Positions 1 to 64,000 of a DNA stretch of 64,000 nt are shown in pieces. Location of the stretch: positions 1 to 64,000 of the forward strand of contig JAPOVV010000045.1 in NCBI GenBank assembly GCA_026707945.1, read 5' to 3'. The DNA is from Gammaproteobacteria bacterium. GTDB lineage: Bacteria > Pseudomonadota > Gammaproteobacteria > Pseudomonadales > Azotimanducaceae. Position 1 is the first letter of the stretch, and the number at the start of each line of letters is the position of its first letter. The position numbers and the translations under genes were made by a program. The notes beneath the pieces were generated by a model, which saw nothing but the letters and a program-made list of their open reading frames with translations, had not been told where the DNA came from and made no database searches.

Positions 1-1143
1 GGGCGAATGAAGGCGTTCGCTAGTGCAACGGAATTAGCGTCGAACGACATTCTCGCACCGAGCGTAAGTGACCCAATGACGGATTTCAGACTTGACCTGC
101 GTCTGATGTTCAAACGTACGAATGGTCCAGTACGCATTGAATTCGATCCGACCTTAACCTGGACGGGGGGCGACGCAGTTCAGGTGCTTAGCGCATCTTC
201 GCTACCTCTCGATCAATTGCCTGGCAACGACAGCAGGAGATATTTCAATTGGTCAGACGAGGTTTTTGGAGATGATGAACATCGTTTGGTCGCTCGGGTG
301 GATCGCCTTTCCATCGCATATCGTCAACCGAGCTGGTCGGTCCAGGTTGGACGTCAAGCGGTATCGTGGGGAAACGGGCTTGTTTTCCAGCCGCTTGACC
401 TGTTCAGCCCGTTCGCGCCGACCACGATTGATCGCGAGTTCAAACCGGGTGTCGACTCAGTGCTGTTCGAGACGCTCGTTGGAAATTCGAACGAGCTGCA
501 AATGCTCATGATTGGACGCAAACACGATGTTGCACTTGAGTCTCCGCACACGATGGCATTGAAGTGGCACACGGAGTTTAGTGGGTTCTCTTTGGACCTA
601 ATTTTTGCAGAGCACATCGGCGACGACTTTGCCGCGTTTTCGCTTTCGCTCCCGATTGCGGGTTCACTTTTGCGCTTAGAGACGTCAAGACTGTGTAGTG
701 AATCGACCTGCACGATGAGTGGCCTCGCGAATATGGACTATACGTTATCCGTCGGTCCGGCGCTGCTCTATTTATTTGGTGAGTTCTACCACAACGGTTT
801 TGGGTTGGATCAGGCTACGGACAGCGTACCGGATACCTTGAACGAACGATTTGCGCGCGGCGAGATCTTTACATTGATGAAGAACTACGGCAGCCTGGGG
901 CTAAACATTACGTGGCACCCTTTGTGGAGCCAGTCGTTTATCTACATAGAAAACCTCGAGGACAACAGCGGATTGATTCAAACGTCCGTGAACTACGAAC
1001 CGGGCGACGCTTCTCGTGTGCAGTTCGGCGTCTCAGCACCTTTTGGAGATAACAACACGGAATTTGGTACTAGAGAATTTGGTGATGACTTCACATCTGG
1101 GGGTGGCGCGACGTGGTTCTTGTCAATCGCCTATTACTTTTGA
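1..1143 (+). CDS. Outer-membrane beta-barrel channel protein, 5' end outside the window
   Basis: The reading frame is open from the first base, so the gene probably begins upstream; the first ATG in the window is at 7 and no signal peptide follows it. About 380 residues are present. The sequence alternates polar and hydrophobic residues in short strands with many aromatic residues, and it ends in WFLSIAYYF. A terminal phenylalanine preceded by alternating aromatics is the usual BAM-recognition signal of outer-membrane barrels. The stretch VGRQAVSWGNGLVF near residue 115 resembles porin or alginate-export-like barrels. The gamma-glutamyltransferase gene starts 19 bases downstream on the same strand, so the two may be co-transcribed. 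The transported substrate is not readable. Confidence 0.6.
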   Translation, partial: GRMKAFASATELASNDILAPSVSDPMTDFRLDLRLMFKRTNGPVRIEFDPTLTWTGGDAVQVLSASSLPLDQLPGNDSRRYFNWSDEVFGDDEHRLVARVDRLSIAYRQPSWSVQVGRQAVSWGNGLVFQPLDLFSPFAPTTIDREFKPGVDSVLFETLVGNSNELQMLMIGRKHDVALESPHTMALKWHTEFSGFSLDLIFAEHIGDDFAAFSLSLPIAGSLLRLETSRLCSESTCTMSGLANMDYTLSVGPALLYLFGEFYHNGFGLDQATDSVPDTLNERFARGEIFTLMKNYGSLGLNITWHPLWSQSFIYIENLEDNSGLIQTSVNYEPGDASRVQFGVSAPFGDNNTEFGTREFGDDFTSGGGATWFLSIAYYF

Positions 1144-1162
1144 ATAAACGGAGAACTGATTA

Positions 1163-2920
1163 GTGATTCGCTTGCAGAACCGTACGATCGGCTTTTTAGC
1201 GAGATCTATTTTCGAAGTTACGCATTCTCGGACTACAGGTCGACGATTTATTTCGTTAGTCCTCGCATTCGGCGTTATTACAACAATGTTCACTCTCGGC
1301 AATACCGTTGTAGTCGAGAACGCTGCGGTCGCTTCTCGTTCGATGTTGGCTAGCGAAGCAGGCGTCGCAGCCATGCGGGCAGGAGGTAATGCCGTAGACG
1401 CGGCAGTTACAACTGCGTTTGTTCTTGCCGTCACGTATCCATCTGCGGGGAACTTGGGTGGCGGTGGATTCGCGGTTATTCGAACACCTGAGGGTGATGT
1501 TTTCACCAACGACCATCGCGAACGCGCACCAAACAACGCGACGGAGGATATGTTCCTCGATGAAGCTGGGGAATATGTCGCTGAACGTGCACTCCGCTCT
1601 CACCTTTCGTCGGGCGTTCCCGGCTCCGTGGCGGGTCTGCTCGCGTTACACGAAAGATTCGGTGTACTCCCACGAGAAGCGGTCATCGCTCGAGCCATAG
1701 AACTTGCGAGAGACGGCTTCGAGTTGCCCGCAGACATTGCGCGCCAGTTTGTGTCGCATCACGAACGCTTTAAGCATATAGATTCGACACGACGGGTCTT
1801 CTACAAGGCGGATGGCTCGTTCTACCAAGCGGGGGAACTTTTTAAACAGCCGGATCTTGCGGCGACGCTCTCTCGAGTTAGCGAAAAGGGTAGAGATGGG
1901 TTCTATACAGGTGAGACGGCGGAACTCATCGTTGCAGAAATGGCGCGTGGCGGCGGATTGATTTCGAAAAAGGATCTTGCGGATTACGAGCCCGCGTGGC
2001 GAGAGCCGATCCACGGTCGTTATCGTGGTTTTGATGTTCATTCGATGCCACCACCATCGTCGGGTGGTGTATTGATCGTACATTTGCTCAACATGCTAGA
2101 ACCGTTCGATCTGAGCGAACTAGGGTTTCACACGGCACCATCAATGCATCTGATGATTGAATCGGAACGACGCGCCTATGCTGACCGAGCGGTTCATTTG
2201 GGTGATCCCGACTTCTATCCTGTACCGCTTGATACGTTGCTTTCGAAGCGCTATGCGTTGCGTCGCATCGAAGATATTGGTGCAAGGGCGACGACGTCAG
2301 ATGACGTTGAAGCCGGAGCAGTGCCACGAGAGCCGTTCGAGACGACGCATTTCTCAGTGATTGATGCTGATGGTATGGCGGTAGCGTTTACGACGACGAT
2401 CAACGGTGGGTACGGTAGCGGAATCGTCGTGGAAGGTGCTGGATTCTTACTCAACAACGAGATGGATGATTTCAGCGCAAAGCCCGGCACACCGAATATG
2501 TTTGGTCTAATCGGTGGCGAAGCCAATGCGATCGAACCTGGCAAACGCATGCTAAGTTCGATGACACCGACGATCGTTTCGAAGGGCAACGATTTCATCT
2601 TGATCACCGGAAGTCCGGGTGGTTCTACCATCATCACAACTACACTGCAAGTTATTGTCAACGTGATCGATCATGGATTCGATATGGAAGATGCGGTCAA
2701 CGCGCCACGCTTTCATCACCAGTGGCGGCCGAACAGCGTGCGATTCGAAGCAGGGATCAAACAAAAAGTGATCGATGAGCTAGACGCAATGGGTCACGTT
2801 AATCTCTACCGACTTCCAGAACAAGCCGTTATTGGCGATGCCAATTCAATATTGAAATATCGAGGCTCGATAACGGCTACAAGCGATGGACGCAACAACG
2901 GCGGAGCGGTTGGATTCTAG
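1163..2920 (+). CDS. ggt: Gamma-glutamyltransferase (gamma-glutamyltranspeptidase)
   Basis: This 585-residue protein is a full-length gamma-glutamyltransferase of the Ntn-hydrolase fold, which hydrolyses glutathione and other gamma-glutamyl compounds, usually in the periplasm. A hydrophobic export segment lies at about residues 29-50. Family motifs follow: NLGGGGFAVI near 97, the substrate-arginine region TNDHRERAP near 115, and the self-cleavage site ETTHFSVID, where Thr394 should become the N-terminal nucleophile of the small subunit. NEMDDFS and KRMLSSMTPT then match the glycine-rich substrate pocket. The start is GTG with a CGGAGA Shine-Dalgarno sequence 8-13 bases upstream. The 3' end runs into the upstream part of the next reading frame. 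Self-processing is expected from the family but not shown here. Confidence 0.95.
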   Translation: MIRLQNRTIGFLARSIFEVTHSRTTGRRFISLVLAFGVITTMFTLGNTVVVENAAVASRSMLASEAGVAAMRAGGNAVDAAVTTAFVLAVTYPSAGNLGGGGFAVIRTPEGDVFTNDHRERAPNNATEDMFLDEAGEYVAERALRSHLSSGVPGSVAGLLALHERFGVLPREAVIARAIELARDGFELPADIARQFVSHHERFKHIDSTRRVFYKADGSFYQAGELFKQPDLAATLSRVSEKGRDGFYTGETAELIVAEMARGGGLISKKDLADYEPAWREPIHGRYRGFDVHSMPPPSSGGVLIVHLLNMLEPFDLSELGFHTAPSMHLMIESERRAYADRAVHLGDPDFYPVPLDTLLSKRYALRRIEDIGARATTSDDVEAGAVPREPFETTHFSVIDADGMAVAFTTTINGGYGSGIVVEGAGFLLNNEMDDFSAKPGTPNMFGLIGGEANAIEPGKRMLSSMTPTIVSKGNDFILITGSPGGSTIITTTLQVIVNVIDHGFDMEDAVNAPRFHHQWRPNSVRFEAGIKQKVIDELDAMGHVNLYRLPEQAVIGDANSILKYRGSITATSDGRNNGGAVGF

Positions 2921-2963
2921 ACAGTATGCTTTTGTCGACGTCGGTGCAGCGGGAACGATTGCA

Positions 2964-4646
2964 ATGAGAAATCTAGTGCGAGCGTGCGTGTGGTTTATGT
3001 CTACCGTTTCGGTCTATCCTGCGCTTGCCGCGACACTCATCCAAGGTCAGATCGTTGACGAGAAGCAAGCGCCGCTCCACGGCGTGTTGGTCCGTGTCAC
3101 GGACCATCGAACTGGAATATCCGAGTCGATCTATTCGCGCGGCGATGGGTCGTTCGCGCTTGAAACGTCGATGCAGGGTGAAGTTGAGATTAGATCAAGG
3201 ACACCGTATTTCCGCGACAGCAAATTTAAAGTTTCTTTGAATGGCGAAGAGCCGAACCTCGTGGATATCACGATGTACAAGATGACTGACGCCCAGGAGA
3301 TCTCCGATAGTCTTCCGGCGGCTTATCACTTTGGCAATTTGCCATTTGAAGAGGGTGATGATTCATTCTTCACCAAATACCAATTTCAACGTGATTGCCT
3401 GACCTGTCATCAGATGGGAAATCCTCTGACGCGCGTGGCTCGGTCGCCGCGTGACTGGGTTGGCGTCATCATTCGTATGCATGCCATGCTTGGGAATTTT
3501 GACGCGGAGCTTCGGGACCGGCGATCGGAACTCCTATCAGAAGGATTCGATGGAGCGCCGCTAGCGGTGCGTCCCGAATTCCCGCTCTCGGAAGATTTGG
3601 AGCGAGCGAAGATCTACGAATATCGGATGGAACGTGGAGTAGTGCCTCATGACGCAATCTACAACCCGACCGATGGATTGCTCTATACAGTCGATCAAGC
3701 AGCTGACCATATGGCGATTACTGACATAGGTACCGGTCAGACGAAGTACGTGTCGCAATCGGGCGGTGGTATGGTTCATCACGTTTTCGGTTCTGTTGGC
3801 GGGGAATTGGCGGTATTCAACGGTCGCAACGGACCCCATTCGCTTGATATGGGTCCGGATGGCAAGTACTACGTCACGAATACGTCGACAAACAGTATCG
3901 GCGTATTTAGTCCCGAAACGCACGAATGGGAGCCTTCGTTTGTGATCGGGGGAGGAGCGATATATCCGCACACGATTCGCTTCGACTTGAGCGGTAGAGC
4001 TTGGTTTACGCTCGCAGGCTCTGAATCTCTTGGCAACTTAGATCCAGAGACGGGGAAGACCGGCGTGATTCGACTACCGCGTGTGCGCCCGGACGGCATG
4101 TCTGGAGGTACGACACCGTACGGTATCGACACTGATCCGATTACAGGGATGGTTTGGTACACACGCTTGTTTGGCGATCGCATTGGCAAGATTGATCCCG
4201 GAACGGACGAAGTTACTGAATTTGAATCGCCGATTCGAGGACCTCGGCGAATGCGCTTTGATGCATCGGGTACGTTGTGGGTCACCGGGTATTCTGAAGG
4301 CATGTTGGCAAAGATCGATCCTGCCACCTTTGAATCAACTGTGTATCCGATGCCGGAGTTCGCTGCCGGCTACCGCCCGGCACCTTACGCCTTAGGCGTT
4401 CATCCTCAAACCCAGGACATCTGGGTGAATGAAAACATGACCGATCGAATGTACCGCTTCATTCCTGATGAGGAACGTTGGGTGGTCTATCCGATTCCAT
4501 TGTCAGGAACATACACGAGAGACATGACATTCACTGATGACGGGAAGGCGTGCACGTCAAATAACCCCGTACCGCCCGCGGCACTTGAGGGTGGAGTTCT
4601 TCAGATAATTTGCATCGATGCGAACGCCTATCAACTCGGTTCTTGA
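2964..4646 (+). CDS. Secreted beta-propeller protein (virginiamycin-B-lyase-like) with regulatory-like beta-sandwich and one haem c motif
   Basis: The ATG at 2964 is chosen because it opens directly onto a signal peptide (RNLVRACVWF... ending YPALAA); a longer frame from 2886 would overlap ggt. Residues about 25-110 look like a carboxypeptidase-regulatory-like beta-sandwich (GQIVDEKQAPLHGVLVRV). A single CxxCH motif, CLTCH, lies at residues 145-149 and would bind one covalent haem. From about residue 200 to the end, repeated blades of the type PDGKYYVTNTSTNSIGVF and DPITGMVWYTRLFGDRIGKI match the Vgb/streptogramin-lyase-like propeller. A substrate or true lyase activity cannot be inferred, since this fold often serves binding or oxidation roles. 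The stop codon overlaps the next start (TGATG), so the following oxygenase is translationally coupled to it. Confidence 0.75.
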   Translation: MRNLVRACVWFMSTVSVYPALAATLIQGQIVDEKQAPLHGVLVRVTDHRTGISESIYSRGDGSFALETSMQGEVEIRSRTPYFRDSKFKVSLNGEEPNLVDITMYKMTDAQEISDSLPAAYHFGNLPFEEGDDSFFTKYQFQRDCLTCHQMGNPLTRVARSPRDWVGVIIRMHAMLGNFDAELRDRRSELLSEGFDGAPLAVRPEFPLSEDLERAKIYEYRMERGVVPHDAIYNPTDGLLYTVDQAADHMAITDIGTGQTKYVSQSGGGMVHHVFGSVGGELAVFNGRNGPHSLDMGPDGKYYVTNTSTNSIGVFSPETHEWEPSFVIGGGAIYPHTIRFDLSGRAWFTLAGSESLGNLDPETGKTGVIRLPRVRPDGMSGGTTPYGIDTDPITGMVWYTRLFGDRIGKIDPGTDEVTEFESPIRGPRRMRFDASGTLWVTGYSEGMLAKIDPATFESTVYPMPEFAAGYRPAPYALGVHPQTQDIWVNENMTDRMYRFIPDEERWVVYPIPLSGTYTRDMTFTDDGKACTSNNPVPPAALEGGVLQIICIDANAYQLGS

Positions 4647-5521
4647 TGTCCAAAGTAATACTGAACGAGCCGGTCTCCAGTAGCCAACAGGCAGTCGACG
4701 AAAGCCAGCTCAGAGCGTTTGACGAACGAGGCGTCATCAAAGTAAAAAGTGCATTCGATGCCAAGATGGCATCTGATATCGAATGCGAACTCTGGCGTCG
4801 CTTTCAAAAGTGGGGTATAGAGCCTGCAGTTCCTGAATCTTGGGAATCACTGGACGAAGCCACGATTCGAAAAGTGATGAAAGGCACGCGTCGAGTCCGG
4901 GGTCTTGAGTCGATCTACAACGCTCGCTCAGATGCGATAGCTAGCGCTCTCGCGCGCGAGACAGACCTTGAAAAGCAAAAAGCGCTTCTGCTGCTCACTT
5001 TTTCCGGACGGCACGACTATATTCCGGACCAAGCTGTACCTAGTTCGATCTGGCATTCCGACACGCCCAATGTACCCGGTGAAGGGTTAACAGGTGTAAT
5101 CGTGCTAGGTTTCATCAATCATGTGCGTCCACGCGGTGGCGGCACGATGGTGATCACGGGTTCACATCGTTTATTCGAGACGTCTACTTCGGCCATTACG
5201 TCAAAGATGGCGAAACGGAGACTGAAGAAATATCCCTACTTTCGCGAACTACTGTCTTCGAAATCGACCAATCGAGAACGATTCTTTAACGAGCCGGGGT
5301 ACGTAAACGACATTGAACTAAAGGTCGTAGAACTGACGGGCGAACCCGGTGATGTTTACTTCGTCAATGGGAGTGTTTTACACACGATAGCGCGAAACTA
5401 TCAACCAGATCCGCGCATGATGGTAAGAGGGTTTTACGGCACGTCAAAACTCTCAACGCACTACAAGGAACTATTTACTGCTAGAGCAGCGAAGAAACAG
5501 GCTGCTGCGTCTGTCTCATAA
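4646..5521 (+). CDS. Phytanoyl-CoA dioxygenase (PhyH) family 2-oxoglutarate/Fe(II) oxygenase
   Basis: A 291-residue protein of the PhyH family, non-haem iron enzymes that couple 2-oxoglutarate decarboxylation to substrate hydroxylation. The iron triad is visible: His137 and Asp139 in WHSDTPN, and His246 in NGSVLHT. An arginine in MMVRGFYG is placed to bind 2-oxoglutarate. The glycine-rich turn RPRGGGTMVITGSHRLF is typical of the family. The ATG at 4646 is preferred over an in-frame ATG at 4610 because it overlaps the stop of the preceding propeller gene (TGATG). No export signal is seen, so this enzyme is probably cytoplasmic while its coupled neighbour is exported. The substrate is unknown. 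Confidence 0.8.
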   Translation: MSKVILNEPVSSSQQAVDESQLRAFDERGVIKVKSAFDAKMASDIECELWRRFQKWGIEPAVPESWESLDEATIRKVMKGTRRVRGLESIYNARSDAIASALARETDLEKQKALLLLTFSGRHDYIPDQAVPSSIWHSDTPNVPGEGLTGVIVLGFINHVRPRGGGTMVITGSHRLFETSTSAITSKMAKRRLKKYPYFRELLSSKSTNRERFFNEPGYVNDIELKVVELTGEPGDVYFVNGSVLHTIARNYQPDPRMMVRGFYGTSKLSTHYKELFTARAAKKQAAASVS

Positions 5522-5547
5522 GTCTGCGGCGATGCGAGAATCAAATA

Positions 5548-5561
5548 GGTGTGATCACACC
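5548..5561. promoter_or_regulatory. 14-bp perfect palindrome, possible operator
   Basis: GGTGTGATCACACC is a perfect dyad without a loop, lying in the 170-bp gap between two convergent genes. It has no T-run after it, so it is a poor intrinsic terminator, and its form is that of a dimeric regulator site. Its position downstream of both genes argues against a simple operator role. Confidence 0.25.
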
Positions 5562-5692
5562 CCTACTCGATACGATAACAAATTTGGGTACCGTCGCTAG
5601 TTTGTGTGGTGGGCACAGTACAAATGGTTCTAGCTATTCAATGAATCTCGAGCGCGCCTTCGACTGGAGCCACAGGCTACGAAGACCGTAAC

Positions 5693-6724
5693 TCACGTTT
5701 CAGCGACGAGCGTTGGAAAACGGTGTTGAAGGAGCTCCGGCATGATAGGTTCGATTAATTGTCGAGTCTTATTCCATGCAGCGGCAATGATCAGCAAAAT
5801 CACTCCCATGCTAAGTCCGGCGACCGCCATATCCGCAACCGTAAATAGTGCAGCCAACACCCAGACCATTGCACCGATTAACAGTGCTCGGCGGTTGATC
5901 ACCAAGGCGAATACCAGCAGGAGAACAAAGAGTAATACTCCCAGAATTACTTCACTCGTGGCGCTCCACGCTAGATCTTCAGCCCACCAATAGAGTGGCT
6001 GCACAATAAAGGGAGCAGCAACGATGTGGGTCCAAAACGCGACATCCGTCGCTACTGATTGTCGTTTTGGGTCTTTTACATCCCACCAGATCGCGTAGGC
6101 TTCGACTAGACACCCGAGAATGAATGAAGTAGCTAATGCTGGAAACGCGCGTAGCGTCTGCATTTGAGCCCATAGATCGACAAAAGGCAAAGGATCCAGT
6201 TCGTCAAAATAATGTTCGTCGATTAACTGTGACATCAACTGAGTCGCAATGACGGTAACAAGTATTGCTAGCAGAATTGCTAAAACCCCTAGAGCGTGCG
6301 CCAGCGGAATTCGTGCAAAGCGCCAGAAACCAAACGATAGGATAGCTGAAATGGTCAGAGGCACAACGACAGGTAGCATGATAGGTAAGGTAGTCACGTT
6401 TCCCCCGAGATCGGAAGGAGGGGGTGGAACATCGGGTATCGAACCAGCATAGAAAAACTGGAATCCCAAAGTCAATCCTGAAATTGCAACGGCAGTCGAA
6501 ATAACGATACCTGTAAACCTCATTCTTTGATGGCGTACAAAGTACCAAGCCAAACCGAACGCGGAGCCTAGTACAAGAATTTGGTCCAGGTATTTCCCTG
6601 TGATGAGTGTCGTTAAGGAAACGAAGGTGATGATGCAGGCAATGCCTACGAAAATATCGTTATAACCGCTGACGAGGCGAAGGTGTTCCTGTTCAAATGA
6701 AACGTTCTTTGTTGTTTCAGTCAA
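5693..6724 (-). CDS. Polytopic membrane protein of unknown function
   Basis: A protein of about 343 residues dominated by hydrophobic segments; eight to ten transmembrane helices are likely (for example FVGIACIITFVSLTTLI, ALGVLAILLAILVTVIA, VILGVLLFVLLLVFALVI). The start is taken as the TTG at 6724, which has GAGG about nine bases upstream. The frame stays open to 6898, but the extra 58 residues are polar, have no ATG and look non-coding. A proline-rich loop (IPDVPPPPSD) follows the early helices and a DEHYFDELDP loop lies mid-protein. I do not recognise the family. It stands alone, convergent with the PhyH gene and divergent from the next orphan membrane gene. Confidence 0.55.
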   Translation of the reverse strand: MTETTKNVSFEQEHLRLVSGYNDIFVGIACIITFVSLTTLITGKYLDQILVLGSAFGLAWYFVRHQRMRFTGIVISTAVAISGLTLGFQFFYAGSIPDVPPPPSDLGGNVTTLPIMLPVVVPLTISAILSFGFWRFARIPLAHALGVLAILLAILVTVIATQLMSQLIDEHYFDELDPLPFVDLWAQMQTLRAFPALATSFILGCLVEAYAIWWDVKDPKRQSVATDVAFWTHIVAAPFIVQPLYWWAEDLAWSATSEVILGVLLFVLLLVFALVINRRALLIGAMVWVLAALFTVADMAVAGLSMGVILLIIAAAWNKTRQLIEPIMPELLQHRFPTLVAET

Positions 6725-7197
6725 AGTACGTCGCCTCGATTCATGTAAATGATTGGGGTTCGATAAGTTTAGGCTTGAATGGACCCTCCTCGTTTTCGAT
6801 TGGAGAAAATCGTATATCGGATCGTTAGAAACAAGATGAAACACCTGACGATCCAGAGGAATACGTCCTACTAAGTCCCATAGGCGGCGAAGTTCCAAAT
6901 CCTCGTGAAATCACCATCGAAACTGGCGTCACACGATTACCACCTACGCGAGAACCAGGTGGAACTTCGGAACGCGCAGTCCCTTCAAATCCTTACACAA
7001 TAAAGCGTCGGGAATCACCAAAATCGGACTGATTTAGGATATACGTAATCAGCTGGGTAATATCCTATCGATAAGACCTAGTGTTGCACTTGTGAGTCGA
7101 ATTCGAGTAATTCATGACAAAATGGATTGTCTAGTGACTATGAATTTGGGACGCTTACGATTAGCGAACTCTCAATTCGTTTAGCAGGGTTGAGTAA
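6725..7197. other. AT-rich intergenic region between two divergent orphan membrane genes
   Basis: This gap of about 470 bp holds no convincing gene. The frame of the left-hand gene continues through it as far as 6898 without a good start. The right part is AT-rich and presumably carries promoters for both flanking genes, but no strong -35/-10 pair stands out. AGGG just before 7198 is a weak ribosome-binding site for the right-hand gene. Confidence 0.4.
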
Positions 7198-7962
7198 ATG
7201 AACCAGACTAGTCGGCGAATACTTGCTGGCGTGCTTCTTGGGGTCGCGATGTATTTCGCCTTGGGTGTCGCGCTAACGCTCATTTCGTTAGGTGTTCTTA
7301 CCATAGTTTATGTTAGGTATACACCACATAATCGTTTCACGACAGCAAGAACCGCACGAGTTCGCTATTACGCACAGCTGAATCCAGTGAAACAGCTCTT
7401 GTCAGCTCTTAGAGATGCATGGTCTAGCGAAAACGCTCCTCGCTTCTACGACGTTCATCAAGAATTAACTAGCTCTTTACCAAAATACAGCCAACACGCA
7501 AATAGTGCATTGAGCATAGTCAAAAAATACATAGCTTGGCATCAGAAGCGATACGGCGGATCAAATTCGGGGAAAGAAGAGAGCAATGCAAAACCCAAAG
7601 GCGATACAGGTTTCGAAAAGAAGAATTACATATTAGATACTTTTATTGAGATGAAAGCAGAACTGTCTTACTCTACAGAGGTTGAACCAATAGACCCGAT
7701 CCCGTTGGAAGACGAAAGGTTCTTCGATAAAACGATATCAGAATGTAGCAAACTATTCGAGGAGTCCCTTTCTAATCACAATTTTGCGATGATTTACGAA
7801 CAACACAGAACGCGAACATCGTTGGAAAATATGACTGCTAGCTTACGCTCTGAGGTGGCCGCGGCAGACAGGAGAGCTGCAGCTGCTGAATCTGCTGCAA
7901 ATAAGGCGTCCCGACAAGCTAGGTCGGCTAAACGCAAAGCCGATCAAGGCAGAACTAACTAG
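7198..7962 (+). CDS. N-terminally membrane-anchored protein with C-terminal alanine-rich coiled coil, unknown function
   Basis: A 254-residue protein. Residues 8-41 form one long or two closely paired hydrophobic helices (ILAGVLLGVAMYFALGVALT onward). A predicted cytoplasmic helical region follows, with a low-complexity linker near residues 120-140 rich in Gly, Ser, Lys and Glu. The C-terminal 45 residues are Ala/Arg/Lys-rich heptad-like sequence (AAADRRAAAAESAANKASRQ) that would form a coiled coil with a basic tail. No enzymatic motif is visible and I do not recognise the family. The gene is more AT-rich than its neighbours and is flanked on both sides by long AT-rich gaps, which hints at acquired DNA. 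Confidence 0.55.
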   Translation: MNQTSRRILAGVLLGVAMYFALGVALTLISLGVLTIVYVRYTPHNRFTTARTARVRYYAQLNPVKQLLSALRDAWSSENAPRFYDVHQELTSSLPKYSQHANSALSIVKKYIAWHQKRYGGSNSGKEESNAKPKGDTGFEKKNYILDTFIEMKAELSYSTEVEPIDPIPLEDERFFDKTISECSKLFEESLSNHNFAMIYEQHRTRTSLENMTASLRSEVAAADRRAAAAESAANKASRQARSAKRKADQGRTN

Positions 7963-8375
7963 GAGTATCACGTGTTTCCTTATAGTTTTCCGGTCTCAAG
8001 GTCGAACAATTACGGTATTGTCGAGTGTGACGTGCAAGTTCTCGATTTCGGAGGCGATCGTTGATCGTATTTGATCGGTATCAAGTGTCGCTTATTTAGA
8101 CTAAATCTAGATATCGCGTGTTAGACTGGATTACGCTAAATTGCGTTCTGAGTATATTATGAATAGTATAAATATATTCTTAGACGTAAAAAGCTCTTTA
8201 CTTATCTAATTCCAAAAATCAATGGATTAGTTAAAGTTAAATCGAGGTGGGTGTATTCTTCGATATTCTGTCAACTAGTATTTGTAGTTCGTAAAATTCG
8301 CGCGCATCCTGTCCCGCATAAAGGTTGGTCCGGTGACGATGGCCGCAGAAATTTTCTTAATCCGAAAGGTAACGA
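7963..8375. other. AT-rich intergenic region upstream of acnA
   Basis: About 410 bp without a gene. The centre (about 8090-8230) is strongly AT-rich, with TATATTATGAATAGTATAAA-type sequence that would melt or bend easily. A candidate promoter for acnA is listed separately. No tRNA, riboswitch fold or terminator was recognised. Confidence 0.5.
8268..8297 (+). promoter_or_regulatory. Candidate sigma-70 promoter for acnA
   Basis: CTGTCA at 8268 (4 of 6 to the -35 consensus) is separated by 18 bases from TAAAAT at 8292 (5 of 6 to the -10). Transcription would begin near 8304, giving a leader of about 70 bases. Found by eye in AT-rich DNA, so chance is a real possibility. Confidence 0.3.
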
Positions 8376-11051
8376 GTGAGTATTGATTCCTTTAAGTGTC
8401 GTTCGAATCTCGTAGTAGACGATCGCGAGTACGACTTTTTTGACTTAAACGTTGCTGCTAAGAACGGCGCCGGGCACGTAGCAAAAACACCGATATCTCT
8501 AAAAGTGCTGTTGGAAAACCTTCTTCGGTTTGAAGATGGGAGTTCGGTAAATCAACGTGATATCGAAAAACTAGGCAATTGGACCCCAACCAACGACGAT
8601 GCTGCGGAAATCGCGTATAGACCGGCGCGAGTCTTAATGCAGGACTTCACGGGGGTACCTGCTGTTGCTGATCTGGCAGCGATGCGAGGAGCAACAGTTG
8701 CGGCTGGCGCCGACCCCGCACTCATCAATCCTCTAACCCCAGTAGATTTGGTGATCGACCACTCAGTGATGGTTGACCATTTCGGTACCGCAAGTGCGTT
8801 CGCGGCGAATGTTGCAGCGGAGATGGGTCGCAATGGCGAGCGCTATCGGTTTCTGCGCTGGGGGCAACAGGCTTTCGATAACTTCCGAGTGGTACCGCCA
8901 GGTACCGGAATCTGCCATCAGGTCAACCTTGAGTATTTAGCTCGAGTAGTTTGGACGAGGGAAGAAGATGGAAGAACGGTAGCGTATCCCGATACACTCG
9001 TTGGTACCGATAGTCACACGACCATGGTTAATGGTTTGGGCGTATTAGGTTGGGGTGTGGGAGGCATCGAAGCCGAGGCGGCGATGTTAGGTCAACCCAT
9101 TTCAATGCTTGTTCCAAAAGTAGTCGGAGTACGCCTGACGGGAGAGCTAGTAGAAGGCGTTACCGCCACCGACCTGGTATTGAGGGTTGTCGAGTTACTG
9201 CGTGCGCACGGTGTGGTTGGCAAATTCGTCGAATTTTTCGGACCTTCGGTCAAGCAACTATCACTCGCCGATCGAGCGACGATTGCGAATATGGCACCTG
9301 AGTACGGCGCGACCTGTGGCTTCTTCCCAGTTGATTCTGAAACGATTCGGTATTTAGAACTGTCCTCTCGACCAGCTGAAACCGTCGCTCTCGTTGAAGC
9401 GTACGCAAAACAACAAGGAATGTGGCTTGACGAGAACAATGAACCCGAGTTCTCGGAATTGCTGCACCTTGATTTGTCGGACGTTGTACCGTCACTTGCG
9501 GGACCAAAGCGGCCACAAGATCGCGTTTCGCTTGCGGAAATTCGTGATGCGTTCGACGAAGCCGCTGCGCTGAGTGGCACTGAGTCTGATCATACGGCAG
9601 TTTCAGTCGAAGGTGAGGACTACGCACTAAAGGACGGCGACGTCGTCATCGCAGCGATTACATCCTGTACGAATACGTCGAACCCAGCAGTAATGCTCGC
9701 AGCGGGACTGGTTGCGAAAAATGCGTTAAACAAAGGTCTGCACGTCAAGCCATGGGTTAAGACGTCGTTAGCGCCGGGTTCCAAGGTTGTTACTGAGTAT
9801 CTTGAAGAAACCGGACTGCAATCAGCCTTGGATCAAGTTGGCTTCAACCTGGTCGGGTACGGTTGTACCACTTGCATTGGTAATTCGGGTCCCTTGCCAG
9901 AGCCTATTTCGAAAGCGATTGCGGAAGGCAACTTGACGGTATCCGCTGTCTTGTCCGGCAATCGAAATTTTGAAGGTCGGGTCCACCAGGAAGTTCGTGC
10001 GAATTGGTTGGCGTCGCCGCCGTTGGTCGTCGCGTTCGCGATCGCCGGAACGACAAGAATTGACTTGACGACGGAACCGCTCGGTCAGGACGAAGAGGGT
10101 AACGATGTCTTTTTGCGGGACATATGGCCAAGTTCAAAGGACGTGGATGATGTTGTTGGTCGTGTAACCGCGGCGATGTTCTCGCGTCAATACAGTGATG
10201 TATTTACTGGGCCTGAAGCGTGGCGTGAGATCGCTGTGAACGAATCGAGTACATACGGATGGGAGGAATCCACCTACATCAAGCAACCTCCGTTTTTCTC
10301 AGTCGGCGGTGACTTAGACCAAAGCGTCGTCATCGATGAAGCGCGTGTTCTGGCGATTCTCGGCGATTCTGTGACGACCGATCACATTTCTCCCGCGGGA
10401 GCCATCCAACCTGCGAGTCCGGCAGGCGAATACCTTCAGCAAAACGGCGTTCAAGTGCTTGACTTCAACTCTTACGGATCTCGTAGGGGTAATCATGAAG
10501 TCATGATGCGGGGCACGTTTGCGAATATCCGAATCCGGAATGAGATGCTTTCTGACGTTGAAGGTGGATATACAAACCATGTCCCGACAGGGGATCAAGT
10601 CTCAATCTATGATGCTGCCATGCGCTACGAACGAGAAGATACGCCATTGGTCGTCTTCGCCGGAAAGGAATATGGCACTGGTTCAAGCCGGGATTGGGCC
10701 GCAAAAGGTACACGACTACTCGGAGTTAAAGCGGTCATTGCAGAAAGTTTCGAGCGCATTCACCGATCAAATCTTGTCGGAATGGGTGTCTTACCACTTC
10801 AGTTTGTCGAGGGTGAATCAAGAACCGAGCTTGGGCTTGATGGATCTGAGAAAGTAACTATCGGATTTGTCGACGAACAGAGGGAGATCGCTCCGCGACA
10901 AGAACTAAGAATGGTCATTACACGCGCGGATGGGTCCACCGACGAACATCGTGTCATCAGTTGCCTCGATACCGACAATGAGATTGAGTATTTCCGCTGT
11001 GGCGGGATCCTTCAGTTCGTGTTAAACAACATCACCGGCGAGGCGGCTTGA
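8376..11051 (+). CDS. acnA: Aconitate hydratase, AcnA type
   Basis: An 891-residue aconitase, the same length as E. coli AcnA, that interconverts citrate and isocitrate in the TCA cycle through a [4Fe-4S] cluster. The cluster cysteines are visible in [10 protein letters not shown] and in [14 protein letters not shown]. Other signatures are [30 protein letters not shown], the swivel-domain start [15 protein letters not shown], and [13 protein letters not shown] carrying active-site residues. The start is GTG with AAAGG a few bases upstream. The threonyl-tRNA synthetase gene follows after 26 bases, so a shared transcript is likely. No broken motif is seen. Confidence 0.97.
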
Positions 11052-11077
11052 TCGCCACGTTGCTTTAGGAGCTGACC

Positions 11078-12913
11078 GTGCCCTTCGAACATTCAGGCGA
11101 AATCGACGCCGCTCGCGACGAGCTTTATCGCATTCGTCATAGTTTGGCGCATGTCCTCGCACAAGCCGTACTTGAAATGAGGGAAGGTGCGACACTAGGG
11201 TTTGGACCGCCGATTCAGGACGGTTTCTATTACGACTTTGTGCTGCCAGAACCTATCACGGAAGCCGATTTTCCAGAGCTCGAACGCCGGATGCGCCGCA
11301 TTCTTAAGAAAGGGCAACGGTTCTATCAAGAGGAACTTCCCAAGGCTGAAGCGCTCGCACGCATCGATGAGATGGGCGAACCCTATAAACGGGAATACGC
11401 GCAAGAACTATGCGAAAAGAATGGACTCGAGTCGCTCTCTTTTTATCGAAACGGACCGTTTCTGGATATGTGCGAGGGTCCGCACGTTGACACCTCTAAG
11501 GACATCCCGCGAGACGCGTTCAAAATAAGAAGCGTCGCAGGTGCATATTGGCGCGGTGACTCCAGGAACACCATGATGACGCGCATTTATGCATGGGCCT
11601 TTGAGGATAAGACGGCACTCGATGCATACGTAGAGGCGTATGAACTAGCGCTCGAGCGCGACCACAAGAAACTCGGAAAAGAGCTCGACATATTTACGAT
11701 CGATAACGAAATCGGTCGTGGGTTACCGCTGTGGTTACCAAACGGGACCGTGATTCGCGACGAGCTGGAGAAATTGGCGCGTGAATTGGAGTTTGCCGAC
11801 GGCTATCAGCGAGTAGCGACGCCGCATATTGCGAAACAAGATTTGTTCTATCGGACGGGTCATTTGCCTTATTACGCCGATGACATGTATCCGCCGATCG
11901 AGGTGTTGGAGCAGACTGAGCACGGCGACGTGGTGAAAGAAGCCTATGTGCTCAAACCAATGAATTGTCCGCACCACCACAAGATTTTCGCGTCATCGTT
12001 GCGAAGCTATCGTGAGCTGCCGTTACGCTTAGCGGAGTACGGTCATGTCTATCGGTTTGAGGACTCGGGTGCAGTAGGCGGTCTGCTCAGAGTTAGAGGC
12101 ATGTGCATGAATGATGCGCATATTTACTGCACTGAGGAACAAATCGCGGACGAGTTTCGCAATGTGATTTCACTCTACGATCGCGCGTATTCAATCCTTG
12201 GTCTGAAAGAATACTTTCTGCGTTTGAGCTGTTGGGATCCTGAAGATCCGCAAGGCAAAAACAAGTACGTGGACGAGCCAGAAGCTTGGGAGTCGTCTCA
12301 AGTGATATTGCGCAATATTCTGAACGAACTTAATCTCGATTACGTTGAAGCGAAAGGTGAAGCAGCGTTCTACGGACCGAAGATTGATGTGCAGTTTCCT
12401 ACTGTCACTGGGCGTGAGGAATCAGTGAGTACGGTCCAGCTTGATTTTGCTATCCCGAAACGTCTGGACCTGAAATATATCGGACCAGACGGTGACGAAC
12501 ACGTCCCGTATTGCATTCACCGCGCACCTTTCTCTACGCATGAACGTTTCGTTGCGTACCTGATCGAGCACTTTGGCGGCGCGTTCCCGACGTGGCTTGC
12601 CCCTGTACAAGTCCAAGTACTCACGGTATCAGAGCAATTTGACGCCTACGCTCAAGGTATCGTCAATGAACTCCGTGCTGATTTCGTTCGAGCGGAGCTA
12701 GGTTCCACCAGCGATACCGTATCGAAAAAGATTCGCGAAGGCACGACGCGCAAGATTCCAAACTTGCTGATCGTCGGTGAGCGCGAAGTCGAGGCAAAGG
12801 AAGTTACGTTGCGACGCTATGGGATTCGTGAACAGACGACCATGCCATTCGCCGCATTTAAAGAGAAGCTGCGCGCGACCATAAACACTCGCGCGCTGGA
12901 GTTCGTACTCTAA
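11078..12913 (+). CDS. thrS: Threonyl-tRNA synthetase lacking the N-terminal TGS domain
   Basis: A 611-residue class II synthetase charging tRNA-Thr. It begins almost directly with the editing domain: RIRHSLAHVL supplies the HxxxH pair and CEGPHVDTS the remaining Cys/His editing residues. The catalytic core keeps the zinc ligands (Cys in MNCPHHH, His in MNDAHIYC, His in IHRAPFSTHERF), motif 2 RLAEYGHVYRFEDSG, and the anticodon-binding start FPTWLAPVQV. The TGS domain of the 642-residue E. coli enzyme is truly absent: an in-frame TAG lies at 11066-11068, just before the AGGAG ribosome-binding site of the GTG start. NCPHHH in place of the common NCPGH suggests a lineage other than the usual gammaproteobacterial one. 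The usual downstream neighbour infC is also missing. The 3' end overlaps prc on the other strand. Confidence 0.93.
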   Translation: MPFEHSGEIDAARDELYRIRHSLAHVLAQAVLEMREGATLGFGPPIQDGFYYDFVLPEPITEADFPELERRMRRILKKGQRFYQEELPKAEALARIDEMGEPYKREYAQELCEKNGLESLSFYRNGPFLDMCEGPHVDTSKDIPRDAFKIRSVAGAYWRGDSRNTMMTRIYAWAFEDKTALDAYVEAYELALERDHKKLGKELDIFTIDNEIGRGLPLWLPNGTVIRDELEKLARELEFADGYQRVATPHIAKQDLFYRTGHLPYYADDMYPPIEVLEQTEHGDVVKEAYVLKPMNCPHHHKIFASSLRSYRELPLRLAEYGHVYRFEDSGAVGGLLRVRGMCMNDAHIYCTEEQIADEFRNVISLYDRAYSILGLKEYFLRLSCWDPEDPQGKNKYVDEPEAWESSQVILRNILNELNLDYVEAKGEAAFYGPKIDVQFPTVTGREESVSTVQLDFAIPKRLDLKYIGPDGDEHVPYCIHRAPFSTHERFVAYLIEHFGGAFPTWLAPVQVQVLTVSEQFDAYAQGIVNELRADFVRAELGSTSDTVSKKIREGTTRKIPNLLIVGEREVEAKEVTLRRYGIREQTTMPFAAFKEKLRATINTRALEFVL

Positions 12914-15012
12914 TTCTCCAACGCCGCTGCCGTCGCACCCTCGCGATAGGCCAATGTCGGTTTGAAGTTAATGTAATCTAGGAGAATGCGACCGGATTCC
13001 TCTACCATGCCATCGACTTCCTCCGCGCGCTTCCTTGGTAGCTCGCGCATGATTTCGTCTAACTCCTCGATGGTAGGTGCAGGTTCCTCGCCCAACGCTC
13101 TCAAGTAGTCATTTTCTGTCTTAAGACGCCACGCTGCACTCTCCGCTCGACGCGCCCGTCGCTCACTTTCATTGAGTGATACGTGCGTGATATTGCGATT
13201 GAAATTAATGCGTTCCTCAAAGCGGCGGTAATAGTCGAAATGAGGATCATTCTTCGTACGTTCCTCGTGCCTCTGGGTTAGTTCATCGATCAATCCGTCG
13301 ATGTCGGCGATGACCTCGTAACGTGCCGGTTCTATCACATCAAGTGCGAGTGCATTCTGATACGAGCTTTCGCCAACGGCTTCTGAATCGATGAGCTCAG
13401 GGAATGCGATATCGGGTTTTACGCCACTGTGTTGGGTGGTTTCCCCAGTGATGCGGTAGTACTTGCCTTGCGTGATCTTGAGCTGACCGTGGTTCAATGA
13501 GAGAATGGATTGAATCGAACCTTTTCCGTATGTCCGAGTACCTAGCACCAAGCCTCGGCCGTAGTCCTGAATTGCACCCGCGAAAATTTCGGAAGCAGAC
13601 GCGGAACTACGATTTACCAGGACTGCCAGAGGACCGTCGTATGCGACATTCTTATCGCGGTCCTTCATGACTTGACGTTTACGACCAAGTCCTTTGACTA
13701 GAACGGTTGGACCGATCTCAATAAATAGACCAACGAGCTTATGGGCTTCCGGTAGCGATCCACCTCCGTTGTTGCGCAGATCCAATACCAAACCGTCAAT
13801 GTTCTCTTCTTTGAGCTCGCCAATCAACTTCTCGACATCGCGAGTCGCGCTACGGTAGTCGTCTTCGCCGCGTTGCTCTCCGGCGAGGTCAGCGTACATC
13901 TTCGGTAATTCGATGACGCCTATCTTGCGTTGAATGCCGTCGTACTCGAGGGAAAACACCTTCTTCTTTGCGGCAGTTTCTTCAAGTTTGACTTTGTCTC
14001 GCGTGATGGAGATGACCTTTGAAGCGCCACCGGAACTCACCGGTTCCAAGACCTCCAAGCGAACAACTGTTCCTCGGGGTCCGCGGATCAGATCGACGAC
14101 ATCTTGAATTCGTCGCCCAACCACGTCAATCATTGGTCCGTCTGGATCTTGGCCAACCGCCACGATACGATCCGACGCCTTGAGCTCGCCATCGAGTTCT
14201 GCGGGTCCGCCTCTCACAAGGCTTATCACTTTGACATATTCGTCTTCTATGCCGAGTAACGCGCCGATACCCTCAAGGGACATGCGCATGGACATGTGGA
14301 AGTCTTCAGCATCGCGCGGTGAGAAATAGACCGTATGTGGGTCATAGATGTGCGTAAACGAATTGATATAGTCGGCAAACGCTTCCTCAGACGTGAATTG
14401 ACGGTTCTGATTGCGGCGGTTGGTGTAACGCTTCGTAAGCAGATCGAGTATCTCGTCGTTTTCTCGCTTGTTCAGTCGTAGGTGGATGATTGCATCCGTT
14501 AAGTTGTGTTCCCAGCGTAGGTCTGCATCCGCGGCATCCTTTGACCAAGCTAGGTCATCGGCATCTAGCGGTAACTGCACGCTGGTTGTTACGTCGAAAG
14601 AATTGATGCCAGGTTCAAGTCGCTTGAGAATCCACTCGTAACGAGCGTCACGCCGGGATTGGAGCCGGTTGACCATTCTGAACGCAAGTTCAAGACGACC
14701 CCGCTTGAGAGCGTCGTCGAATTCATACCTAAAGGTCTCAAATTCCTCGATGTCACTAGCGAGATAAAACTGCTTGCGTCTGTCGAGAACCTCGAGATAA
14801 CGATCAAATATTTGTGAAGACGCGTCGTCGTCCAGCGGCGCGTTTCGGATCAGGTGATTGCTTCGTACTTGGTCGACTATGAACCGTGCAGCGCGAGGAT
14901 GAACTGGCAACGGTTCAAGCGTCGGTAGAAACGTCGTCTCAGCTTCTGCAACGAGTGAGCTAGTGAGTGAGACAACGCAAACGCTGACCAGTAATCGGAT
15001 TAATCGAGGCAA
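12910..15012 (-). CDS. prc: Carboxy-terminal processing (tail-specific) protease Prc
   Basis: A 700-residue periplasmic serine protease of the S41 family that trims protein C-termini and controls cell-wall hydrolases in relatives. A signal peptide is present (RLIRLLVSVCVVSL... EAE). An N-terminal helical domain is followed by a PDZ domain near residues 240-330 (SLEGIGALLGIEDEYVKVIS). The catalytic region has the Ser-Lys dyad in VNRSSASASEIFAGAIQDYG and GTRTYGKGSIQ. The C-terminal part (RRFEERINFNRNITHVSLNE) matches the Prc-specific C-terminal extension. The start is TTG with AGGA upstream. The stop overlaps the thrS stop tail to tail (CTAA). lepB lies upstream on the same strand after an 81-bp gap. 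Confidence 0.95.
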   Translation of the reverse strand: MPRLIRLLVSVCVVSLTSSLVAEAETTFLPTLEPLPVHPRAARFIVDQVRSNHLIRNAPLDDDASSQIFDRYLEVLDRRKQFYLASDIEEFETFRYEFDDALKRGRLELAFRMVNRLQSRRDARYEWILKRLEPGINSFDVTTSVQLPLDADDLAWSKDAADADLRWEHNLTDAIIHLRLNKRENDEILDLLTKRYTNRRNQNRQFTSEEAFADYINSFTHIYDPHTVYFSPRDAEDFHMSMRMSLEGIGALLGIEDEYVKVISLVRGGPAELDGELKASDRIVAVGQDPDGPMIDVVGRRIQDVVDLIRGPRGTVVRLEVLEPVSSGGASKVISITRDKVKLEETAAKKKVFSLEYDGIQRKIGVIELPKMYADLAGEQRGEDDYRSATRDVEKLIGELKEENIDGLVLDLRNNGGGSLPEAHKLVGLFIEIGPTVLVKGLGRKRQVMKDRDKNVAYDGPLAVLVNRSSASASEIFAGAIQDYGRGLVLGTRTYGKGSIQSILSLNHGQLKITQGKYYRITGETTQHSGVKPDIAFPELIDSEAVGESSYQNALALDVIEPARYEVIADIDGLIDELTQRHEERTKNDPHFDYYRRFEERINFNRNITHVSLNESERRARRAESAAWRLKTENDYLRALGEEPAPTIEELDEIMRELPRKRAEEVDGMVEESGRILLDYINFKPTLAYREGATAAALEN

Positions 15013-15093
15013 AGAATCGTCCTAATCATGTAACTCTGCGGCAGGTTAGACCGCTGCCGTCGTCAAAATGTTACAGATTACGCCAAGAGAGTA

Positions 15094-15822
15094 CTACTCT
15101 AGATCAGTAAAAAAGCGACTCGGTCGTGGCATGTAGTACTTGCTGGTGTCCACCGAAAAGGCGATCGCATAGGCTCGACCTAGTACGCGGTCGCGTTCAA
15201 GGAAGCCGAATTCTCGAGAGTCTTTGCTGTTATCTCGATTGTCACCCATGACAAAAAACGAGTCGGCGGGAACTTCAACAGGACCAAAGGAACGTGTCAT
15301 TGGATTCCCACGTCGTCGGGACTCCATGATGATTCTGGTGCTCCCGAGTAGTGACTCCTCAAGCAATCGATGTGTTCTTAAGCTCCGTTGATGGAGTTGC
15401 GATGACAGTCGGTCAGCAAGGTCGCCTTCGACTTGGCGATAGGTGGCTCGTTCGCCGTTAATAATCAGGCGGTTGTTCCTCATTTCGATGACGTCGCCCG
15501 GTACGGCGATCAAGCGCTTGACGTAGACCTCATCATCGCGAGGATTCGGGAACGTGATGACATCGCCACGTTGCGGATCGCTCCATTGGTGTATGCGCGT
15601 AAGCGTGAACGGGACGCGCAGGTCATAGCTGATCTTGTCAACAACTATGCGATCCCCAACCATGATGTTGGGTTCCATGCTGCCTGAAGGTACTTGATTC
15701 CAGTCCGCGATAACCGAACGAAACAGGATCATGGCGACAACGAAATAGACGAAGCCTCGCCATTCGCGCCAGAATTTCGTTAGTCGGCCAACGCGACCGC
15801 TAGTCTGATTCGATTCTGCCAT
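15094..15822 (-). CDS. lepB: Signal peptidase I
   Basis: A 242-residue membrane-bound protease that removes signal peptides from exported proteins. One N-terminal transmembrane helix (FVYFVVAMILF) precedes the catalytic domain. Ser48 in VPSGSMEPNI is the nucleophile and Lys102 in DDEVYVKRLIAVPGD the general base. Box E, FFVMGDNRDNSKDSREFG, is complete. It is shorter than E. coli LepB (324 residues, two membrane helices), a common variant in other bacteria. It is not next to lepA or rnc here; the DUF1244 gene lies 15 bp upstream on the same strand and prc downstream, so the three may form one reverse-strand transcript. Confidence 0.96.
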   Translation of the reverse strand: MAESNQTSGRVGRLTKFWREWRGFVYFVVAMILFRSVIADWNQVPSGSMEPNIMVGDRIVVDKISYDLRVPFTLTRIHQWSDPQRGDVITFPNPRDDEVYVKRLIAVPGDVIEMRNNRLIINGERATYRQVEGDLADRLSSQLHQRSLRTHRLLEESLLGSTRIIMESRRRGNPMTRSFGPVEVPADSFFVMGDNRDNSKDSREFGFLERDRVLGRAYAIAFSVDTSKYYMPRPSRFFTDLE

Positions 15823-15837
15823 GTGCTAGACGTCGAA

Positions 15838-16128
15838 TCAGTGATGATTCGTTTGTTGCTGCATCTTTGCCAATTGCTCTGGCGATGCTTCAGATTGATA
15901 TTTTTCTTTCCAATCCGCATACGGCATACCGTAGACGCGTTCGCGAGCCGTCTCGTAATCGAGGGTCTCTCCCGCTTCCTCCGCTGCGGCCACATACCAC
16001 TTCGCCAAGCAATTGCGACAGAACCCCGCAAGGTTCATCAACTCGATATTTTGGACCTCTTTATGTTCGTCTAGGTGGTCGATTAGTCGCCTAAATACAG
16101 CTGCTTCGAGTGATTCGGGTGTTGCCAT
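15838..16128 (-). CDS. DUF1244 family protein
   Basis: A 96-residue protein matching the conserved DUF1244 family, common in proteobacteria and of unknown function. The core IELMNLAGFCRNCLAKWY, with a CxxC pair, is the family signature, followed by ETARERVYGMPYADWKEKYQ. The tail is rich in Gln and His. ATG start; 15 bp separates it from lepB downstream. Confidence 0.85.
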   Translation of the reverse strand: MATPESLEAAVFRRLIDHLDEHKEVQNIELMNLAGFCRNCLAKWYVAAAEEAGETLDYETARERVYGMPYADWKEKYQSEASPEQLAKMQQQTNHH

Positions 16129-16223
16129 CTGGGTCTATGTCAGGTCGTCGTCGGCGAAACGGGATTATAAAAATGGTTGTGTAAGGTGCCCACTTAATGC
16201 ACCGTTATTGGAGTTACGTGACC

Positions 16224-17003
16224 ATGGAATTTGCGTTGACCTACGAAATCGTCGCAGCGTTTGTGACCTTGACGGCGATAGAAATTGTGCTGGGTGTCGA
16301 CAACATCGTTTTTATCTCGATCACGACAAACCAGCTACCGGTGAATCAACGACGAAGCGCACGGACAATCGGCCTTGCTCTTGCAATGCTGATGCGCATA
16401 TTGCTGCTATTGACGTTGAGTTGGATTATTGGACTCACTGCGGATCTATTCCACGTTTTCGGTCACGGAATTTCAGGTAGGGACCTGATTCTCTTCTTTG
16501 GTGGCGCTTTCTTGGTTTTTAAGGCAACTCTAGAAATTCACAATTCGCTCGGCGTGGTCGAACAGATCGAAAGTCATCGCAAAGCCGCAACGTTTGGGTG
16601 GGTATTGGCACAAATCGCACTTATCGACGTCGTGTTTTCACTGGACTCGGTCATCACGGCAGTCGGTTTAGTCGACAATGTTGTCGTGATGATCGCGGCG
16701 ATCGTCACTGCAGTAATCGTGATGATGTTTACGGCAGGTCCAATCAGTCGATTCGTTGAAGCCAATCCCTCACTAAAAGTACTGGCACTTGCGTTTTTAG
16801 TTCTGATCGGCTTTGCACTCGTCGTGGAATCGACAGGGATACATGTGCCAAAAGGACTAATCTACGCTTCGATGGCTTTTGCGTTTTGCGTAGAGCTGCT
16901 GAATATGGCGAGATCACGACGTCGTCGTGAGGTTAGCGGTTCCATAAAGTTGCGAAAAGCGCAATTCCATGATCTGTTCCCCGCGAATACGAATGTCAGC
17001 TAG
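16224..17003 (+). CDS. TerC family integral membrane protein
   Basis: A protein of about 259 residues of the TerC family, membrane proteins linked to tellurite resistance and metal (often Mn2+) export. Seven to nine hydrophobic helices are likely. The family acidic motifs sit inside helices: EIVLGVDNIVFISI near residue 25 and DVVFSLDSVITAVG mid-protein, each with an Asp likely to face metal. The ATG at 16224 is preferred because GGAG lies 10 bases before it; an ATG at 16197 in frame would add nine residues. No Mn2+ riboswitch was recognised in the short leader. Transport of a particular ion is inference. Confidence 0.88.
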   Translation: MEFALTYEIVAAFVTLTAIEIVLGVDNIVFISITTNQLPVNQRRSARTIGLALAMLMRILLLLTLSWIIGLTADLFHVFGHGISGRDLILFFGGAFLVFKATLEIHNSLGVVEQIESHRKAATFGWVLAQIALIDVVFSLDSVITAVGLVDNVVVMIAAIVTAVIVMMFTAGPISRFVEANPSLKVLALAFLVLIGFALVVESTGIHVPKGLIYASMAFAFCVELLNMARSRRRREVSGSIKLRKAQFHDLFPANTNVS

Positions 17004-17085
17004 GGTGCGCTATACCTGTGGTCAAACGGGAATGGTTACCGTACGCGATGTACTCACTTTCCGGGCACTGAAGGATCGTTAGAAC

Positions 17086-17105
17086 CAATGTTGTAATCAA
17101 CATTG
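17086..17105. promoter_or_regulatory. Perfect 8-bp inverted repeat downstream of terC
   Basis: CAATGTTGTAATCAACATTG has perfect 8-bp arms around TAAT. No T-tract follows, so it fits a regulator site for the next gene (start 17284) or an RNA hairpin better than a terminator. The remaining part of this 280-bp gap shows no other feature. Confidence 0.3.
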
Positions 17106-17283
17106 CAGGAGAGTGTGAGATTTGAGAACTATGTACGCGACTTTCTGTCGAATGAGTTTCTTAGATTTTGGTGGCAGATAGCGGCAGGTGAATGCGCTAG
17201 GATCTAAATAGAGAGAGGAATTGCCGAGAAAGCCGAGTTCAGAGAATTGGACAACGTGGCCGTTCGAGGGCTAAGGATGCATA

Positions 17284-18015
17284 GTGGATCGAATTAATGT
17301 CACGAAATACAGGTATCTGGTATTTTTGTTGACCTTGCCTATTTCTCTCTTACCATTGAATTTAAATGCGGATGAGCCAGATCCAAGCTACGCCAGGTTC
17401 CTCGAGGCAAGTCCGCCTCAAGACGATATCGCTTGTGCGTACACGATGACCCATTCGTCGGCGGACTCAGGGGTTCGAGTTGAACGCTTTTCACCTGAAA
17501 GGCGGTGGCGTCTGATATCAGTCGACGGCAGTGAGCCGTCAGAGAGCGAGCTCGTCGATTATGAGGCAGAGGCGGACGAACGTATGAGTCGAAGGAATTC
17601 ACCTACCGATCTTGAGTTCCTGTCGAAAGTTAAGTCCGGTACAGTAAAAGTCGACCGGGAAAACGCGGAGACTATCGAGTTCGTTTTCGTACCAGAGATG
17701 GGAGAAGACATTCCGGACGAGATGGCGCAAAAAATGAGTGGGCGTCTAACCGTCGCGAAGGATTCCATGCGCCCGATGAAATCCATGATCTCGCTCAATG
17801 AACCTGCCTCGCCGATGACAGGCGTCAAGATTCGGCGCTTGGAGCAAGAAGCAATCTTCGTCAAGGATCATGCGACAGGAGCTACGTTGGTAAAGTCGAT
17901 GAACTTCGAAGTCCACGGAAGAGCGTTCGTAGTCAAGCGAATTTCTCAGCAGGAGAAAGTAGCGTTTAGCGAATTTGACTGCAAGCTTGTTGAAGCTCAA
18001 CCCATCGGACCTTGA
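17284..18015 (+). CDS. Exported protein of unknown function
   Basis: A 243-residue protein with a clear signal peptide (YLVFLLTLPISLLPLNLNADE), so it is periplasmic or surface-located. The mature part begins with DPSYARFLEASPPQDDIACAYTM and contains alternating strands and a charged central region; two cysteines (in IACAYT and FDCKLV) could pair. The overall pattern of an early strand-rich half and the sentence-like motif TGVKIRRLEQEAIFVKDHAT suggests a beta-sheet carrier or binding protein, but I do not recognise the family. GTG start. It is a single gene between terC and the reverse-strand yaaA. Confidence 0.6.
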   Translation: MDRINVTKYRYLVFLLTLPISLLPLNLNADEPDPSYARFLEASPPQDDIACAYTMTHSSADSGVRVERFSPERRWRLISVDGSEPSESELVDYEAEADERMSRRNSPTDLEFLSKVKSGTVKVDRENAETIEFVFVPEMGEDIPDEMAQKMSGRLTVAKDSMRPMKSMISLNEPASPMTGVKIRRLEQEAIFVKDHATGATLVKSMNFEVHGRAFVVKRISQQEKVAFSEFDCKLVEAQPIGP

Positions 18016-18073
18016 GGTCACCCAAGTTGTGACGTGGCGAAATGGTCGATTGAAGTTTGGAAGCTTGTGTTTT

Positions 18074-18856
18074 TTAAGACTGCGTTGGCGTCGGTTCGTC
18101 GCGCGTAAACACCAGTTTGGTCTTATTTGAGCGATCTTTGTTGAATTGATAACCGTTGGACGAAAAACGTTTCAATCCGGCAAGATTGTCAATCTTCTGC
18201 GTCACGATGTGTCGAGCCATTAATCCACGAGCCCGTTTTCCATAGTAGCTCATGAATCGATAGTTGCCTCGAAATTTATCTAAAAACTGACACTGCACGA
18301 TCGGATGGTCGATTCGTGATGTATCGATCACTCTGAAGTACTCATCGGAGGCGAGATTGACCAAGATTGGATTGCGGTGCTGGTCTAACTCTTCATTGAG
18401 ACGGTCGGCTATACGTGCTCCCCAAAATTGGTACAGGTTCTCAAAGCCATTTGTTTTTACCGGAAGACCCATTTCCAACCTGTAAGGATGAATGCGGTCC
18501 ATTGGACGTAAGAGACCATATAGTCCAGAGAGGATGCGGATGCGTCGTTGTGCGGATGTCAGGTCTCCTTCAGTGAGCGTAGGCGCGTCGAGCCCAAGGT
18601 AGACATCACCTCGAAACGCTAAGACTGCAGGTTTCGATCCTCGAAAATCGGCATCCCAGCTGTGAAAACGCTCCTCGTTCAAATTTGCTAAATCTTCATT
18701 GATGTTCATCAGCGATTTGATGTCGCGGGCATTAAATTGACGCATCGTGTCAACGAGAGATGCGGCCTCTTCTAGGAACACTGGGTCCGATTTTTTCCGC
18801 GACGTACTGCGCGTCTTGAAGTCTAGGTTTTTCGATGGAGAAATTACGCTTAACAT
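18074..18856 (-). CDS. yaaA: YaaA family peroxide stress protein
   Basis: A 260-residue protein matching the YaaA/DUF328 family, which in E. coli lowers free iron and protects DNA during peroxide stress. Family sequence is visible throughout: the start MLSVISPSKNLDF, FRGDVYLGLDAPTL, RILSGLYGLLRPMD, and the helix-hairpin-like region FRGNYRFMSYYGKRARGLMA. ATG start. It is divergent from the PP2C phosphatase gene across a 447-bp gap that holds spaced direct repeats. Confidence 0.92.
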   Translation of the reverse strand: MLSVISPSKNLDFKTRSTSRKKSDPVFLEEAASLVDTMRQFNARDIKSLMNINEDLANLNEERFHSWDADFRGSKPAVLAFRGDVYLGLDAPTLTEGDLTSAQRRIRILSGLYGLLRPMDRIHPYRLEMGLPVKTNGFENLYQFWGARIADRLNEELDQHRNPILVNLASDEYFRVIDTSRIDHPIVQCQFLDKFRGNYRFMSYYGKRARGLMARHIVTQKIDNLAGLKRFSSNGYQFNKDRSNKTKLVFTRDEPTPTQS

Positions 18857-19303
18857 CAGAACGGAATGCGCTTAGGGCTGCGTCAATGGGGTGCCTTGGA
18901 TTATAAATTTGGTACGAGCATTTCGCCCGTCACATCCGTTATTAGTGTAGCTTTTAGTTCATTCGGTTCGTCTGGACTCCAGATTCGCCTTTCAATCAGA
19001 CGCTACCTCGCTTTCAATTGGACGCTCGTAGACATTCAATTGGACGATTGTCCTGTCCGCCTTCACTTGTCTCGGTGAATTAGCCTGTGTTCCGCTATAC
19101 GTCGACGATCAGAGAAGAAGTGGCACGTTGTCTATTCACCTCAATTGAAACTCGTACTTTGGCGATCTCTAGTACTTTAAACCGGGCGTAGAATCGCAAA
19201 AATACCTACTTACTTAAGCACGATTCCGAAGGATTGTGACGCAATATGACGCGACCGCTGGATTGTCCATGAGGTACGACTCTCGGCTACGAGTACCTAA
19301 CGG
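18857..19303. other. Intergenic region between divergent yaaA and PP2C genes
   Basis: About 450 bp with no convincing gene; an open frame at 18866-19078 has no ribosome-binding site or family signature. Its main content is a set of 22-nt-spaced direct repeats, listed separately. The strip 19180-19260 is AT-rich and may hold a promoter for the PP2C gene. Confidence 0.45.
18991..19048 (+). repeat. Three direct repeats with exact 22-nt spacing
   Basis: TTCAATCAGACGCT at 18991, TTCAATTGGACGCT at 19013 and TTCAATTGGACGAT at 19035 begin exactly 22 bases apart, two turns of the helix, with unrelated 8-base spacers. A weaker copy, TTCGTCTGGACTCC, begins at 18967. Same-face spacing is typical of tandem activator sites or iterons. 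They lie about 260 bp before the PP2C start and about 130 bp from the yaaA start. Confidence 0.5.
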
Positions 19304-20020
19304 TTGATTCTCGTCGGCAAGACCTGGAAAGGACGCGTTCGTTCTCGCAACGAGGACGTCTATTGGACGCGCCCTGAACTGCAGCTCTGCGGGGTAGCCG
19401 ACGGCATGGGTGGACTAGATGCGGGTCACATTGCGGCTCGCATGACCGCGGATGAAGTCACCCAACGTATTCGAGACTTGGGTCCGGACAACATGGATTG
19501 TGAAAGCCTTGAAACAATCGTTAAGGAAGCAAATCGCGAAATTCATGCGCGCGCTCGCGCACTTCCTGATGTTCGCGCCATGGGCGCAACGCTTGTGATG
19601 TTGAAGTTGGTCGCTAATTTAGGCTTTATTTGCCATGCAGGTGATTCACGGGCTTACCTTCTGAGGAACGATGAATTTATGCAAATGACAAGGGATCACA
19701 ACCTGATTAATGAGAAAATTGACAAAGGCGAACTCAATGAAGAAGAAGCAAATTCGCCGCGCGTGGACAATCGGGTCATGCAGTGCATAGGTCCTAGTCA
19801 GGTCGTTAAACCAACGATCACGGAATTCGAAGTTCAACCTAAAGACCTTTTCATGCTTTGTAGTGACGGGCTAAGCGGTTTCGTTAGCAATGACGCGTTG
19901 TCGTCGATCATGTATGAACATCGTTCGAACATTAATCTACTGTTGGATAAGTTGATTGACGCTGCGGGGGACCATGGCAGTACCGACAACATCACGGTAG
20001 TTCTAGCTGAGGTAAATTGA
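19304..20020 (+). CDS. PP2C-type (PPM) serine/threonine phosphatase
   Basis: A 238-residue metal-dependent phosphatase domain without other modules. Motifs in order: RVRSRNEDVYW, VADGMGGLDAGH, ICHAGDSRAYLLR, RDHNLINEKID, LFMLCSDGLSGFV and TDNITVVLAEV, which include the metal-binding aspartates. The start is a TTG at 19304, giving the usual short N-terminus of bacterial PP2C proteins. Its stop codon overlaps the bolA start (TGATG), so the two are translationally coupled. No kinase or forkhead-domain gene is nearby, so its substrate is unknown. Confidence 0.93.
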   Translation: MILVGKTWKGRVRSRNEDVYWTRPELQLCGVADGMGGLDAGHIAARMTADEVTQRIRDLGPDNMDCESLETIVKEANREIHARARALPDVRAMGATLVMLKLVANLGFICHAGDSRAYLLRNDEFMQMTRDHNLINEKIDKGELNEEEANSPRVDNRVMQCIGPSQVVKPTITEFEVQPKDLFMLCSDGLSGFVSNDALSSIMYEHRSNINLLLDKLIDAAGDHGSTDNITVVLAEVN

Positions 20021-20334
20021 TGACTGTTCAGGACTCGATCGAAACCAAACTCGCGTCGTTGGACCCGCTACATCTTGAAGTCGTCAACGAAAGCGGCAAT
20101 CACAATGTCGCGCCTGGGTCGGAGTCGCATTTCAAAGTCACGATCGTTTGCCCTCAGTTCGAGGGAATGCGTTTGTTGGATCGTCACCGCATGATCAATG
20201 ATTTGCTTGCTGTCGAACTTTCCGGTCCAGTGCATGCGCTGGCCATTCACGCTTACACGGAAGCGAATTGGGAGAGCCGATTCGGGCAAGCACCGATGTC
20301 ACCGCCATGTCTCGGCGGTTCGAAGGCAGATTGA
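20020..20334 (+). CDS. bolA: BolA family protein
   Basis: A 104-residue BolA-family protein. The family core is plain: LEVVNESGNHNVAPGSESHFKVTI, FEGMRLLDRHRMIN, and GPVHALAIHAYT, ending in GQAPMSPPCLGGS. BolA proteins partner with monothiol glutaredoxins in iron-sulfur handling and affect morphology and stress responses; the conserved His in this type is the expected cluster ligand. The ATG at 20020 overlaps the PP2C stop, and trhO starts 7 bp after the stop, so the three form a tight operon. Confidence 0.92.
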   Translation: MTVQDSIETKLASLDPLHLEVVNESGNHNVAPGSESHFKVTIVCPQFEGMRLLDRHRMINDLLAVELSGPVHALAIHAYTEANWESRFGQAPMSPPCLGGSKAD

Positions 20335-20341
20335 CCTCGTT

Positions 20342-21256
20342 ATGAACGTAGTGTCGTTCTACCGATTTTTTGAGGTATCTGATCCAGTCCGCGTAGCAAC
20401 CCGTATACGTGAGGAATTTGAGAATCTAAACCTCGTAGGTACGTTGCTGATCGCCACTGAAGGCGTGAATGGGACCCTTGCACACCCAAACCTTGAAACC
20501 TTGAAGGACGCGATACAGCTCGTTGAATCGACAACAGGGACGAAATCACTACGTGCCAAGTACTCGACAGCGAAGGACAACAATCCAGTGTTTTACCGGT
20601 TGAAGGTAAAAGTCCGCGACGAGATTATTCAATTCGGCAAGTCAATAACGGCTTCCGATCCAATAGGTGTCCATGTCTCCGCGCGGGAATGGAACGAGCT
20701 GCTGGACGACCCGGATGTTCTGGTACTCGACATCCGCAATGATTACGAAATTGAAGCAGGAGCGTTCGAAGGCGCGGTATCAATCGGGATCGATCGTTTT
20801 TCGGAGTTTGAGCGTCGTGCAGCCGACCTGCTTGCCCAGCACGGCAAATCAAGCATTGCGATGTACTGCACGGGTGGTATTCGCTGTGAAAAGGCATCGA
20901 ATGCGATGTTGGAGCATGGCTTTGGGAGCGTCTACCAATTGGACGGTGGCGTTCTTGGCTATCTAGAGACCGTCGATCCGAATGAGAGTCGGTGGCATGG
21001 CGAGTGTTTCGTTTTCGACCAACGCGTCTCCGTCGATGCCAATCTCGCTCAAGGGAGCTATGATCAATGCCACGCCTGCCGCAGACCGATCAGTGAAACG
21101 GACAAACAATCCAAGCTTTACGAGAAAAGCGTCAGTTGCCCCCATTGTTTCTACGAGACGAGTGAACAACAGAAAGCCGAGTTTACGGAGAGGGCAAAGC
21201 AGGAAGCACTAGCTAAAGTCCGCGGAGACCGACACGTCGGCGCGCCTCAAACCTAG
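20342..21256 (+). CDS. trhO: tRNA uridine(34) hydroxylase, rhodanese-like (YceA/TrhO)
   Basis: A 304-residue protein of the YceA/TrhO family, which makes 5-hydroxyuridine at the wobble base of some tRNAs. The N-terminal acylphosphatase-like part (VSFYRFFEVSDP, GTLLIATEGVNGTL) is followed by a rhodanese domain whose catalytic cysteine lies in MYCTGGIRCEKAS. The C-terminus has a cysteine-rich zinc-like region (CHACRRPI, CPHCFYE). The ATG at 20342 is chosen because the homologous sequence begins there; the frame opens earlier inside bolA. The stop codon interlocks with the tesA stop on the other strand (CTAG). Confidence 0.93.
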   Translation: MNVVSFYRFFEVSDPVRVATRIREEFENLNLVGTLLIATEGVNGTLAHPNLETLKDAIQLVESTTGTKSLRAKYSTAKDNNPVFYRLKVKVRDEIIQFGKSITASDPIGVHVSAREWNELLDDPDVLVLDIRNDYEIEAGAFEGAVSIGIDRFSEFERRAADLLAQHGKSSIAMYCTGGIRCEKASNAMLEHGFGSVYQLDGGVLGYLETVDPNESRWHGECFVFDQRVSVDANLAQGSYDQCHACRRPISETDKQSKLYEKSVSCPHCFYETSEQQKAEFTERAKQEALAKVRGDRHVGAPQT

Positions 21257-21918
21257 TTCGTAGTTTCGCTTAGTTCGTCTAAGTGCTTACTTAAGACCGG
21301 CCATACGTTTGCGAGTAGACCTGGCTGCCCTTCAGCTTTAGGGTGTAAGCCGTCGTCTTGCATAAGTTCATCGACCGCCGCAACGCCGTCCATAAGAAAC
21401 GGGATGAGCCCTGTGTTCTTCGTTTTCGCAAGCTCTTCGTACATACTTTTGAAGGGCTCGACGTACTTAGGACCGTAGTTTGGCGGTAGCTGCATACCCG
21501 CGAGAATTACAAATGCGCCATGTGAGTGAGCGCGATCAACAAGCTCTGCCAAATTCGCGCTCACGGCTTCGAGCTCATACCCTCGCAAACCGTCGTTTGC
21601 GCCTAACTCTAAAATCATGATCTCTGGCTTGAACTCGTCAAGCAATGCGTCGATTCTGACCAAGCCGTCTAGCGTTGTATGGCCACTGACGCTCGCATTG
21701 ACCACTCGCCAGTCACGATGCTCAGTATTTAGTTTTCGCTCAAGGAGAGACACCCAACCGGATTCAGTGTCTATTCGGTAAGCGGCGCTGATACTGTCGC
21801 CGAGTACCAAAATCGTGCGCTGCTCTTGTTGAACGGTTTCTGCACTCAAACTCGTACAAATACACAAGTAACCAACAAGGACTAACTTGACCACGACAAC
21901 TAGCGACAGCGATGCCAT
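21253..21918 (-). CDS. tesA: Periplasmic GDSL esterase/lysophospholipase (TesA type)
   Basis: A SGNH/GDSL hydrolase of about 222 residues acting on thioesters, esters and lysophospholipids in the periplasm. Block I is LVLGDSISAAYRI with the nucleophilic serine, the glycine is in NASVSGHTTLDGL, block III is ELGANDGLRG, and the Asp/His pair lies in DDGLHPKAEGQ. A signal peptide ([18 protein letters not shown]) precedes the mature part. The ATG at 21918 and a GTG at 21894 are both plausible starts; either makes the 5' end overlap the start of ybbA on the other strand (21887) or leaves it 8 bp or less inside it. Confidence 0.92.
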   Translation of the reverse strand: MASLSLVVVVKLVLVGYLCICTSLSAETVQQEQRTILVLGDSISAAYRIDTESGWVSLLERKLNTEHRDWRVVNASVSGHTTLDGLVRIDALLDEFKPEIMILELGANDGLRGYELEAVSANLAELVDRAHSHGAFVILAGMQLPPNYGPKYVEPFKSMYEELAKTKNTGLIPFLMDGVAAVDELMQDDGLHPKAEGQPGLLANVWPVLSKHLDELSETTN

Positions 21919-22576
21919 TCTTCGCGCGGAAGATCTCACGAAGGAAGTCGAGTTTGAAGGAGCGTCGTTGACCATTCTGCGTGATGTGGATATTTCGATC
22001 GCTCGCGGTGAGGCTGTGGCGATCGTTGGGGAGTCTGGGTCGGGTAAGACTACCTTATTAGGATTGCTTGCAGGTTTGGATGTTCCCACGAGAGGTCGCG
22101 TTTGGCTCGATGGCGATGAGATTTCCGCATTCAATGAAGATGAACGAGCCCAGGTTCGTGCGCGCGCAGTTGGTTTTGTGTTTCAGACGTTTCAACTCAT
22201 CGACAGTTTGACAGCGTTAGAAAACGTGATGTTACCGGCGGAGCTTCGTGGCGAACGGACTGCTCGCGAGGATGCGATCCGGTACCTTGAGCGCGTGGGC
22301 TTAGGTAGTCGCCTCAAGCACTATCCGCGACAACTGTCAGGCGGCGAACAGCAACGAGTCGCAATTGCTAGAGCATTTTGTTCCGAACCACAGGTGTTAT
22401 TCGCTGACGAGCCTACAGGCAATCTTGATACCAAGACAGGTCATCGCATCGCAGACCTGCTCTTCGAACTCAATCACGAAAACCAGACGACCTTGGTGCT
22501 TGTTACGCACGATCGAAGTTTGGCGGACCGATGCCAGTCGAGTACTGAACTAGCCGCGGGTGCGGTGATCGCATGA
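21887..22576 (+). CDS. ybbA: ABC transporter ATP-binding protein, YbbA type
   Basis: A 229-residue ATPase of the LolD/MacB-like class. Walker A is [10 protein letters not shown], the Q-loop [14 protein letters not shown], the signature [14 protein letters not shown], and Walker [12 protein letters not shown]. It pairs with the large permease encoded next, whose start overlaps this stop (ATGA). The order tesA (opposite strand)-ybbA-ybbP is conserved in E. coli and relatives, where the pair is suspected of moving lipid-like substrates. TTG start; its first bases overlap the tesA 5' end. Confidence 0.94.
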
Positions 22577-25077
22577 ATTTACGGCTCATTCTGAACTTCA
22601 TCCTTAGCGACTGGCGTTCAGGCGAACTCCATTTACTACTGATCGCACTTGCGATAGCAGTGGGTACGGTTTCGTCGATTACGCTCACCGTGGACCGATT
22701 GCAAAAGGCGATGACGAAAGAAGCGTCGGTATTTCTCGGAGCCGATCGCAGCATTAATTCGCGTAAACCCATCCCTGACCAATTCATTCAAGAGGCATCG
22801 AACCGTGGCCTAATCACGAGCTCGATGGTCGTGTTCAACTCGATGGTTTTGTCAAGCGCCGACAACACCAAGTCGCAACTCGCAAGCGTCAAGGCAGTCG
22901 AAGCGAATTACCCGCTTCGAGGCAAACTACGCGTAGCGGAGGAACCATTCGGACCCACAACGGAGACGACCGAGATTCCAAACCCGGGTGAGATCTGGAT
23001 GAATTCCAGATTGCTCTATATCTTGGACGTTGAGCTTGGTGATCAGGTTGATGTAGGTTATGCGCCACTGACTGTCTCGGGCATCATCGAATCGGAACCT
23101 GACCGTGGATTCAGCATGCTGGACTTATCGCCTCGTGTGCTCATGCGTATGGCGGATATTGCTGCTACACAAGTCATCCAGCCAGGTAGCCAGATCGACT
23201 ATCGATTGTTACTTGTGGGAGACGATCCGACGTTTCGAGATCTATATAGCGCTATTGAGGCAGACCTGGAAGGTTATCGATGGCGTAATGTCAGAGACTC
23301 CGATGCGCGCATCGGGCGCGCGTTAGAAAGAGCTGAGAGTTTCTTCCTGATAGGTGGATCCATGGCAGTGCTATTGGCGGGGGTGGCGATCGCGTTGAGC
23401 GCAAACCGATACGCGCGCCGCCATTTCGATCACGTCGGTATTCTGAAAACCCTAGGCGCACGACCACGTGCTGTTCTATGGGGTTGTCTGGGGTTGTTAC
23501 TGCTCATTGGTCTTATTGGCATTGCAGGAGGGCTTTTCGCGGGCGCCGCGATTCATTTTGGCTTGGTGTGGTATCTAACCGAGCACTTATTGACGAACGT
23601 CACGGAAGTTCCTCCAGCAAGTATCACGCCCGTCCTAACAGGTATCGTCACAGGTTTTATTTGTCTATTTGCGTTCGCGTTACCCCCGTTTTTGGATTTG
23701 GTCAGTGTATCGCCTCTACGGGTCATTCGGCGGGATTTCAGGCGCGCTGGTGTGTCTTCGTTGATTACGTACACGTGTGCGATTACCGGTATATTGGGAC
23801 TTCTGATCTGGTACAGTGGCAGCTGGTCTTTCACACTTTGGTTGTTACTCGGCATTGTCGCGGTGACCGTCACGTTCGGCACCGTAGCGATCGTCCTGTT
23901 GAGAGGAGGTCGCCTACTAGGTATGCAGGCAGGAAGTGTTTGGCGTCTCGCGCTTAGTGGTCTGCAACGACGAAACGTTGAGAACACCGGTCAGATCGTG
24001 GTATTCAGTCTGGTCATCATGTTGTTGATGATCCTGTACCTCGTTCGGTCTTCGCTCGTTGAAGAGTGGCAAGCTCAATTGCCAGCGGACACGCCAAATC
24101 ACGTCCTTTTGAACATTTCACAAGCTCAGCGTGACGATGTCGCGCAATTCATTGATCGCTATGCGTCTGACGGCGATCTGGCCGCTTTCTATGATGGACG
24201 GGTGGTCGCCGTGAATGGCGAACCCGTTCGAGAATACCAACGTCGTTGGCTGAACATGGCGGGACCCCGGCTCTCGTCTGGACGAAATTTGACGTGGTCA
24301 GACGAAGTACCCGCAAACAACGAGGTGGTCGAAGGCGAATGGTGGTCACCTGGTACTGAGGACAAATTGGTGTCTGTCGAGAGCGACTACGCGAGAGGGT
24401 GGGGGCTTGACGTAGGCGACGTTTTGTCGTTTCGCATACAAGGTCAGGTTGTTGACGTAGAAATCTCAAGTATGAGAGCGCTCGAATGGAATGAGAACGC
24501 ACAGTTCAATTTCTTCTTCGTCTTTCCACCCAAGGTGTTCGACGAGATCCCTTCGAGCTATCGAGCGATGATCTACGTTCCAGACGAACATCGATCCGAG
24601 CTCAGTCAGCTGATCGCACGTAACCCAACAATGACTGTCATCGACGTCGATTCCATCATCAAGCAAGTCCAATCGGTGATTGATCGGGTCACGATGGCGG
24701 TCGAGTGGATTTTGATATTGGTTTTGACATCCGGCGCGCTGGTTCTACTGGCCTCGATTCAGGCTAGTCGCGACAGTCGAATCAAGGAACACGCACTTTT
24801 ACGATCCATGGGCGGAACAAAGAAACTGATTCTGGGTTCGCTCACCGCTGAGTTTCTAATGCTAGGCTTAATGGCGGGTCTAGTCGCCATCGTCGGTGCG
24901 GAACTATCTCTCTATCTGATTGAAGAGCAGCTGCTGGAGTTTGAATATGCCACTCGACCTGAAATCTGGCTCGCAGGATTCCTTCTTGGCGGAGGCATCG
25001 TTGCGAGTGTTGGCTATCTTTCGACCAGAAAGCTCGTTCGATTGCCGCCCGTCACAATCCTTCGTGACGCCGGTTGA
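22573..25077 (+). CDS. ybbP: ABC transporter permease, YbbP type (FtsX-like)
   Basis: An 834-residue permease matching YbbP. An N-terminal helix ([20 protein letters not shown]) is followed by a periplasmic MacB-like domain, a first FtsX helix bundle (residues about 255-400), a second membrane section and periplasmic domain (about 400-690), and a final FtsX bundle ([38 protein letters not shown]). The ATG overlaps the ybbA stop and the 3' end overlaps the possible ttcA start (TTGA). The transported substrate is not established. Confidence 0.92.
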
Positions 25078-25943
25078 GCAAAGCTGACGATCTAGCTGAG
25101 ATGTCCTCGACCGTGAGCAAAGCTCGAAAACTCGAGATCGAACACAACAAGCTGCGAAAAAAACTGCGCCGACTGGTTGGTCGCGCTATCGCTGACTATC
25201 AGATGATTGGTCAAGGCGATCGTGTCATGGTGTGTCTCTCGGGTGGGAAAGACTCGTACACGATGCTTGAGGTCCTTCAGTCCTTACAACGTAATGCGCC
25301 TATCGAGTTTTCGATTTTCGCTGTAAACGTGGACCAGAAACAACCCGGATTTCCGCCTGACGTTCTACCTGAGTACGCCGCGTCGCAATCTGTGGAGTTC
25401 CACGCAATCGAGGAAGATACCTATTCGATTGTTATGGAGAAGACACCGGAAGGCAAGACGTACTGTCCGATCTGTTCCCGATTGAGGCGAGGCATCCTTT
25501 ATTCAGCGGCGAAAAGATTCGGTGCGACCAAGATTGCTCTAGGTCACCATCTCGACGACGTAGTAGAGACGCTGTTCCTCAACATGTTTCACGGAGGTCG
25601 AATGAAAGCAATGCCGCCGCGTTTGCGATCCGACGACGGTCTTCATCACGTGATCAGACCGCTTTTCTACGTTCGGGAAAAAGACATCGAACGATACTCA
25701 AAGGCGGAAGCACATCCCATCATTCCATGCGATCTTTGTGGTTCTCAGTCGAATCTGCAACGCCAAGTCATCAAATCGATGTTGCGCGAATGGGAATCTG
25801 TCCAACCCGGTAGAGTTGAGAATATCGCAAGAGCCATTCGCACAGTCGTACCCACCCATTTGGCGGATACTGAGCTATTTGACTTCAGCGCGCTTGAAGA
25901 ATCGGTCGACTTGGACCCGATTCGGCAGCTCCTGATTTCGTGA
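25074..25943 (+). CDS. ttcA: tRNA 2-thiocytidine(32) synthetase TtcA
   Basis: A 289-residue PP-loop ATPase that thiolates cytidine 32 of certain tRNAs using an iron-sulfur cluster. The PP-loop is [13 protein letters not shown]; the two CxxC motifs are [11 protein letters not shown] and [29 protein letters not shown] is the conserved central block. The TTG at 25074 overlaps the ybbP stop; an ATG at 25101 in frame would give a length before the core closer to E. coli TtcA and is an equally good start. Confidence 0.95.
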
Positions 25944-26017
25944 ATGTAATGTCGCAAAGAGCAATGTGGTTCCGCACTCAATCTCATTAGTGAATGGTCG
26001 CATAGACAAGACCAAAT

Positions 26018-26251
26018 TTGAAGGTTTCTCACAAACTACTGTCGTCTGATGCATTGCATGCATTGCTTGACGAATTCATTACCCGCGATAGCGTCGTTTG
26101 GGACGGAACATTGGCTCAAAAACGCAAACGAGTACTTGATGCGCTAGAAAAAGAACTCGCTTTTATCGTGTTTGACGAAGACACAAGTTCGACTCACATC
26201 CTCACCGCTGAGGAATTCGCATCAAGCCAAGCTCAAACCGATGAGTCGTAG
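26018..26251 (+). CDS. YheU/UPF0270 family small protein
   Basis: A 77-residue protein resembling E. coli YheU (UPF0270): LSSDALHALLDEFITRDS, the TLAQKRKRVLDALEKEL stretch and the end HILTAEEF line up with that family in order. Function is unknown. TTG start at 26018, with no strong ribosome-binding site. It ends 14 bp before ccmA on the same strand. The match is by eye, so moderate confidence. Confidence 0.65.
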   Translation: MKVSHKLLSSDALHALLDEFITRDSVVWDGTLAQKRKRVLDALEKELAFIVFDEDTSSTHILTAEEFASSQAQTDES

Positions 26252-26265
26252 ATGAGCTTCGCACA

Positions 26266-26871
26266 TTGACCGATTCAAGCGAACCTGTACTACTTACCGT
26301 AGCTGGGCTGTTAGTCGAGGTTGCGGAGCGTCCGTTGCTCACAGACTTCAATTTGAAGGTTGAAGAAAGCGCCTTGATCGAGATTAAAGGTCCGAATGGC
26401 AGTGGAAAAACCACGCTCCTGAGATATCTGGCGGGTATTCGTCGCGCTCATAAAGGCTCAATCGACTATCGAGACCACGACTTTGCATACGTCGGTCAGA
26501 AACCCGGGTTGAACGCGTCCTTAACTGTGTTCGAAAACTTGAAATGGCTCACGCGAAACGCCGATCAAGATATTTCGGATTCCAATCTCCTCCTCGCACT
26601 ATCAGATTTGGGTCTCAAATCAATGCGTGACACGCCTGTTGGAGCCTTGTCTGCTGGACAAGTGAAGCGGTGCGGACTCGCGAGTCTGTTAGCCCTCAAT
26701 GCAAAAATCTGGTTGCTCGACGAACCTCTGACGTCGTTGGACGAGGCAGCCATCAGTTGGCTTAAAGTTGCAATCACCTCGCATCGAGCAGCCCGTGGCG
26801 CTACGATCCTTGCTACGCATGCAGGTCTTGGCCTACCCGATACCACCACGATTGATCTCAACGCGTCATGA
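26266..26871 (+). CDS. ccmA: Cytochrome c maturation ABC ATPase CcmA
   Basis: A 201-residue ATPase. Walker A is [16 protein letters not shown], the signature ALSAGQVKRCGLASLL, and Walker B IWLLDEPLTSLD. With CcmB and CcmC it forms the complex that releases haem-loaded CcmE in the System I pathway. TTG start; no ATG is available in frame. Its stop overlaps the ccmB start (ATGA). First gene of the ccm locus. Confidence 0.95.
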   Translation: MTDSSEPVLLTVAGLLVEVAERPLLTDFNLKVEESALIEIKGPNGSGKTTLLRYLAGIRRAHKGSIDYRDHDFAYVGQKPGLNASLTVFENLKWLTRNADQDISDSNLLLALSDLGLKSMRDTPVGALSAGQVKRCGLASLLALNAKIWLLDEPLTSLDEAAISWLKVAITSHRAARGATILATHAGLGLPDTTTIDLNAS

Positions 26872-27536
26872 ATGCTTTTGCGATCGCATTCAATAGGACG
26901 ATTCGAGTGGGCTGGCGACATCCGCTTGACAGCCTCACCCCGATGGCATTCTTCATCATTGTTGTATCTTTGATTTCGATCACGGTCGAAGGTGTATCTG
27001 ACTCCGAAAATGGGATTGCGATTGCGGTTCTTTGGGTGGTGCTGTTGCTTTCGACGATGATGGCGTCGAGTGGTGCTTTCGCTCAGGACTATGAGGACGG
27101 CTCGCTTGAGCAGCTGGTAGCCCAAAATGAGTCGTTGTACGTAAGCGTGCATGGGTCGGTAACCGCACGTTGGTTTATCAGTTCCGTTCCGCTCTTAGTG
27201 CTTGTACCGCTGGGTGCATGGATGCTGAAGCTCGATATAGAGGTGTGGTGGATCTTGTTTCTAACCTTGATACCCGGGTCGATCGTCTTTACATTGTTTG
27301 GCGTCCTCGGCGCTACGCTAACCCTCGGTGTTGGTAGGAACGGCGTCTTACTAGCATTACTGGTGTTGCCCTTGTATATTCCCGTGCTGTTGTTGGGCGT
27401 TGGCGCATGCCAGCGAAGCGCGACAGAAGAACCATTTCAGTTTGCGTTGATCGGTATATACGCGATCGCCATGGCGGCAATCACGTTTTTGCCTTTTGCG
27501 ATCGCTGCGCTGTTGCGTGTGAGTCAGGAGTACTGA
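26868..27536 (+). CDS. ccmB: Haem exporter membrane protein CcmB
   Basis: A 222-residue membrane protein of the usual family length with six hydrophobic helices. Family features are an early RHPLDSLTPMAFFIIV-like segment, FAQDYEDGSLEQL, and a C-terminal LLVLPLYIPVLLLGVGA helix. It is the membrane partner of CcmA. ATG overlaps the ccmA stop and ccmC begins 2 bases after its stop. Confidence 0.94.
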   Translation: MNAFAIAFNRTIRVGWRHPLDSLTPMAFFIIVVSLISITVEGVSDSENGIAIAVLWVVLLLSTMMASSGAFAQDYEDGSLEQLVAQNESLYVSVHGSVTARWFISSVPLLVLVPLGAWMLKLDIEVWWILFLTLIPGSIVFTLFGVLGATLTLGVGRNGVLLALLVLPLYIPVLLLGVGACQRSATEEPFQFALIGIYAIAMAAITFLPFAIAALLRVSQEY

Positions 27537-27537
27537 T

Positions 27538-28284
27538 TTGAACTGGTTCACCCAAACATTTCACAAGATGGGATCTCCGCCGTTTTTTTACCGTGGTGCG
27601 AAGGTTTGGGTTACTTGGCTCTACGTGATCGGGTTAGGATCGCTTCTGATCGGCACCGTTTGGGGTCTAGGTTTTACACCGGCAGACCGTTTGCAAGGTG
27701 ACAGTTTCCGGATCATTTATCTGCACGTACCAGCTGCTCATCTGTCTCAGTTGATCTATATCGCGATCGCCGTTGCCGGGTTCGTTTTTTTAGTATGGCG
27801 CATGAAAATGGCGGATGTGTTCATCGTGTCGGCCGTTTGGTTAGGTGCTTGGCTTACGGCATTCGCGTTATTTAGCGGTATCGTTTGGGGTATCCCGACA
27901 TGGGGAACGGGCTGGGTGTGGGACGCACGTACTACGTCGGTTCTGGTTCAACTGTTTCTATTTCTAGGTCTGATCGCGCTTAGAACAGCGATTCCGAATT
28001 CACAAAGGGGAGCGTTGGCGGTTGCGGTACTTGCTATCGTCGGTGTGATCAATATACCAATCATCAAGTACTCTGTAGACTGGTTTACGACCCTTCATCA
28101 GCCGGCTTCGATTCAAATCGGAAATCCGATTAGTATTGATCCTTCGATGCTTTGGCCGTTGCTAGTCAACACGATCGGCTTGTATGCGCTTGCGGCGGGT
28201 GTGATTCTCTATTACATGCGGATTAACGTACTTCGGCGAGAGCGAAATAGTGATTGGGTACGTGACATTGTCAATAGTGAATAG
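27538..28284 (+). CDS. ccmC: Haem transporter CcmC
   Basis: A 248-residue membrane protein with six helices and the haem-handling tryptophan-rich motif WGTGWVWDARTTS facing the periplasm. Conserved histidines are in LHVPAAHLSQ and TLHQPASIQ. It loads haem onto CcmE. TTG start two bases after ccmB; ccmD follows after 14 bases. Confidence 0.95.
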   Translation: MNWFTQTFHKMGSPPFFYRGAKVWVTWLYVIGLGSLLIGTVWGLGFTPADRLQGDSFRIIYLHVPAAHLSQLIYIAIAVAGFVFLVWRMKMADVFIVSAVWLGAWLTAFALFSGIVWGIPTWGTGWVWDARTTSVLVQLFLFLGLIALRTAIPNSQRGALAVAVLAIVGVINIPIIKYSVDWFTTLHQPASIQIGNPISIDPSMLWPLLVNTIGLYALAAGVILYYMRINVLRRERNSDWVRDIVNSE

Positions 28285-28298
28285 AAAGGCAGACTAGT

Positions 28299-28460
28299 AT
28301 GGTTGAATGGTTAGATATGGGAGGCTACGCAGCATATGTGTGGCCAGTATTTAGTGTTGCTTTCTTCCTTGTAATTGGTATCGCGCTTACACCTCGAATT
28401 CGACATAAACGGATTTTCGAAGAACTCAAAATGGACAAAGAGGCCGCTTCCGAAGACTAA
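28299..28460 (+). CDS. ccmD: Small haem exporter subunit CcmD
   Basis: A 53-residue single-helix protein starting at the ATG at 28299 (MVEWLDMGGYAAYVWPVFSV) with a membrane segment (VFSVAFFLVIGIALT) and a charged C-terminal tail. This composition and its place directly after ccmC identify CcmD, which links CcmC and CcmE. AGAAAGG lies about ten bases before the start. Its stop is 2 bases from the stop of the convergent PhyH gene; in relatives ccmE follows at once, but here it is about 2 kb away. Confidence 0.88.
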   Translation: MVEWLDMGGYAAYVWPVFSVAFFLVIGIALTPRIRHKRIFEELKMDKEAASED

Positions 28461-28462
28461 GT

Positions 28463-29338
28463 TCAGTCTTTGTTGTTCGGTTGTTCCTTTTTGGATTCTG
28501 CCTGAGCCGCTTGACGATGCTTATAGATGCGTCGTGTCGGTGCAAAGAGATAGTCGATCGGTTCATCTATGTAGTTTGCGTTCGAATCGACGGAGTGTCC
28601 TTCGAGTGCGTCTTCGCACCCCTTCTGAAAATCCAGTTTCCCTCTCACTGGTAGACGCCCGTCACTAACGATCAACGCGATCATGTGGCGTGGTCGGTCG
28701 GACCGATTTGGTACTCCGCGATGCCAAAGTCTCGTGTCGCGGATTAGAACGTCGCCTACTTGAGTTTCAGGTTGAATCGGTCCTTCGGTTGCCAGGCGAG
28801 CTTTCTCAAGTTCCTCTGGTACGCTCGGACCACCCTCAGGTGGCCGTACAAGGTGGGTTCCCGGCCATATTTGAATTGATCCGTTTTCGGTGTTCATTGG
28901 CCCTGCTGGGATATCAACGACAACGCTAGACGTTGGCGCGACTGGTTCCGGGTCTAAAGTTCCGTGACGACCATCCATGTGCAAGCGTTGAGTCGTGCTA
29001 CCCGGGCAATTGGTATTGCCGTTGTAGAAAGTCAGCCTGGGACGGTGGTCGTACAGCATGTTGCAGACACGGTTCACATAAGAATTCATGGCTACTTCCG
29101 GGAACACGAATTCGGCGGAGACTGGGGGTCCTTGTTGCAGATGCCCCCGTTCGCGAGGATTCCCCCCGATTGATTCACAGTACGCGAGCAGTTCTTCCGT
29201 GTCGTGATCCATGCGTTCGCGTAGTACCTCCAAAGGTCCACTGGACACAGCTTCTTCTAGGATCACATAACCCCATTCGCGGATGGCGTTGACCGCAGCC
29301 GCGCTTTCCGTCGCGTGAACGCGAGTACTAGTAGACAA
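28463..29338 (-). CDS. Phytanoyl-CoA dioxygenase (PhyH) family oxygenase
   Basis: A 291-residue PhyH-family Fe(II)/2-oxoglutarate enzyme. The HxD pair is in RLHMDGRHG and the distal histidine in TRLWHRGVPNRS, followed by RPRHMIALIV with the likely 2-oxoglutarate arginine. MNTENGSIQIWPGTHLV is typical of the family. It is not closely similar to the PhyH protein at 4646. It lies on the reverse strand inside the ccm locus, tail to tail with ccmD, so it is an insertion relative to the usual operon. Substrate unknown. Confidence 0.85.
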   Translation of the reverse strand: MSTSTRVHATESAAAVNAIREWGYVILEEAVSSGPLEVLRERMDHDTEELLAYCESIGGNPRERGHLQQGPPVSAEFVFPEVAMNSYVNRVCNMLYDHRPRLTFYNGNTNCPGSTTQRLHMDGRHGTLDPEPVAPTSSVVVDIPAGPMNTENGSIQIWPGTHLVRPPEGGPSVPEELEKARLATEGPIQPETQVGDVLIRDTRLWHRGVPNRSDRPRHMIALIVSDGRLPVRGKLDFQKGCEDALEGHSVDSNANYIDEPIDYLFAPTRRIYKHRQAAQAESKKEQPNNKD

Positions 29339-29446
29339 AACTCAATGTCAATTTGATGATCTCGAATAGTCTACCATCGTGTCCAAACTCATTTTTAGTC
29401 TTAAATAAAGGTAGAAGGATGGACCAATTCAACGGGTCAGATAATC

Positions 29447-29842
29447 CTATCCTAAGAATGGATTGACGATCGTGAGTCCGTTGATTCGGCGCCCAGCCTG
29501 TAAATCCTCGGTTATTAACTGTGCGCAGCCAGCCTGAAGTGCAGAGGCAATAATCAGAGCATCATAGAAATTGAATCTCTGTTCTTGAGCAAGCTGGACT
29601 CCTTTGGAATGCGTTTCTAGGTCGATTGGTAATACTGTGTCTACTGCGCTCTTCACATCTTGAATCGCTTCAGCAATTTCGTTCCAATTCAAGCGAAACT
29701 TTCGATACATTACGCTCGTAAACTCATTCAACACTTGGACGCTTATCACGCCACCTTCCAACACAACCTCTCTTGCACGTTCGCTCTTTGCGTCATTACC
29801 TTGGGCGTAGACCAGCATGTTCGTATCCAGAAAGGAAGTCAC
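29447..29842 (-). CDS. vapC: PIN-domain toxin (VapC family)
   Basis: A 131-residue PIN domain, a Mg2+-dependent ribonuclease. Acidic residues are placed as in VapC toxins: Asp in SFLDTNMLVYAQ, Glu in VLNEFTSVMYR, Asp in NFYDALIIASAL and acidic residues in LITEDLQAG. Its start overlaps the antitoxin stop by 4 bases, the usual antitoxin-first arrangement. Target RNA is not predictable. Confidence 0.9.
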   Translation of the reverse strand: MTSFLDTNMLVYAQGNDAKSERAREVVLEGGVISVQVLNEFTSVMYRKFRLNWNEIAEAIQDVKSAVDTVLPIDLETHSKGVQLAQEQRFNFYDALIIASALQAGCAQLITEDLQAGRRINGLTIVNPFLG

Positions 29843-30069
29843 CGCGCGTTCGCCTCATCGCGGTCAAATGAATAGTCGCGTGGTATCGAGAGTGCCCGTT
29901 CGCGCATTCGATCGACCGCCTTTTTCTTGGTCTCGTCTCTTGCTACAACGATGCGGTCTGACCGAGCCGAGAGGACATCGAGCCGATCACCTGGTTTCAA
30001 ACCAAGCTCGTCGACTAACGACTTAGGTAACCGCACAGCAAGGCTGTTACCCCATTTTGCTACGCGCAT
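29839..30069 (-). CDS. vapB: AbrB/MazE-type antitoxin (VapB family)
   Basis: A 76-residue protein with an N-terminal swapped-hairpin AbrB domain (RVAKWGNSLAVRLPKSLVDE, LKPGDRLDVLS) and a C-terminal basic/acidic tail that would mask the toxin. It is expected to bind its own promoter and repress the pair. GAG about 8 bases before the ATG serves as ribosome-binding site. The upstream DNA (30070-30130) is AT-rich. Confidence 0.88.
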   Translation of the reverse strand: MRVAKWGNSLAVRLPKSLVDELGLKPGDRLDVLSARSDRIVVARDETKKKAVDRMRERALSIPRDYSFDRDEANAR

Positions 30070-30419
30070 AATCTACTCAATGATATACGTTTCCTTAGGA
30101 TATTATTTTAGTGTAAATTTCGTCTGTATTCATTCGAAGATTAGCTTCAACGGCAGGTCGAACCGCTATCATGCGCACATGCATAGTTCATGGTTTCGTA
30201 ACCTCACCCCCAGTGCGTAAACGATCGCTCTATCTGGTCGAATGGTGCCATAGACAAGCGTTCACAAGCGTGTTTCAGCACGGGGTGGTCGAATATTTGT
30301 CGAAACGTGTGGTGGCGTTTACAGTTACGATTTTGACATCATTTCTCTTCGCCTCTCAATGACGTACAAGCGCATTACTCTTAAACCGACGACGCTACTG
30401 TCTTCCTTCATTAGTTCGA
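30070..30419. other. Intergenic region between vapB and ccmE, with possible ccmE promoter
   Basis: About 350 bp without a supported gene. It must carry the vapB promoter (leftward) and, because ccmE is cut off from ccmABCD, a promoter for ccmE to ccmI. A perfect -35 hexamer TTGACA lies at 30333-30338, but the sequence 16-18 bases on is a poor -10. A 49-63-codon frame ending at 30362 lacks a ribosome-binding site and is not called. Confidence 0.35.
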
Positions 30420-30857
30420 GTGAAGCAACGAGTGAATCGCGTTAGGAAACGGCGCTTAGGCGTCGCGCTTTTTGTGTTCTTGGGCTCGAGTACGACACTT
30501 GCATTGGCGTTCTACGCCATGCAGCAGAATCTTGAGTTTTTCTATCTTCCGGATCGCGTAGTAAGTGGAGAAGCGCCAATCGGTAAGACCATCCGTGCTG
30601 GCGGGATGGTGGTAGCCGGGAGCATTCGTCGTAGCAACGAGGATTTGTCGGTTCGCTTCGAACTGAGTGATATGGCAGGCTCGAGTTTTTCTGTTGTGTA
30701 CGAAGGACTATTACCAAACCTTTTTGTAGAAGGGCAGGGCGCAATCGTGTCCGGAACGCTCGACGAAAGCGGCTTGTTTTATGCGGATCAGGTGCTCGCA
30801 AAACACGACGAAAACTATATGCCACCTGAACTCGCCGATCTACACCCGGCAGAATGA
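30420..30857 (+). CDS. ccmE: Haem chaperone CcmE
   Basis: A 145-residue periplasmic haem chaperone anchored by one N-terminal helix (RLGVALFVFLGSSTTLALAF). The covalent haem ligand is His129 in LAKHDENYMPPEL, the invariant family motif. The beta-barrel core includes IRAGGMVVAGSI. GTG start. Its stop overlaps the ccmF start (ATGA). First gene of the second half of the split ccm locus. Confidence 0.95.
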   Translation: MKQRVNRVRKRRLGVALFVFLGSSTTLALAFYAMQQNLEFFYLPDRVVSGEAPIGKTIRAGGMVVAGSIRRSNEDLSVRFELSDMAGSSFSVVYEGLLPNLFVEGQGAIVSGTLDESGLFYADQVLAKHDENYMPPELADLHPAE

Positions 30858-32788
30858 TTCCTGAATTAGCGCACTTCTTGTGCGTAATGGGATTTACGTG
30901 TGGAGCGGCGCTCGCGATCACCGGGTTTTTCGGTGCGAAACAGAGCCAGCCCGCGTGGGTGAGGGCGGCGAAACAGATCGCGATTGCGCAATTCCTCTGT
31001 CTGCTTTGTTCATTCGTATTACTAGATATCGCGTTTCTACGCGACGATTTCACAGTTCAATACGTCGCAGATAACTCGAACACATTGTTACCTTGGTACT
31101 ACAAGGCGAGTGCGATGTGGGGCGACCATGAAGGTTCATTCTTGCTCTGGACCTTGGTTATGGCTGGCTGGACGGGTGCTGTAGCACTTCGCAGTGAATC
31201 ACTGAGTTACGAGATGCGTGGCTACGTGCTATCCGTTTTGGGTCTACTGAATGTCGCGTTCCTTCTGTTCTTGCTCAGTGCTAGTAACCCATTTCTACGA
31301 GCGTTTCCGCTTGAGGCAACGGTAGGCTCTGACTTGAATGCGATTTTGCAGGATTTCGGCCATTTAGTACATCCGCCATTCCTGTACTTTGGATACGTTG
31401 GATTCTCGGTGGCGTTCGCTTATGCGGTTGCTGCGTTGCTGACCGGACGCATTGATGCGGCTTGGGCGAGATGGTCGCGACCGTGGACGAATACGGCGTG
31501 GGCTTTATTAACAGTAGGCATCGCGCTTGGGTCGTGGTGGGCGTACTACGAGCTCGGATGGGGTGGATGGTGGTTCTGGGATCCGGTAGAAAACGCTTCT
31601 TTCATGCCTTGGCTGGCAGGAACTGCGCTAATTCACTCCCTCGCGGTGACAGAGAAACGTGGCGCTTTCAAGTCTTGGACGGTGTTGCTCGCGTTGCTGA
31701 CGTTTACCCTCTGTTTAGTTGGAGCATTTCTAGTACGGTCAGGTGTCCTTACAAGCGTACATGCGTTCGCGATTGATCCCGAACGCGGTATGTACTTGGC
31801 AACCATCGTAGCACTTGTAGCTTGTCTTTCGTTGTCGCTTTACGCCTTTCGAGTCGGTCGCTTACGATCGCGTATTGCCTACCGCGGAATTTCTCGAGAA
31901 CTGTTACTTCTCGCGAACAATGTGCTACTTACGCTCGCGTTAGCAGTTATTTTTCTTTATACGCTCTATCCGTTGTTCTACGAATGGTTCACCGACGGTG
32001 GACGAGTTTCCCTTGGTCCCCCGTACTTTAACCGAGCGTTCGTCCCCTTGATGATGATCCTTGCGGGATGTCTGGCGCTCGTCCCGGTTTCGCGTTGGAA
32101 AAGAACCCCGTTGCAACTTTTCAGACCGTCACTCTATATGTTGGGTGGTGCCTTGCTTGTAGGTCTCGTCGTCCCGTTGATGTATTCGGGCGCGTTACAT
32201 ATCGGCGTGACCATCTGTGTTGCTGCGGCGCTTTGGATCCTGAGTACTCACCTCGCCGACTTGTATCGCAGTCGAAGCAGCTTGACATTGAGTTTTCTAG
32301 GGATGTCGATCGCGCATATGGGGTTCGCGATAACAGTTATCGGCGTGACTATCACCTCGGGCTTTTCCGTAAGTCAAGACCTGAGGCTTACAGTTGGCGA
32401 CGAAGTCCGCGTAGGAGACCGAACGTACGTATTTGAGGACCTTCGCATTGTCAATGGACCAAACTATGTGGCGCACCAAGCCCAGTTTGCTGTTGGCGAC
32501 ATTAGACTGTTGCCGGAGCGACGCCAGTACACGACGCGAAACACAGTTACCACTGAAGCGGGAATTCGACCTGGGTTCACTAACGACTTGTTGGTCTCGT
32601 TAGGCGAACCTGTTGGTGAAGGCGCATGGGCTGTCCGAATTCAAGAAAAACCTCTGATTCGATGGGTGTGGCTCGGCGCGTTCCTTGCTGCCATTGCCGG
32701 ATTACTCGCAGTATTGGACGTTAGATATCGTCGGCTGCGACTTCGCGAGACTAGATCAGCGCGGGAATCTGAGGTTGGCGTCAGATAA
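30854..32788 (+). CDS. ccmF: Haem lyase subunit CcmF
   Basis: A 644-residue multi-helix membrane protein, the usual length, that attaches haem to apocytochromes with CcmH and CcmI. The haem-handling WWD motif is GGWWFWDPVENASFMPWL. Conserved histidines are in WGDHEGSFLLW, GHLVHPPFLYFG and TSVHAFAIDPERG. ATG overlaps ccmE. Its 3' end is followed closely by dsbE. Confidence 0.96.
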   Translation: MIPELAHFLCVMGFTCGAALAITGFFGAKQSQPAWVRAAKQIAIAQFLCLLCSFVLLDIAFLRDDFTVQYVADNSNTLLPWYYKASAMWGDHEGSFLLWTLVMAGWTGAVALRSESLSYEMRGYVLSVLGLLNVAFLLFLLSASNPFLRAFPLEATVGSDLNAILQDFGHLVHPPFLYFGYVGFSVAFAYAVAALLTGRIDAAWARWSRPWTNTAWALLTVGIALGSWWAYYELGWGGWWFWDPVENASFMPWLAGTALIHSLAVTEKRGAFKSWTVLLALLTFTLCLVGAFLVRSGVLTSVHAFAIDPERGMYLATIVALVACLSLSLYAFRVGRLRSRIAYRGISRELLLLANNVLLTLALAVIFLYTLYPLFYEWFTDGGRVSLGPPYFNRAFVPLMMILAGCLALVPVSRWKRTPLQLFRPSLYMLGGALLVGLVVPLMYSGALHIGVTICVAAALWILSTHLADLYRSRSSLTLSFLGMSIAHMGFAITVIGVTITSGFSVSQDLRLTVGDEVRVGDRTYVFEDLRIVNGPNYVAHQAQFAVGDIRLLPERRQYTTRNTVTTEAGIRPGFTNDLLVSLGEPVGEGAWAVRIQEKPLIRWVWLGAFLAAIAGLLAVLDVRYRRLRLRETRSARESEVGVR

Positions 32789-32810
32789 ACGTAACTTTGC
32801 ACCACTTCGC

Positions 32811-33344
32811 ATGGCGCTTTGGCTGCCGTTAGTAGCGTTCGTAGGTCTCTGCATCGTTTTTTTTGCCAGTTTGGAGTTTTCTCCAAGGGGGGAGCTGCCG
32901 TCGCCATTGATCGACCGACCGGTCCCCACGTTCTCATTGCCTGACTTGCAAACTGCGACCGTGCGTACACCCGAAGATCTACCTGAGGAAGCATTTCTTT
33001 TGAATGTATGGGCGACCTGGTGCTTCCCATGTCGCGACGAGCACCCAGTCCTCATGGCTATTGCCGAAGAAGGGATCGTAATCGTCGGACTGAACTACAA
33101 GGACGAAGATTCGAAAGCAATCGATTGGTTGAACAGTATTGGAGACCCCTATCAGTTGAACTTAGTTGATCGTGAAGGTGATTTTGGTGTAAATCTAGGC
33201 GTCTATGGCGTCCCCGCGACCTATTTGATTGACGCTGAACGCACGATTCGGTACAAGCACATCGGACCTATTAGTAGCGTCCAATGGCGTCAAAAACTCA
33301 AGCCGATTTTCCGATCGCTGCAAGGTCTCGACGATCATGCTTAA
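32811..33344 (+). CDS. dsbE: Thiol:disulfide interchange protein DsbE/CcmG
   Basis: A 177-residue thioredoxin-fold protein anchored by an N-terminal helix (ALWLPLVAFVGLCIVFFASL). It keeps apocytochrome cysteines reduced for haem attachment. The active site is WCFPC (Cys71, Cys74) and GVYGVPATYLID holds the cis-proline. The ATG at 32811 is chosen; a TTG at 32775 in frame, with GAGG just before it, would overlap the end of ccmF. Its 3' end overlaps ccmH. Confidence 0.92.
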   Translation: MALWLPLVAFVGLCIVFFASLEFSPRGELPSPLIDRPVPTFSLPDLQTATVRTPEDLPEEAFLLNVWATWCFPCRDEHPVLMAIAEEGIVIVGLNYKDEDSKAIDWLNSIGDPYQLNLVDREGDFGVNLGVYGVPATYLIDAERTIRYKHIGPISSVQWRQKLKPIFRSLQGLDDHA

Positions 33345-33816
33345 CGGTGTGATTCGACCTCGCCGCGGTTCTCAAATATTGACGAGCATGATGGTTCTCT
33401 TGATATGCACGACATCGTCCGGGGAATCTAAAAGTGAAGTCGATCTTCCTCCAGAGTTAATGGCTAGATACGAGGTTTTAATCGCGGAGCTCCGTTGTCC
33501 CAAATGCCTGAATATCAACATCGCCGATTCCAACGCTCCCATCGCCACGGATCTGAGGATGATCGTAAAAAATCAACTGCAAGACGGTAAGACGAACTCC
33601 GAGATTAAGGGGTTTCTACGAGAACGATACGGTGATTTCATCGACTACAACCCCCCGTTAAGCCCGGCTACGTTGGTGCTTTGGGCAGTCCCCATTGTGT
33701 TACTAATCTGTGCCGCGCTTACTTTTACTTATGTCGGTTCCAGGCGAGACAAGGTGGAACTTTCTGACGAGGAAAAAGCTCGCCTTCAAAGATTGAAGGC
33801 TCAGCATCCATCTTGA
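33337..33816 (+). CDS. ccmH: Cytochrome c maturation thiol oxidoreductase CcmH
   Basis: A 159-residue CcmH. A signal segment is followed by a short helical domain with the redox motif LRCPKC (Cys54, Cys57) in ELRCPKCLNINIADSNAPIA, then FLRERYGDFIDYNPP and one C-terminal membrane helix (LVLWAVPIVLLICAALTFTY). The ATG overlaps the dsbE stop by 8 bases. The apocytochrome-binding CcmI part, fused in E. coli CcmH, is a separate gene next door. Confidence 0.94.
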   Translation: MLNGVIRPRRGSQILTSMMVLLICTTSSGESKSEVDLPPELMARYEVLIAELRCPKCLNINIADSNAPIATDLRMIVKNQLQDGKTNSEIKGFLRERYGDFIDYNPPLSPATLVLWAVPIVLLICAALTFTYVGSRRDKVELSDEEKARLQRLKAQHPS

Positions 33817-35318
33817 CTGATATTCTGCTACTGTTGGCGGCAATCGGTTTGGCTGTCGCAACGGTGTTAGCCATTCTTCTGCTTCGCATATTGCGCAGTC
33901 AATCTGCAGAACACGTGGACCGGAACGCGGTCAATATGGCGATCGCGGACGACAATCGTGAGATGCTCGCCTCATCACTGGAGACAGACGAGGCAGAAGA
34001 AGGCGATGTTGAAGTTGATATCGCACTTCTTGATGACGTCACTCACGAAAGTCCTCAGCAAGTTCATATGACGAACCGTTGGGCGTTCGTCGCTACGAGC
34101 ATTCTGATTCCTGTCATCGCAATTAGTCTCTATTGGTACGTCTGGGGTCAACCTGGTACTGTGCTATTGGAGGAGGCGGCCACCTATCTAGAAAGCGAAG
34201 TGAACGAGGCGAATTCAAGAAAGGTTGCAGAGCGTATTCAGGACTACATTTCGATCCATCCCCAGGACCATAAGGCTTGGGTTAGCCTCATGTCGTTTCA
34301 ATGGCTCTTAGGAGACCTTGACGGTTTTAGAAAAACGCACAAAGCAGCGGAATTGGAAGGTCACATTTCGCCGTTCGGTGATTCGCTATACCTACTTCAA
34401 GCGTTTCGCCAACGTCAACTTGATTTAACGCCATACGACGAAGTGGTTAGAGACCGATTGCGAGAAGTTGATCAAGGGTCGCAAGTCGTGGCGATGTTAG
34501 ACGCCATCGAACACACCGGTCGCGGTGACTTTCTCGCGGCAAACCGAGCTTGGGAGGATGTCCTGAGTCAACGCGATGTTTTTGAACTTCACCCAATGGC
34601 AGCCGTCGGACAACGCGCGACGCGAATGCGACTAGAAGAACCTGCACACCCGCAGATTGTCGTAAGCGTTTCGCTTGAAGAAATTTTCCCGGATAAACGC
34701 TGGCTGTTCGTGTACGCGAGAACTGATCGAAATCAACCTCCGCTCGCTGTGGTGAAACGTCCGCTTAGCGGCCAGCGTCGGTTTGACCTTACCTTAGATG
34801 ACTCCGTCGCGATGATGCCAAACTCTCTACTTTCCAATGCGCAAGAGGTGTTTGTTACGGCGCGACTATCCTCTTCAGAAGATGTGCTTGCGCAATCTGA
34901 TGATCTGCATGTAACACGCGGTCCAGTAAATTCGATTAGCCGTCCGAGGGTGGCCTTGCCTTTTGGTACCGCCAAACCGATCGTAACCGTCAAGATCAAC
35001 GCGGAAGTCACTATGTCACCGCTTGAATCTGTCTTTATAATCGTGAAAAAGCGAGTTGTTAGTGGTCCACCCATTGCGGTGCGTCGCATCTTCGCACCGA
35101 TACCTCGTCAGGCAATCGAAATCACCTTGGCAGACGTCATGATGCCGACCGATACCGCTCCTGCGATGGATGATCTAGCCGTTTCGGCTCGCCTCGCCAG
35201 ATCTAGCTCAGCGATCGCTAGACCTGGTGACCTCGAAAGTGCGACTGTGCCTTTTGAACTCGGCGCAACGGTTAGCCTAACACTCGATCAAGCTGTTGGC
35301 GATGTTTTAAACAACTGA
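33813..35318 (+). CDS. ccmI: Cytochrome c maturation protein CcmI
   Basis: A 501-residue protein with two N-terminal membrane helices (ILLLLAAIGLAVATVLAILL; WAFVATSILIPVIAISLYWY), a TPR-like helical middle (residues about 130-270) that would hold the apocytochrome C-terminus, and a beta-rich C-terminal domain with repeated IVVSVSLEEIFPDKRWLFVY and PIVTVKINAEVTM segments. TTG start overlapping the ccmH stop. smc follows 3 bases after its stop, so transcription may run on into it. Confidence 0.85.
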   Translation: MTDILLLLAAIGLAVATVLAILLLRILRSQSAEHVDRNAVNMAIADDNREMLASSLETDEAEEGDVEVDIALLDDVTHESPQQVHMTNRWAFVATSILIPVIAISLYWYVWGQPGTVLLEEAATYLESEVNEANSRKVAERIQDYISIHPQDHKAWVSLMSFQWLLGDLDGFRKTHKAAELEGHISPFGDSLYLLQAFRQRQLDLTPYDEVVRDRLREVDQGSQVVAMLDAIEHTGRGDFLAANRAWEDVLSQRDVFELHPMAAVGQRATRMRLEEPAHPQIVVSVSLEEIFPDKRWLFVYARTDRNQPPLAVVKRPLSGQRRFDLTLDDSVAMMPNSLLSNAQEVFVTARLSSSEDVLAQSDDLHVTRGPVNSISRPRVALPFGTAKPIVTVKINAEVTMSPLESVFIIVKKRVVSGPPIAVRRIFAPIPRQAIEITLADVMMPTDTAPAMDDLAVSARLARSSSAIARPGDLESATVPFELGATVSLTLDQAVGDVLNN

Positions 35319-35321
35319 CCA

Positions 35322-38300
35322 TTGCATCTAGTCTCTATAAAACTCGCGGGATTCAAATCGTTCGTCGATGCAACGACTATTACGCTTGATCCCTCGGTTA
35401 GCGTGATCGTTGGCCCAAATGGGTGTGGGAAGTCAAACATTCTCGATGCCGTCCGTTGGGCAATTGGCGAAAGCGCAGCCCAACGCCTGCGCGGCGACCT
35501 CAATCGAGATTTCATCTTCAGTGGGTCTGACACCCGTCCTGCAGCGTCACGAGCTAGCGTCGAGTTGGTTTTCGACAATCAGGATGGGCGGATCGGAGGT
35601 GACTATGCGTCCTATGCGGAACTCTCAGTGCGACGAGAGGTGCATAGTGGTGAGCAATCGAGTTCCGACTACTTCCTAAATGGCCAGCGGTGTCGCCGCA
35701 GTGATGTTCGGGACGTTTTTTTAGGTACAGGATTCGGCACGCGAGGCTATTCAATCATCCAGCAAGATTGGATCACGCAGCTCGTCAATTCGGATCCCGA
35801 AACATTGCGCGAACATCTGGAGGAAGCTGCAGGTGTGTCAAGGTATCGTGCACGACGCCATGAAACGCTCAACAAGCTAAATCTCACAAATCAGAATCTC
35901 GAACAGGTACGTCTCAAGCAGACCGATCTAGGGCGCGAAATCCGTCAACTAAAGACGCAAGCGACTAGAGCGAGACGGTATGAAGAAATTACCGAATCCC
36001 TTAATCGTTTGAAGACACAAGTGCTTCACCACAGAATTGAAGCGAAGAACGATGCACAAAGAGAGCTTCTTGCGCAGCTCAATGACATTGAAAAAGCGCT
36101 CTCAGGTCTTGAAAGACAAAACGCAGACTATCGGGAACACCAAGTAAGACTCGAAACCGCACTGGCTACGCAACAACAGGAGCAAGCTCGCGTCGCGGAA
36201 ACGCGCATTGATGCGCAGACATCCGTAAATTCGCTTAGTCATCGAATCGAGCAGCTCGAAAGTACGCGAGATGCGACGATCGCGAATATCCAAGAAAAAT
36301 GCGATCAGTTAAACGATTCGTTGCAGACGTTGGAATCGGATGCCGACGAGCTGAAGGGTCTCAACAGTGAACAACGTTCACTACAAACAAAGTTGAACGA
36401 TTTGGCCAGCGAGAGACGGAATGCCGATAAGGATTTGGGATTAGCGCGTCGAGATGTGGACACAGCAAACGCGCAGACGCAGTCGCTTTCTGAGAAGGCA
36501 TCCGAGTTCGCCATCGAAATCGCGGATCTTGAGGCTAAGCGACAAATCGATGAGGCGGCGATCGGCAATCTGTCTGATTTACTAGATGTCGTTGAAAAAC
36601 CGGATGTCGAACTTGACGGACTAGAGGATAGCATCAGGGATGCAAGTGCGAAGGTCGCGGCGGATGGTCGCGGTGAGGCGGAATTGCGAGAGCAACTGTC
36701 TCGAATCGATGAATCGCTCAAGAACGAGGCAGAGAGCCAACGCGATATTGAGGCGAAACTAAACGAGCGGCTTCCGGTTTTACAGGAGCTACGAGACGAG
36801 CTGCTGAGTCTTCGAACACTCCAGGAAGCGTCTCTAGGTGTGGAGACGATCACGGATGAACTGGAAGTTTGGCTTGCGGCCGCAGGGTTAGACCCGGGAA
36901 CACGTCTAGGTGCAATGCTGCAGGTAGAGAGCGGCTGGGAATCTGCAGTGGAAGTCGTACTAGGCGCAAGACTTCAAGCAATTGCAACCAATCAGTTCGA
37001 ACGCCACCAAGCCGATTTGAGTTCATTAAAGGTAAGCGATGTTGCTCTCTTCGATATCGACTTCGAGCCTGAAGTGAAGGAGCAGCTTGATTTAGCACCT
37101 TCGCTAGCGTCAAAACTGAGTGGTCCGAATGCAAATAGATTCGCTTCATTGGTCGAGGGCGTCTACACCTGCGACACATACGCGGATGCTCTATCCCTCA
37201 TTTCGCAACTTGAGCAATCCGACAGCATCGTTACTGCCGACGGCGTATGGTTAGGGAAGCATTGGGTACGACTGTTTCGATCTGAGGATCGTGCAGTCGG
37301 CGTCATCGAGCGCAGTAGAAGAAGCAACGAGCTAATCGAAGAAATCGTCGAGCTAGAACAAGAGACAAGCAACTTAAGAAAGCAACAAAACCATGTTGCA
37401 AGCGAGATCGAGAACCAATCGGAGAATCGCGAAACAACACAGTCTAAGTTGAATGACATTTCTTCTCAACTCGTCGAGAGTCGTACGCTACTAGCTCAAT
37501 TCACGACTCGTCGCGATGAAAAGCACAAAGTGCGCGCTGCTCAACAACAAAGCAACACTGATCGTCGAGCAGACATCGATGGGCTGCGCAGTGCGGTGGC
37601 CGGCGCGAAAACCAAACTGGATGCACTAAGAAAGGAACAGGATTTCACAGTCAAGGAACTCGAAGAAGCGCAATCTGCTGCAGTACGCGTGGAGTCGTCG
37701 TTTGACGATAAACAGGAAACCTTAGATGCGGTGATGCAGCGCGTGAGTGAAGCGGAACAGGCACGAACACAGCTGGATGTCAAAGTTGACTATTTCGAAA
37801 GGTCACAGGCTCGTCAAGAGATTGTCGTAAATCGGCTCATCGTAGACATTTCCGCGTTGATTTCACAAGGAGAGCGCGCTAAGGTTGAACTACCGGAATT
37901 GACAACAAAGCGCGAAGAAGGGCGTCAAGTACTCACGCAGATCGAGCAAGAACTTAGCGCTAAGAGCTCGGAGCTAGCCGCTACGCAGCAAGAGCTCTCG
38001 TCCGTGCGTAATTCCCAGAATGATCTTGCGAAGGAAAAGGACGGATTTACAGAATCGCTGACACAGTGCAAGTCGCAGCAAACAAGACTCTCGATCGAGC
38101 TTGATCAACTAAATTCAGAACTTAGTCAATTGGGTACCTCGCGCGAATATGCAGAGGTCGAAACGGAGATCGACGTCACTGCGATCGAGCAAGAGATAGA
38201 AGTCTTAACAGCGCGACTCGAACGTCTTGGATTGATTAACTATCGCGCGACGACCGACTTGGAAGAACGAATCGCGGAAAAAGAAGAACTCGATGAGCAC

Positions 38301-38843
38301 GTACTCGACCTTGAATCTACCATGGCCGAAATTCGAAAAGCGATTGAGCGAATAGATACAGAGACTAAGCGGAATTTGCGAAGTACCTTTACCGCAGTAA
38401 ATGAGAATTTAGCAAGGGTGTTTGATTCGTTGTTTGGTGGCGGCACCGCATCAATCGAATTTACCGACGAGGACATTCTTCATGCTGGTGTGATCGTGCG
38501 AGCTCGACCACCCGGTAAAAGAAATTCAACCATCAACATGCTTTCCGGTGGTGAACGTGCAATGACCGCGATCGCGTTTGTATTTGCACTATTCGAGCTA
38601 AATCCGAGTCCGGTTTGCATATTGGATGAGGTGGACGCGCCACTTGACGAACGTAACGTTGTGAAATTTGCTGAACTGCTAGACAGAATGAGTACTGATA
38701 CTCAATTCGTCGTCATCACTCACAATCCGGCGACAATGGAAATGGCTGGTAACTTGCTTGGAGTCACAATGGAGGAAGCCGGCGTATCGCGGCTTGTCGC
38801 AGTGAACTTAGAAGATGCTTACGCACTAGCAGCACAACAATAG
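35322..38843 (+). CDS. smc: Chromosome segregation ATPase SMC
   Basis: A 1173-residue SMC protein of normal length. N-terminal Walker A is VGPNGCGKSNILDAVRW. Long coiled-coil arms (about 165-490 and 660-1000) flank a hinge around residues 500-640. The C-terminal head has the signature NMLSGGERAMTAIA and Walker B PSPVCILDEVDAPLD. TTG start, 3 bases after ccmI. In gammaproteobacteria with SMC rather than MukB, smc is usually followed by zipA and ligA, as here after one inserted gene. scpAB are not in the window. Confidence 0.96.
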   Translation: MHLVSIKLAGFKSFVDATTITLDPSVSVIVGPNGCGKSNILDAVRWAIGESAAQRLRGDLNRDFIFSGSDTRPAASRASVELVFDNQDGRIGGDYASYAELSVRREVHSGEQSSSDYFLNGQRCRRSDVRDVFLGTGFGTRGYSIIQQDWITQLVNSDPETLREHLEEAAGVSRYRARRHETLNKLNLTNQNLEQVRLKQTDLGREIRQLKTQATRARRYEEITESLNRLKTQVLHHRIEAKNDAQRELLAQLNDIEKALSGLERQNADYREHQVRLETALATQQQEQARVAETRIDAQTSVNSLSHRIEQLESTRDATIANIQEKCDQLNDSLQTLESDADELKGLNSEQRSLQTKLNDLASERRNADKDLGLARRDVDTANAQTQSLSEKASEFAIEIADLEAKRQIDEAAIGNLSDLLDVVEKPDVELDGLEDSIRDASAKVAADGRGEAELREQLSRIDESLKNEAESQRDIEAKLNERLPVLQELRDELLSLRTLQEASLGVETITDELEVWLAAAGLDPGTRLGAMLQVESGWESAVEVVLGARLQAIATNQFERHQADLSSLKVSDVALFDIDFEPEVKEQLDLAPSLASKLSGPNANRFASLVEGVYTCDTYADALSLISQLEQSDSIVTADGVWLGKHWVRLFRSEDRAVGVIERSRRSNELIEEIVELEQETSNLRKQQNHVASEIENQSENRETTQSKLNDISSQLVESRTLLAQFTTRRDEKHKVRAAQQQSNTDRRADIDGLRSAVAGAKTKLDALRKEQDFTVKELEEAQSAAVRVESSFDDKQETLDAVMQRVSEAEQARTQLDVKVDYFERSQARQEIVVNRLIVDISALISQGERAKVELPELTTKREEGRQVLTQIEQELSAKSSELAATQQELSSVRNSQNDLAKEKDGFTESLTQCKSQQTRLSIELDQLNSELSQLGTSREYAEVETEIDVTAIEQEIEVLTARLERLGLINYRATTDLEERIAEKEELDEHVLDLESTMAEIRKAIERIDTETKRNLRSTFTAVNENLARVFDSLFGGGTASIEFTDEDILHAGVIVRARPPGKRNSTINMLSGGERAMTAIAFVFALFELNPSPVCILDEVDAPLDERNVVKFAELLDRMSTDTQFVVITHNPATMEMAGNLLGVTMEEAGVSRLVAVNLEDAYALAAQQ

Positions 38844-38958
38844 GCCGCAATCCTGTTACGGTACGCTAGATCAAAACTACAGTGGGGTAGCTCTATAGGT
38901 TAGCGGTTTTGCGAATCTAAAAATAGCAAGAGCCGCGTCTTAAAGCAATTCGCCATCG

Positions 38959-39747
38959 TCAATATGGATTGATTCCGGTAACCAAGAACTGCGGTAAGGT
39001 GAACAAGAAAGTACCGGCTCTAACAGCATTCTCTGCTTCCAGAATCATTGCGCTAGCTTCTTTAGACTGCATTGAGTCGAATTTAGACGCGTAGCTAGCC
39101 ATATTGCGGAGGACCGACAAGCTCCCACCGGTCGTATCGATGCCAGCTCGAATCTGCACATCGACAGATTTGAATCCTGCAGCTAACAAACTAGATCGCA
39201 AGACCCTTCCGATTTCAGGCGTTTTGAAGGCTACTGAAGCTGCATCGAAGAAGCGGGCGGTGCGTTCCGCTCCCCACGGTTCAACGACCACGAAACGCCA
39301 ATCGCTATCAATAACAAATGCACGTCCTCCCGGTTCGAGTACCCTGCGAATTTCCTTTAGCGTTGAAGACACGCTCGGTACATACTCTAGTACGTTCTTA
39401 CACAATACGCGATCGACCGTATTGTTGGCCAACGGTATGGTTCCGTTCTCAACAGCGTGAAAGGAAATCTGCTCGAGATCGGCTGCCCGTTGCGATGCTG
39501 CCGAGACGAATTGTTTATTGAGATCGACACCATATACGCGACCTGTAGATCCGACTATGTTCGCCATTCCCAGACTTACAAATCCCGGACCGCAACCGAA
39601 ATCGAGTACGCGAGACGCGGGTTGCAGATTCAGAGGCGCTAAAAGCTCTTCATAGTCCTCCCGCCATACAAACATCTGTTCGTAACGTTTAACTCGCTCA
39701 TCTTCGATGTGTTGCCAATGGTCTGTGTAAAACGTTGCTTGTGCCAT
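38959..39747 (-). CDS. Class I SAM-dependent methyltransferase
   Basis: A protein of about 262 residues with a Rossmann-fold methyltransferase domain. Motif I is VLDFGCGPGFVSLGMA, the acidic ribose residue is in VYGVDLNKQF, and motif IV-VI regions follow (TVDRVLCKNVLEYVPSV, RRVLEPGGRAFVIDSDW). The ATG at 39747 begins at the natural start of similarity (MAQATFYTDHWQHIEDERVK); a TTG at 39882 would add 45 residues of doubtful coding quality. Resembles UbiE/ArsM-type small-molecule methyltransferases; substrate unknown. It sits alone on the reverse strand between smc and zipA. Confidence 0.8.
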   Translation of the reverse strand: MAQATFYTDHWQHIEDERVKRYEQMFVWREDYEELLAPLNLQPASRVLDFGCGPGFVSLGMANIVGSTGRVYGVDLNKQFVSAASQRAADLEQISFHAVENGTIPLANNTVDRVLCKNVLEYVPSVSSTLKEIRRVLEPGGRAFVIDSDWRFVVVEPWGAERTARFFDAASVAFKTPEIGRVLRSSLLAAGFKSVDVQIRAGIDTTGGSLSVLRNMASYASKFDSMQSKEASAMILEAENAVRAGTFLFTLPQFLVTGINPY

Positions 39748-40277
39748 ATCTCGTTGGTCACCTACTTCAATGAGTTGCGCGAAAGATAGAGCCCGATTGC
39801 GCACGGCATTCCGGGGCAAAATCTCGCCATTTGCCGTAAATTGTGGTTTTTTGATGTGCTTTGAAAACGTTTTTAAACCCAATATCTTGAGCCATCAGCA
39901 TACTTGGCCGGAATTCGCTCGACATGTTATTGAGTGATTTTCTGATGCTCGTGAAATCTAGCTAGATTAGATCGATTCGCGAACACGCTTAAGCTTATCG
40001 CAACGCGATAGAAGATATTCTTACTAACAAGAAGAAATTGACGATTCTTGAAGATGGAATTGACGCGTACGATAGCGTGTTATTACCGCGTCCAGAATCA
40101 ATCTAGTATGCCTAAAACTCACGCCACTTGAGGCTCATATAGTGATCAAATACTATACATATTTATATATTCTCAAAAAATTCCCTTTTATATCAAATGC
40201 CTTTACTTTGTTTATCAATTTTGCTAAACTCGTTGCAGGTCAAATGGAATTGACCTCACCGGGACACGGAGGTCTCT
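39748..40277. other. AT-rich intergenic region upstream of zipA
   Basis: About 530 bp with no supported gene; its left 135 bp could be extra coding sequence if the methyltransferase used the TTG at 39882. The strip 40140-40230 is the most AT-rich sequence in the window and carries the candidate zipA promoter. No hairpin terminator for either neighbour was recognised. Confidence 0.45.
40202..40230 (+). promoter_or_regulatory. Candidate sigma-70 promoter for zipA
   Basis: TTTACT at 40202-40207 (4 of 6) and TAAACT at 40225-40230 (4 of 6) are separated by 17 bases. The start of transcription would lie near 40237, about 40 bases before the zipA ATG, which has a strong GGAGG site. Confidence 0.35.
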
Positions 40278-41729
40278 ATGGAAATCTTAGCTGTAGACGC
40301 TTTTTCCAGTAGCCAGCTGCTAGTAGCAGGCGCTCTCGCGTTATTTGTTACGATCATTTTTTCGAGCATATATATTCGTATCAAAGGGCAATATCGAGGT
40401 AGAAACAAACTACCTGATCACACCCAAAAGAAACGGGTATTCGGGGTACGTCGTACAAGGGATTCTCACCTACCATCGATTCCACCAGAAAACCACGAAG
40501 TCGTTTCTGGCGCGCGCCCTAAAGAGCCTACTAAGGACGATACCGAAGGTTTCCAGTTCGATTTTGACATCCCTGAACGACCGCGCGGTCCTATTGAGCA
40601 CGTTACTCCTGATCAAGAAGAGGTTGCTCGACCCGACGATCGATGGGAAGCTCCGATTGAAGTCGGAGAGGGCGCATTCGCGAAGGTTACAGCTAATGGC
40701 GCGAACGGTTTTGAAACCGAGGAACGTTTTGAGGATGAGGGCACTAGTGTTCCCGAAATCTCGTACGATCGGTTTGTTGAAGCGCCAGCGAATGGTGTCG
40801 AAGAGCACTTGGAAATCAGCGATTCAGACCAGGAATCGGTAAACAGCTGGGAAGCTAGTGACGACGACGAGTACAGCTTAACTGATACCGAAGCAATGAA
40901 TGCTGACATCGATTTTTCTGAAGACAACGGTGATTCAGGACTCGTGGCGGAGGAATACCAACAAGATTACGAGTACGAATTCGTCGATGATGCTGTCCCG
41001 TCGAGCACTGTTGAAGACTATGTTCCAGCGAACGAGTATCCCTCTGAAGATGACCTAGCTACCGCGAACTATGAAGATCATGACGTAGACCACCCAATCG
41101 AGTCAGAATCGGAAGAAGTTGTGGTACCGTTTGACAACCGCGCAGCAGAAGCGAAACGAGTAGGGGTCCCAGCCGAAGATACAAACAGTAGTTTCTCAGT
41201 TGTTTCGGTGTGCCTCATTAGTGATGATGAAGGGCAAATATATCGAGATATCCGTGGTGAGATCTTAGCGGCTTTCTTGGACAAGAAAGGGTTCATATAT
41301 CTCGATGAGGAGTACCACTTACAGCACAAATCAACAGTCGATAAAGGCGCTATTCGCGTGCGTAACTACGAAGCTACCACGATCGGCAGCTTGGTGAAAG
41401 GGAATATGGAAACGTGTGGTTTTCGCTTGTACTTCCGACCAGGCGATTGTGCCGATCCGTTAGCAACGTTGAACGAAATGCTGAAAATCGCGAACTTAGC
41501 AATTAGCTTTTTCGGCAATGTATGCGAAAAACCGCTTGTAATTTATGACGGTCGCAAAGATAGTACTGGGAATATTTCGCGGTTGACACAAGAGGACTAT
41601 GATGCCTTGAAACGGGAGCTCTACGATGCGTTTCCGAGGAGTCTGGGCACCGGTTCGAAACGCACTGCGATCACTCGAAACGAGTACGCCCCGAGCGATG
41701 ATTTGCCGACTAGAGCTGAGCAAATTTGA
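40278..41729 (+). CDS. zipA: Cell division protein ZipA
   Basis: A 483-residue division protein that ties FtsZ to the inner membrane. One N-terminal helix (LLVAGALALFVTIIFSSIYI) is followed by a short basic strip (GQYRGRNKLP, KKRVFGVRRT), a long very acidic linker (about residues 75-300, dense in Asp and Glu), and the C-terminal ZipA FtsZ-binding domain (SFSVVSVCLISDDEGQIYRD onward, with RLYFRPGDCADPLATLNEML). The linker is longer and more acidic than the Pro/Gln-rich linker of E. coli ZipA. GGAGG lies 7 bases before the ATG. ligA follows, as is usual. Confidence 0.9.
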   Translation: MEILAVDAFSSSQLLVAGALALFVTIIFSSIYIRIKGQYRGRNKLPDHTQKKRVFGVRRTRDSHLPSIPPENHEVVSGARPKEPTKDDTEGFQFDFDIPERPRGPIEHVTPDQEEVARPDDRWEAPIEVGEGAFAKVTANGANGFETEERFEDEGTSVPEISYDRFVEAPANGVEEHLEISDSDQESVNSWEASDDDEYSLTDTEAMNADIDFSEDNGDSGLVAEEYQQDYEYEFVDDAVPSSTVEDYVPANEYPSEDDLATANYEDHDVDHPIESESEEVVVPFDNRAAEAKRVGVPAEDTNSSFSVVSVCLISDDEGQIYRDIRGEILAAFLDKKGFIYLDEEYHLQHKSTVDKGAIRVRNYEATTIGSLVKGNMETCGFRLYFRPGDCADPLATLNEMLKIANLAISFFGNVCEKPLVIYDGRKDSTGNISRLTQEDYDALKRELYDAFPRSLGTGSKRTAITRNEYAPSDDLPTRAEQI

Positions 41730-41758
41730 TTCCATTGGCGTGGCTTTCTTCAATATAA

Positions 41759-43774
<2,016 letters not shown>

Positions 43775-43785
43775 GCGTACGCCTA

Positions 43786-44715
43786 CTAGTCGCTATTCGC
43801 GTTTGCCGCCTCGTCAATCACTGCGGAAATGATGCAGTGATCAGGGCTTTCTCGAATACGGGGGTGTTCTACCACGGACTCATTGTTGATTTGATCGAGT
43901 AAGCCATTCGATACAAGAATGTGATCGATAAGGTCCGGGTATCTGGCGTCACACCAATCGTCCTGAGTCGTACCTTCTCGTACGTCTGCAGTAACAAGCG
44001 TTGTATGCGTGGTTGAATCCAGTAATTGCGCGGCAGCCCAATCGTCCGACATCGCCAAACGTCGGTTGAAGTCACCTAATACGATGAACGCCTCGTTACG
44101 ATCGTTCCGTTCGTTTATCCACTCTGTTAGTCGTGCAACTTGACCGCGAAGAGTATGACAGATGTTCGATCGACCCGAATCATCATCCTGCTCGGCGCCC
44201 CAACAACCAGATGCAAGGTGGACGGAAAGAACTCTAAAAGACAATTGGTTCACTTGAATCGTTACATCCGTTCCCCATCTTTGGTCAGGATTGTCACCTG
44301 CGAGATGCGCATAGGACGGATTGATTTCAAAGTCGACGCCACGTCGCACAGCAATACCCGTGGCTTGGTGGCGAAGTCGCTTGTCCTCTGTTCCCCAGCA
44401 AATCGACCCCCCTTCACTGCCTCGGGTATTAGGTCGGTCGGACATTACCACGATCCATTCCGATTCGGGAAATACGCGGTAGGCCGCCTGCGCGCTCTCG
44501 ACTTCTTGAATCGCGACTACGTCTGCATCCAATTCAGTGATTCGTCCTGCAATGTATTCGTAATCGTCGTTGCTCCGAGGTATACAACCGGCGTCGTTAT
44601 CTTCGTTCAGATGCTCAACGTTCCAGGTGGCGATATGCAACGACTCCGCTGACACATACGATGAGAATGCTGACACGAGAAAAATTGATATCAGAATAGA
44701 TTTGAACGTTGTCAT
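43786..44715 (-). CDS. Secreted endonuclease/exonuclease/phosphatase family protein
   Basis: A protein of about 310 residues with a signal peptide (MTTFKSILISIFLVSAFSSY... SAES) and an EEP (DNase I-like) fold. The motifs are ATWNVEHLNED, AIQEVESAQAAYRVF, LSVHLASGCWG, IVLGDFNRRLA and the final SPDHCIISAVID with the catalytic Asp-His. Substrates in this family range from nucleic acids to phosphoesters, so specificity is open; export suggests nucleic-acid or phospholipid scavenging. The ATG at 44715 is preferred since it opens on the signal peptide. Ends 11 bp from the convergent ligA stop. Confidence 0.85.
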   Translation of the reverse strand: MTTFKSILISIFLVSAFSSYVSAESLHIATWNVEHLNEDNDAGCIPRSNDDYEYIAGRITELDADVVAIQEVESAQAAYRVFPESEWIVVMSDRPNTRGSEGGSICWGTEDKRLRHQATGIAVRRGVDFEINPSYAHLAGDNPDQRWGTDVTIQVNQLSFRVLSVHLASGCWGAEQDDDSGRSNICHTLRGQVARLTEWINERNDRNEAFIVLGDFNRRLAMSDDWAAAQLLDSTTHTTLVTADVREGTTQDDWCDARYPDLIDHILVSNGLLDQINNESVVEHPRIRESPDHCIISAVIDEAANANSD

Positions 44716-44904
44716 TGTTTTTCCAGACCTAGAGTTCGAGTTTGTGAAAGGCTGATCGATGTTAGACGATATTACGCAATGTCGTGACAAACTCCCGAAT
44801 ATCTCGCAGAAGTCGCTACATCAGGTTGATTTCGTTTCTGGCGATCGGGATTCGTGCGTTACCGCGCAGCAATATACTTACGGTGAAACTTAACTGGTCA
44901 CGTC

Positions 44905-45948
44905 ATGCGCCTTAATTACACTCAGGAAGAGCTCTTAAGAGAACATGATTTCGCTGAACTGCATGTTATTGACGGGCAGCGTCTTCATGGTGGTTTCGAC
45001 GAAGAGGGGCGTTATGTGCCACCGCGTTCAAAAGTGCGACCTGAAGCTATCTCGAATTGGACTTCCGCGTTGCGTGAACGTGGAGGCGATTTGCTTGATG
45101 CAGACTCATCTCTGCTGAGCGGTCCACGTGTTCCAAATTTCGAGCAACAGTGTCTCTTGATAGGTAATGGTCTAGGTCGAGTGTTTTGGAATGGGCTGAC
45201 GGTCACGGGCAAAATCGAAGGTCGTGGTCGCATGCTTGCAACAACACCATTCCCGGATCTTCAGCCACTAGTAGTCGAAGACATTAGCGACATGGCGATT
45301 GGACACTTGAATAAAGGTCTAATGATCGCCCACGGAATTGACGAAGGTGGGATTCCCGAAGAAGGCATCGGTGGTCACGATGTCATGTGGTTCATCGCCC
45401 GAGATTTGGCATTCGGTAGAGATGCCTATCCAGACGCTGATCCTCCTGGCAGGATAGCTCGCGAAGAGGAGGAAGGTCAACGACGAATGCCTGCGATTCC
45501 TCTACCGTATGAAGGATTCTTGAGTTTCCTCATGAATCTTCTCTTGATCGAATTCAGAGCGGAGATCGGCTTCGCGTCTAGTCAACGCATATTTCGTACG
45601 ACTGAATTGTTCCCGGGACGAGAGGAACAAGCGTTAGAGGCGGCAGAGATCATCGAGCGAATTCGTACCGACGAATTGATTCACGTGGAATCGTTGAGAC
45701 TTTATCTCGGTGAACTTCGCTCGTTGACGTTATGCCGCGAAGACGGCGGCACGATGCCTGGTCACGAAATTGTGGATCCGTTTTGGCAGAACTTGGTTAC
45801 GTGGTCAGTGGGAGAACAACCTCGACTGGTGGCAGCTCAAACTCATGCCTCCATTGCCGACATGATCGATGAACACTCTGACGGTACCGGAGTCAGAAAG
45901 CGATTCGACGAGCTACGAGACGAAGGTTACGAACTAGCTGCAGCCTAG
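44905..45948 (+). CDS. Ferritin-like-motif protein of unknown function
   Basis: A 347-residue cytoplasmic protein I do not recognise by name. The N-terminal half is beta-rich with many aspartates and glycines (GQRLHGGFDEEGRYVPPRSK). The C-terminal half is helical and contains LLLIEFRAEIGFASSQRIF and, about 60 residues on, IERIRTDELIHVESLRLYL, whose D-E-x-x-H pattern is that of ferritin/rubrerythrin-like diiron sites. A diiron oxygenase or oxidase role is therefore possible, but only one of the two expected half-sites is clear. No strong ribosome-binding site precedes the ATG. Its stop is 1 base from that of the convergent DUF169 gene. Confidence 0.5.
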   Translation: MRLNYTQEELLREHDFAELHVIDGQRLHGGFDEEGRYVPPRSKVRPEAISNWTSALRERGGDLLDADSSLLSGPRVPNFEQQCLLIGNGLGRVFWNGLTVTGKIEGRGRMLATTPFPDLQPLVVEDISDMAIGHLNKGLMIAHGIDEGGIPEEGIGGHDVMWFIARDLAFGRDAYPDADPPGRIAREEEEGQRRMPAIPLPYEGFLSFLMNLLLIEFRAEIGFASSQRIFRTTELFPGREEQALEAAEIIERIRTDELIHVESLRLYLGELRSLTLCREDGGTMPGHEIVDPFWQNLVTWSVGEQPRLVAAQTHASIADMIDEHSDGTGVRKRFDELRDEGYELAAA

Positions 45949-45949
45949 C

Positions 45950-46732
45950 TTAGCCGTAACTTACGTTCATTCCATCACGGACGTCATTGTTGACGCCATA
46001 TTGAGGGATCGGATAGCGAAGTCCATTGCGCGAAAGGTTCCGCAATCCTTCGATGACCCCTGGCAAGTAGGCTGGTGGAATTGCCATAAGTAGCTCATCT
46101 TCCATGACACCACCATAGCGACGCTCGGCGAAGCAGGGGATTGAGAGGCTAGGTTCGCCCGTTGCGAGGGCTCGTCCCCAGCTGTCCGCGCAAGCGCTTT
46201 CACCTACGCAACCCCATTCGAGCTTCCTGTAACCTGTCCACTGCAGGCCGTTGATGAACAGAATCATTTGTGCTGGTGTCGCGTAGATAAGGGCGATGTC
46301 AGGTGGGTTGAGCCTTCCTGATGCTAACGGACTGACGACCATCGCCTCGAACTTGCCATAAGGCACGACATCCATCGCGGCTTGATGCTTGGCAGATTCC
46401 TCCTGGTTTTCATACCAAACGCCCGCCATGTTTTTACCAGAAAGCCACTCTTCGGATCGAGGAGCGAGCCCTATCACCGTTTGGCATTGTGCACCGACGA
46501 GATCTTGTGCGGTAATGCCTACAGTCCAGCCGTTACGAGACGCTTGACCAACGATTTGATCGGTCGTATGAATGTGTTTTGGTCGCCTGATCCGCTCGAT
46601 CGCGTCGATGTCTGATGCGTGTTCGAACAGCTTCATCCCGATGGGCGTCGTACGTAAACGCAAGAATTGGTTCAAGCCAGTAACGAGCTCAGACCAATCG
46701 AGATTTTGCGACTCTGACGCGATAACTGCCAT
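45950..46732 (-). CDS. DUF169 family protein
   Basis: A 260-residue protein of the DUF169 family. Recognisable parts are the start GLNQFLRLRTTPIGMKLFEH, the cysteine in VGAQCQTVIGLA, VVSPLASGRLNPPDIALIY, and WTGYRKLEWGCVGESACADS, which carries two cysteines near the middle and suggests metal or cofactor binding. Function is unknown. It follows the enoyl-CoA hydratase gene after 10 bases on the same strand, so the two form an operon. Confidence 0.82.
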   Translation of the reverse strand: MAVIASESQNLDWSELVTGLNQFLRLRTTPIGMKLFEHASDIDAIERIRRPKHIHTTDQIVGQASRNGWTVGITAQDLVGAQCQTVIGLAPRSEEWLSGKNMAGVWYENQEESAKHQAAMDVVPYGKFEAMVVSPLASGRLNPPDIALIYATPAQMILFINGLQWTGYRKLEWGCVGESACADSWGRALATGEPSLSIPCFAERRYGGVMEDELLMAIPPAYLPGVIEGLRNLSRNGLRYPIPQYGVNNDVRDGMNVSYG

Positions 46733-46742
46733 GTTTATATCC

Positions 46743-47600
46743 CTAGTCGGACCCTACACGAGTGAATTTAGGTGCACGTTTTTGTACAAACGAATCGACG
46801 CCTTCTTTGAAGTCACCCCGCGCAAGGCTTTCATCCATCCACGTTTCGGATTCGACCATCGCTGGGTGTAGTTCTTTGTTAAGGTGCTTATAGACTTGGC
46901 GTTTCATATACATAAGCGAGTTGGGTGCGTTCGTTTCATTAATTTCGTTCAAGAAATTGACCGCGTCATTCACACACTCACCGTCCTCGCATAAACGATT
47001 CGCGTAACCTAAGCGAAAAGCCTCTTCGCCATTGAATTTCCGTGATGTCCAGAAAAGGTCCAGCGCATTCGCGGGACCGATCAACCTTGGAAGCATCCAA
47101 CTCGTACCGTGTTCTGCGATCAATCCTCGTTGGGCGAACGACGTGGTGAGTCTTGCATTCCTATCGATAAATCTCAAATCACAAAAGGTTGCCCAGCTAA
47201 AACCGAGTCCCGCACACGCGCCGTTGATCGCCGCGATTAAAGGTTTACTTAGACCTAAGAAGTACGCAGCACCGATTTTGAAATTCGGGTCATCGTCCGG
47301 ATTGCCTGGAGCTGCCGCCAGGTGTCCGTAGGTATTACCTAAGCGGCGACCTGCCTCGCTCATTTTGCCGAGCGCATTCATATCGACTCCGGAACAAAAG
47401 CCTCGTCCCGCTCCCGTTAAGACGTTGCCAAGGATGTTCGAGTCATTCTCAGATCGATCAAGCGCGTGTCTAACCTCCGCTTGCGTAAGGTCTGTCAGGG
47501 CGTTCAATGTTTCAGGCCGATTCAGCGTAATGATTGCCGTTGCGCCATTCACTTCATAGAGTATTTCTTCATATTCGGTTTGACCAGTTGAATCTGACAT
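46743..47600 (-). CDS. Enoyl-CoA hydratase/isomerase family protein
   Basis: A 285-residue crotonase-fold enzyme. The oxyanion-hole segments are GRGFCSGVDMNAL and the GACAGLGFSWATFCDLRF stretch; the region around residue 155 reads AQRGLIAEHGTSWMLPRLIG, with Glu at the usual catalytic position of hydratases. The family also includes isomerases and hydrolases, so the reaction is open. Divergent from the tandem CoA-transferase gene across 131 bp, which suggests a shared acyl-CoA pathway. Confidence 0.88.
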   Translation of the reverse strand: MSDSTGQTEYEEILYEVNGATAIITLNRPETLNALTDLTQAEVRHALDRSENDSNILGNVLTGAGRGFCSGVDMNALGKMSEAGRRLGNTYGHLAAAPGNPDDDPNFKIGAAYFLGLSKPLIAAINGACAGLGFSWATFCDLRFIDRNARLTTSFAQRGLIAEHGTSWMLPRLIGPANALDLFWTSRKFNGEEAFRLGYANRLCEDGECVNDAVNFLNEINETNAPNSLMYMKRQVYKHLNKELHPAMVESETWMDESLARGDFKEGVDSFVQKRAPKFTRVGSD

Positions 47601-47731
47601 TCCTATCTACCTATCTAAGCGTTGTCATGTGTTTGAATTTTGCATGAGGCGACGCGCGTTCTTCCAGCGTCGTTGGGCTGAGCGAATGGAGGGCCGGTCA
47701 ATAAAATCGTTCGACTTCCACGCTGGATCAT

Positions 47732-50074
47732 ATGTTTATGTCTGCACTGACATCGTACCGTATCGTTGAGCTCGGTATCGGTCCTGTAACTGGGATCGCT
47801 GGGATGATCATGGCGGACTTTGGAGCCGAAGTTATAAAAGTTTCTCCCGTTCAGGGAGATCCGTTCCGATCGATGCCTTCGTATCCGATGTGGATGCGTG
47901 GTAAAACGGAGATTCGGCTTGACTTGAACGAACCGAATACGACCTCGAAACTGCACAACTTGATCATCGATGACGCAGATGCGTTCGTAACCACATTGAA
48001 GTGCGATACGCTGAGTCGACTCGGGTTGGATGAAGAAACTATGCGGCAGAATCGATCGAGTCTTGTGTGCGGATACGTGTCAGGATTCGGGACGACCGGA
48101 CCGTATCGTGACTATCCCGGCTATGAAGGCTTGGTCGCTGCAAAATCTGGACGCATGCTGAATTTCGCAGGTGTTGCCGATCGCGAAGGACCAAATTTCT
48201 CAGCATTACAGGTAGGCGTTCACGCAACGTCTCAAAGCGTTGCGGCTGCGCTGATGGCAGGATTGGACAATCGCGAACGTACTGGCCATGGTACGGTGTT
48301 TAACACGTCACTCTTGCGTGGGATGATGCCTTACGAAATGGGTGTCATCAGTATGGCGCAACTACAGGACAAGGGCATCCTGCCGCGACCGAAAGTCCAA
48401 CGCGACCGTACGAAATCGATGCCCACGTTGAACTATCACCCGGTACGAACGAAGGACGGCAAGTGGCTGCAGCTTGGAAATTTACTACCGCACCTTCTCG
48501 ATAACTTCCTGCGCTCAGCAGGATTTGACATGGTTTTCAAGGACGAGAAGTATCGAGGCGATCCGATGACATGGGATCGCACTGTGCTTGAAGAGTTTCG
48601 AGATCACATGCTCGAGCACATGCAATCAAGAACACTTGAGGAGTGGACCGAACACTTTGTAGAGGACGGTGGCGTCGTGTCGCATGCCTATCAGAGCACG
48701 CAGGATGCGCTAGCCGACCTTGACGTCGTCGCGAACGGACACTCTGAGAAGGTGAATGGAGGTGTCCAGCTTGGGTTGGTAGCGAACCTTACTGAAACAC
48801 CCGGAAAAATCGGCGATCCGCATCGGAGCGCGACGCTTGACGAAGTGAAGTCCAGACCGAGCAAATCTGCTCGTTCAGTCACTGGCAATGCCCCGCAGCG
48901 AGCTTTAGAAGGTGTTACGATCGTTGAGAGCGCCACCATCATTGCGGCACCACTTGGCGCTGCCACGCTCGCAGATATGGGCGCACGTGTGATTAAGTTA
49001 GAGCCGATTGCCGGCGACCCATTCAGAAACATGATGAGTTCACTTGGCGCAAGCAAGTGCAACACAGGTAAGGAGTCTATTTGCCTTGATCTGAAGAGTG
49101 CTGAAGGGCAAGCCATTGCCCAAGAGCTCGCCAAGAAGGCGGACGTGTGGATTCACAACTATCGTATGGGCGTTCCGGAAAAGCTTGGGATTGGCTACGA
49201 TGAGCTCGCAAAACTTAATCCGCAGCTAGTCTACATCTCAGCGAACGGATATGGTCCTAACGGACCAGGAGCGAAACGCCCTTCGACACATCCAATTCCA
49301 GGAGCCGCATTGGGTGGGGTAGTGTGGCAGATCGGCGGATTACCCGATGAGCGCGAACCTGCTGATAACGAATCACTTCGTGAAACCGCGCGAAAACTGC
49401 TACGCGCGAACGAAGTCAATCCGGACCCGAACACCTCAATGGTGGTCGCGACGACTGCAGTATTGGGACTGCACGCACGACGAGCAAGCGGGAAAGGACA
49501 GAAGATTTACATCGATATGTTCGGAGCGAACGCATACGCGAACTGGGATGACTTTCTCTCCTATGAAGGCAAAGCAGAGCGTGCGCCCGTAGACAAAGAA
49601 GGATTTGGTCTAAATCCACTCTATCGTCTGTACCGATGTTCTGAAGGTTGGGTTTTCCTTGGGGTGGTCAACGCGCGCGAGAAATCGATGCTTCAGGAAG
49701 CGCTTACGATCGATATTGATTCATCAGATTTAGAGTCCACACTAGAGGCAACGTTCCTTACGAAAACAGCGCATCAATGGGAAACGGAATTGACCCCTCT
49801 AGGAATTGGGTGCGTAGTCGCGGATGATTCTGTCCCCCCAATTTGGTTTCTAAAGGATGAGCACGCGAAAACGGAACGTTTACTCGTGCCTGCGCAACAT
49901 CCCGAATGGGGTGATTACTACAGACTCGGACCGATGGTTGAGTTTGACCGTTCTGTTGACTATGCGGGTACAGAGTTGGCGGGCGGGAGTACGGTTTCGT
50001 TACTGAAAGAACTGAACTTCAAAGACGATAGCATCGAGAGACTGCTGGCGGAAGGCATCGTGCGTGCCGCCTGA
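47732..50074 (+). CDS. Tandem class III (CaiB/BaiF) CoA-transferase
   Basis: A 780-residue protein made of two complete CaiB/BaiF-type halves, about 1-385 and 395-780. Each begins alike: VELGIGPVTGIAGMIMADFGAEVIKV and TIVESATIIAAPLGAATLADMGARVIKLE. In the second half Asp565, in NPDPNTSMVV, aligns by eye with the catalytic aspartate of formyl-CoA transferase, which carries the acyl intermediate. The matching place in the first half reads VGVHATSQSV (His164) with no aspartate. So only the C-terminal half looks catalytic in the standard way. The last bases overlap the next gene. Substrate unknown. Confidence 0.85.
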   Translation: MFMSALTSYRIVELGIGPVTGIAGMIMADFGAEVIKVSPVQGDPFRSMPSYPMWMRGKTEIRLDLNEPNTTSKLHNLIIDDADAFVTTLKCDTLSRLGLDEETMRQNRSSLVCGYVSGFGTTGPYRDYPGYEGLVAAKSGRMLNFAGVADREGPNFSALQVGVHATSQSVAAALMAGLDNRERTGHGTVFNTSLLRGMMPYEMGVISMAQLQDKGILPRPKVQRDRTKSMPTLNYHPVRTKDGKWLQLGNLLPHLLDNFLRSAGFDMVFKDEKYRGDPMTWDRTVLEEFRDHMLEHMQSRTLEEWTEHFVEDGGVVSHAYQSTQDALADLDVVANGHSEKVNGGVQLGLVANLTETPGKIGDPHRSATLDEVKSRPSKSARSVTGNAPQRALEGVTIVESATIIAAPLGAATLADMGARVIKLEPIAGDPFRNMMSSLGASKCNTGKESICLDLKSAEGQAIAQELAKKADVWIHNYRMGVPEKLGIGYDELAKLNPQLVYISANGYGPNGPGAKRPSTHPIPGAALGGVVWQIGGLPDEREPADNESLRETARKLLRANEVNPDPNTSMVVATTAVLGLHARRASGKGQKIYIDMFGANAYANWDDFLSYEGKAERAPVDKEGFGLNPLYRLYRCSEGWVFLGVVNAREKSMLQEALTIDIDSSDLESTLEATFLTKTAHQWETELTPLGIGCVVADDSVPPIWFLKDEHAKTERLLVPAQHPEWGDYYRLGPMVEFDRSVDYAGTELAGGSTVSLLKELNFKDDSIERLLAEGIVRAA

Positions 50075-50654
50075 TCCGGAATCGACGGAAGGCTCGTGGG
50101 GATTCCGAAGTTTCCTTCTATTCGTTGCAGCGCTTATTGTTGGGTTTATCGGTTGGCTTGTCTGGGCGATGATTGAGTTCACGCCAACAGCCGAACGAGA
50201 TATAGCAAAGTCATTACTCGCGTCGCCTCTGTTTCAGCGTGGCGACTTTGCGATCACAAATCAACCTTCTAAATGCCGTGTGGTCGGCGAGGTAAAAGGC
50301 AGCATTTCAGCTAGTCTGTACCAGTCCTTCCAAGCGGCTAATGACACGAACAACGGAACACTCCAGTTACACCGCTTTCAAAAAGAGCGCCAGGTACTCG
50401 ACGAGACGCGCACGCCGTTCCAATGGTTTCGAGAAATCAAGCGACCGGTCATGGCCATATCCAATGTCGGCGTACATGAGACCCACGCTCTAGTTTGTCT
50501 AGAGTTGCACGCTTCGAGCAGCAGAGGAATGCTTGTCACGCTCGAACATGTGGGAGCTGATTATTGGCGTATGGTCGCGAATGAGCAGGCGTGGGAAGAT
50601 ATTGTTGAGAAACCAGAGGAGATTCCTGAACTGACGACGCCAATCGTCGACTAA
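50064..50654 (+). CDS. Single-pass membrane protein of unknown function
   Basis: A 196-residue protein with one N-terminal membrane helix (FLLFVAALIVGFIGWLVWAM) and an otherwise soluble, probably periplasmic, domain of mixed strands with two cysteines (PSKCRVVGEV and ALVCLELH). I do not recognise a family. The GTG start overlaps the end of the CoA-transferase gene by 11 bases, so expression is likely coupled. Its stop abuts the convergent isomerase stop with no gap. Confidence 0.6.
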   Translation: MPPDPESTEGSWGFRSFLLFVAALIVGFIGWLVWAMIEFTPTAERDIAKSLLASPLFQRGDFAITNQPSKCRVVGEVKGSISASLYQSFQAANDTNNGTLQLHRFQKERQVLDETRTPFQWFREIKRPVMAISNVGVHETHALVCLELHASSSRGMLVTLEHVGADYWRMVANEQAWEDIVEKPEEIPELTTPIVD

Positions 50655-51410
50655 CTAGGATCGTCCTTCTGCAAGTCGTTCAGTCGTTAGAAACTCGTAG
50701 CTTTTGCGGATCGCTTCAAGCATATCCGTGTCGCAAGTGTCGAGCTCGACGATCAGCCATTCGAGTATGTTAGGATCGGCCGCGTTAACGATGTCGGCAA
50801 TCTCAAGGGTGCCGTCGCCAACCGCGACATGCGCTTTTCCCTGTTCGTTCGGTCCGTCTTTAATGTGCAGTAGCGGTGCACGGTCTTTAACGTTAGCAAC
50901 TTCTTCAGCCGGATCACACGCACCGAAATTTGCTGCCCAATACGTATCTACTTCAAACTCAACGTCAGGGCAGTTCTTGTAAAACGAGTGATAAGGCAAC
51001 TCACCATTGATCGGTACGAATTCCCAAAAATGGTTATGAAGAAAAAGACTCAATCCATGTGGTTTCAGCGACTCGGTAAGCGAATTGATGCTATCCACCG
51101 TGCGTTCAACGCTGTCTTTGTCTTTAACGTCGTCAGGACCGAACCCGGCTGCGACACGCGTGAGGCCGAGTGCTTGAACGGTTTCAATGGCTTCATTGAT
51201 CTCAGTGCGATTAGCCCAAGGATGGTGACTTGAGGAGACCTGCATGCCAAGATCCTCAACCTGCCTCTTGAACGCCTCCGGTTCTTTACCGAATAAGTTA
51301 AAGGGCTCAACGCCGAGGTAGCCGATAGCTGCGATGTCGCTTAGTACTTTGTCAAAATTGGATTGGCTCTCTTCGCGGAGCGCGTAAAGCTGTACGGAAA
51401 TAGGTTTCAT
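50655..51410 (-). CDS. Sugar phosphate isomerase/epimerase family (TIM barrel)
   Basis: A 251-residue xylose-isomerase-like TIM barrel (AP endonuclease 2 superfamily). Metal-binding positions are suggested by SLFLHNHFWEF, VEFEVDTYWAANFG, PLLHIKDGP and IVELDTCDTDML. Members act on sugars, inosose or hydroxypyruvate. Reverse strand, in the same direction as and upstream-adjacent to nothing: the TonB receptor gene lies 117 bp before it, so the two may share a transcript. Confidence 0.85.
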   Translation of the reverse strand: MKPISVQLYALREESQSNFDKVLSDIAAIGYLGVEPFNLFGKEPEAFKRQVEDLGMQVSSSHHPWANRTEINEAIETVQALGLTRVAAGFGPDDVKDKDSVERTVDSINSLTESLKPHGLSLFLHNHFWEFVPINGELPYHSFYKNCPDVEFEVDTYWAANFGACDPAEEVANVKDRAPLLHIKDGPNEQGKAHVAVGDGTLEIADIVNAADPNILEWLIVELDTCDTDMLEAIRKSYEFLTTERLAEGRS

Positions 51411-51527
51411 CGAATTAGTTTGATTGACACGGTTGCCTTCGCGGCTCGGATTCTACGGTGCGCGTTAACTCGGAGCGCTCAATAGAGCGTGAGTCGACAC
51501 TACGAATCGATTTAGAGGAGATTACCT

Positions 51528-54500
51528 CTAGTGAAAATTGATTCGATAGCGGACGTAGTAAACGCGGCCTGTTGGGTCATGGGTGTAGTAGTCGTAGGCA
51601 CCATCAACGTTCACCCATGGCGCTTCTTCATTGAGGAGATTCTTAACGCCTAGCGCTAGTTCTGAATCGAAGAATTCAGACAGCGTGACGCGATATTGAG
51701 CGTTGACAGTCGTCATGCGATAAATCGTTTCCCAATAGCCGATGTAAGCAGCAAGAAAATCGCTCTGTGGGCTTTCGTCTTTGTAGTCAGAAATCGTGAA
51801 TGAGCTAACGTTTACGGCGTGACGACCGCGAGTCCAGTTTAGTGAATTACGTAAGCGATATTTAGGCATTGAACGCCCGATTGAGTTAGTGACATTTCGT
51901 TTACCGAGACCGTCGATTGCCGACCCATCTGCCAATGTGATTGTGTACTTGGTCGCATAGTTGAGTTCGCTCCGGAGCTGGAATGTCCCAAGACCTTCAG
52001 TGCTCCACGAATACTGAACTGATGCATCGAATCCTGTCGAAGAGAGACTAGGTGCATTGAAGTAGGAAGCAACAGTGCGGACTAAGTAGCCATCTTCGCG
52101 CCGGATCACCTTATCTGGGATGCCTTCGCCAATTGAGAAAACGGAGGGTACGCCATCACCATCATGGTCAACCACTCCACACAATGGACCCACGTTTATA
52201 TCGTGGTTGATACCGGAAGGACAGCGAAGTTGGTTATCCAAATCGACCAGACTCTGGTGACGCTCTCGGGTGATCAAGTTGTCGTATTCGTAACGATAGT
52301 GGTCAAGCGAAATTTCAATTCCAGGTAGAGCGTCGGGTTCCCAAGTCGCGCCGATGCTAAACGCGTCAGCGACTTCAGGAGCGAGATCGGGGTTTCCGTC
52401 GCCAAGCGAAGATCGATACGCGAGAGCAGGTGCATTAGAGAATGGATCGCGCGTGTTCTCGAACAGCGTCAGACTGCCACCACTTTGGAGCAAAGAGCCT
52501 AGCTTGAACGACGTTCCCCAAGAGCTGCGAATCCAGAGCGTTGGGATCGCGGTAATGAGCACATTCACTTTCGGGTCAAATGTATCTGAACCACCGACAC
52601 TGAACTTTTCGTAACGGCCAGCAACCCGTACTTCCAAGCCTTCAAGCAAGGGCGCTTGACCTTCTGCGAAGAACGCCCAGGAACTCACGCTACTGGACCA
52701 GTCTAAGTTTCCGGTCAAAAAGGAAAGATTGAAGCGGTTGGAATTTCTGTCGTAATCAAAATCAGCGGTTTCCTTTCGGTACTGTGCACCAACCGCAATA
52801 CCTATTCCACCATGTCCGAACAAATCCGCACCTTCGCCGATCAGCATGGCGTCCATAACCGTTTGATCCAGCGCTGCGTCTTTGGTTCGAGTGCCATGCA
52901 ACCAAGTAAGCAGAGAGCTTGGATTCTGATATTTCCTTGCCGCTTGGGCAACGGTCAGACTGGGGTCAGCGGGCCATGTTCGAGAATCGTTGGCATCCCA
53001 ACGCGCGCCAGTTGCTGGGTCGTAGACGCTGGTTTGAAAGCTGTTGTAGAAGAAACAGTTACCGGTGCCGAGATTCCCTGAGCCAGGGACACCGAATACA
53101 GGATTACAAGCAGGTCCGCCAAGACCTCGAAAAGCGAGATCCATGCGGTCAGACAGCACGTCGGTGGGTAATACTTGCGTCGTATTGAATTTAGCTCGAC
53201 TCAGGTTTGTCGTCAGCAACCACTCCTGTTCGTCAATCGCGAATTCGGATTTAGAGCCAAGCTCGAATCGTGAACGAGATGAAGTGGTGGTTGAGTCTGT
53301 ACTTACGGGACGAGCCTCGGATGTGGAGCTCGCCGTACCACCGAGTAAGCGCTGCAATGCTTGGTATTCGACAGGTTCAAATCCACGCCGGGCAGCATCC
53401 AGTTGCAAGCCAAAATGATCGGGTTGGATGATCCTGTAGGTTACGTCGGGATACAGTGAGTTACCGCGATAGGACTCATGGTCTGCACTGCTCCAGCTTG
53501 CTGTTAGCGTGGTCGTAGGGGTTACGTGAAAATCGCCGGAGACATGCAGCTTGAGATTTTCCGTTGGTCGAACAACGTGAAAGAAACTTGAGTAGTCGTA
53601 CACGCAAATTCTTGAGAATCGAGGGTGAATACCGAGTGTCCCCATGCCACCGTCATCGGCTGCGGCTTTTTCGCAGTCGAGGTCAGGCAGGCTACCTGAG
53701 AATGAAGCTTGATCTGGTCCACCATTGGGATGCCAATAGTTCGATTGAACCGGTGTGGCGGCACTGCCTTGATGTAAAGGAACGTATCGTCCTGGTTGCC
53801 CAAAACTTGACAGACCAGATCGCCCATAGCGATCAAATCGATCCTCGATTTGCAAGCCTCCGCGGTCTAAAAAACTGGCCGCGAGTAAAAACGTACCTCG
53901 GCTGTATGCGCGACCGTACTTTGTTGATAAAAGCGTATCCTGCTGTGTTCCCGTTTCGTGGTCCGAACTTAATTCGAGCTCGGTTTCCCAGCCGTGAAAA
54001 TCGCGCGTTGTGAGAAAGTTGACGACGCCTGCAACAGCATCCGAGCCATACAGTGCGGAGCTACCATCACGGAGTACTTCAACGCGCTCCAGCACGATGT
54101 TCGGGATTAGGGACCTGATATTGACGTAACTGCTTCCTGTTGCGTCGAAGTTATCACGCAACAACCTTCGTCCATTGAGGAGAACCAACGTTGCGCCACT
54201 ACCTAGATTGCGAAGATTTACGCTTGCTTGACCTTCACTGTTATCCCCACCTACCCAGTTTGTCGCGGAATTTCCTAGTGAACCCACGTTGGCAGTCATT
54301 TGCGCGACGAATTCTTGAATGTCGGTCGCCCCGATAGCATCTAGCGTATCGCGTTGGAAGACGCGTAGTGGCGAATGGGAATATGCGGTTGTTGATTTCA
54401 GGTAAGTCCCTGTTACCACCAACTCGTCGATGTGTTCATACGGTTGCGCGTCTGATTGTTCCTCCTCCTCTTCGGCATTCACAAGCGAGCCGCAAGTGAC

Positions 54501-54605
54501 CAACAGCGCAAGTGCTAAATAACAGATAGTGATTTTGGCAGCGGCTGGCCTGTTGCGACGTCGGTCACTGCTGTTATACGAGTGATATGTGTGGTTCACG
54601 ATCAA
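51528..54605 (-). CDS. TonB-dependent outer-membrane receptor
   Basis: A 1025-residue TonB-dependent transporter. A hydrophobic signal (ITICYLALALLVTCGSLVNA) is followed by an acidic strip and a TonB-box-like start (IDELVVTGTYLK). The plug domain has VNLRNLGSGATLVLLNGRRL and RVEVLRDGSSALYGSDAVAG. The rest is a large barrel, ending in YYVRYRINFH. The start is uncertain between TTG at 54605 and GTG at 54599. Members import iron complexes, vitamins or carbohydrates; the neighbouring sugar isomerase and Gfo/Idh gene favour a sugar-type substrate, which is inference. Confidence 0.93.
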   Translation of the reverse strand: MIVNHTYHSYNSSDRRRNRPAAAKITICYLALALLVTCGSLVNAEEEEEQSDAQPYEHIDELVVTGTYLKSTTAYSHSPLRVFQRDTLDAIGATDIQEFVAQMTANVGSLGNSATNWVGGDNSEGQASVNLRNLGSGATLVLLNGRRLLRDNFDATGSSYVNIRSLIPNIVLERVEVLRDGSSALYGSDAVAGVVNFLTTRDFHGWETELELSSDHETGTQQDTLLSTKYGRAYSRGTFLLAASFLDRGGLQIEDRFDRYGRSGLSSFGQPGRYVPLHQGSAATPVQSNYWHPNGGPDQASFSGSLPDLDCEKAAADDGGMGTLGIHPRFSRICVYDYSSFFHVVRPTENLKLHVSGDFHVTPTTTLTASWSSADHESYRGNSLYPDVTYRIIQPDHFGLQLDAARRGFEPVEYQALQRLLGGTASSTSEARPVSTDSTTTSSRSRFELGSKSEFAIDEQEWLLTTNLSRAKFNTTQVLPTDVLSDRMDLAFRGLGGPACNPVFGVPGSGNLGTGNCFFYNSFQTSVYDPATGARWDANDSRTWPADPSLTVAQAARKYQNPSSLLTWLHGTRTKDAALDQTVMDAMLIGEGADLFGHGGIGIAVGAQYRKETADFDYDRNSNRFNLSFLTGNLDWSSSVSSWAFFAEGQAPLLEGLEVRVAGRYEKFSVGGSDTFDPKVNVLITAIPTLWIRSSWGTSFKLGSLLQSGGSLTLFENTRDPFSNAPALAYRSSLGDGNPDLAPEVADAFSIGATWEPDALPGIEISLDHYRYEYDNLITRERHQSLVDLDNQLRCPSGINHDINVGPLCGVVDHDGDGVPSVFSIGEGIPDKVIRREDGYLVRTVASYFNAPSLSSTGFDASVQYSWSTEGLGTFQLRSELNYATKYTITLADGSAIDGLGKRNVTNSIGRSMPKYRLRNSLNWTRGRHAVNVSSFTISDYKDESPQSDFLAAYIGYWETIYRMTTVNAQYRVTLSEFFDSELALGVKNLLNEEAPWVNVDGAYDYYTHDPTGRVYYVRYRINFH

Positions 54606-54795
54606 GGAAGTTATCTTGCCGTTCGATTAGTCATAGTGTCTATTAAAAAAGCAAAGTTGATCGCATTTACCGCCAAATAGTGATTTAAGAGTGTTCAAAC
54701 CGTCCAACATAAAATCGTTGTTAACTCAAATTCGTGTCAATTGCCTGTCGAAATAAAGCGAAGTGGCGATTTGAATACACAGTTCAGGGGGCGAA

Positions 54796-55959
54796 ATGCC
54801 TAAGTTACGAATGGGGCTAGTCGGCGGCGGCGAGGGATCGTTTATCGGCGCTGTCCATCGCATTGCCGCAGAGCTCGACGGTCAGATTGAATTAGTCGGC
54901 GGAGCCTTTTCGAGTGACCCCGATCGATCGAAACGTTCAGGTGAGTCACTCTATGGTCTACAAGCCGACCGCTGTTACGGTTCTTTTGATGAGTTGCTGA
55001 CAAGAGAGAAGCTGCTCGATACCGATCAACGGATGCATTTCGTGGTCATCGCAACGCCGAATCACGTTCATTACGCTCACGCTAAAGCGGCATTAGAGGC
55101 TGGCTTCCACGTCATGTCTGATAAACCAATGACGTTCAGCCTCGATGAAGCACTCGATTTACGAGAAACTGTCAGTCGCACCAAACGAATATTCGGTTTG
55201 ACGCACAACTACACCGGATATCCGATGATCAAGGAAGCGCGGCACCTAGTTCGCAATGGTGCTTTTGGCACGATACGCCGCATCAACATCGAGTACATCC
55301 AAGGTTGGTTGTCGACGTCCGAAGAATCCCAAGGTAACAAGCAAGCGGAATGGCGAACAGACCCATCTCGTTCAGGAGCAGCAGGATGTATGGGCGATAT
55401 TGGTACGCACGGCGAGAACCTCGCGGAGTACGTCACGGGGCTCCGCATCGAATCACTCTGTGCTGACCTAACTACATTCGTTCCTGGTCGACGACTTGAG
55501 GATGACGGCAATGTACTGCTGCGATTCGAGGGCGGCGCAAAAGGCGTTCTTTCCGCAAGCCAAATCGCTGTCGGGGTTGAGAATGGTCTGACACTGCGCG
55601 TGTATGGTGAGACTGGTGGATTGGAATGGTCGCAGATGGAACCTAACTCCCTTATCGTGCGCTGGCCAGATCGCCCCTTTGAAGTGCGTCGGACCAGCGC
55701 TGCTGGCGTATCGCCCGCTTCGGAAGCGGCAAGTCGAATCCCGCCGGGACATCCGGAGGGGTTTCTTGAGGCGTTCGCATTGCTATACAAGAACTTTGCA
55801 ACGGCCGTTCAGGATGCGGAAACAGGCAAGCACGTGAAAGCGGAGGATTACGATTTTCCGAATGTGAACGACGGCGTTCGAGGGATGCAATTTATTGAAA
55901 CTGTGGTTGCAAGTTCGAATCAAGGCGCGACGTGGCTTAAATTTCCAAAGGTTGATTAA
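54796..55959 (+). CDS. Gfo/Idh/MocA family oxidoreductase
   Basis: A 387-residue NAD(P)-dependent oxidoreductase. The dinucleotide fold is GLVGGGEGSFIGAVH; VIATPNHVHYAHAKAALEAG and HVMSDKPMTFS form the usual central motif (with DKP where EKP is common); the substrate helix has GDIGTHGENLAEYVTG, where the His is the expected catalytic base. Members act on sugars, inositols and amino sugars. AGGGGG precedes the ATG. Divergent from the TonB receptor across 190 bp that must hold promoters for both. Confidence 0.92.
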   Translation: MPKLRMGLVGGGEGSFIGAVHRIAAELDGQIELVGGAFSSDPDRSKRSGESLYGLQADRCYGSFDELLTREKLLDTDQRMHFVVIATPNHVHYAHAKAALEAGFHVMSDKPMTFSLDEALDLRETVSRTKRIFGLTHNYTGYPMIKEARHLVRNGAFGTIRRINIEYIQGWLSTSEESQGNKQAEWRTDPSRSGAAGCMGDIGTHGENLAEYVTGLRIESLCADLTTFVPGRRLEDDGNVLLRFEGGAKGVLSASQIAVGVENGLTLRVYGETGGLEWSQMEPNSLIVRWPDRPFEVRRTSAAGVSPASEAASRIPPGHPEGFLEAFALLYKNFATAVQDAETGKHVKAEDYDFPNVNDGVRGMQFIETVVASSNQGATWLKFPKVD

Positions 55960-55980
55960 CCCAAGACAAAGGAGCTGACG

Positions 55981-56052
55981 TTGAAAATGCATGAGTGTAG
56001 TTCGTCAGTTCATTTACTGTTCATCGACAGTCGGTATACAGCGTTAACCTAG
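55981..56052 (+). other. Possible 23-codon leader or remnant reading frame
   Basis: A TTG at 55981, with GGAG 7 bases upstream at 55971, opens a 23-codon frame ending in TAG at 56050. It lies between the oxidoreductase and LRR protease genes. It could be a leader peptide, a gene remnant or chance; the peptide (MKMHECSSSVHLLF...) has no recognisable feature. Confidence 0.2.
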
Positions 56053-56106
56053 GTAGTTTCTTCCTAAGTAAGCACTGCGTGATTAAATTAGCTCCTAGCT
56101 CTGGCG

Positions 56107-59100
56107 ATGTACTGGCAATTGCGCGTTGCGCGCGATAAATCCGAGATCTCGTTTTCATTTGTGCGTTTTTTTCTAGCCTCCGAAACGAACCGTGGCGTCG
56201 GTCGAATTTACCTAGCAGGTCTTTGCCCTTTAGTCGCGATCGTCCTCTCATTGTTCACATGGGAAGTACACGCACAAAGTGCGGGAGTTGCTCAAGATAG
56301 AGCGGCGCTCGTCGCGCTGTATGAAGCTACCGACGGGCCAAATTGGGTATACAAAACAAACTGGCTATCCGACGCTCCGATGAGTGAGTGGTACGGCGTA
56401 AACACCGACGTGGCTGGGCGTGTTGTAAGCGTTTACCTCAAAGGAAGAGCTGGCGGATTTGGAAGAGGTGTTACCACCCACGGACTCTCAGGTCAGCTGC
56501 CTCCGGAGCTGGGTGATCTATCGGAGTTAACGACTCTGATCCTTGGCATCAACAACCTGAGCGGTCCGATTCCAGCAGAACTTGGCAATCTGACCAGATT
56601 GACCCAGCTCAACTTAGACGACAACAATCTCACCGGTGAAATACCGCCGGAACTAGGAAACCTGTCTAGACTCACCTCGTTACGAATTGCAAACAATCAA
56701 TTAACGGGTCAGATTCCGACGGAAATCGGTAATCTCGAGTTGCTAGTCGCTCTAGATCTAAGTGGAAACAGGATTTCTGGTCAGATCCCCAATGAGCTAG
56801 GCCATCTCACCCGCTTGACTATATTGCTCCTTGGAGAGAACTTTCTGATCGGAGAGTTACCTGACGAGCTAGGGCGCTTGACCGAACTGCGACGCATCGA
56901 GTTGGACGGGAATAGTTTCTCAGGTCCATTACCAGAATGGATCGGGAATTTCAAAGAGCTAACGTATTTTTCAGCTTACGACAACAACTTTAGTGGCGAG
57001 ATACCGGCAACGATTGGTAATTTGACCAATCTGACAGACTTAGTCCTGGGGTGGAATTTCCTATCTGGTGCACTGCCGAACGAAATTAATCAACTTTCTG
57101 AATTGGAATATCTCGATATTAGCCGAAATGAACTCACTGGACGAATTAATCCCGAACTTACAAAGCTCACGAACCTTTGGTACTTGAATCTAAGTGACAA
57201 CAACCTCGTTGGACCGGTAATTTCAGGACTGAGGCGGATGCCGAGTCTTCAAATACTGTACCTAAGCAACAACAATTTCGCAGGACCGTTACCAACCAGG
57301 TTCGTAGACGCACGGACGATATTGCTCTTCAGCATTTCCGGCAACCAAGTCTGTGTTCCAGGTACACACAGTTTCATCTTTTGGTTGGAACGCGTCTTGA
57401 TTCACGACATTTATTCGTTGTCATTTTGTAACGCTACGGATCGGTCGCTCTTGGAGCGCTTATTCGAGGACACAAACGGCGAGAGTTGGGCGAACACAAA
57501 CGGTTGGGGGGAGGATGAGGTTGCGTTAGAACGTTGGTACGGGATCGATACGGATGCACTCGGTCGAGTCGTTTCAATGGATTTGAGTAGTAATGGATTG
57601 GAAGGAAAGATTCCATTGGATTTGGGATACCTCACCCAACTCAGGAGCTTGAATCTTGAAGACAACCAGCTAGTAGGTCGCTTACCGCTTTCATTACGTC
57701 GACTCGCGTTACGCGATTTTCAGTTTGCGGATACGGAACTCTGCGTACCGTTGGAATTGGAATTTCAGTCTTGGTTGGACGATTCAGGCGATTATTCGGG
57801 GACGGGGCTTTCGTGTGAACCGTTGACTGAAAGGGAAGTCATGGTCATGTTCTTCGAGGAAACGGAAGGAGACTCTTGGGCTGAGTCAACGAACTGGCTC
57901 TCGTCTACTCCCATCGAAGAATGGCATGGCGTGGAAGTAAACGGCGACGGCAACGTAACCGCGTTGAGAATTAACGCAAATGGTTTGTCGGGCACCATCC
58001 CCCTTGAGCTTGCGAGACTAACCGAGCTTAAGACGCTCGATCTCGAATGGAATTTTCTTAGCGGGTCCATACCACCCGAGCTCGGGGAAATGACAAATTT
58101 GACGTCGCTCAATTTGGGATTTAACGATCTTCAGGGCTCGATCCCAGTCGAGCTTGGCAATCTGACGGAACTCGCATATTTAGAACTCTCTTTCAATAGT
58201 TTGAGTGGCAGCATCCCGCATGAATTAGGGGGTCTGGTGAATCTCGAGTACCTCGGATTGACAGGCAACTTACTTGCCGGAACCATTCCCTCGGAAATAG
58301 GAAACTTATCGAGTCTTTCGAACCTCCTGCTCAGCTATAACCAGCTACATGGCAGTATCCCGCCCGAACTGAGCAATCTCAACGGGCTTATCACGCTTTC
58401 TCTTCAGGGCAACGGTTTAAGTGGTCGTATTCCCCCTGAACTTGGAAATCTCCCGAACTTAAACAGTTTGTGGTTGAACAATAACGACTTCACAGGTGAG
58501 ATTCCAAAGCAAATTGGCCATCTGACTAATTTGCAGACGTTGAGCCTGCAGTTCAACCGACTGAGTGGTGAAATTCCTCGAGAATTCGGCAACTTGAGTC
58601 AGTTGCAACGCGCTGAGTTAGGCTACAACCGATTTGAGGGCGACATCCCTCATGAACTCGGCAACTTAAGGCGGTTGAGAGCACTTTTACTGAGCGGTAA
58701 TCGACTGAGCGGCGTGATCCCTAGTGAACTGGGCTATCTAAGCGAGCTGGAGGAATTGCATCTTCAAGACAATGACTTAAGGGGTGCGATCCCTTCGGAA
58801 TTAGGTAATTTAGTTGAGCTCACGACACTCGAGTTAAACGATAACAACTTGATCGGTCACCTACCTCGAACGCTCGGTAACTTGACAGAACTTGAGAGCC
58901 TCTATTTACACGAAAACAACCTGTCGGGGTCAATACCGTCCGAATTTGGTGAACTCATTCAACTTAGATACCTAACACTGAGTGGGAATAGCGGATTGTC
59001 AGGCGCCATACCGATCGCGTTAACAGCGCTCAGGCAAATTGAGGTGTTACTAACGGTAGGGACGGATATCTGTCTTCCGACAGAAACTGCCTTTGGCGAG

Positions 59101-60621
59101 TGGTTAGTTCGAGTATATCAGCGTCGGATTAGAAGCTGCGAGTCACGCGGTCCGCTCCTTGCCTTTTTGACACAACCCGTACAGTCACACGATTTCCCTG
59201 TACCTTTGATCGCTAACAAAAGAGCTCTTTTACGTGTATTTCCTATAAACGCGGATGAAGCTAGTCAAACAATCCCAGAAGCTCAAGCACGCTTCTATCT
59301 TGACGATCAAGAGGTTCATTTAGTGAACATACCGTCAAGGGTTTTAGCAGCACCTACGCCAGCGAACCCTGGAAATCTAGGTAGCTCAACAAATGTCGAG
59401 ATTCCTGGTTCAGTGATTCGGTCAGGACTGAAACTCGTAATTGAGGTCGATTCGGAAGCAGCTGCAGACGCCGACTCGGATTCGACTGCTCAAGCGGCGA
59501 CGTCCACGCGAATACCTGTCGAAGTGCATGAGCTACCTGCTTTTGAATTGACGCTGATCCCGTTCGTTCGGGAGAATTCGACCAACCGTCGGATTGTCGA
59601 ATTGGTCAATGAGATGGCCGCAAATCCTCAAACACATCCGATGTTTCAGGAAACGCGTACGTTACTACCCATCGCCGAACTCGACGTGAAAGCTCACGAA
59701 CCAGTTACGACCTCAAACGATGAGGCATATGCATTGCTTGTGGAAACCTCAGTGATTCGAGCAGTGGAAGGGGGAACAGGCTATTACATGGGCATGATGT
59801 CTGACATCGAAGGTCCGATACTAGGTGTCGCATTTGTTAGTGGTCGTGACAGTTTTTCCCGACCGCTCTCCGACACGATCGCACACGAACTCGGCCACAA
59901 CCTTAGCTTGAGGCACGCGCCTTGCGGCGGTCCCGCTGGGGTGGATGCTTCCTTCCCCTACTCAAATGGAACGGTTGGTACTTGGGGATATGACTTCCGT
60001 GGCAGCGGATCAGTCGTTCAACCTTCCACACCCGATCTGATGTCATATTGCGATCCGATCTGGGTTAGTGACTATCACTTTTCGAACGCATACCGGTACC
60101 GCTTATTTCTAGCACATCAAGAGGAGAGTGCGGTTGTGGCTGCCCAACAATCGCTACTAGTGTGGGGTGGTCAAAATGCAGACGGTAAGTTAGTGTTAAA
60201 CCCCTCTTTCATTGTTCACGCTCCTCCGAGGCTTCCGGAATCTGATGGCGAGTTCGAGATTACCGGTCGAAGATCGAGTGGAGATGAAATGTTCTCTCTT
60301 AGCTTCGATATGCAAGTCGTAGCCGATAGTGAACAACACAAGAGTTTTGTCTTCGTAATTCCCCTAGAACTGGACTGGGAACCTGAACTGGATGCCGTTT
60401 CTTTAAGCAGCACAGATGGCTCTATTGCGGTCGATGTGGGCGGTTCGAAATCAATGTCGATGTTGCGCAATCCAATTACGCGTCAAATTCGAGGCATTCT
60501 TAGTGCACCTAGGAAAGATGCTTCTGCTGATGCCGAAGCGATCGTCGAGCGTGCTTCGCAGCGTGGTCTCGAGGTGTTGTTTAGTCGCGGTTCGCCAGAA
60601 GCATCCGATCTGAATCCATAG
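56107..60621 (+). CDS. Large secreted leucine-rich-repeat protein with metzincin-like zinc metalloprotease domain
   Basis: A 1504-residue exported protein (signal segment CPLVAIVLSLFTWEVHAQS). Three tandem modules make up residues about 60-1015. Each has an N-cap of the type ALYEATDGPNWVYKTNWLSD...WYGV, plant-type 24-residue LRRs (LSGPIPAELGNLTRLTQLNL), and a C-cap of the type C-V/L-P...F..WL. Module 1 has about 11 repeats, module 2 only about 2, module 3 about 15. A zinc protease domain follows: HELGHNLSLRH at 1260-1270, HExxH plus a third His, and a Met-turn-like DLMSYC with Met1312. The usual Gly of the metzincin motif is Ser. A beta-rich C-terminal domain ends the protein. Likely an adhesive or digestive surface protease; the target is unknown. 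Confidence 0.88.
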   Translation: MYWQLRVARDKSEISFSFVRFFLASETNRGVGRIYLAGLCPLVAIVLSLFTWEVHAQSAGVAQDRAALVALYEATDGPNWVYKTNWLSDAPMSEWYGVNTDVAGRVVSVYLKGRAGGFGRGVTTHGLSGQLPPELGDLSELTTLILGINNLSGPIPAELGNLTRLTQLNLDDNNLTGEIPPELGNLSRLTSLRIANNQLTGQIPTEIGNLELLVALDLSGNRISGQIPNELGHLTRLTILLLGENFLIGELPDELGRLTELRRIELDGNSFSGPLPEWIGNFKELTYFSAYDNNFSGEIPATIGNLTNLTDLVLGWNFLSGALPNEINQLSELEYLDISRNELTGRINPELTKLTNLWYLNLSDNNLVGPVISGLRRMPSLQILYLSNNNFAGPLPTRFVDARTILLFSISGNQVCVPGTHSFIFWLERVLIHDIYSLSFCNATDRSLLERLFEDTNGESWANTNGWGEDEVALERWYGIDTDALGRVVSMDLSSNGLEGKIPLDLGYLTQLRSLNLEDNQLVGRLPLSLRRLALRDFQFADTELCVPLELEFQSWLDDSGDYSGTGLSCEPLTEREVMVMFFEETEGDSWAESTNWLSSTPIEEWHGVEVNGDGNVTALRINANGLSGTIPLELARLTELKTLDLEWNFLSGSIPPELGEMTNLTSLNLGFNDLQGSIPVELGNLTELAYLELSFNSLSGSIPHELGGLVNLEYLGLTGNLLAGTIPSEIGNLSSLSNLLLSYNQLHGSIPPELSNLNGLITLSLQGNGLSGRIPPELGNLPNLNSLWLNNNDFTGEIPKQIGHLTNLQTLSLQFNRLSGEIPREFGNLSQLQRAELGYNRFEGDIPHELGNLRRLRALLLSGNRLSGVIPSELGYLSELEELHLQDNDLRGAIPSELGNLVELTTLELNDNNLIGHLPRTLGNLTELESLYLHENNLSGSIPSEFGELIQLRYLTLSGNSGLSGAIPIALTALRQIEVLLTVGTDICLPTETAFGEWLVRVYQRRIRSCESRGPLLAFLTQPVQSHDFPVPLIANKRALLRVFPINADEASQTIPEAQARFYLDDQEVHLVNIPSRVLAAPTPANPGNLGSSTNVEIPGSVIRSGLKLVIEVDSEAAADADSDSTAQAATSTRIPVEVHELPAFELTLIPFVRENSTNRRIVELVNEMAANPQTHPMFQETRTLLPIAELDVKAHEPVTTSNDEAYALLVETSVIRAVEGGTGYYMGMMSDIEGPILGVAFVSGRDSFSRPLSDTIAHELGHNLSLRHAPCGGPAGVDASFPYSNGTVGTWGYDFRGSGSVVQPSTPDLMSYCDPIWVSDYHFSNAYRYRLFLAHQEESAVVAAQQSLLVWGGQNADGKLVLNPSFIVHAPPRLPESDGEFEITGRRSSGDEMFSLSFDMQVVADSEQHKSFVFVIPLELDWEPELDAVSLSSTDGSIAVDVGGSKSMSMLRNPITRQIRGILSAPRKDASADAEAIVERASQRGLEVLFSRGSPEASDLNP

Positions 60622-60783
60622 AGCACGGCAGCGGAGGTAGTCAGTTACGCTCGAATCGTGTCGTCTTGGTTACTAATCGAAAGCTTGGTCGCCGCAACGC
60701 TTGAAGACTCTGCATCTAAATTAGGCGCATTGGTCATCCGTGCACGCTGATAATTTCCCGGCATATTTAGGGGAGATCTTGCG

Positions 60784-61839
60784 ATGAAAACACTTCGAGG
60801 TCCAGCGATTTTTCTCGCGCAATTCATGGCAGACGAGGAACCATTCGACAATATTGAATCGATGGCGATTTGGGCGAGCAATCTTGGTTTTAAAGGAATC
60901 CAAGTACCGATTGGAAACCCAAGTTTCATCGATGTCGCGAAAGCAGCGGAAAGCAAGGATTACTGTGATGAGCTCCGAGGTACGGTAGCACAACACGGTG
61001 TTGAAATCACTGAGCTGTCGACACACTTAGAAGGTCAGCTTGTCGCTGTTCATCCGGCCTATGACACGCTCTTTGACGGTTTTGCGCCTGAGGCTATGCG
61101 GAATAAACCGAGAGAACGGACCGAATGGGCCATCAACCAGGTAAAACTCGCGGCGAAAGCGAGCCAGAACCTTGGGTTGTCTGCACACGTCACTTTCTCC
61201 GGCGCTTTTTTGTGGCCTATGGTCTATCCGTGGCCACAGCGTCCGTCTGGGCTGGTAGATGCGGGATTCGAGGAAATCGCTAAGCGTTGGCGCCCGATAC
61301 TGGACGTATTTGAAGAGTGCGGGGTTGATTGTTGTTACGAGATACACCCCGGTGAAGATCTCCACGATGGCGTGACATTTGAACGTTTCTTGGACGAAGT
61401 GGGCAACCATCCGCGAGCGAACATCTTGTACGATCCCAGTCACTTCGTGTTGCAGCAGCTTGATTATTTAGCGTTTATCGATATTTATCACGAACGCATC
61501 AAGATGTTCCACGTTAAGGATGCCGAATTCAATGCAACAGGGAAACAGGGCGTCTACGGTGGTTATCAGGATTGGGTGGATCGCGCAGGTCGCTTCAGAT
61601 CGCTAGGCGACGGTCAAGTTGACTTCAAATCGATATTTTCAAAGTTCGCAGCGTATGACTTCGACGGCTGGGCTGTACTTGAATGGGAGTGCTGCTTGAA
61701 GCACCAAGAAGATGGTGCACGAGAAGGTGCAGAGTTCATCAACGAACACATCATCCGTGTGACGGAAAAAGCGTTTGATGATTTCGCATCGTCGGGTACG
61801 GACGAAGATGCCAACCGACGTGTCCTAGGACTCGGCTAA
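60784..61839 (+). CDS. Sugar phosphate isomerase/epimerase family (TIM barrel)
   Basis: A 351-residue xylose-isomerase-like TIM barrel, longer than the one at 50655. Likely metal ligands occur in CYEIHPGEDLHDG, ILYDPSHFVLQQ, KMFHVKDAEFN and VLEWECCLKH, the usual Glu/Asp/His set. GGGGAG lies about 9 bases before the ATG. It follows the LRR protease on the same strand after 162 bp and precedes cyoE by 30 bp. With the Gfo/Idh oxidoreductase upstream it would fit a polyol or sugar catabolic route. Confidence 0.88.
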   Translation: MKTLRGPAIFLAQFMADEEPFDNIESMAIWASNLGFKGIQVPIGNPSFIDVAKAAESKDYCDELRGTVAQHGVEITELSTHLEGQLVAVHPAYDTLFDGFAPEAMRNKPRERTEWAINQVKLAAKASQNLGLSAHVTFSGAFLWPMVYPWPQRPSGLVDAGFEEIAKRWRPILDVFEECGVDCCYEIHPGEDLHDGVTFERFLDEVGNHPRANILYDPSHFVLQQLDYLAFIDIYHERIKMFHVKDAEFNATGKQGVYGGYQDWVDRAGRFRSLGDGQVDFKSIFSKFAAYDFDGWAVLEWECCLKHQEDGAREGAEFINEHIIRVTEKAFDDFASSGTDEDANRRVLGLG

Positions 61840-61869
61840 GTCGTACCTCTACATACAGTTCGATTACGC

Positions 61870-62769
61870 ATGACAGACCTCGTTACAGCTAGTTCACGCG
61901 TACAAGACTTCATCTCGATGACGAAACCACGCGTCATTTTGTTGATGCTTGTATGTTCGCTGGTGGGCATGTTGTTAGCTACACCGCCGGTGCCGCCTAT
62001 CTCCTTAATCGTGTTTGGCATTCTCGGCATCGCGCTTGTCGCGGGTTCAGCCGCAGTTGTCAATCATGTGGCAGACGCCCAGATTGATCGCACGATGGCG
62101 CGCACTGACACTCGACCCATCGCGACAGGTCGTATTCGTATTAGGGAAGGGCTTGTATTTGCCGGTTTGCTTGGTACAGCTGGTCTGGTGATTCTGTTCT
62201 TTCTAGTCAATCCTTTGTCTGCGTGGTTGAACTTCGCGTCATGGATTGGTTACGCCGTCATTTACACGATGTACCTGAAGCATGCGACATCACAAAATAT
62301 CGTACTTGGTGGATTGTTTGGGGCGGCACCACCGCTCTTGGGGTGGACAGCGGTTACGAACTCGATCTCGTTAGATGCGATCTTGCTCGTCTTGATCATT
62401 TTCTTGTGGACGCCCCCACATTTTTGGGCGTTAGCGCTTGATCGTCGCGATGAATATGCGAAAGCTCGCGTACCGATGCTACCCAACACGCACGGCGTGA
62501 AACACACGTCAAATCAAATCTTCTGGTATACGTTGGTACTCGTGATCGCTAGCGCAGCGCCAAGTTTTTGGGGTTCAAGTGGATTGGTATACCTATGTTG
62601 CGCCGCGCTACTTGGCGGAGCGTTTGTTGCTTACGCCTTAGCGTTGCGAAAACGTCCTTATTCGGGATTGACCCAACGGACGTTTAAGTTCTCCATTGTC
62701 TATTTGAATCTTCTGTTCTGCGCCGTCTTGGTAGACCACTATGTGGGTGTCTTTGGTTTGTTGACTTAA
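61870..62769 (+). CDS. cyoE: Protoheme IX farnesyltransferase (haem O synthase)
   Basis: A 299-residue UbiA-family membrane enzyme that adds a farnesyl group to haem B to give haem O for terminal oxidases. The prenyl-diphosphate site is NHVADAQIDRTMARTDTRP, with the two aspartates, and the second motif is ALDRRDEYAKARVPMLP. Eight or nine membrane helices are visible. No oxidase subunit genes lie beside it in the window, although cyoE/ctaB usually accompanies them. ATG start; 30 bp after the isomerase gene. Confidence 0.95.
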   Translation: MTDLVTASSRVQDFISMTKPRVILLMLVCSLVGMLLATPPVPPISLIVFGILGIALVAGSAAVVNHVADAQIDRTMARTDTRPIATGRIRIREGLVFAGLLGTAGLVILFFLVNPLSAWLNFASWIGYAVIYTMYLKHATSQNIVLGGLFGAAPPLLGWTAVTNSISLDAILLVLIIFLWTPPHFWALALDRRDEYAKARVPMLPNTHGVKHTSNQIFWYTLVLVIASAAPSFWGSSGLVYLCCAALLGGAFVAYALALRKRPYSGLTQRTFKFSIVYLNLLFCAVLVDHYVGVFGLLT

Positions 62770-62855
62770 GCCGACGATCAATCACCACTACATTCCGCGA
62801 TTGCTGGTTTGTGTGAAGCCGCTCGATTAGTTTATTGGCTGATCATATTCGCTTT

Positions 62856-64000
62856 TTAGCTAGCGACTAACCGGCTGATGACGTCGTCCGGTCGAACATC
62901 TATCGATTCGCTTCGTTCGTGTTGAAATTCGAACGTACCTTGTTTTAATCCACGGTCGCCAATGGTCACGCGGTACGGGATTCCTATAAGTTCTGCGTCG
63001 TTGAATTTGACGCCAGGACGTTCTTCTCTGTCATCCCAAAGAACTTCAATTCCCTCGCGTTGGCATTCAATATAGAGATTTGAGGCCGCCTGCTCGACTG
63101 CAGTTGAACGCTGCTGGTTAATCGTAACTATGTGCAGCATTGCTGGTGCAACAGCCTTGGGCCACAAAATCCCTTTCTCATCGTGGCATTGTTCTACTAC
63201 GGCAGCAACGAGCCGCGAAACACCCAAGCCGTAGCACCCCATAGTTGGATACAGGTCGTCGCCGTCGGGCATCTGAACCGTCACGTTCATCGACTCCGTG
63301 TACTTTCTACCTAGCTTGAATATGTGTCCAACTTCGATACCACGAGCGAATGCGAGAGGACCGCTTCCATCTGGCGATTGATCACCTGGTTCGACGTTTC
63401 GCAGATCCTCGACACGTCCCTGTGGCGTGTCGCGCAGCCAATTCACCCCTGTCAAATGGAAGCCATTCTCATTTGCTCCACATACGAAATCTGAGAGTAC
63501 ATCAGCGCTACGATCAACAATGTAAGGTACGCCCAACTCGACAGGTCCGATCGATCCGGGGTCAACGTTCAAAGACTTGCTGATTTCTTCATCCGATGCG
63601 AAGCGAAGTGGGGCAATCACTCCGTCTAGGTGGGCTGCTTTTATTTCATTGAGCTGATGATCGCCACGAAGGATCAAAGCAATCAATGAATCGGTGCCAT
63701 GAACCATCAAGGTTTTTACACATCGCGTTGGAGGGATCCCAAGTAACTTGCTGACTCCCTCGATAGTTTTCGCATTCGGCGTTTCAACCCGAGTAAGCGA
63801 TTCCTTAGGTGCTGGTCGCTCTCCATTACTAAGCGCTTCAGCGCGCTCGACGTTAGCACCGTAACCACTGTTCGGCGAATAGGCGATTAGATCTTCACCT
63901 GAATCAGCCAAGACGTGGAATTCCTCGCTGTCGCTACCACCCATCATGCCAGAATCCGCTTGCACGGAGCGATAGCGAAGACCGATTCGATCAAGGATTG
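62856..64000 (-). CDS. proS: Prolyl-tRNA synthetase, N-terminal part outside the window
   Basis: About 381 C-terminal residues of a class II synthetase charging tRNA-Pro; the frame is open to the end of the window and, read past the GTG at 63965, continues as homologous sequence (RIGLRYRSVQADSGMMGG), so the true start lies beyond. It includes the insertion (INS) editing domain (KTLMVHGTDSLIALILRGDH), motif 3 with the GCYGLGVSRLVAAVVEQ stretch, and the anticodon-binding domain (VLWDDREERPGVKFNDAEL). This is the bacterial type with the editing insertion. Confidence 0.95.
   Translation of the reverse strand, partial: ILDRIGLRYRSVQADSGMMGGSDSEEFHVLADSGEDLIAYSPNSGYGANVERAEALSNGERPAPKESLTRVETPNAKTIEGVSKLLGIPPTRCVKTLMVHGTDSLIALILRGDHQLNEIKAAHLDGVIAPLRFASDEEISKSLNVDPGSIGPVELGVPYIVDRSADVLSDFVCGANENGFHLTGVNWLRDTPQGRVEDLRNVEPGDQSPDGSGPLAFARGIEVGHIFKLGRKYTESMNVTVQMPDGDDLYPTMGCYGLGVSRLVAAVVEQCHDEKGILWPKAVAPAMLHIVTINQQRSTAVEQAASNLYIECQREGIEVLWDDREERPGVKFNDAELIGIPYRVTIGDRGLKQGTFEFQHERSESIDVRPDDVISRLVAS

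Follow-up and report, generated by a model that had tools for sequence, protein, structure and literature searches.

The window, a 64,000-nucleotide stretch of gammaproteobacterial DNA, encodes a 1504-aa protein that we interpret, with moderate confidence, as a secreted, LRR-addressed extracellular metzincin drawn from an expandable repertoire. The open reading frame starts with ATG and contains no internal stops. The features of the gene and its insertion site are as follows, with positions counted in the window:

55960..60783 (no strand): insert extent relative to the empty site in five congeneric genomes, between the Gfo/Idh and AP_endonuc_2 genes
56107..60621 (+): LRR-metzincin protein, whole gene, 1504 aa (ORF)
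56107..56274 (+): signal-peptide-like N-terminus, start codon uncertain; hydrophobic 13-mer GLCPLVAIVLSLF, mean 2.49
56278..56526 (+): LRR module 1 N-cap, aa 58-140, including one degenerate repeat from aa 117
56527..57318 (+): module 1, 11 full 24-residue LRRs, aa 141-404 (Pfam, register scan)
57319..57429 (+): C-cap 1, Cys416 and Cys441
57430..57822 (+): module 2, aa 442-572: N-cap, 2 LRRs and C-cap with Cys546 and Cys570
57823..57954 (+): module 3 N-cap, aa 573-616
57955..59046 (+): module 3, 15 LRRs, aa 617-980 (Pfam, register scan)
59047..59151 (+): C-cap 3, Cys989 and Cys1011
59152..59571 (+): first beta-sandwich domain, aa 1016-1155 (AlphaFold2 model, strands predominate)
59572..60141 (+): metzincin-like catalytic domain, aa 1156-1345 (Pfam, alignment, structure model, profile, Foldseek)
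59884..59916 (+): zinc motif HELGHNLSLRH, aa 1260-1270 (sequence, alignment)
60040..60051 (+): Met-turn-like MSYC, aa 1312-1315 (alignment)
60142..60618 (+): C-terminal, mainly beta domain (second beta-sandwich), aa 1346-1504 (AlphaFold2 model)

In a 24-residue register scan, module 1 resolved into 12 repeats (one degenerate, at residue 117, followed by 11 full ones), module 2 into 2 (residues 488 and 512) and module 3 into 15 (starting at residue 617), which confirmed the original prediction of three cap-LRR-cap modules with about 11, 2 and 15 plant-type repeats. Repeat spacing was 24 residues inside every module, with one exception of 25. Pfam LRR_1 matched the protein at E 1.2e-68, and the 24-residue plant-type consensus LxxLxLxxNxLxGxIPxxLxxLxx was evident, with N and G in all 27 counted repeats and P in 25 of them. 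Two further Gammaproteobacteria MAGs carried the gene intact and in synteny, and a fourth genome had a broken copy. A 70-aa N-cap query detected three copies per gene in all three orthologs; the C-cap Cys pairs 416/441, 546/570 and 989/1011 were kept across these orthologs, and all eight Cys residues downstream of the signal region were conserved. Hydrophobic cores resembling GLCPLVAIVLSLF also occurred in the orthologs L005 and L006. The protein, previously predicted to be secreted, is probably so, judging from a signal-like N-terminus in 3/3 orthologs; the junction between VHA and QS is the probable signal cleavage site.

Identity between pairs of the three orthologs was 67-71%. Omega was 0.110 and 0.098 in the two pairs with finite dS, and the third pair was saturated. 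The gene is under purifying selection, and conservation of the 1504-aa product is far beyond chance.

The catalytic domain retains the metzincin motif HExxHxxGxxH/D with one substitution (Gly to Ser). H1260, E1261, H1264, S1267, H1270 and M1312 were identical across the three orthologs, and in a 13-row alignment of the family the three His, the Glu, the Met, C1273 and C1315 were invariant (13/13). The predicted HELGHNLSLRH with Ser in the Gly place lies at residues 1260-1270, and the MSYC of the Met-turn-like LMSYC at 1312-1315. The Ser is real but not diagnostic: the usual Gly position was occupied by S, T, N or D in 8/13 rows and by G in 5/13. The Met of the D-x-M-x-Y-C motif, a putative Met-turn, was invariant in 13/13 rows by alignment. 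Conservation of HExxH in homologues was verified across the collected family, in which the motif HExxHx5[HD] was present in frame in 96/99 modules and absent in 3.

Structure and profile searches agreed with the metzincin-like assignment. When a 210-aa model of the catalytic domain was searched with Foldseek, the 17 PDB entries that matched at E<=0.001 were exclusively metzincins, with probability 1.00 (E 1.2e-4 to 9.1e-4, query TM 0.36-0.46, rmsd 4.8-9.4, identity 12-18%); among them were ADAM-8, snake-venom proteases, CpaA and fragilysin. This model was weak, with a pLDDT of 69.4 and values below 50 over most of residues 136-210, after the HExxH helix. A profile search with the catalytic domain matched ADAM33 at E 6.2e-5. 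With a three-domain model, no metzincin was found among the 50 Foldseek matches listed, and nothing reached E<=0.001. The best-scoring Pfam protease family was M66 (PF10462), at 21.0 bits against a cut-off of 20.6 and over profile positions 190-236 only (47/306); the profile matched 16 of 17 scanned relatives, 12 of them above the cut-off. A catalytic domain of the metzincin type is supported by the matches of the 210-aa model and the profile match to ADAM33.

The nearest outside relatives of the window protein were found in Gemmatimonadota, with up to 50.6% identity, and its own non-LRR paralogs shared 26-29%. The same LRR-protease order, sought in related genomes, was recovered in the orthologs and in Gemmatimonadota. 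Two Gemmatimonadota genomes, G425 and G426, contained 24 and 27 family protease frames, of which 17 and 23 carried LRRs (40/51 together, 2-33 LRRs per frame); two of these 40 (L146 and L147) showed no repeat under a stricter pattern. These many diverging copies in two other genomes suggest a toolkit for cutting chosen extracellular targets. The size difference between modules had been attributed to internal duplication and repeat loss, a local event that the module order argues against: one Gemmatimonadota protein, L114, has the complete long, two-repeat, long order, and another, L112, has it from a point within module 1 onward. N-cap 1 was closer to Gemmatimonadota N-cap 1 (0.69) than to its own other N-caps (0.43, 0.36), as were C-cap 1 (0.36 vs 0.30, 0.28), C-cap 2 (0.51, 0.47 to Gemmatimonadota C-caps 2 vs 0.30, 0.36) and C-cap 3 (0.42, 0.45 vs 0.28, 0.36) to their counterparts. 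N-cap 2 (0.41, 0.41 vs own 0.43, 0.31) and N-cap 3 (0.32, 0.30 vs own 0.36, 0.31) gave no such signal. A recent local duplication with repeat loss is therefore unsupported by module order and cap identities, two of the six caps being uninformative, and the module set is an old architecture shared with Gemmatimonadota, where its order is repeated in full.

Before trees were built, 5/99 modules shorter than 380 aa were left out, followed by 16/94 (13 near-duplicates and 3 long branches). A 42-row clade in which every row carried LRRs (support 100/99) contained the window protein, L005 and L006, and this trio (100/100) was placed among Gemmatimonadota rows; LRR rows outside the clade numbered 6/48. 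AU tests rejected neither a placement of the trio apart from the remaining 39 LRR rows (p 0.153) nor its grouping with the window protein's non-LRR paralogs (p 0.182). For a possible second transfer, through genome G009 (L035), the tree and an AU test separate L035 from the trio (p 0.0007). However, the 7.4-kb L035 contig has 63% G+C, compared with 46% and 66% at two other loci of G009, so it may be misbinned and is not counted. A single clade of all Gemmatimonadota rows was rejected (p 7.7e-5), a result that also hinges on L035 and was not relied upon as proof. In a class-wide sample, the protease profile matched 14/369 genomes, including that of the window, at 18 loci, 3 of them in the window genome; among the 11 loci examined by pattern, 10 had the zinc motif without LRRs, and L075 had no frame with either.

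The 4.8-kb insert separates two genes that are spaced 5-75 bp apart in five congeners. Among the genus genomes with the downstream gene (9/18), the site was empty in 5, occupied in 3 and held a broken copy in 1. We propose that the gene entered the gammaproteobacterial genus by an old acquisition between an existing metabolic gene pair; the tree favours, without proving, a donor from Gemmatimonadota. Flanks searched singly for mobile-element ends gave one palindrome upstream and none downstream. The longest words common to both flanks were 8 bases (direct) and 7 bases (inverted), compared with 7.9 on average after shuffling, and a target-site duplication or terminal repeat is thus not evident; transposon insertion was rejected on these searches. 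Viral spread was rejected after one scan of viral contigs (5 pattern matches, 0 relatives), as was plasmid spread, for which 2/72,556 records matched, both below 60% identity and neither covering 80%.

The LRR face was compared in ortholog and paralog pairs hand-picked from the tree. Concave positions were conserved above the convex side in the three ortholog pairs (p 0.0018, 0.0074 and 0.0011). In seven within-genome paralog pairs, concave identity was 0.19-0.54 and protease identity 0.62-0.75; six pairs fell at 0.19-0.40 on the concave side, and one retained 0.54. Protease identity was also lower in four of these seven pairs (0.62-0.66) than in the window orthologs (0.70-0.76), so plain divergence explains part of the concave fall. 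The concave excess was absent from two Gemmatimonadota cross-genome pairs.

These comparisons bear on a somewhat unlikely alternative, in which the protein is a general degradative exoenzyme and the LRR array merely an adhesive or matrix anchor that holds it near food without target selection. The gene lies amid Gfo/Idh, two AP_endonuc_2 and TonB-receptor genes that look like sugar catabolism, and protease relatives bear other adhesion-type front ends (Ig-like, cadherin-like and Spondin_N/fn3), both of which suit an anchor. However, the concave face is conserved among the orthologs, the family has multiplied within two genomes as frames of 2-33 LRRs, and most of the examined paralog pairs differ in their concave faces, all of which speaks for selection of targets. 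Multiplication would also suit competition within a dense community, where the LRR part of a weapon would recognise surface proteins of rival microbes or protist predators instead of animal-host proteins; we consider this improbable, given that Pfam scans of five neighbouring proteins found no immunity- or weapon-like gene. It is highly improbable that the LRR part serves the protease in cis, whether as a cover, a folding aid or a scaffold, since 51/99 family modules lie in frames without a detected LRR, and the LRR part is thus not generally required for folding or latency.

In the LRR-addressed reading that we favour, the protein would be exported by Sec and then by the type II secretion system; GspD in this genome scored 385 bits against a cut-off of 351, with a neighbouring GspC-like protein below its cut-off. 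The concave LRR surfaces would bind a particular extracellular surface or matrix protein, most likely of a sponge host, as the close relatives appear from MAG names to be of marine sponge origin. The bound arms would hold the protease against the target, the protease would cut it or a neighbour, and family members with different LRR faces would address different targets. Target-guided proteolysis by the LRR-protease fusion can fairly be inferred. More tentatively, two phyla with probably common sponge hosts may possess expandable LRR-addressed metzincins that moved between them and that remodel or shed chosen host or community surface proteins. The repertoire would then possibly combine a conserved cutting unit with repeat number and concave surface that vary between copies of one genome. 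If right, these readings would provide a concrete enzyme class for bacterial action on chosen extracellular targets, beyond lists of eukaryote-like repeat proteins, and would document how a large gene that couples recognition to an enzyme has spread between two phyla. The family offers a ready-made series of recognition arms attached to a single protease scaffold, and comparing its copies could map target recognition.

Among known systems, peptidase family M66 (PF10462; StcE and TagA as named in passages of PMC10847046) is the protease family in Pfam that scores best with the window protein, and a Thermus plasmid relative annotated 'M66 family metalloprotease' shares 29.6% identity over 72% of the query. 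M66/StcE is described in those passages as a protease that is secreted by the T2SS and remodels the mucosal lining (PMC10847046). StcE had no entry among the 60 profile matches or 50 Foldseek matches listed, and the LRR front end distinguishes the window protein from M66. Eukaryote-like repeat proteins are known from sponge symbionts, and LRR proteins and cadherin-domain genes are reported as enriched in sponge MAGs (PMC8163846, in part); no LRR-protease fusion appears in the sections considered, and 'peptidase' occurs 0 times in the main text. Among the titles and abstract openings listed in literature searches, none named an LRR-M66 or LRR-metzincin fusion. Stand-alone plant-type LRR proteins of the same genus share the N-cap and 24-residue repeats of the window protein (N-cap matches in 11/18 genus genomes, the window genome among them); they are about 390-606 aa where uncut, and an HExxH protease motif was not seen by eye in the displayed frames. 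Adamalysins/ADAMs, fragilysin and CpaA, the last likewise a secreted bacterial protease judging from its entry name, are the best fold and profile matches to the catalytic domain; they differ from the window protein in its LRR front end, at 12-18% identity among the best 17 fold matches. Repeat-based recognition repertoires include plant LRR receptors and lamprey VLRs. If the proposed reading is true, LRR-metzincins would, by analogy, be the protease counterpart of these repertoires.

The leucine-rich repeat (LRR) protease of the window is encoded by one open reading frame.

56107-60621, plus strand: LRR-protease open reading frame, ATG start, 1504 residues

Three cap-LRR-cap modules joined in one chain to an HELGHNLSLRH/MSYC protease, as the original prediction had described, were seen in this protein, whose domains run from a signal-like N-terminus through LRR modules 1-3, a beta-sandwich and an alpha/beta catalytic domain carrying both motifs to a final mainly beta domain. 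The proposed counts of about 11, 2 and 15 repeats held for full repeats, and module 1 has an additional degenerate one. The signal-like N-terminus consists of a hydrophobic core followed by VHA-QS in the window protein and by VSA-QS and VYG-QS in two orthologs, where the hyphen marks what we take to be the signal cut. The three domains downstream of the LRRs (residues 1015-1504) were modelled with a mean pLDDT of 73.6 and a pTM of 0.77. Eight of the nine cysteines lie downstream of the signal region and all eight are kept across the three orthologs; their spacing suggests four putative pairs, namely, one per C-cap and C1273-C1315.

A scan of the genome collection yielded 33 pattern matches and 8 loci. 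The same LRR-protease order, sought in related genomes, was complete in two Gammaproteobacteria MAGs, COS2_bin_11 (locus L005) and COS4_bin_15 (locus L006), where the whole protein has the same neighbouring genes. The three proteins are 67-71% identical; two of the pairs gave a finite dS, with omega values of 0.110 and 0.098, and the third pair was saturated. The MAG prefixes COS and RHO are possibly abbreviations of Coscinoderma and Rhopaloeides, sponges that were sampled in PMC8163846, but linking the bins with this study is a guess. Protease matches were present in 10 of 58 relatives (window genome counted); of these 10, 9 belong to the genus and the remaining one to a different genus of the same family. 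Three genus genomes carry an intact gene of the window type, namely, G000, G016 and G017, of which the last two match L006 and L005, respectively, in frame length. In genome G010, a 120-aa frame with an N-cap piece and a C-terminal piece lie on different contigs, and a second LRR-protease copy (L037, contig C59), broken by stops and frame changes, adjoins the end of an IS256 transposase fragment.

Several other frames were recorded. A 7.4-kb contig of genome G009 (L035, 63% G+C) bears an LRR-protease without N-cap or signal and is possibly misbinned from Gemmatimonadota. Genome G013 has a 2478-aa frame (L039:2580-10013) that combines roughly 16 Big_9/cadherin-like repeats with a short LRR module, which is capped, and a protease of the same type (HEFGHNFSLRH); this frame and its binning are doubtful because of an odd-looking LRR-to-protease stretch and a G+C of 0.60. 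Tandem non-LRR proteases occur on contig C47 of the window's own genome (L042:3473-5734 and 6151-10566), the longer with Ig-like repeats, and paired matches were also found in G006, G017 and G001. Contig C22 of the window's genome holds a 3609-aa open frame (L004/L043) weakly matching the LRR part.

The flanking genes, Gfo/Idh upstream and AP_endonuc_2 downstream, directly adjoin in five congeners (gaps of 75 bp in G006, 36 bp in G004, 12 bp in G007, 12 bp in G003 and 5 bp in G015) and are 4,824 bp apart in the window; the LRR-protease gene is therefore an insert. The downstream gene is present in 9 of 18 genus genomes. The area, comprising a TonB receptor, Gfo/Idh and two AP_endonuc_2 genes (50655-55959 and 60784-61839), resembles a gene neighbourhood for sugar or polyol catabolism that is interrupted by the LRR-protease. 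Identity between the window and the other carriers is 95% and 87-88% for the flanking enzymes and about 70% for the LRR-protease, and thus the latter evolves faster. Its G+C of 0.49, near the window mean of 0.507 and unlike the 0.62-0.70 of Gemmatimonadota LRR homologs, suggests that the gain was old.

The family is multiplied in two Gemmatimonadota genomes, with 33 profile matches in the genome behind L007 (RHO3_bin_73) and 28 in that behind L008 (SB0664_bin_10), both MAGs of this phylum; the genomes behind L009 (Myxococcales) and L012 (bacterium) had 6 and 2. Protease-module frames above 150 bits, read from stop to stop and in some cases ending at contig edges, numbered 24 and 27 in the two Gemmatimonadota genomes, and 17 and 23 of them were LRR-bearing by a profile made from the window repeats; a stricter repeat pattern found zero repeats in 2 of 40 LRR frames (L146 and L147). 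Of 395 sampled Gemmatimonadota genomes, 171 gave a match, with copy numbers that are lower bounds at about four scored candidates per genome. The window protease module is 50.6% identical to that of the Gemmatimonadota LRR-protease L112, versus 28.9% and 26.0% to its own two C47 paralogs. In a tree of 78 protease modules, the window protein, L005 and L006 (100/100) were nested among Gemmatimonadota rows in a clade of 42 rows that all bear LRRs (100/99), and five non-LRR modules of the genus formed a separate clade (100/100). Six further LRR rows fell outside the 42-row clade, and LRR presence required two changes on the tree. Forcing the trio outside the other 39 LRR rows was 31 log units worse (p-AU 0.153), and forcing it with the five non-LRR modules was 21 log units worse (p-AU 0.182); neither alternative was rejected, and the trio appears to belong inside the LRR clade among Gemmatimonadota rows, at a provisional place.

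The unequal modules had been ascribed to internal duplication and repeat loss, and this explanation was not supported as a local event, since the long/2-repeat/long order is shared with Gemmatimonadota proteins. The pattern reading was N[11]C N[2]C N[11]C Z for the Gemmatimonadota locus L114 and N[11]C N[2]C N[14]C Z for the window (Z, protease), and L112, which begins inside module 1, continues with 2-repeat and long modules as in the window. Four of the six window caps are closer to same-module Gemmatimonadota caps than to caps elsewhere in the window protein, whereas no such tie was seen for N-caps 2 and 3. Short middle modules recur in other LRR frames, and at least three C-caps occur in 7 of 48.

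The recognition face was compared over 27 repeats, at six concave and six variable convex positions each. Concave versus convex matches of 162 in the three ortholog pairs were 96 vs 67, 88 vs 63 and 84 vs 54 (summed by hand), with a concave excess at p values of 0.0018, 0.0074 and 0.0011; under a stricter repeat pattern, their concave identity was 0.51-0.58 (background 0.13-0.14). For seven pairs of paralogs, both members of each pair coming from one Gemmatimonadota genome and sharing 5 to 15 aligned repeats, the analysis gave protease identities of 0.75, 0.75, 0.75, 0.62, 0.66, 0.64 and 0.64 and concave identities of 0.54, 0.40, 0.30, 0.22, 0.36, 0.25 and 0.19, respectively (background 0.10-0.13). 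No concave excess was seen in two Gemmatimonadota pairs taken from different genomes (concave identity 0.56 and 0.58). This pattern, from small, hand-picked and non-independent pairs, fits ligands that would be conserved among orthologs and changed among most paralogs, and part of the paralog concave fall is plain divergence.

Conservation of HExxH among homologues, on which the zinc site had been staked, was found: all 13 aligned members have the three His, the Glu and the Met, and the zinc motif is kept in 96 of 99 modules of the family. The three copies without it look inactive from their sequences. Two are LRR-protease frames of the Gemmatimonadota genome G425 (L122:3576-7028 and L144:3365-6553), and the third is a 2613-aa frame of G029 (L040:1676-9514), in which Spondin_N, fn3, Calx-beta, cadherin, FG-GAP and TSP_3 matches precede a probably inactive module reading QEIGH and MSNC. 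A GspD of type II secretion, above cut-off, and a GspC-like neighbour were also detected. Most likely, the window protein would be exported by Sec and perhaps then by the type II system, its LRR arms would bind an outside protein, and the protease would cut at or near the binding site; a host might be the target.

The LRR and metzincin parts are each of known kinds, and no description of the fused, multiplied family was found in the titles and abstract openings listed by searches of open-licence papers. A profile of 13 relatives matched the solved structures of ADAM33 (E 6.2e-5), venom metalloproteases, Bft and CpaA. The model of the catalytic domain only (mean pLDDT 69.4, with high values for most residues up to 130 and values below 50 over most of 136-210) had 17 PDB matches at E<=0.001, namely, to ADAM-8, venom proteases, CpaA and fragilysin; the three-domain model had zero at this threshold and no metzincin among the matches listed. 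The suggested comparison with M66 and other metzincins supported the broader class: the metzincin structures matched by profile and catalytic-domain model are ADAMs, venom proteases, CpaA and fragilysin/Bft. The window protease is like Pfam M66 in sequence (0.4 bits above cut-off), but only 47 of 306 profile positions matched, and we class it as a metzincin whose sequence resembles M66 rather than as a firm M66 member.
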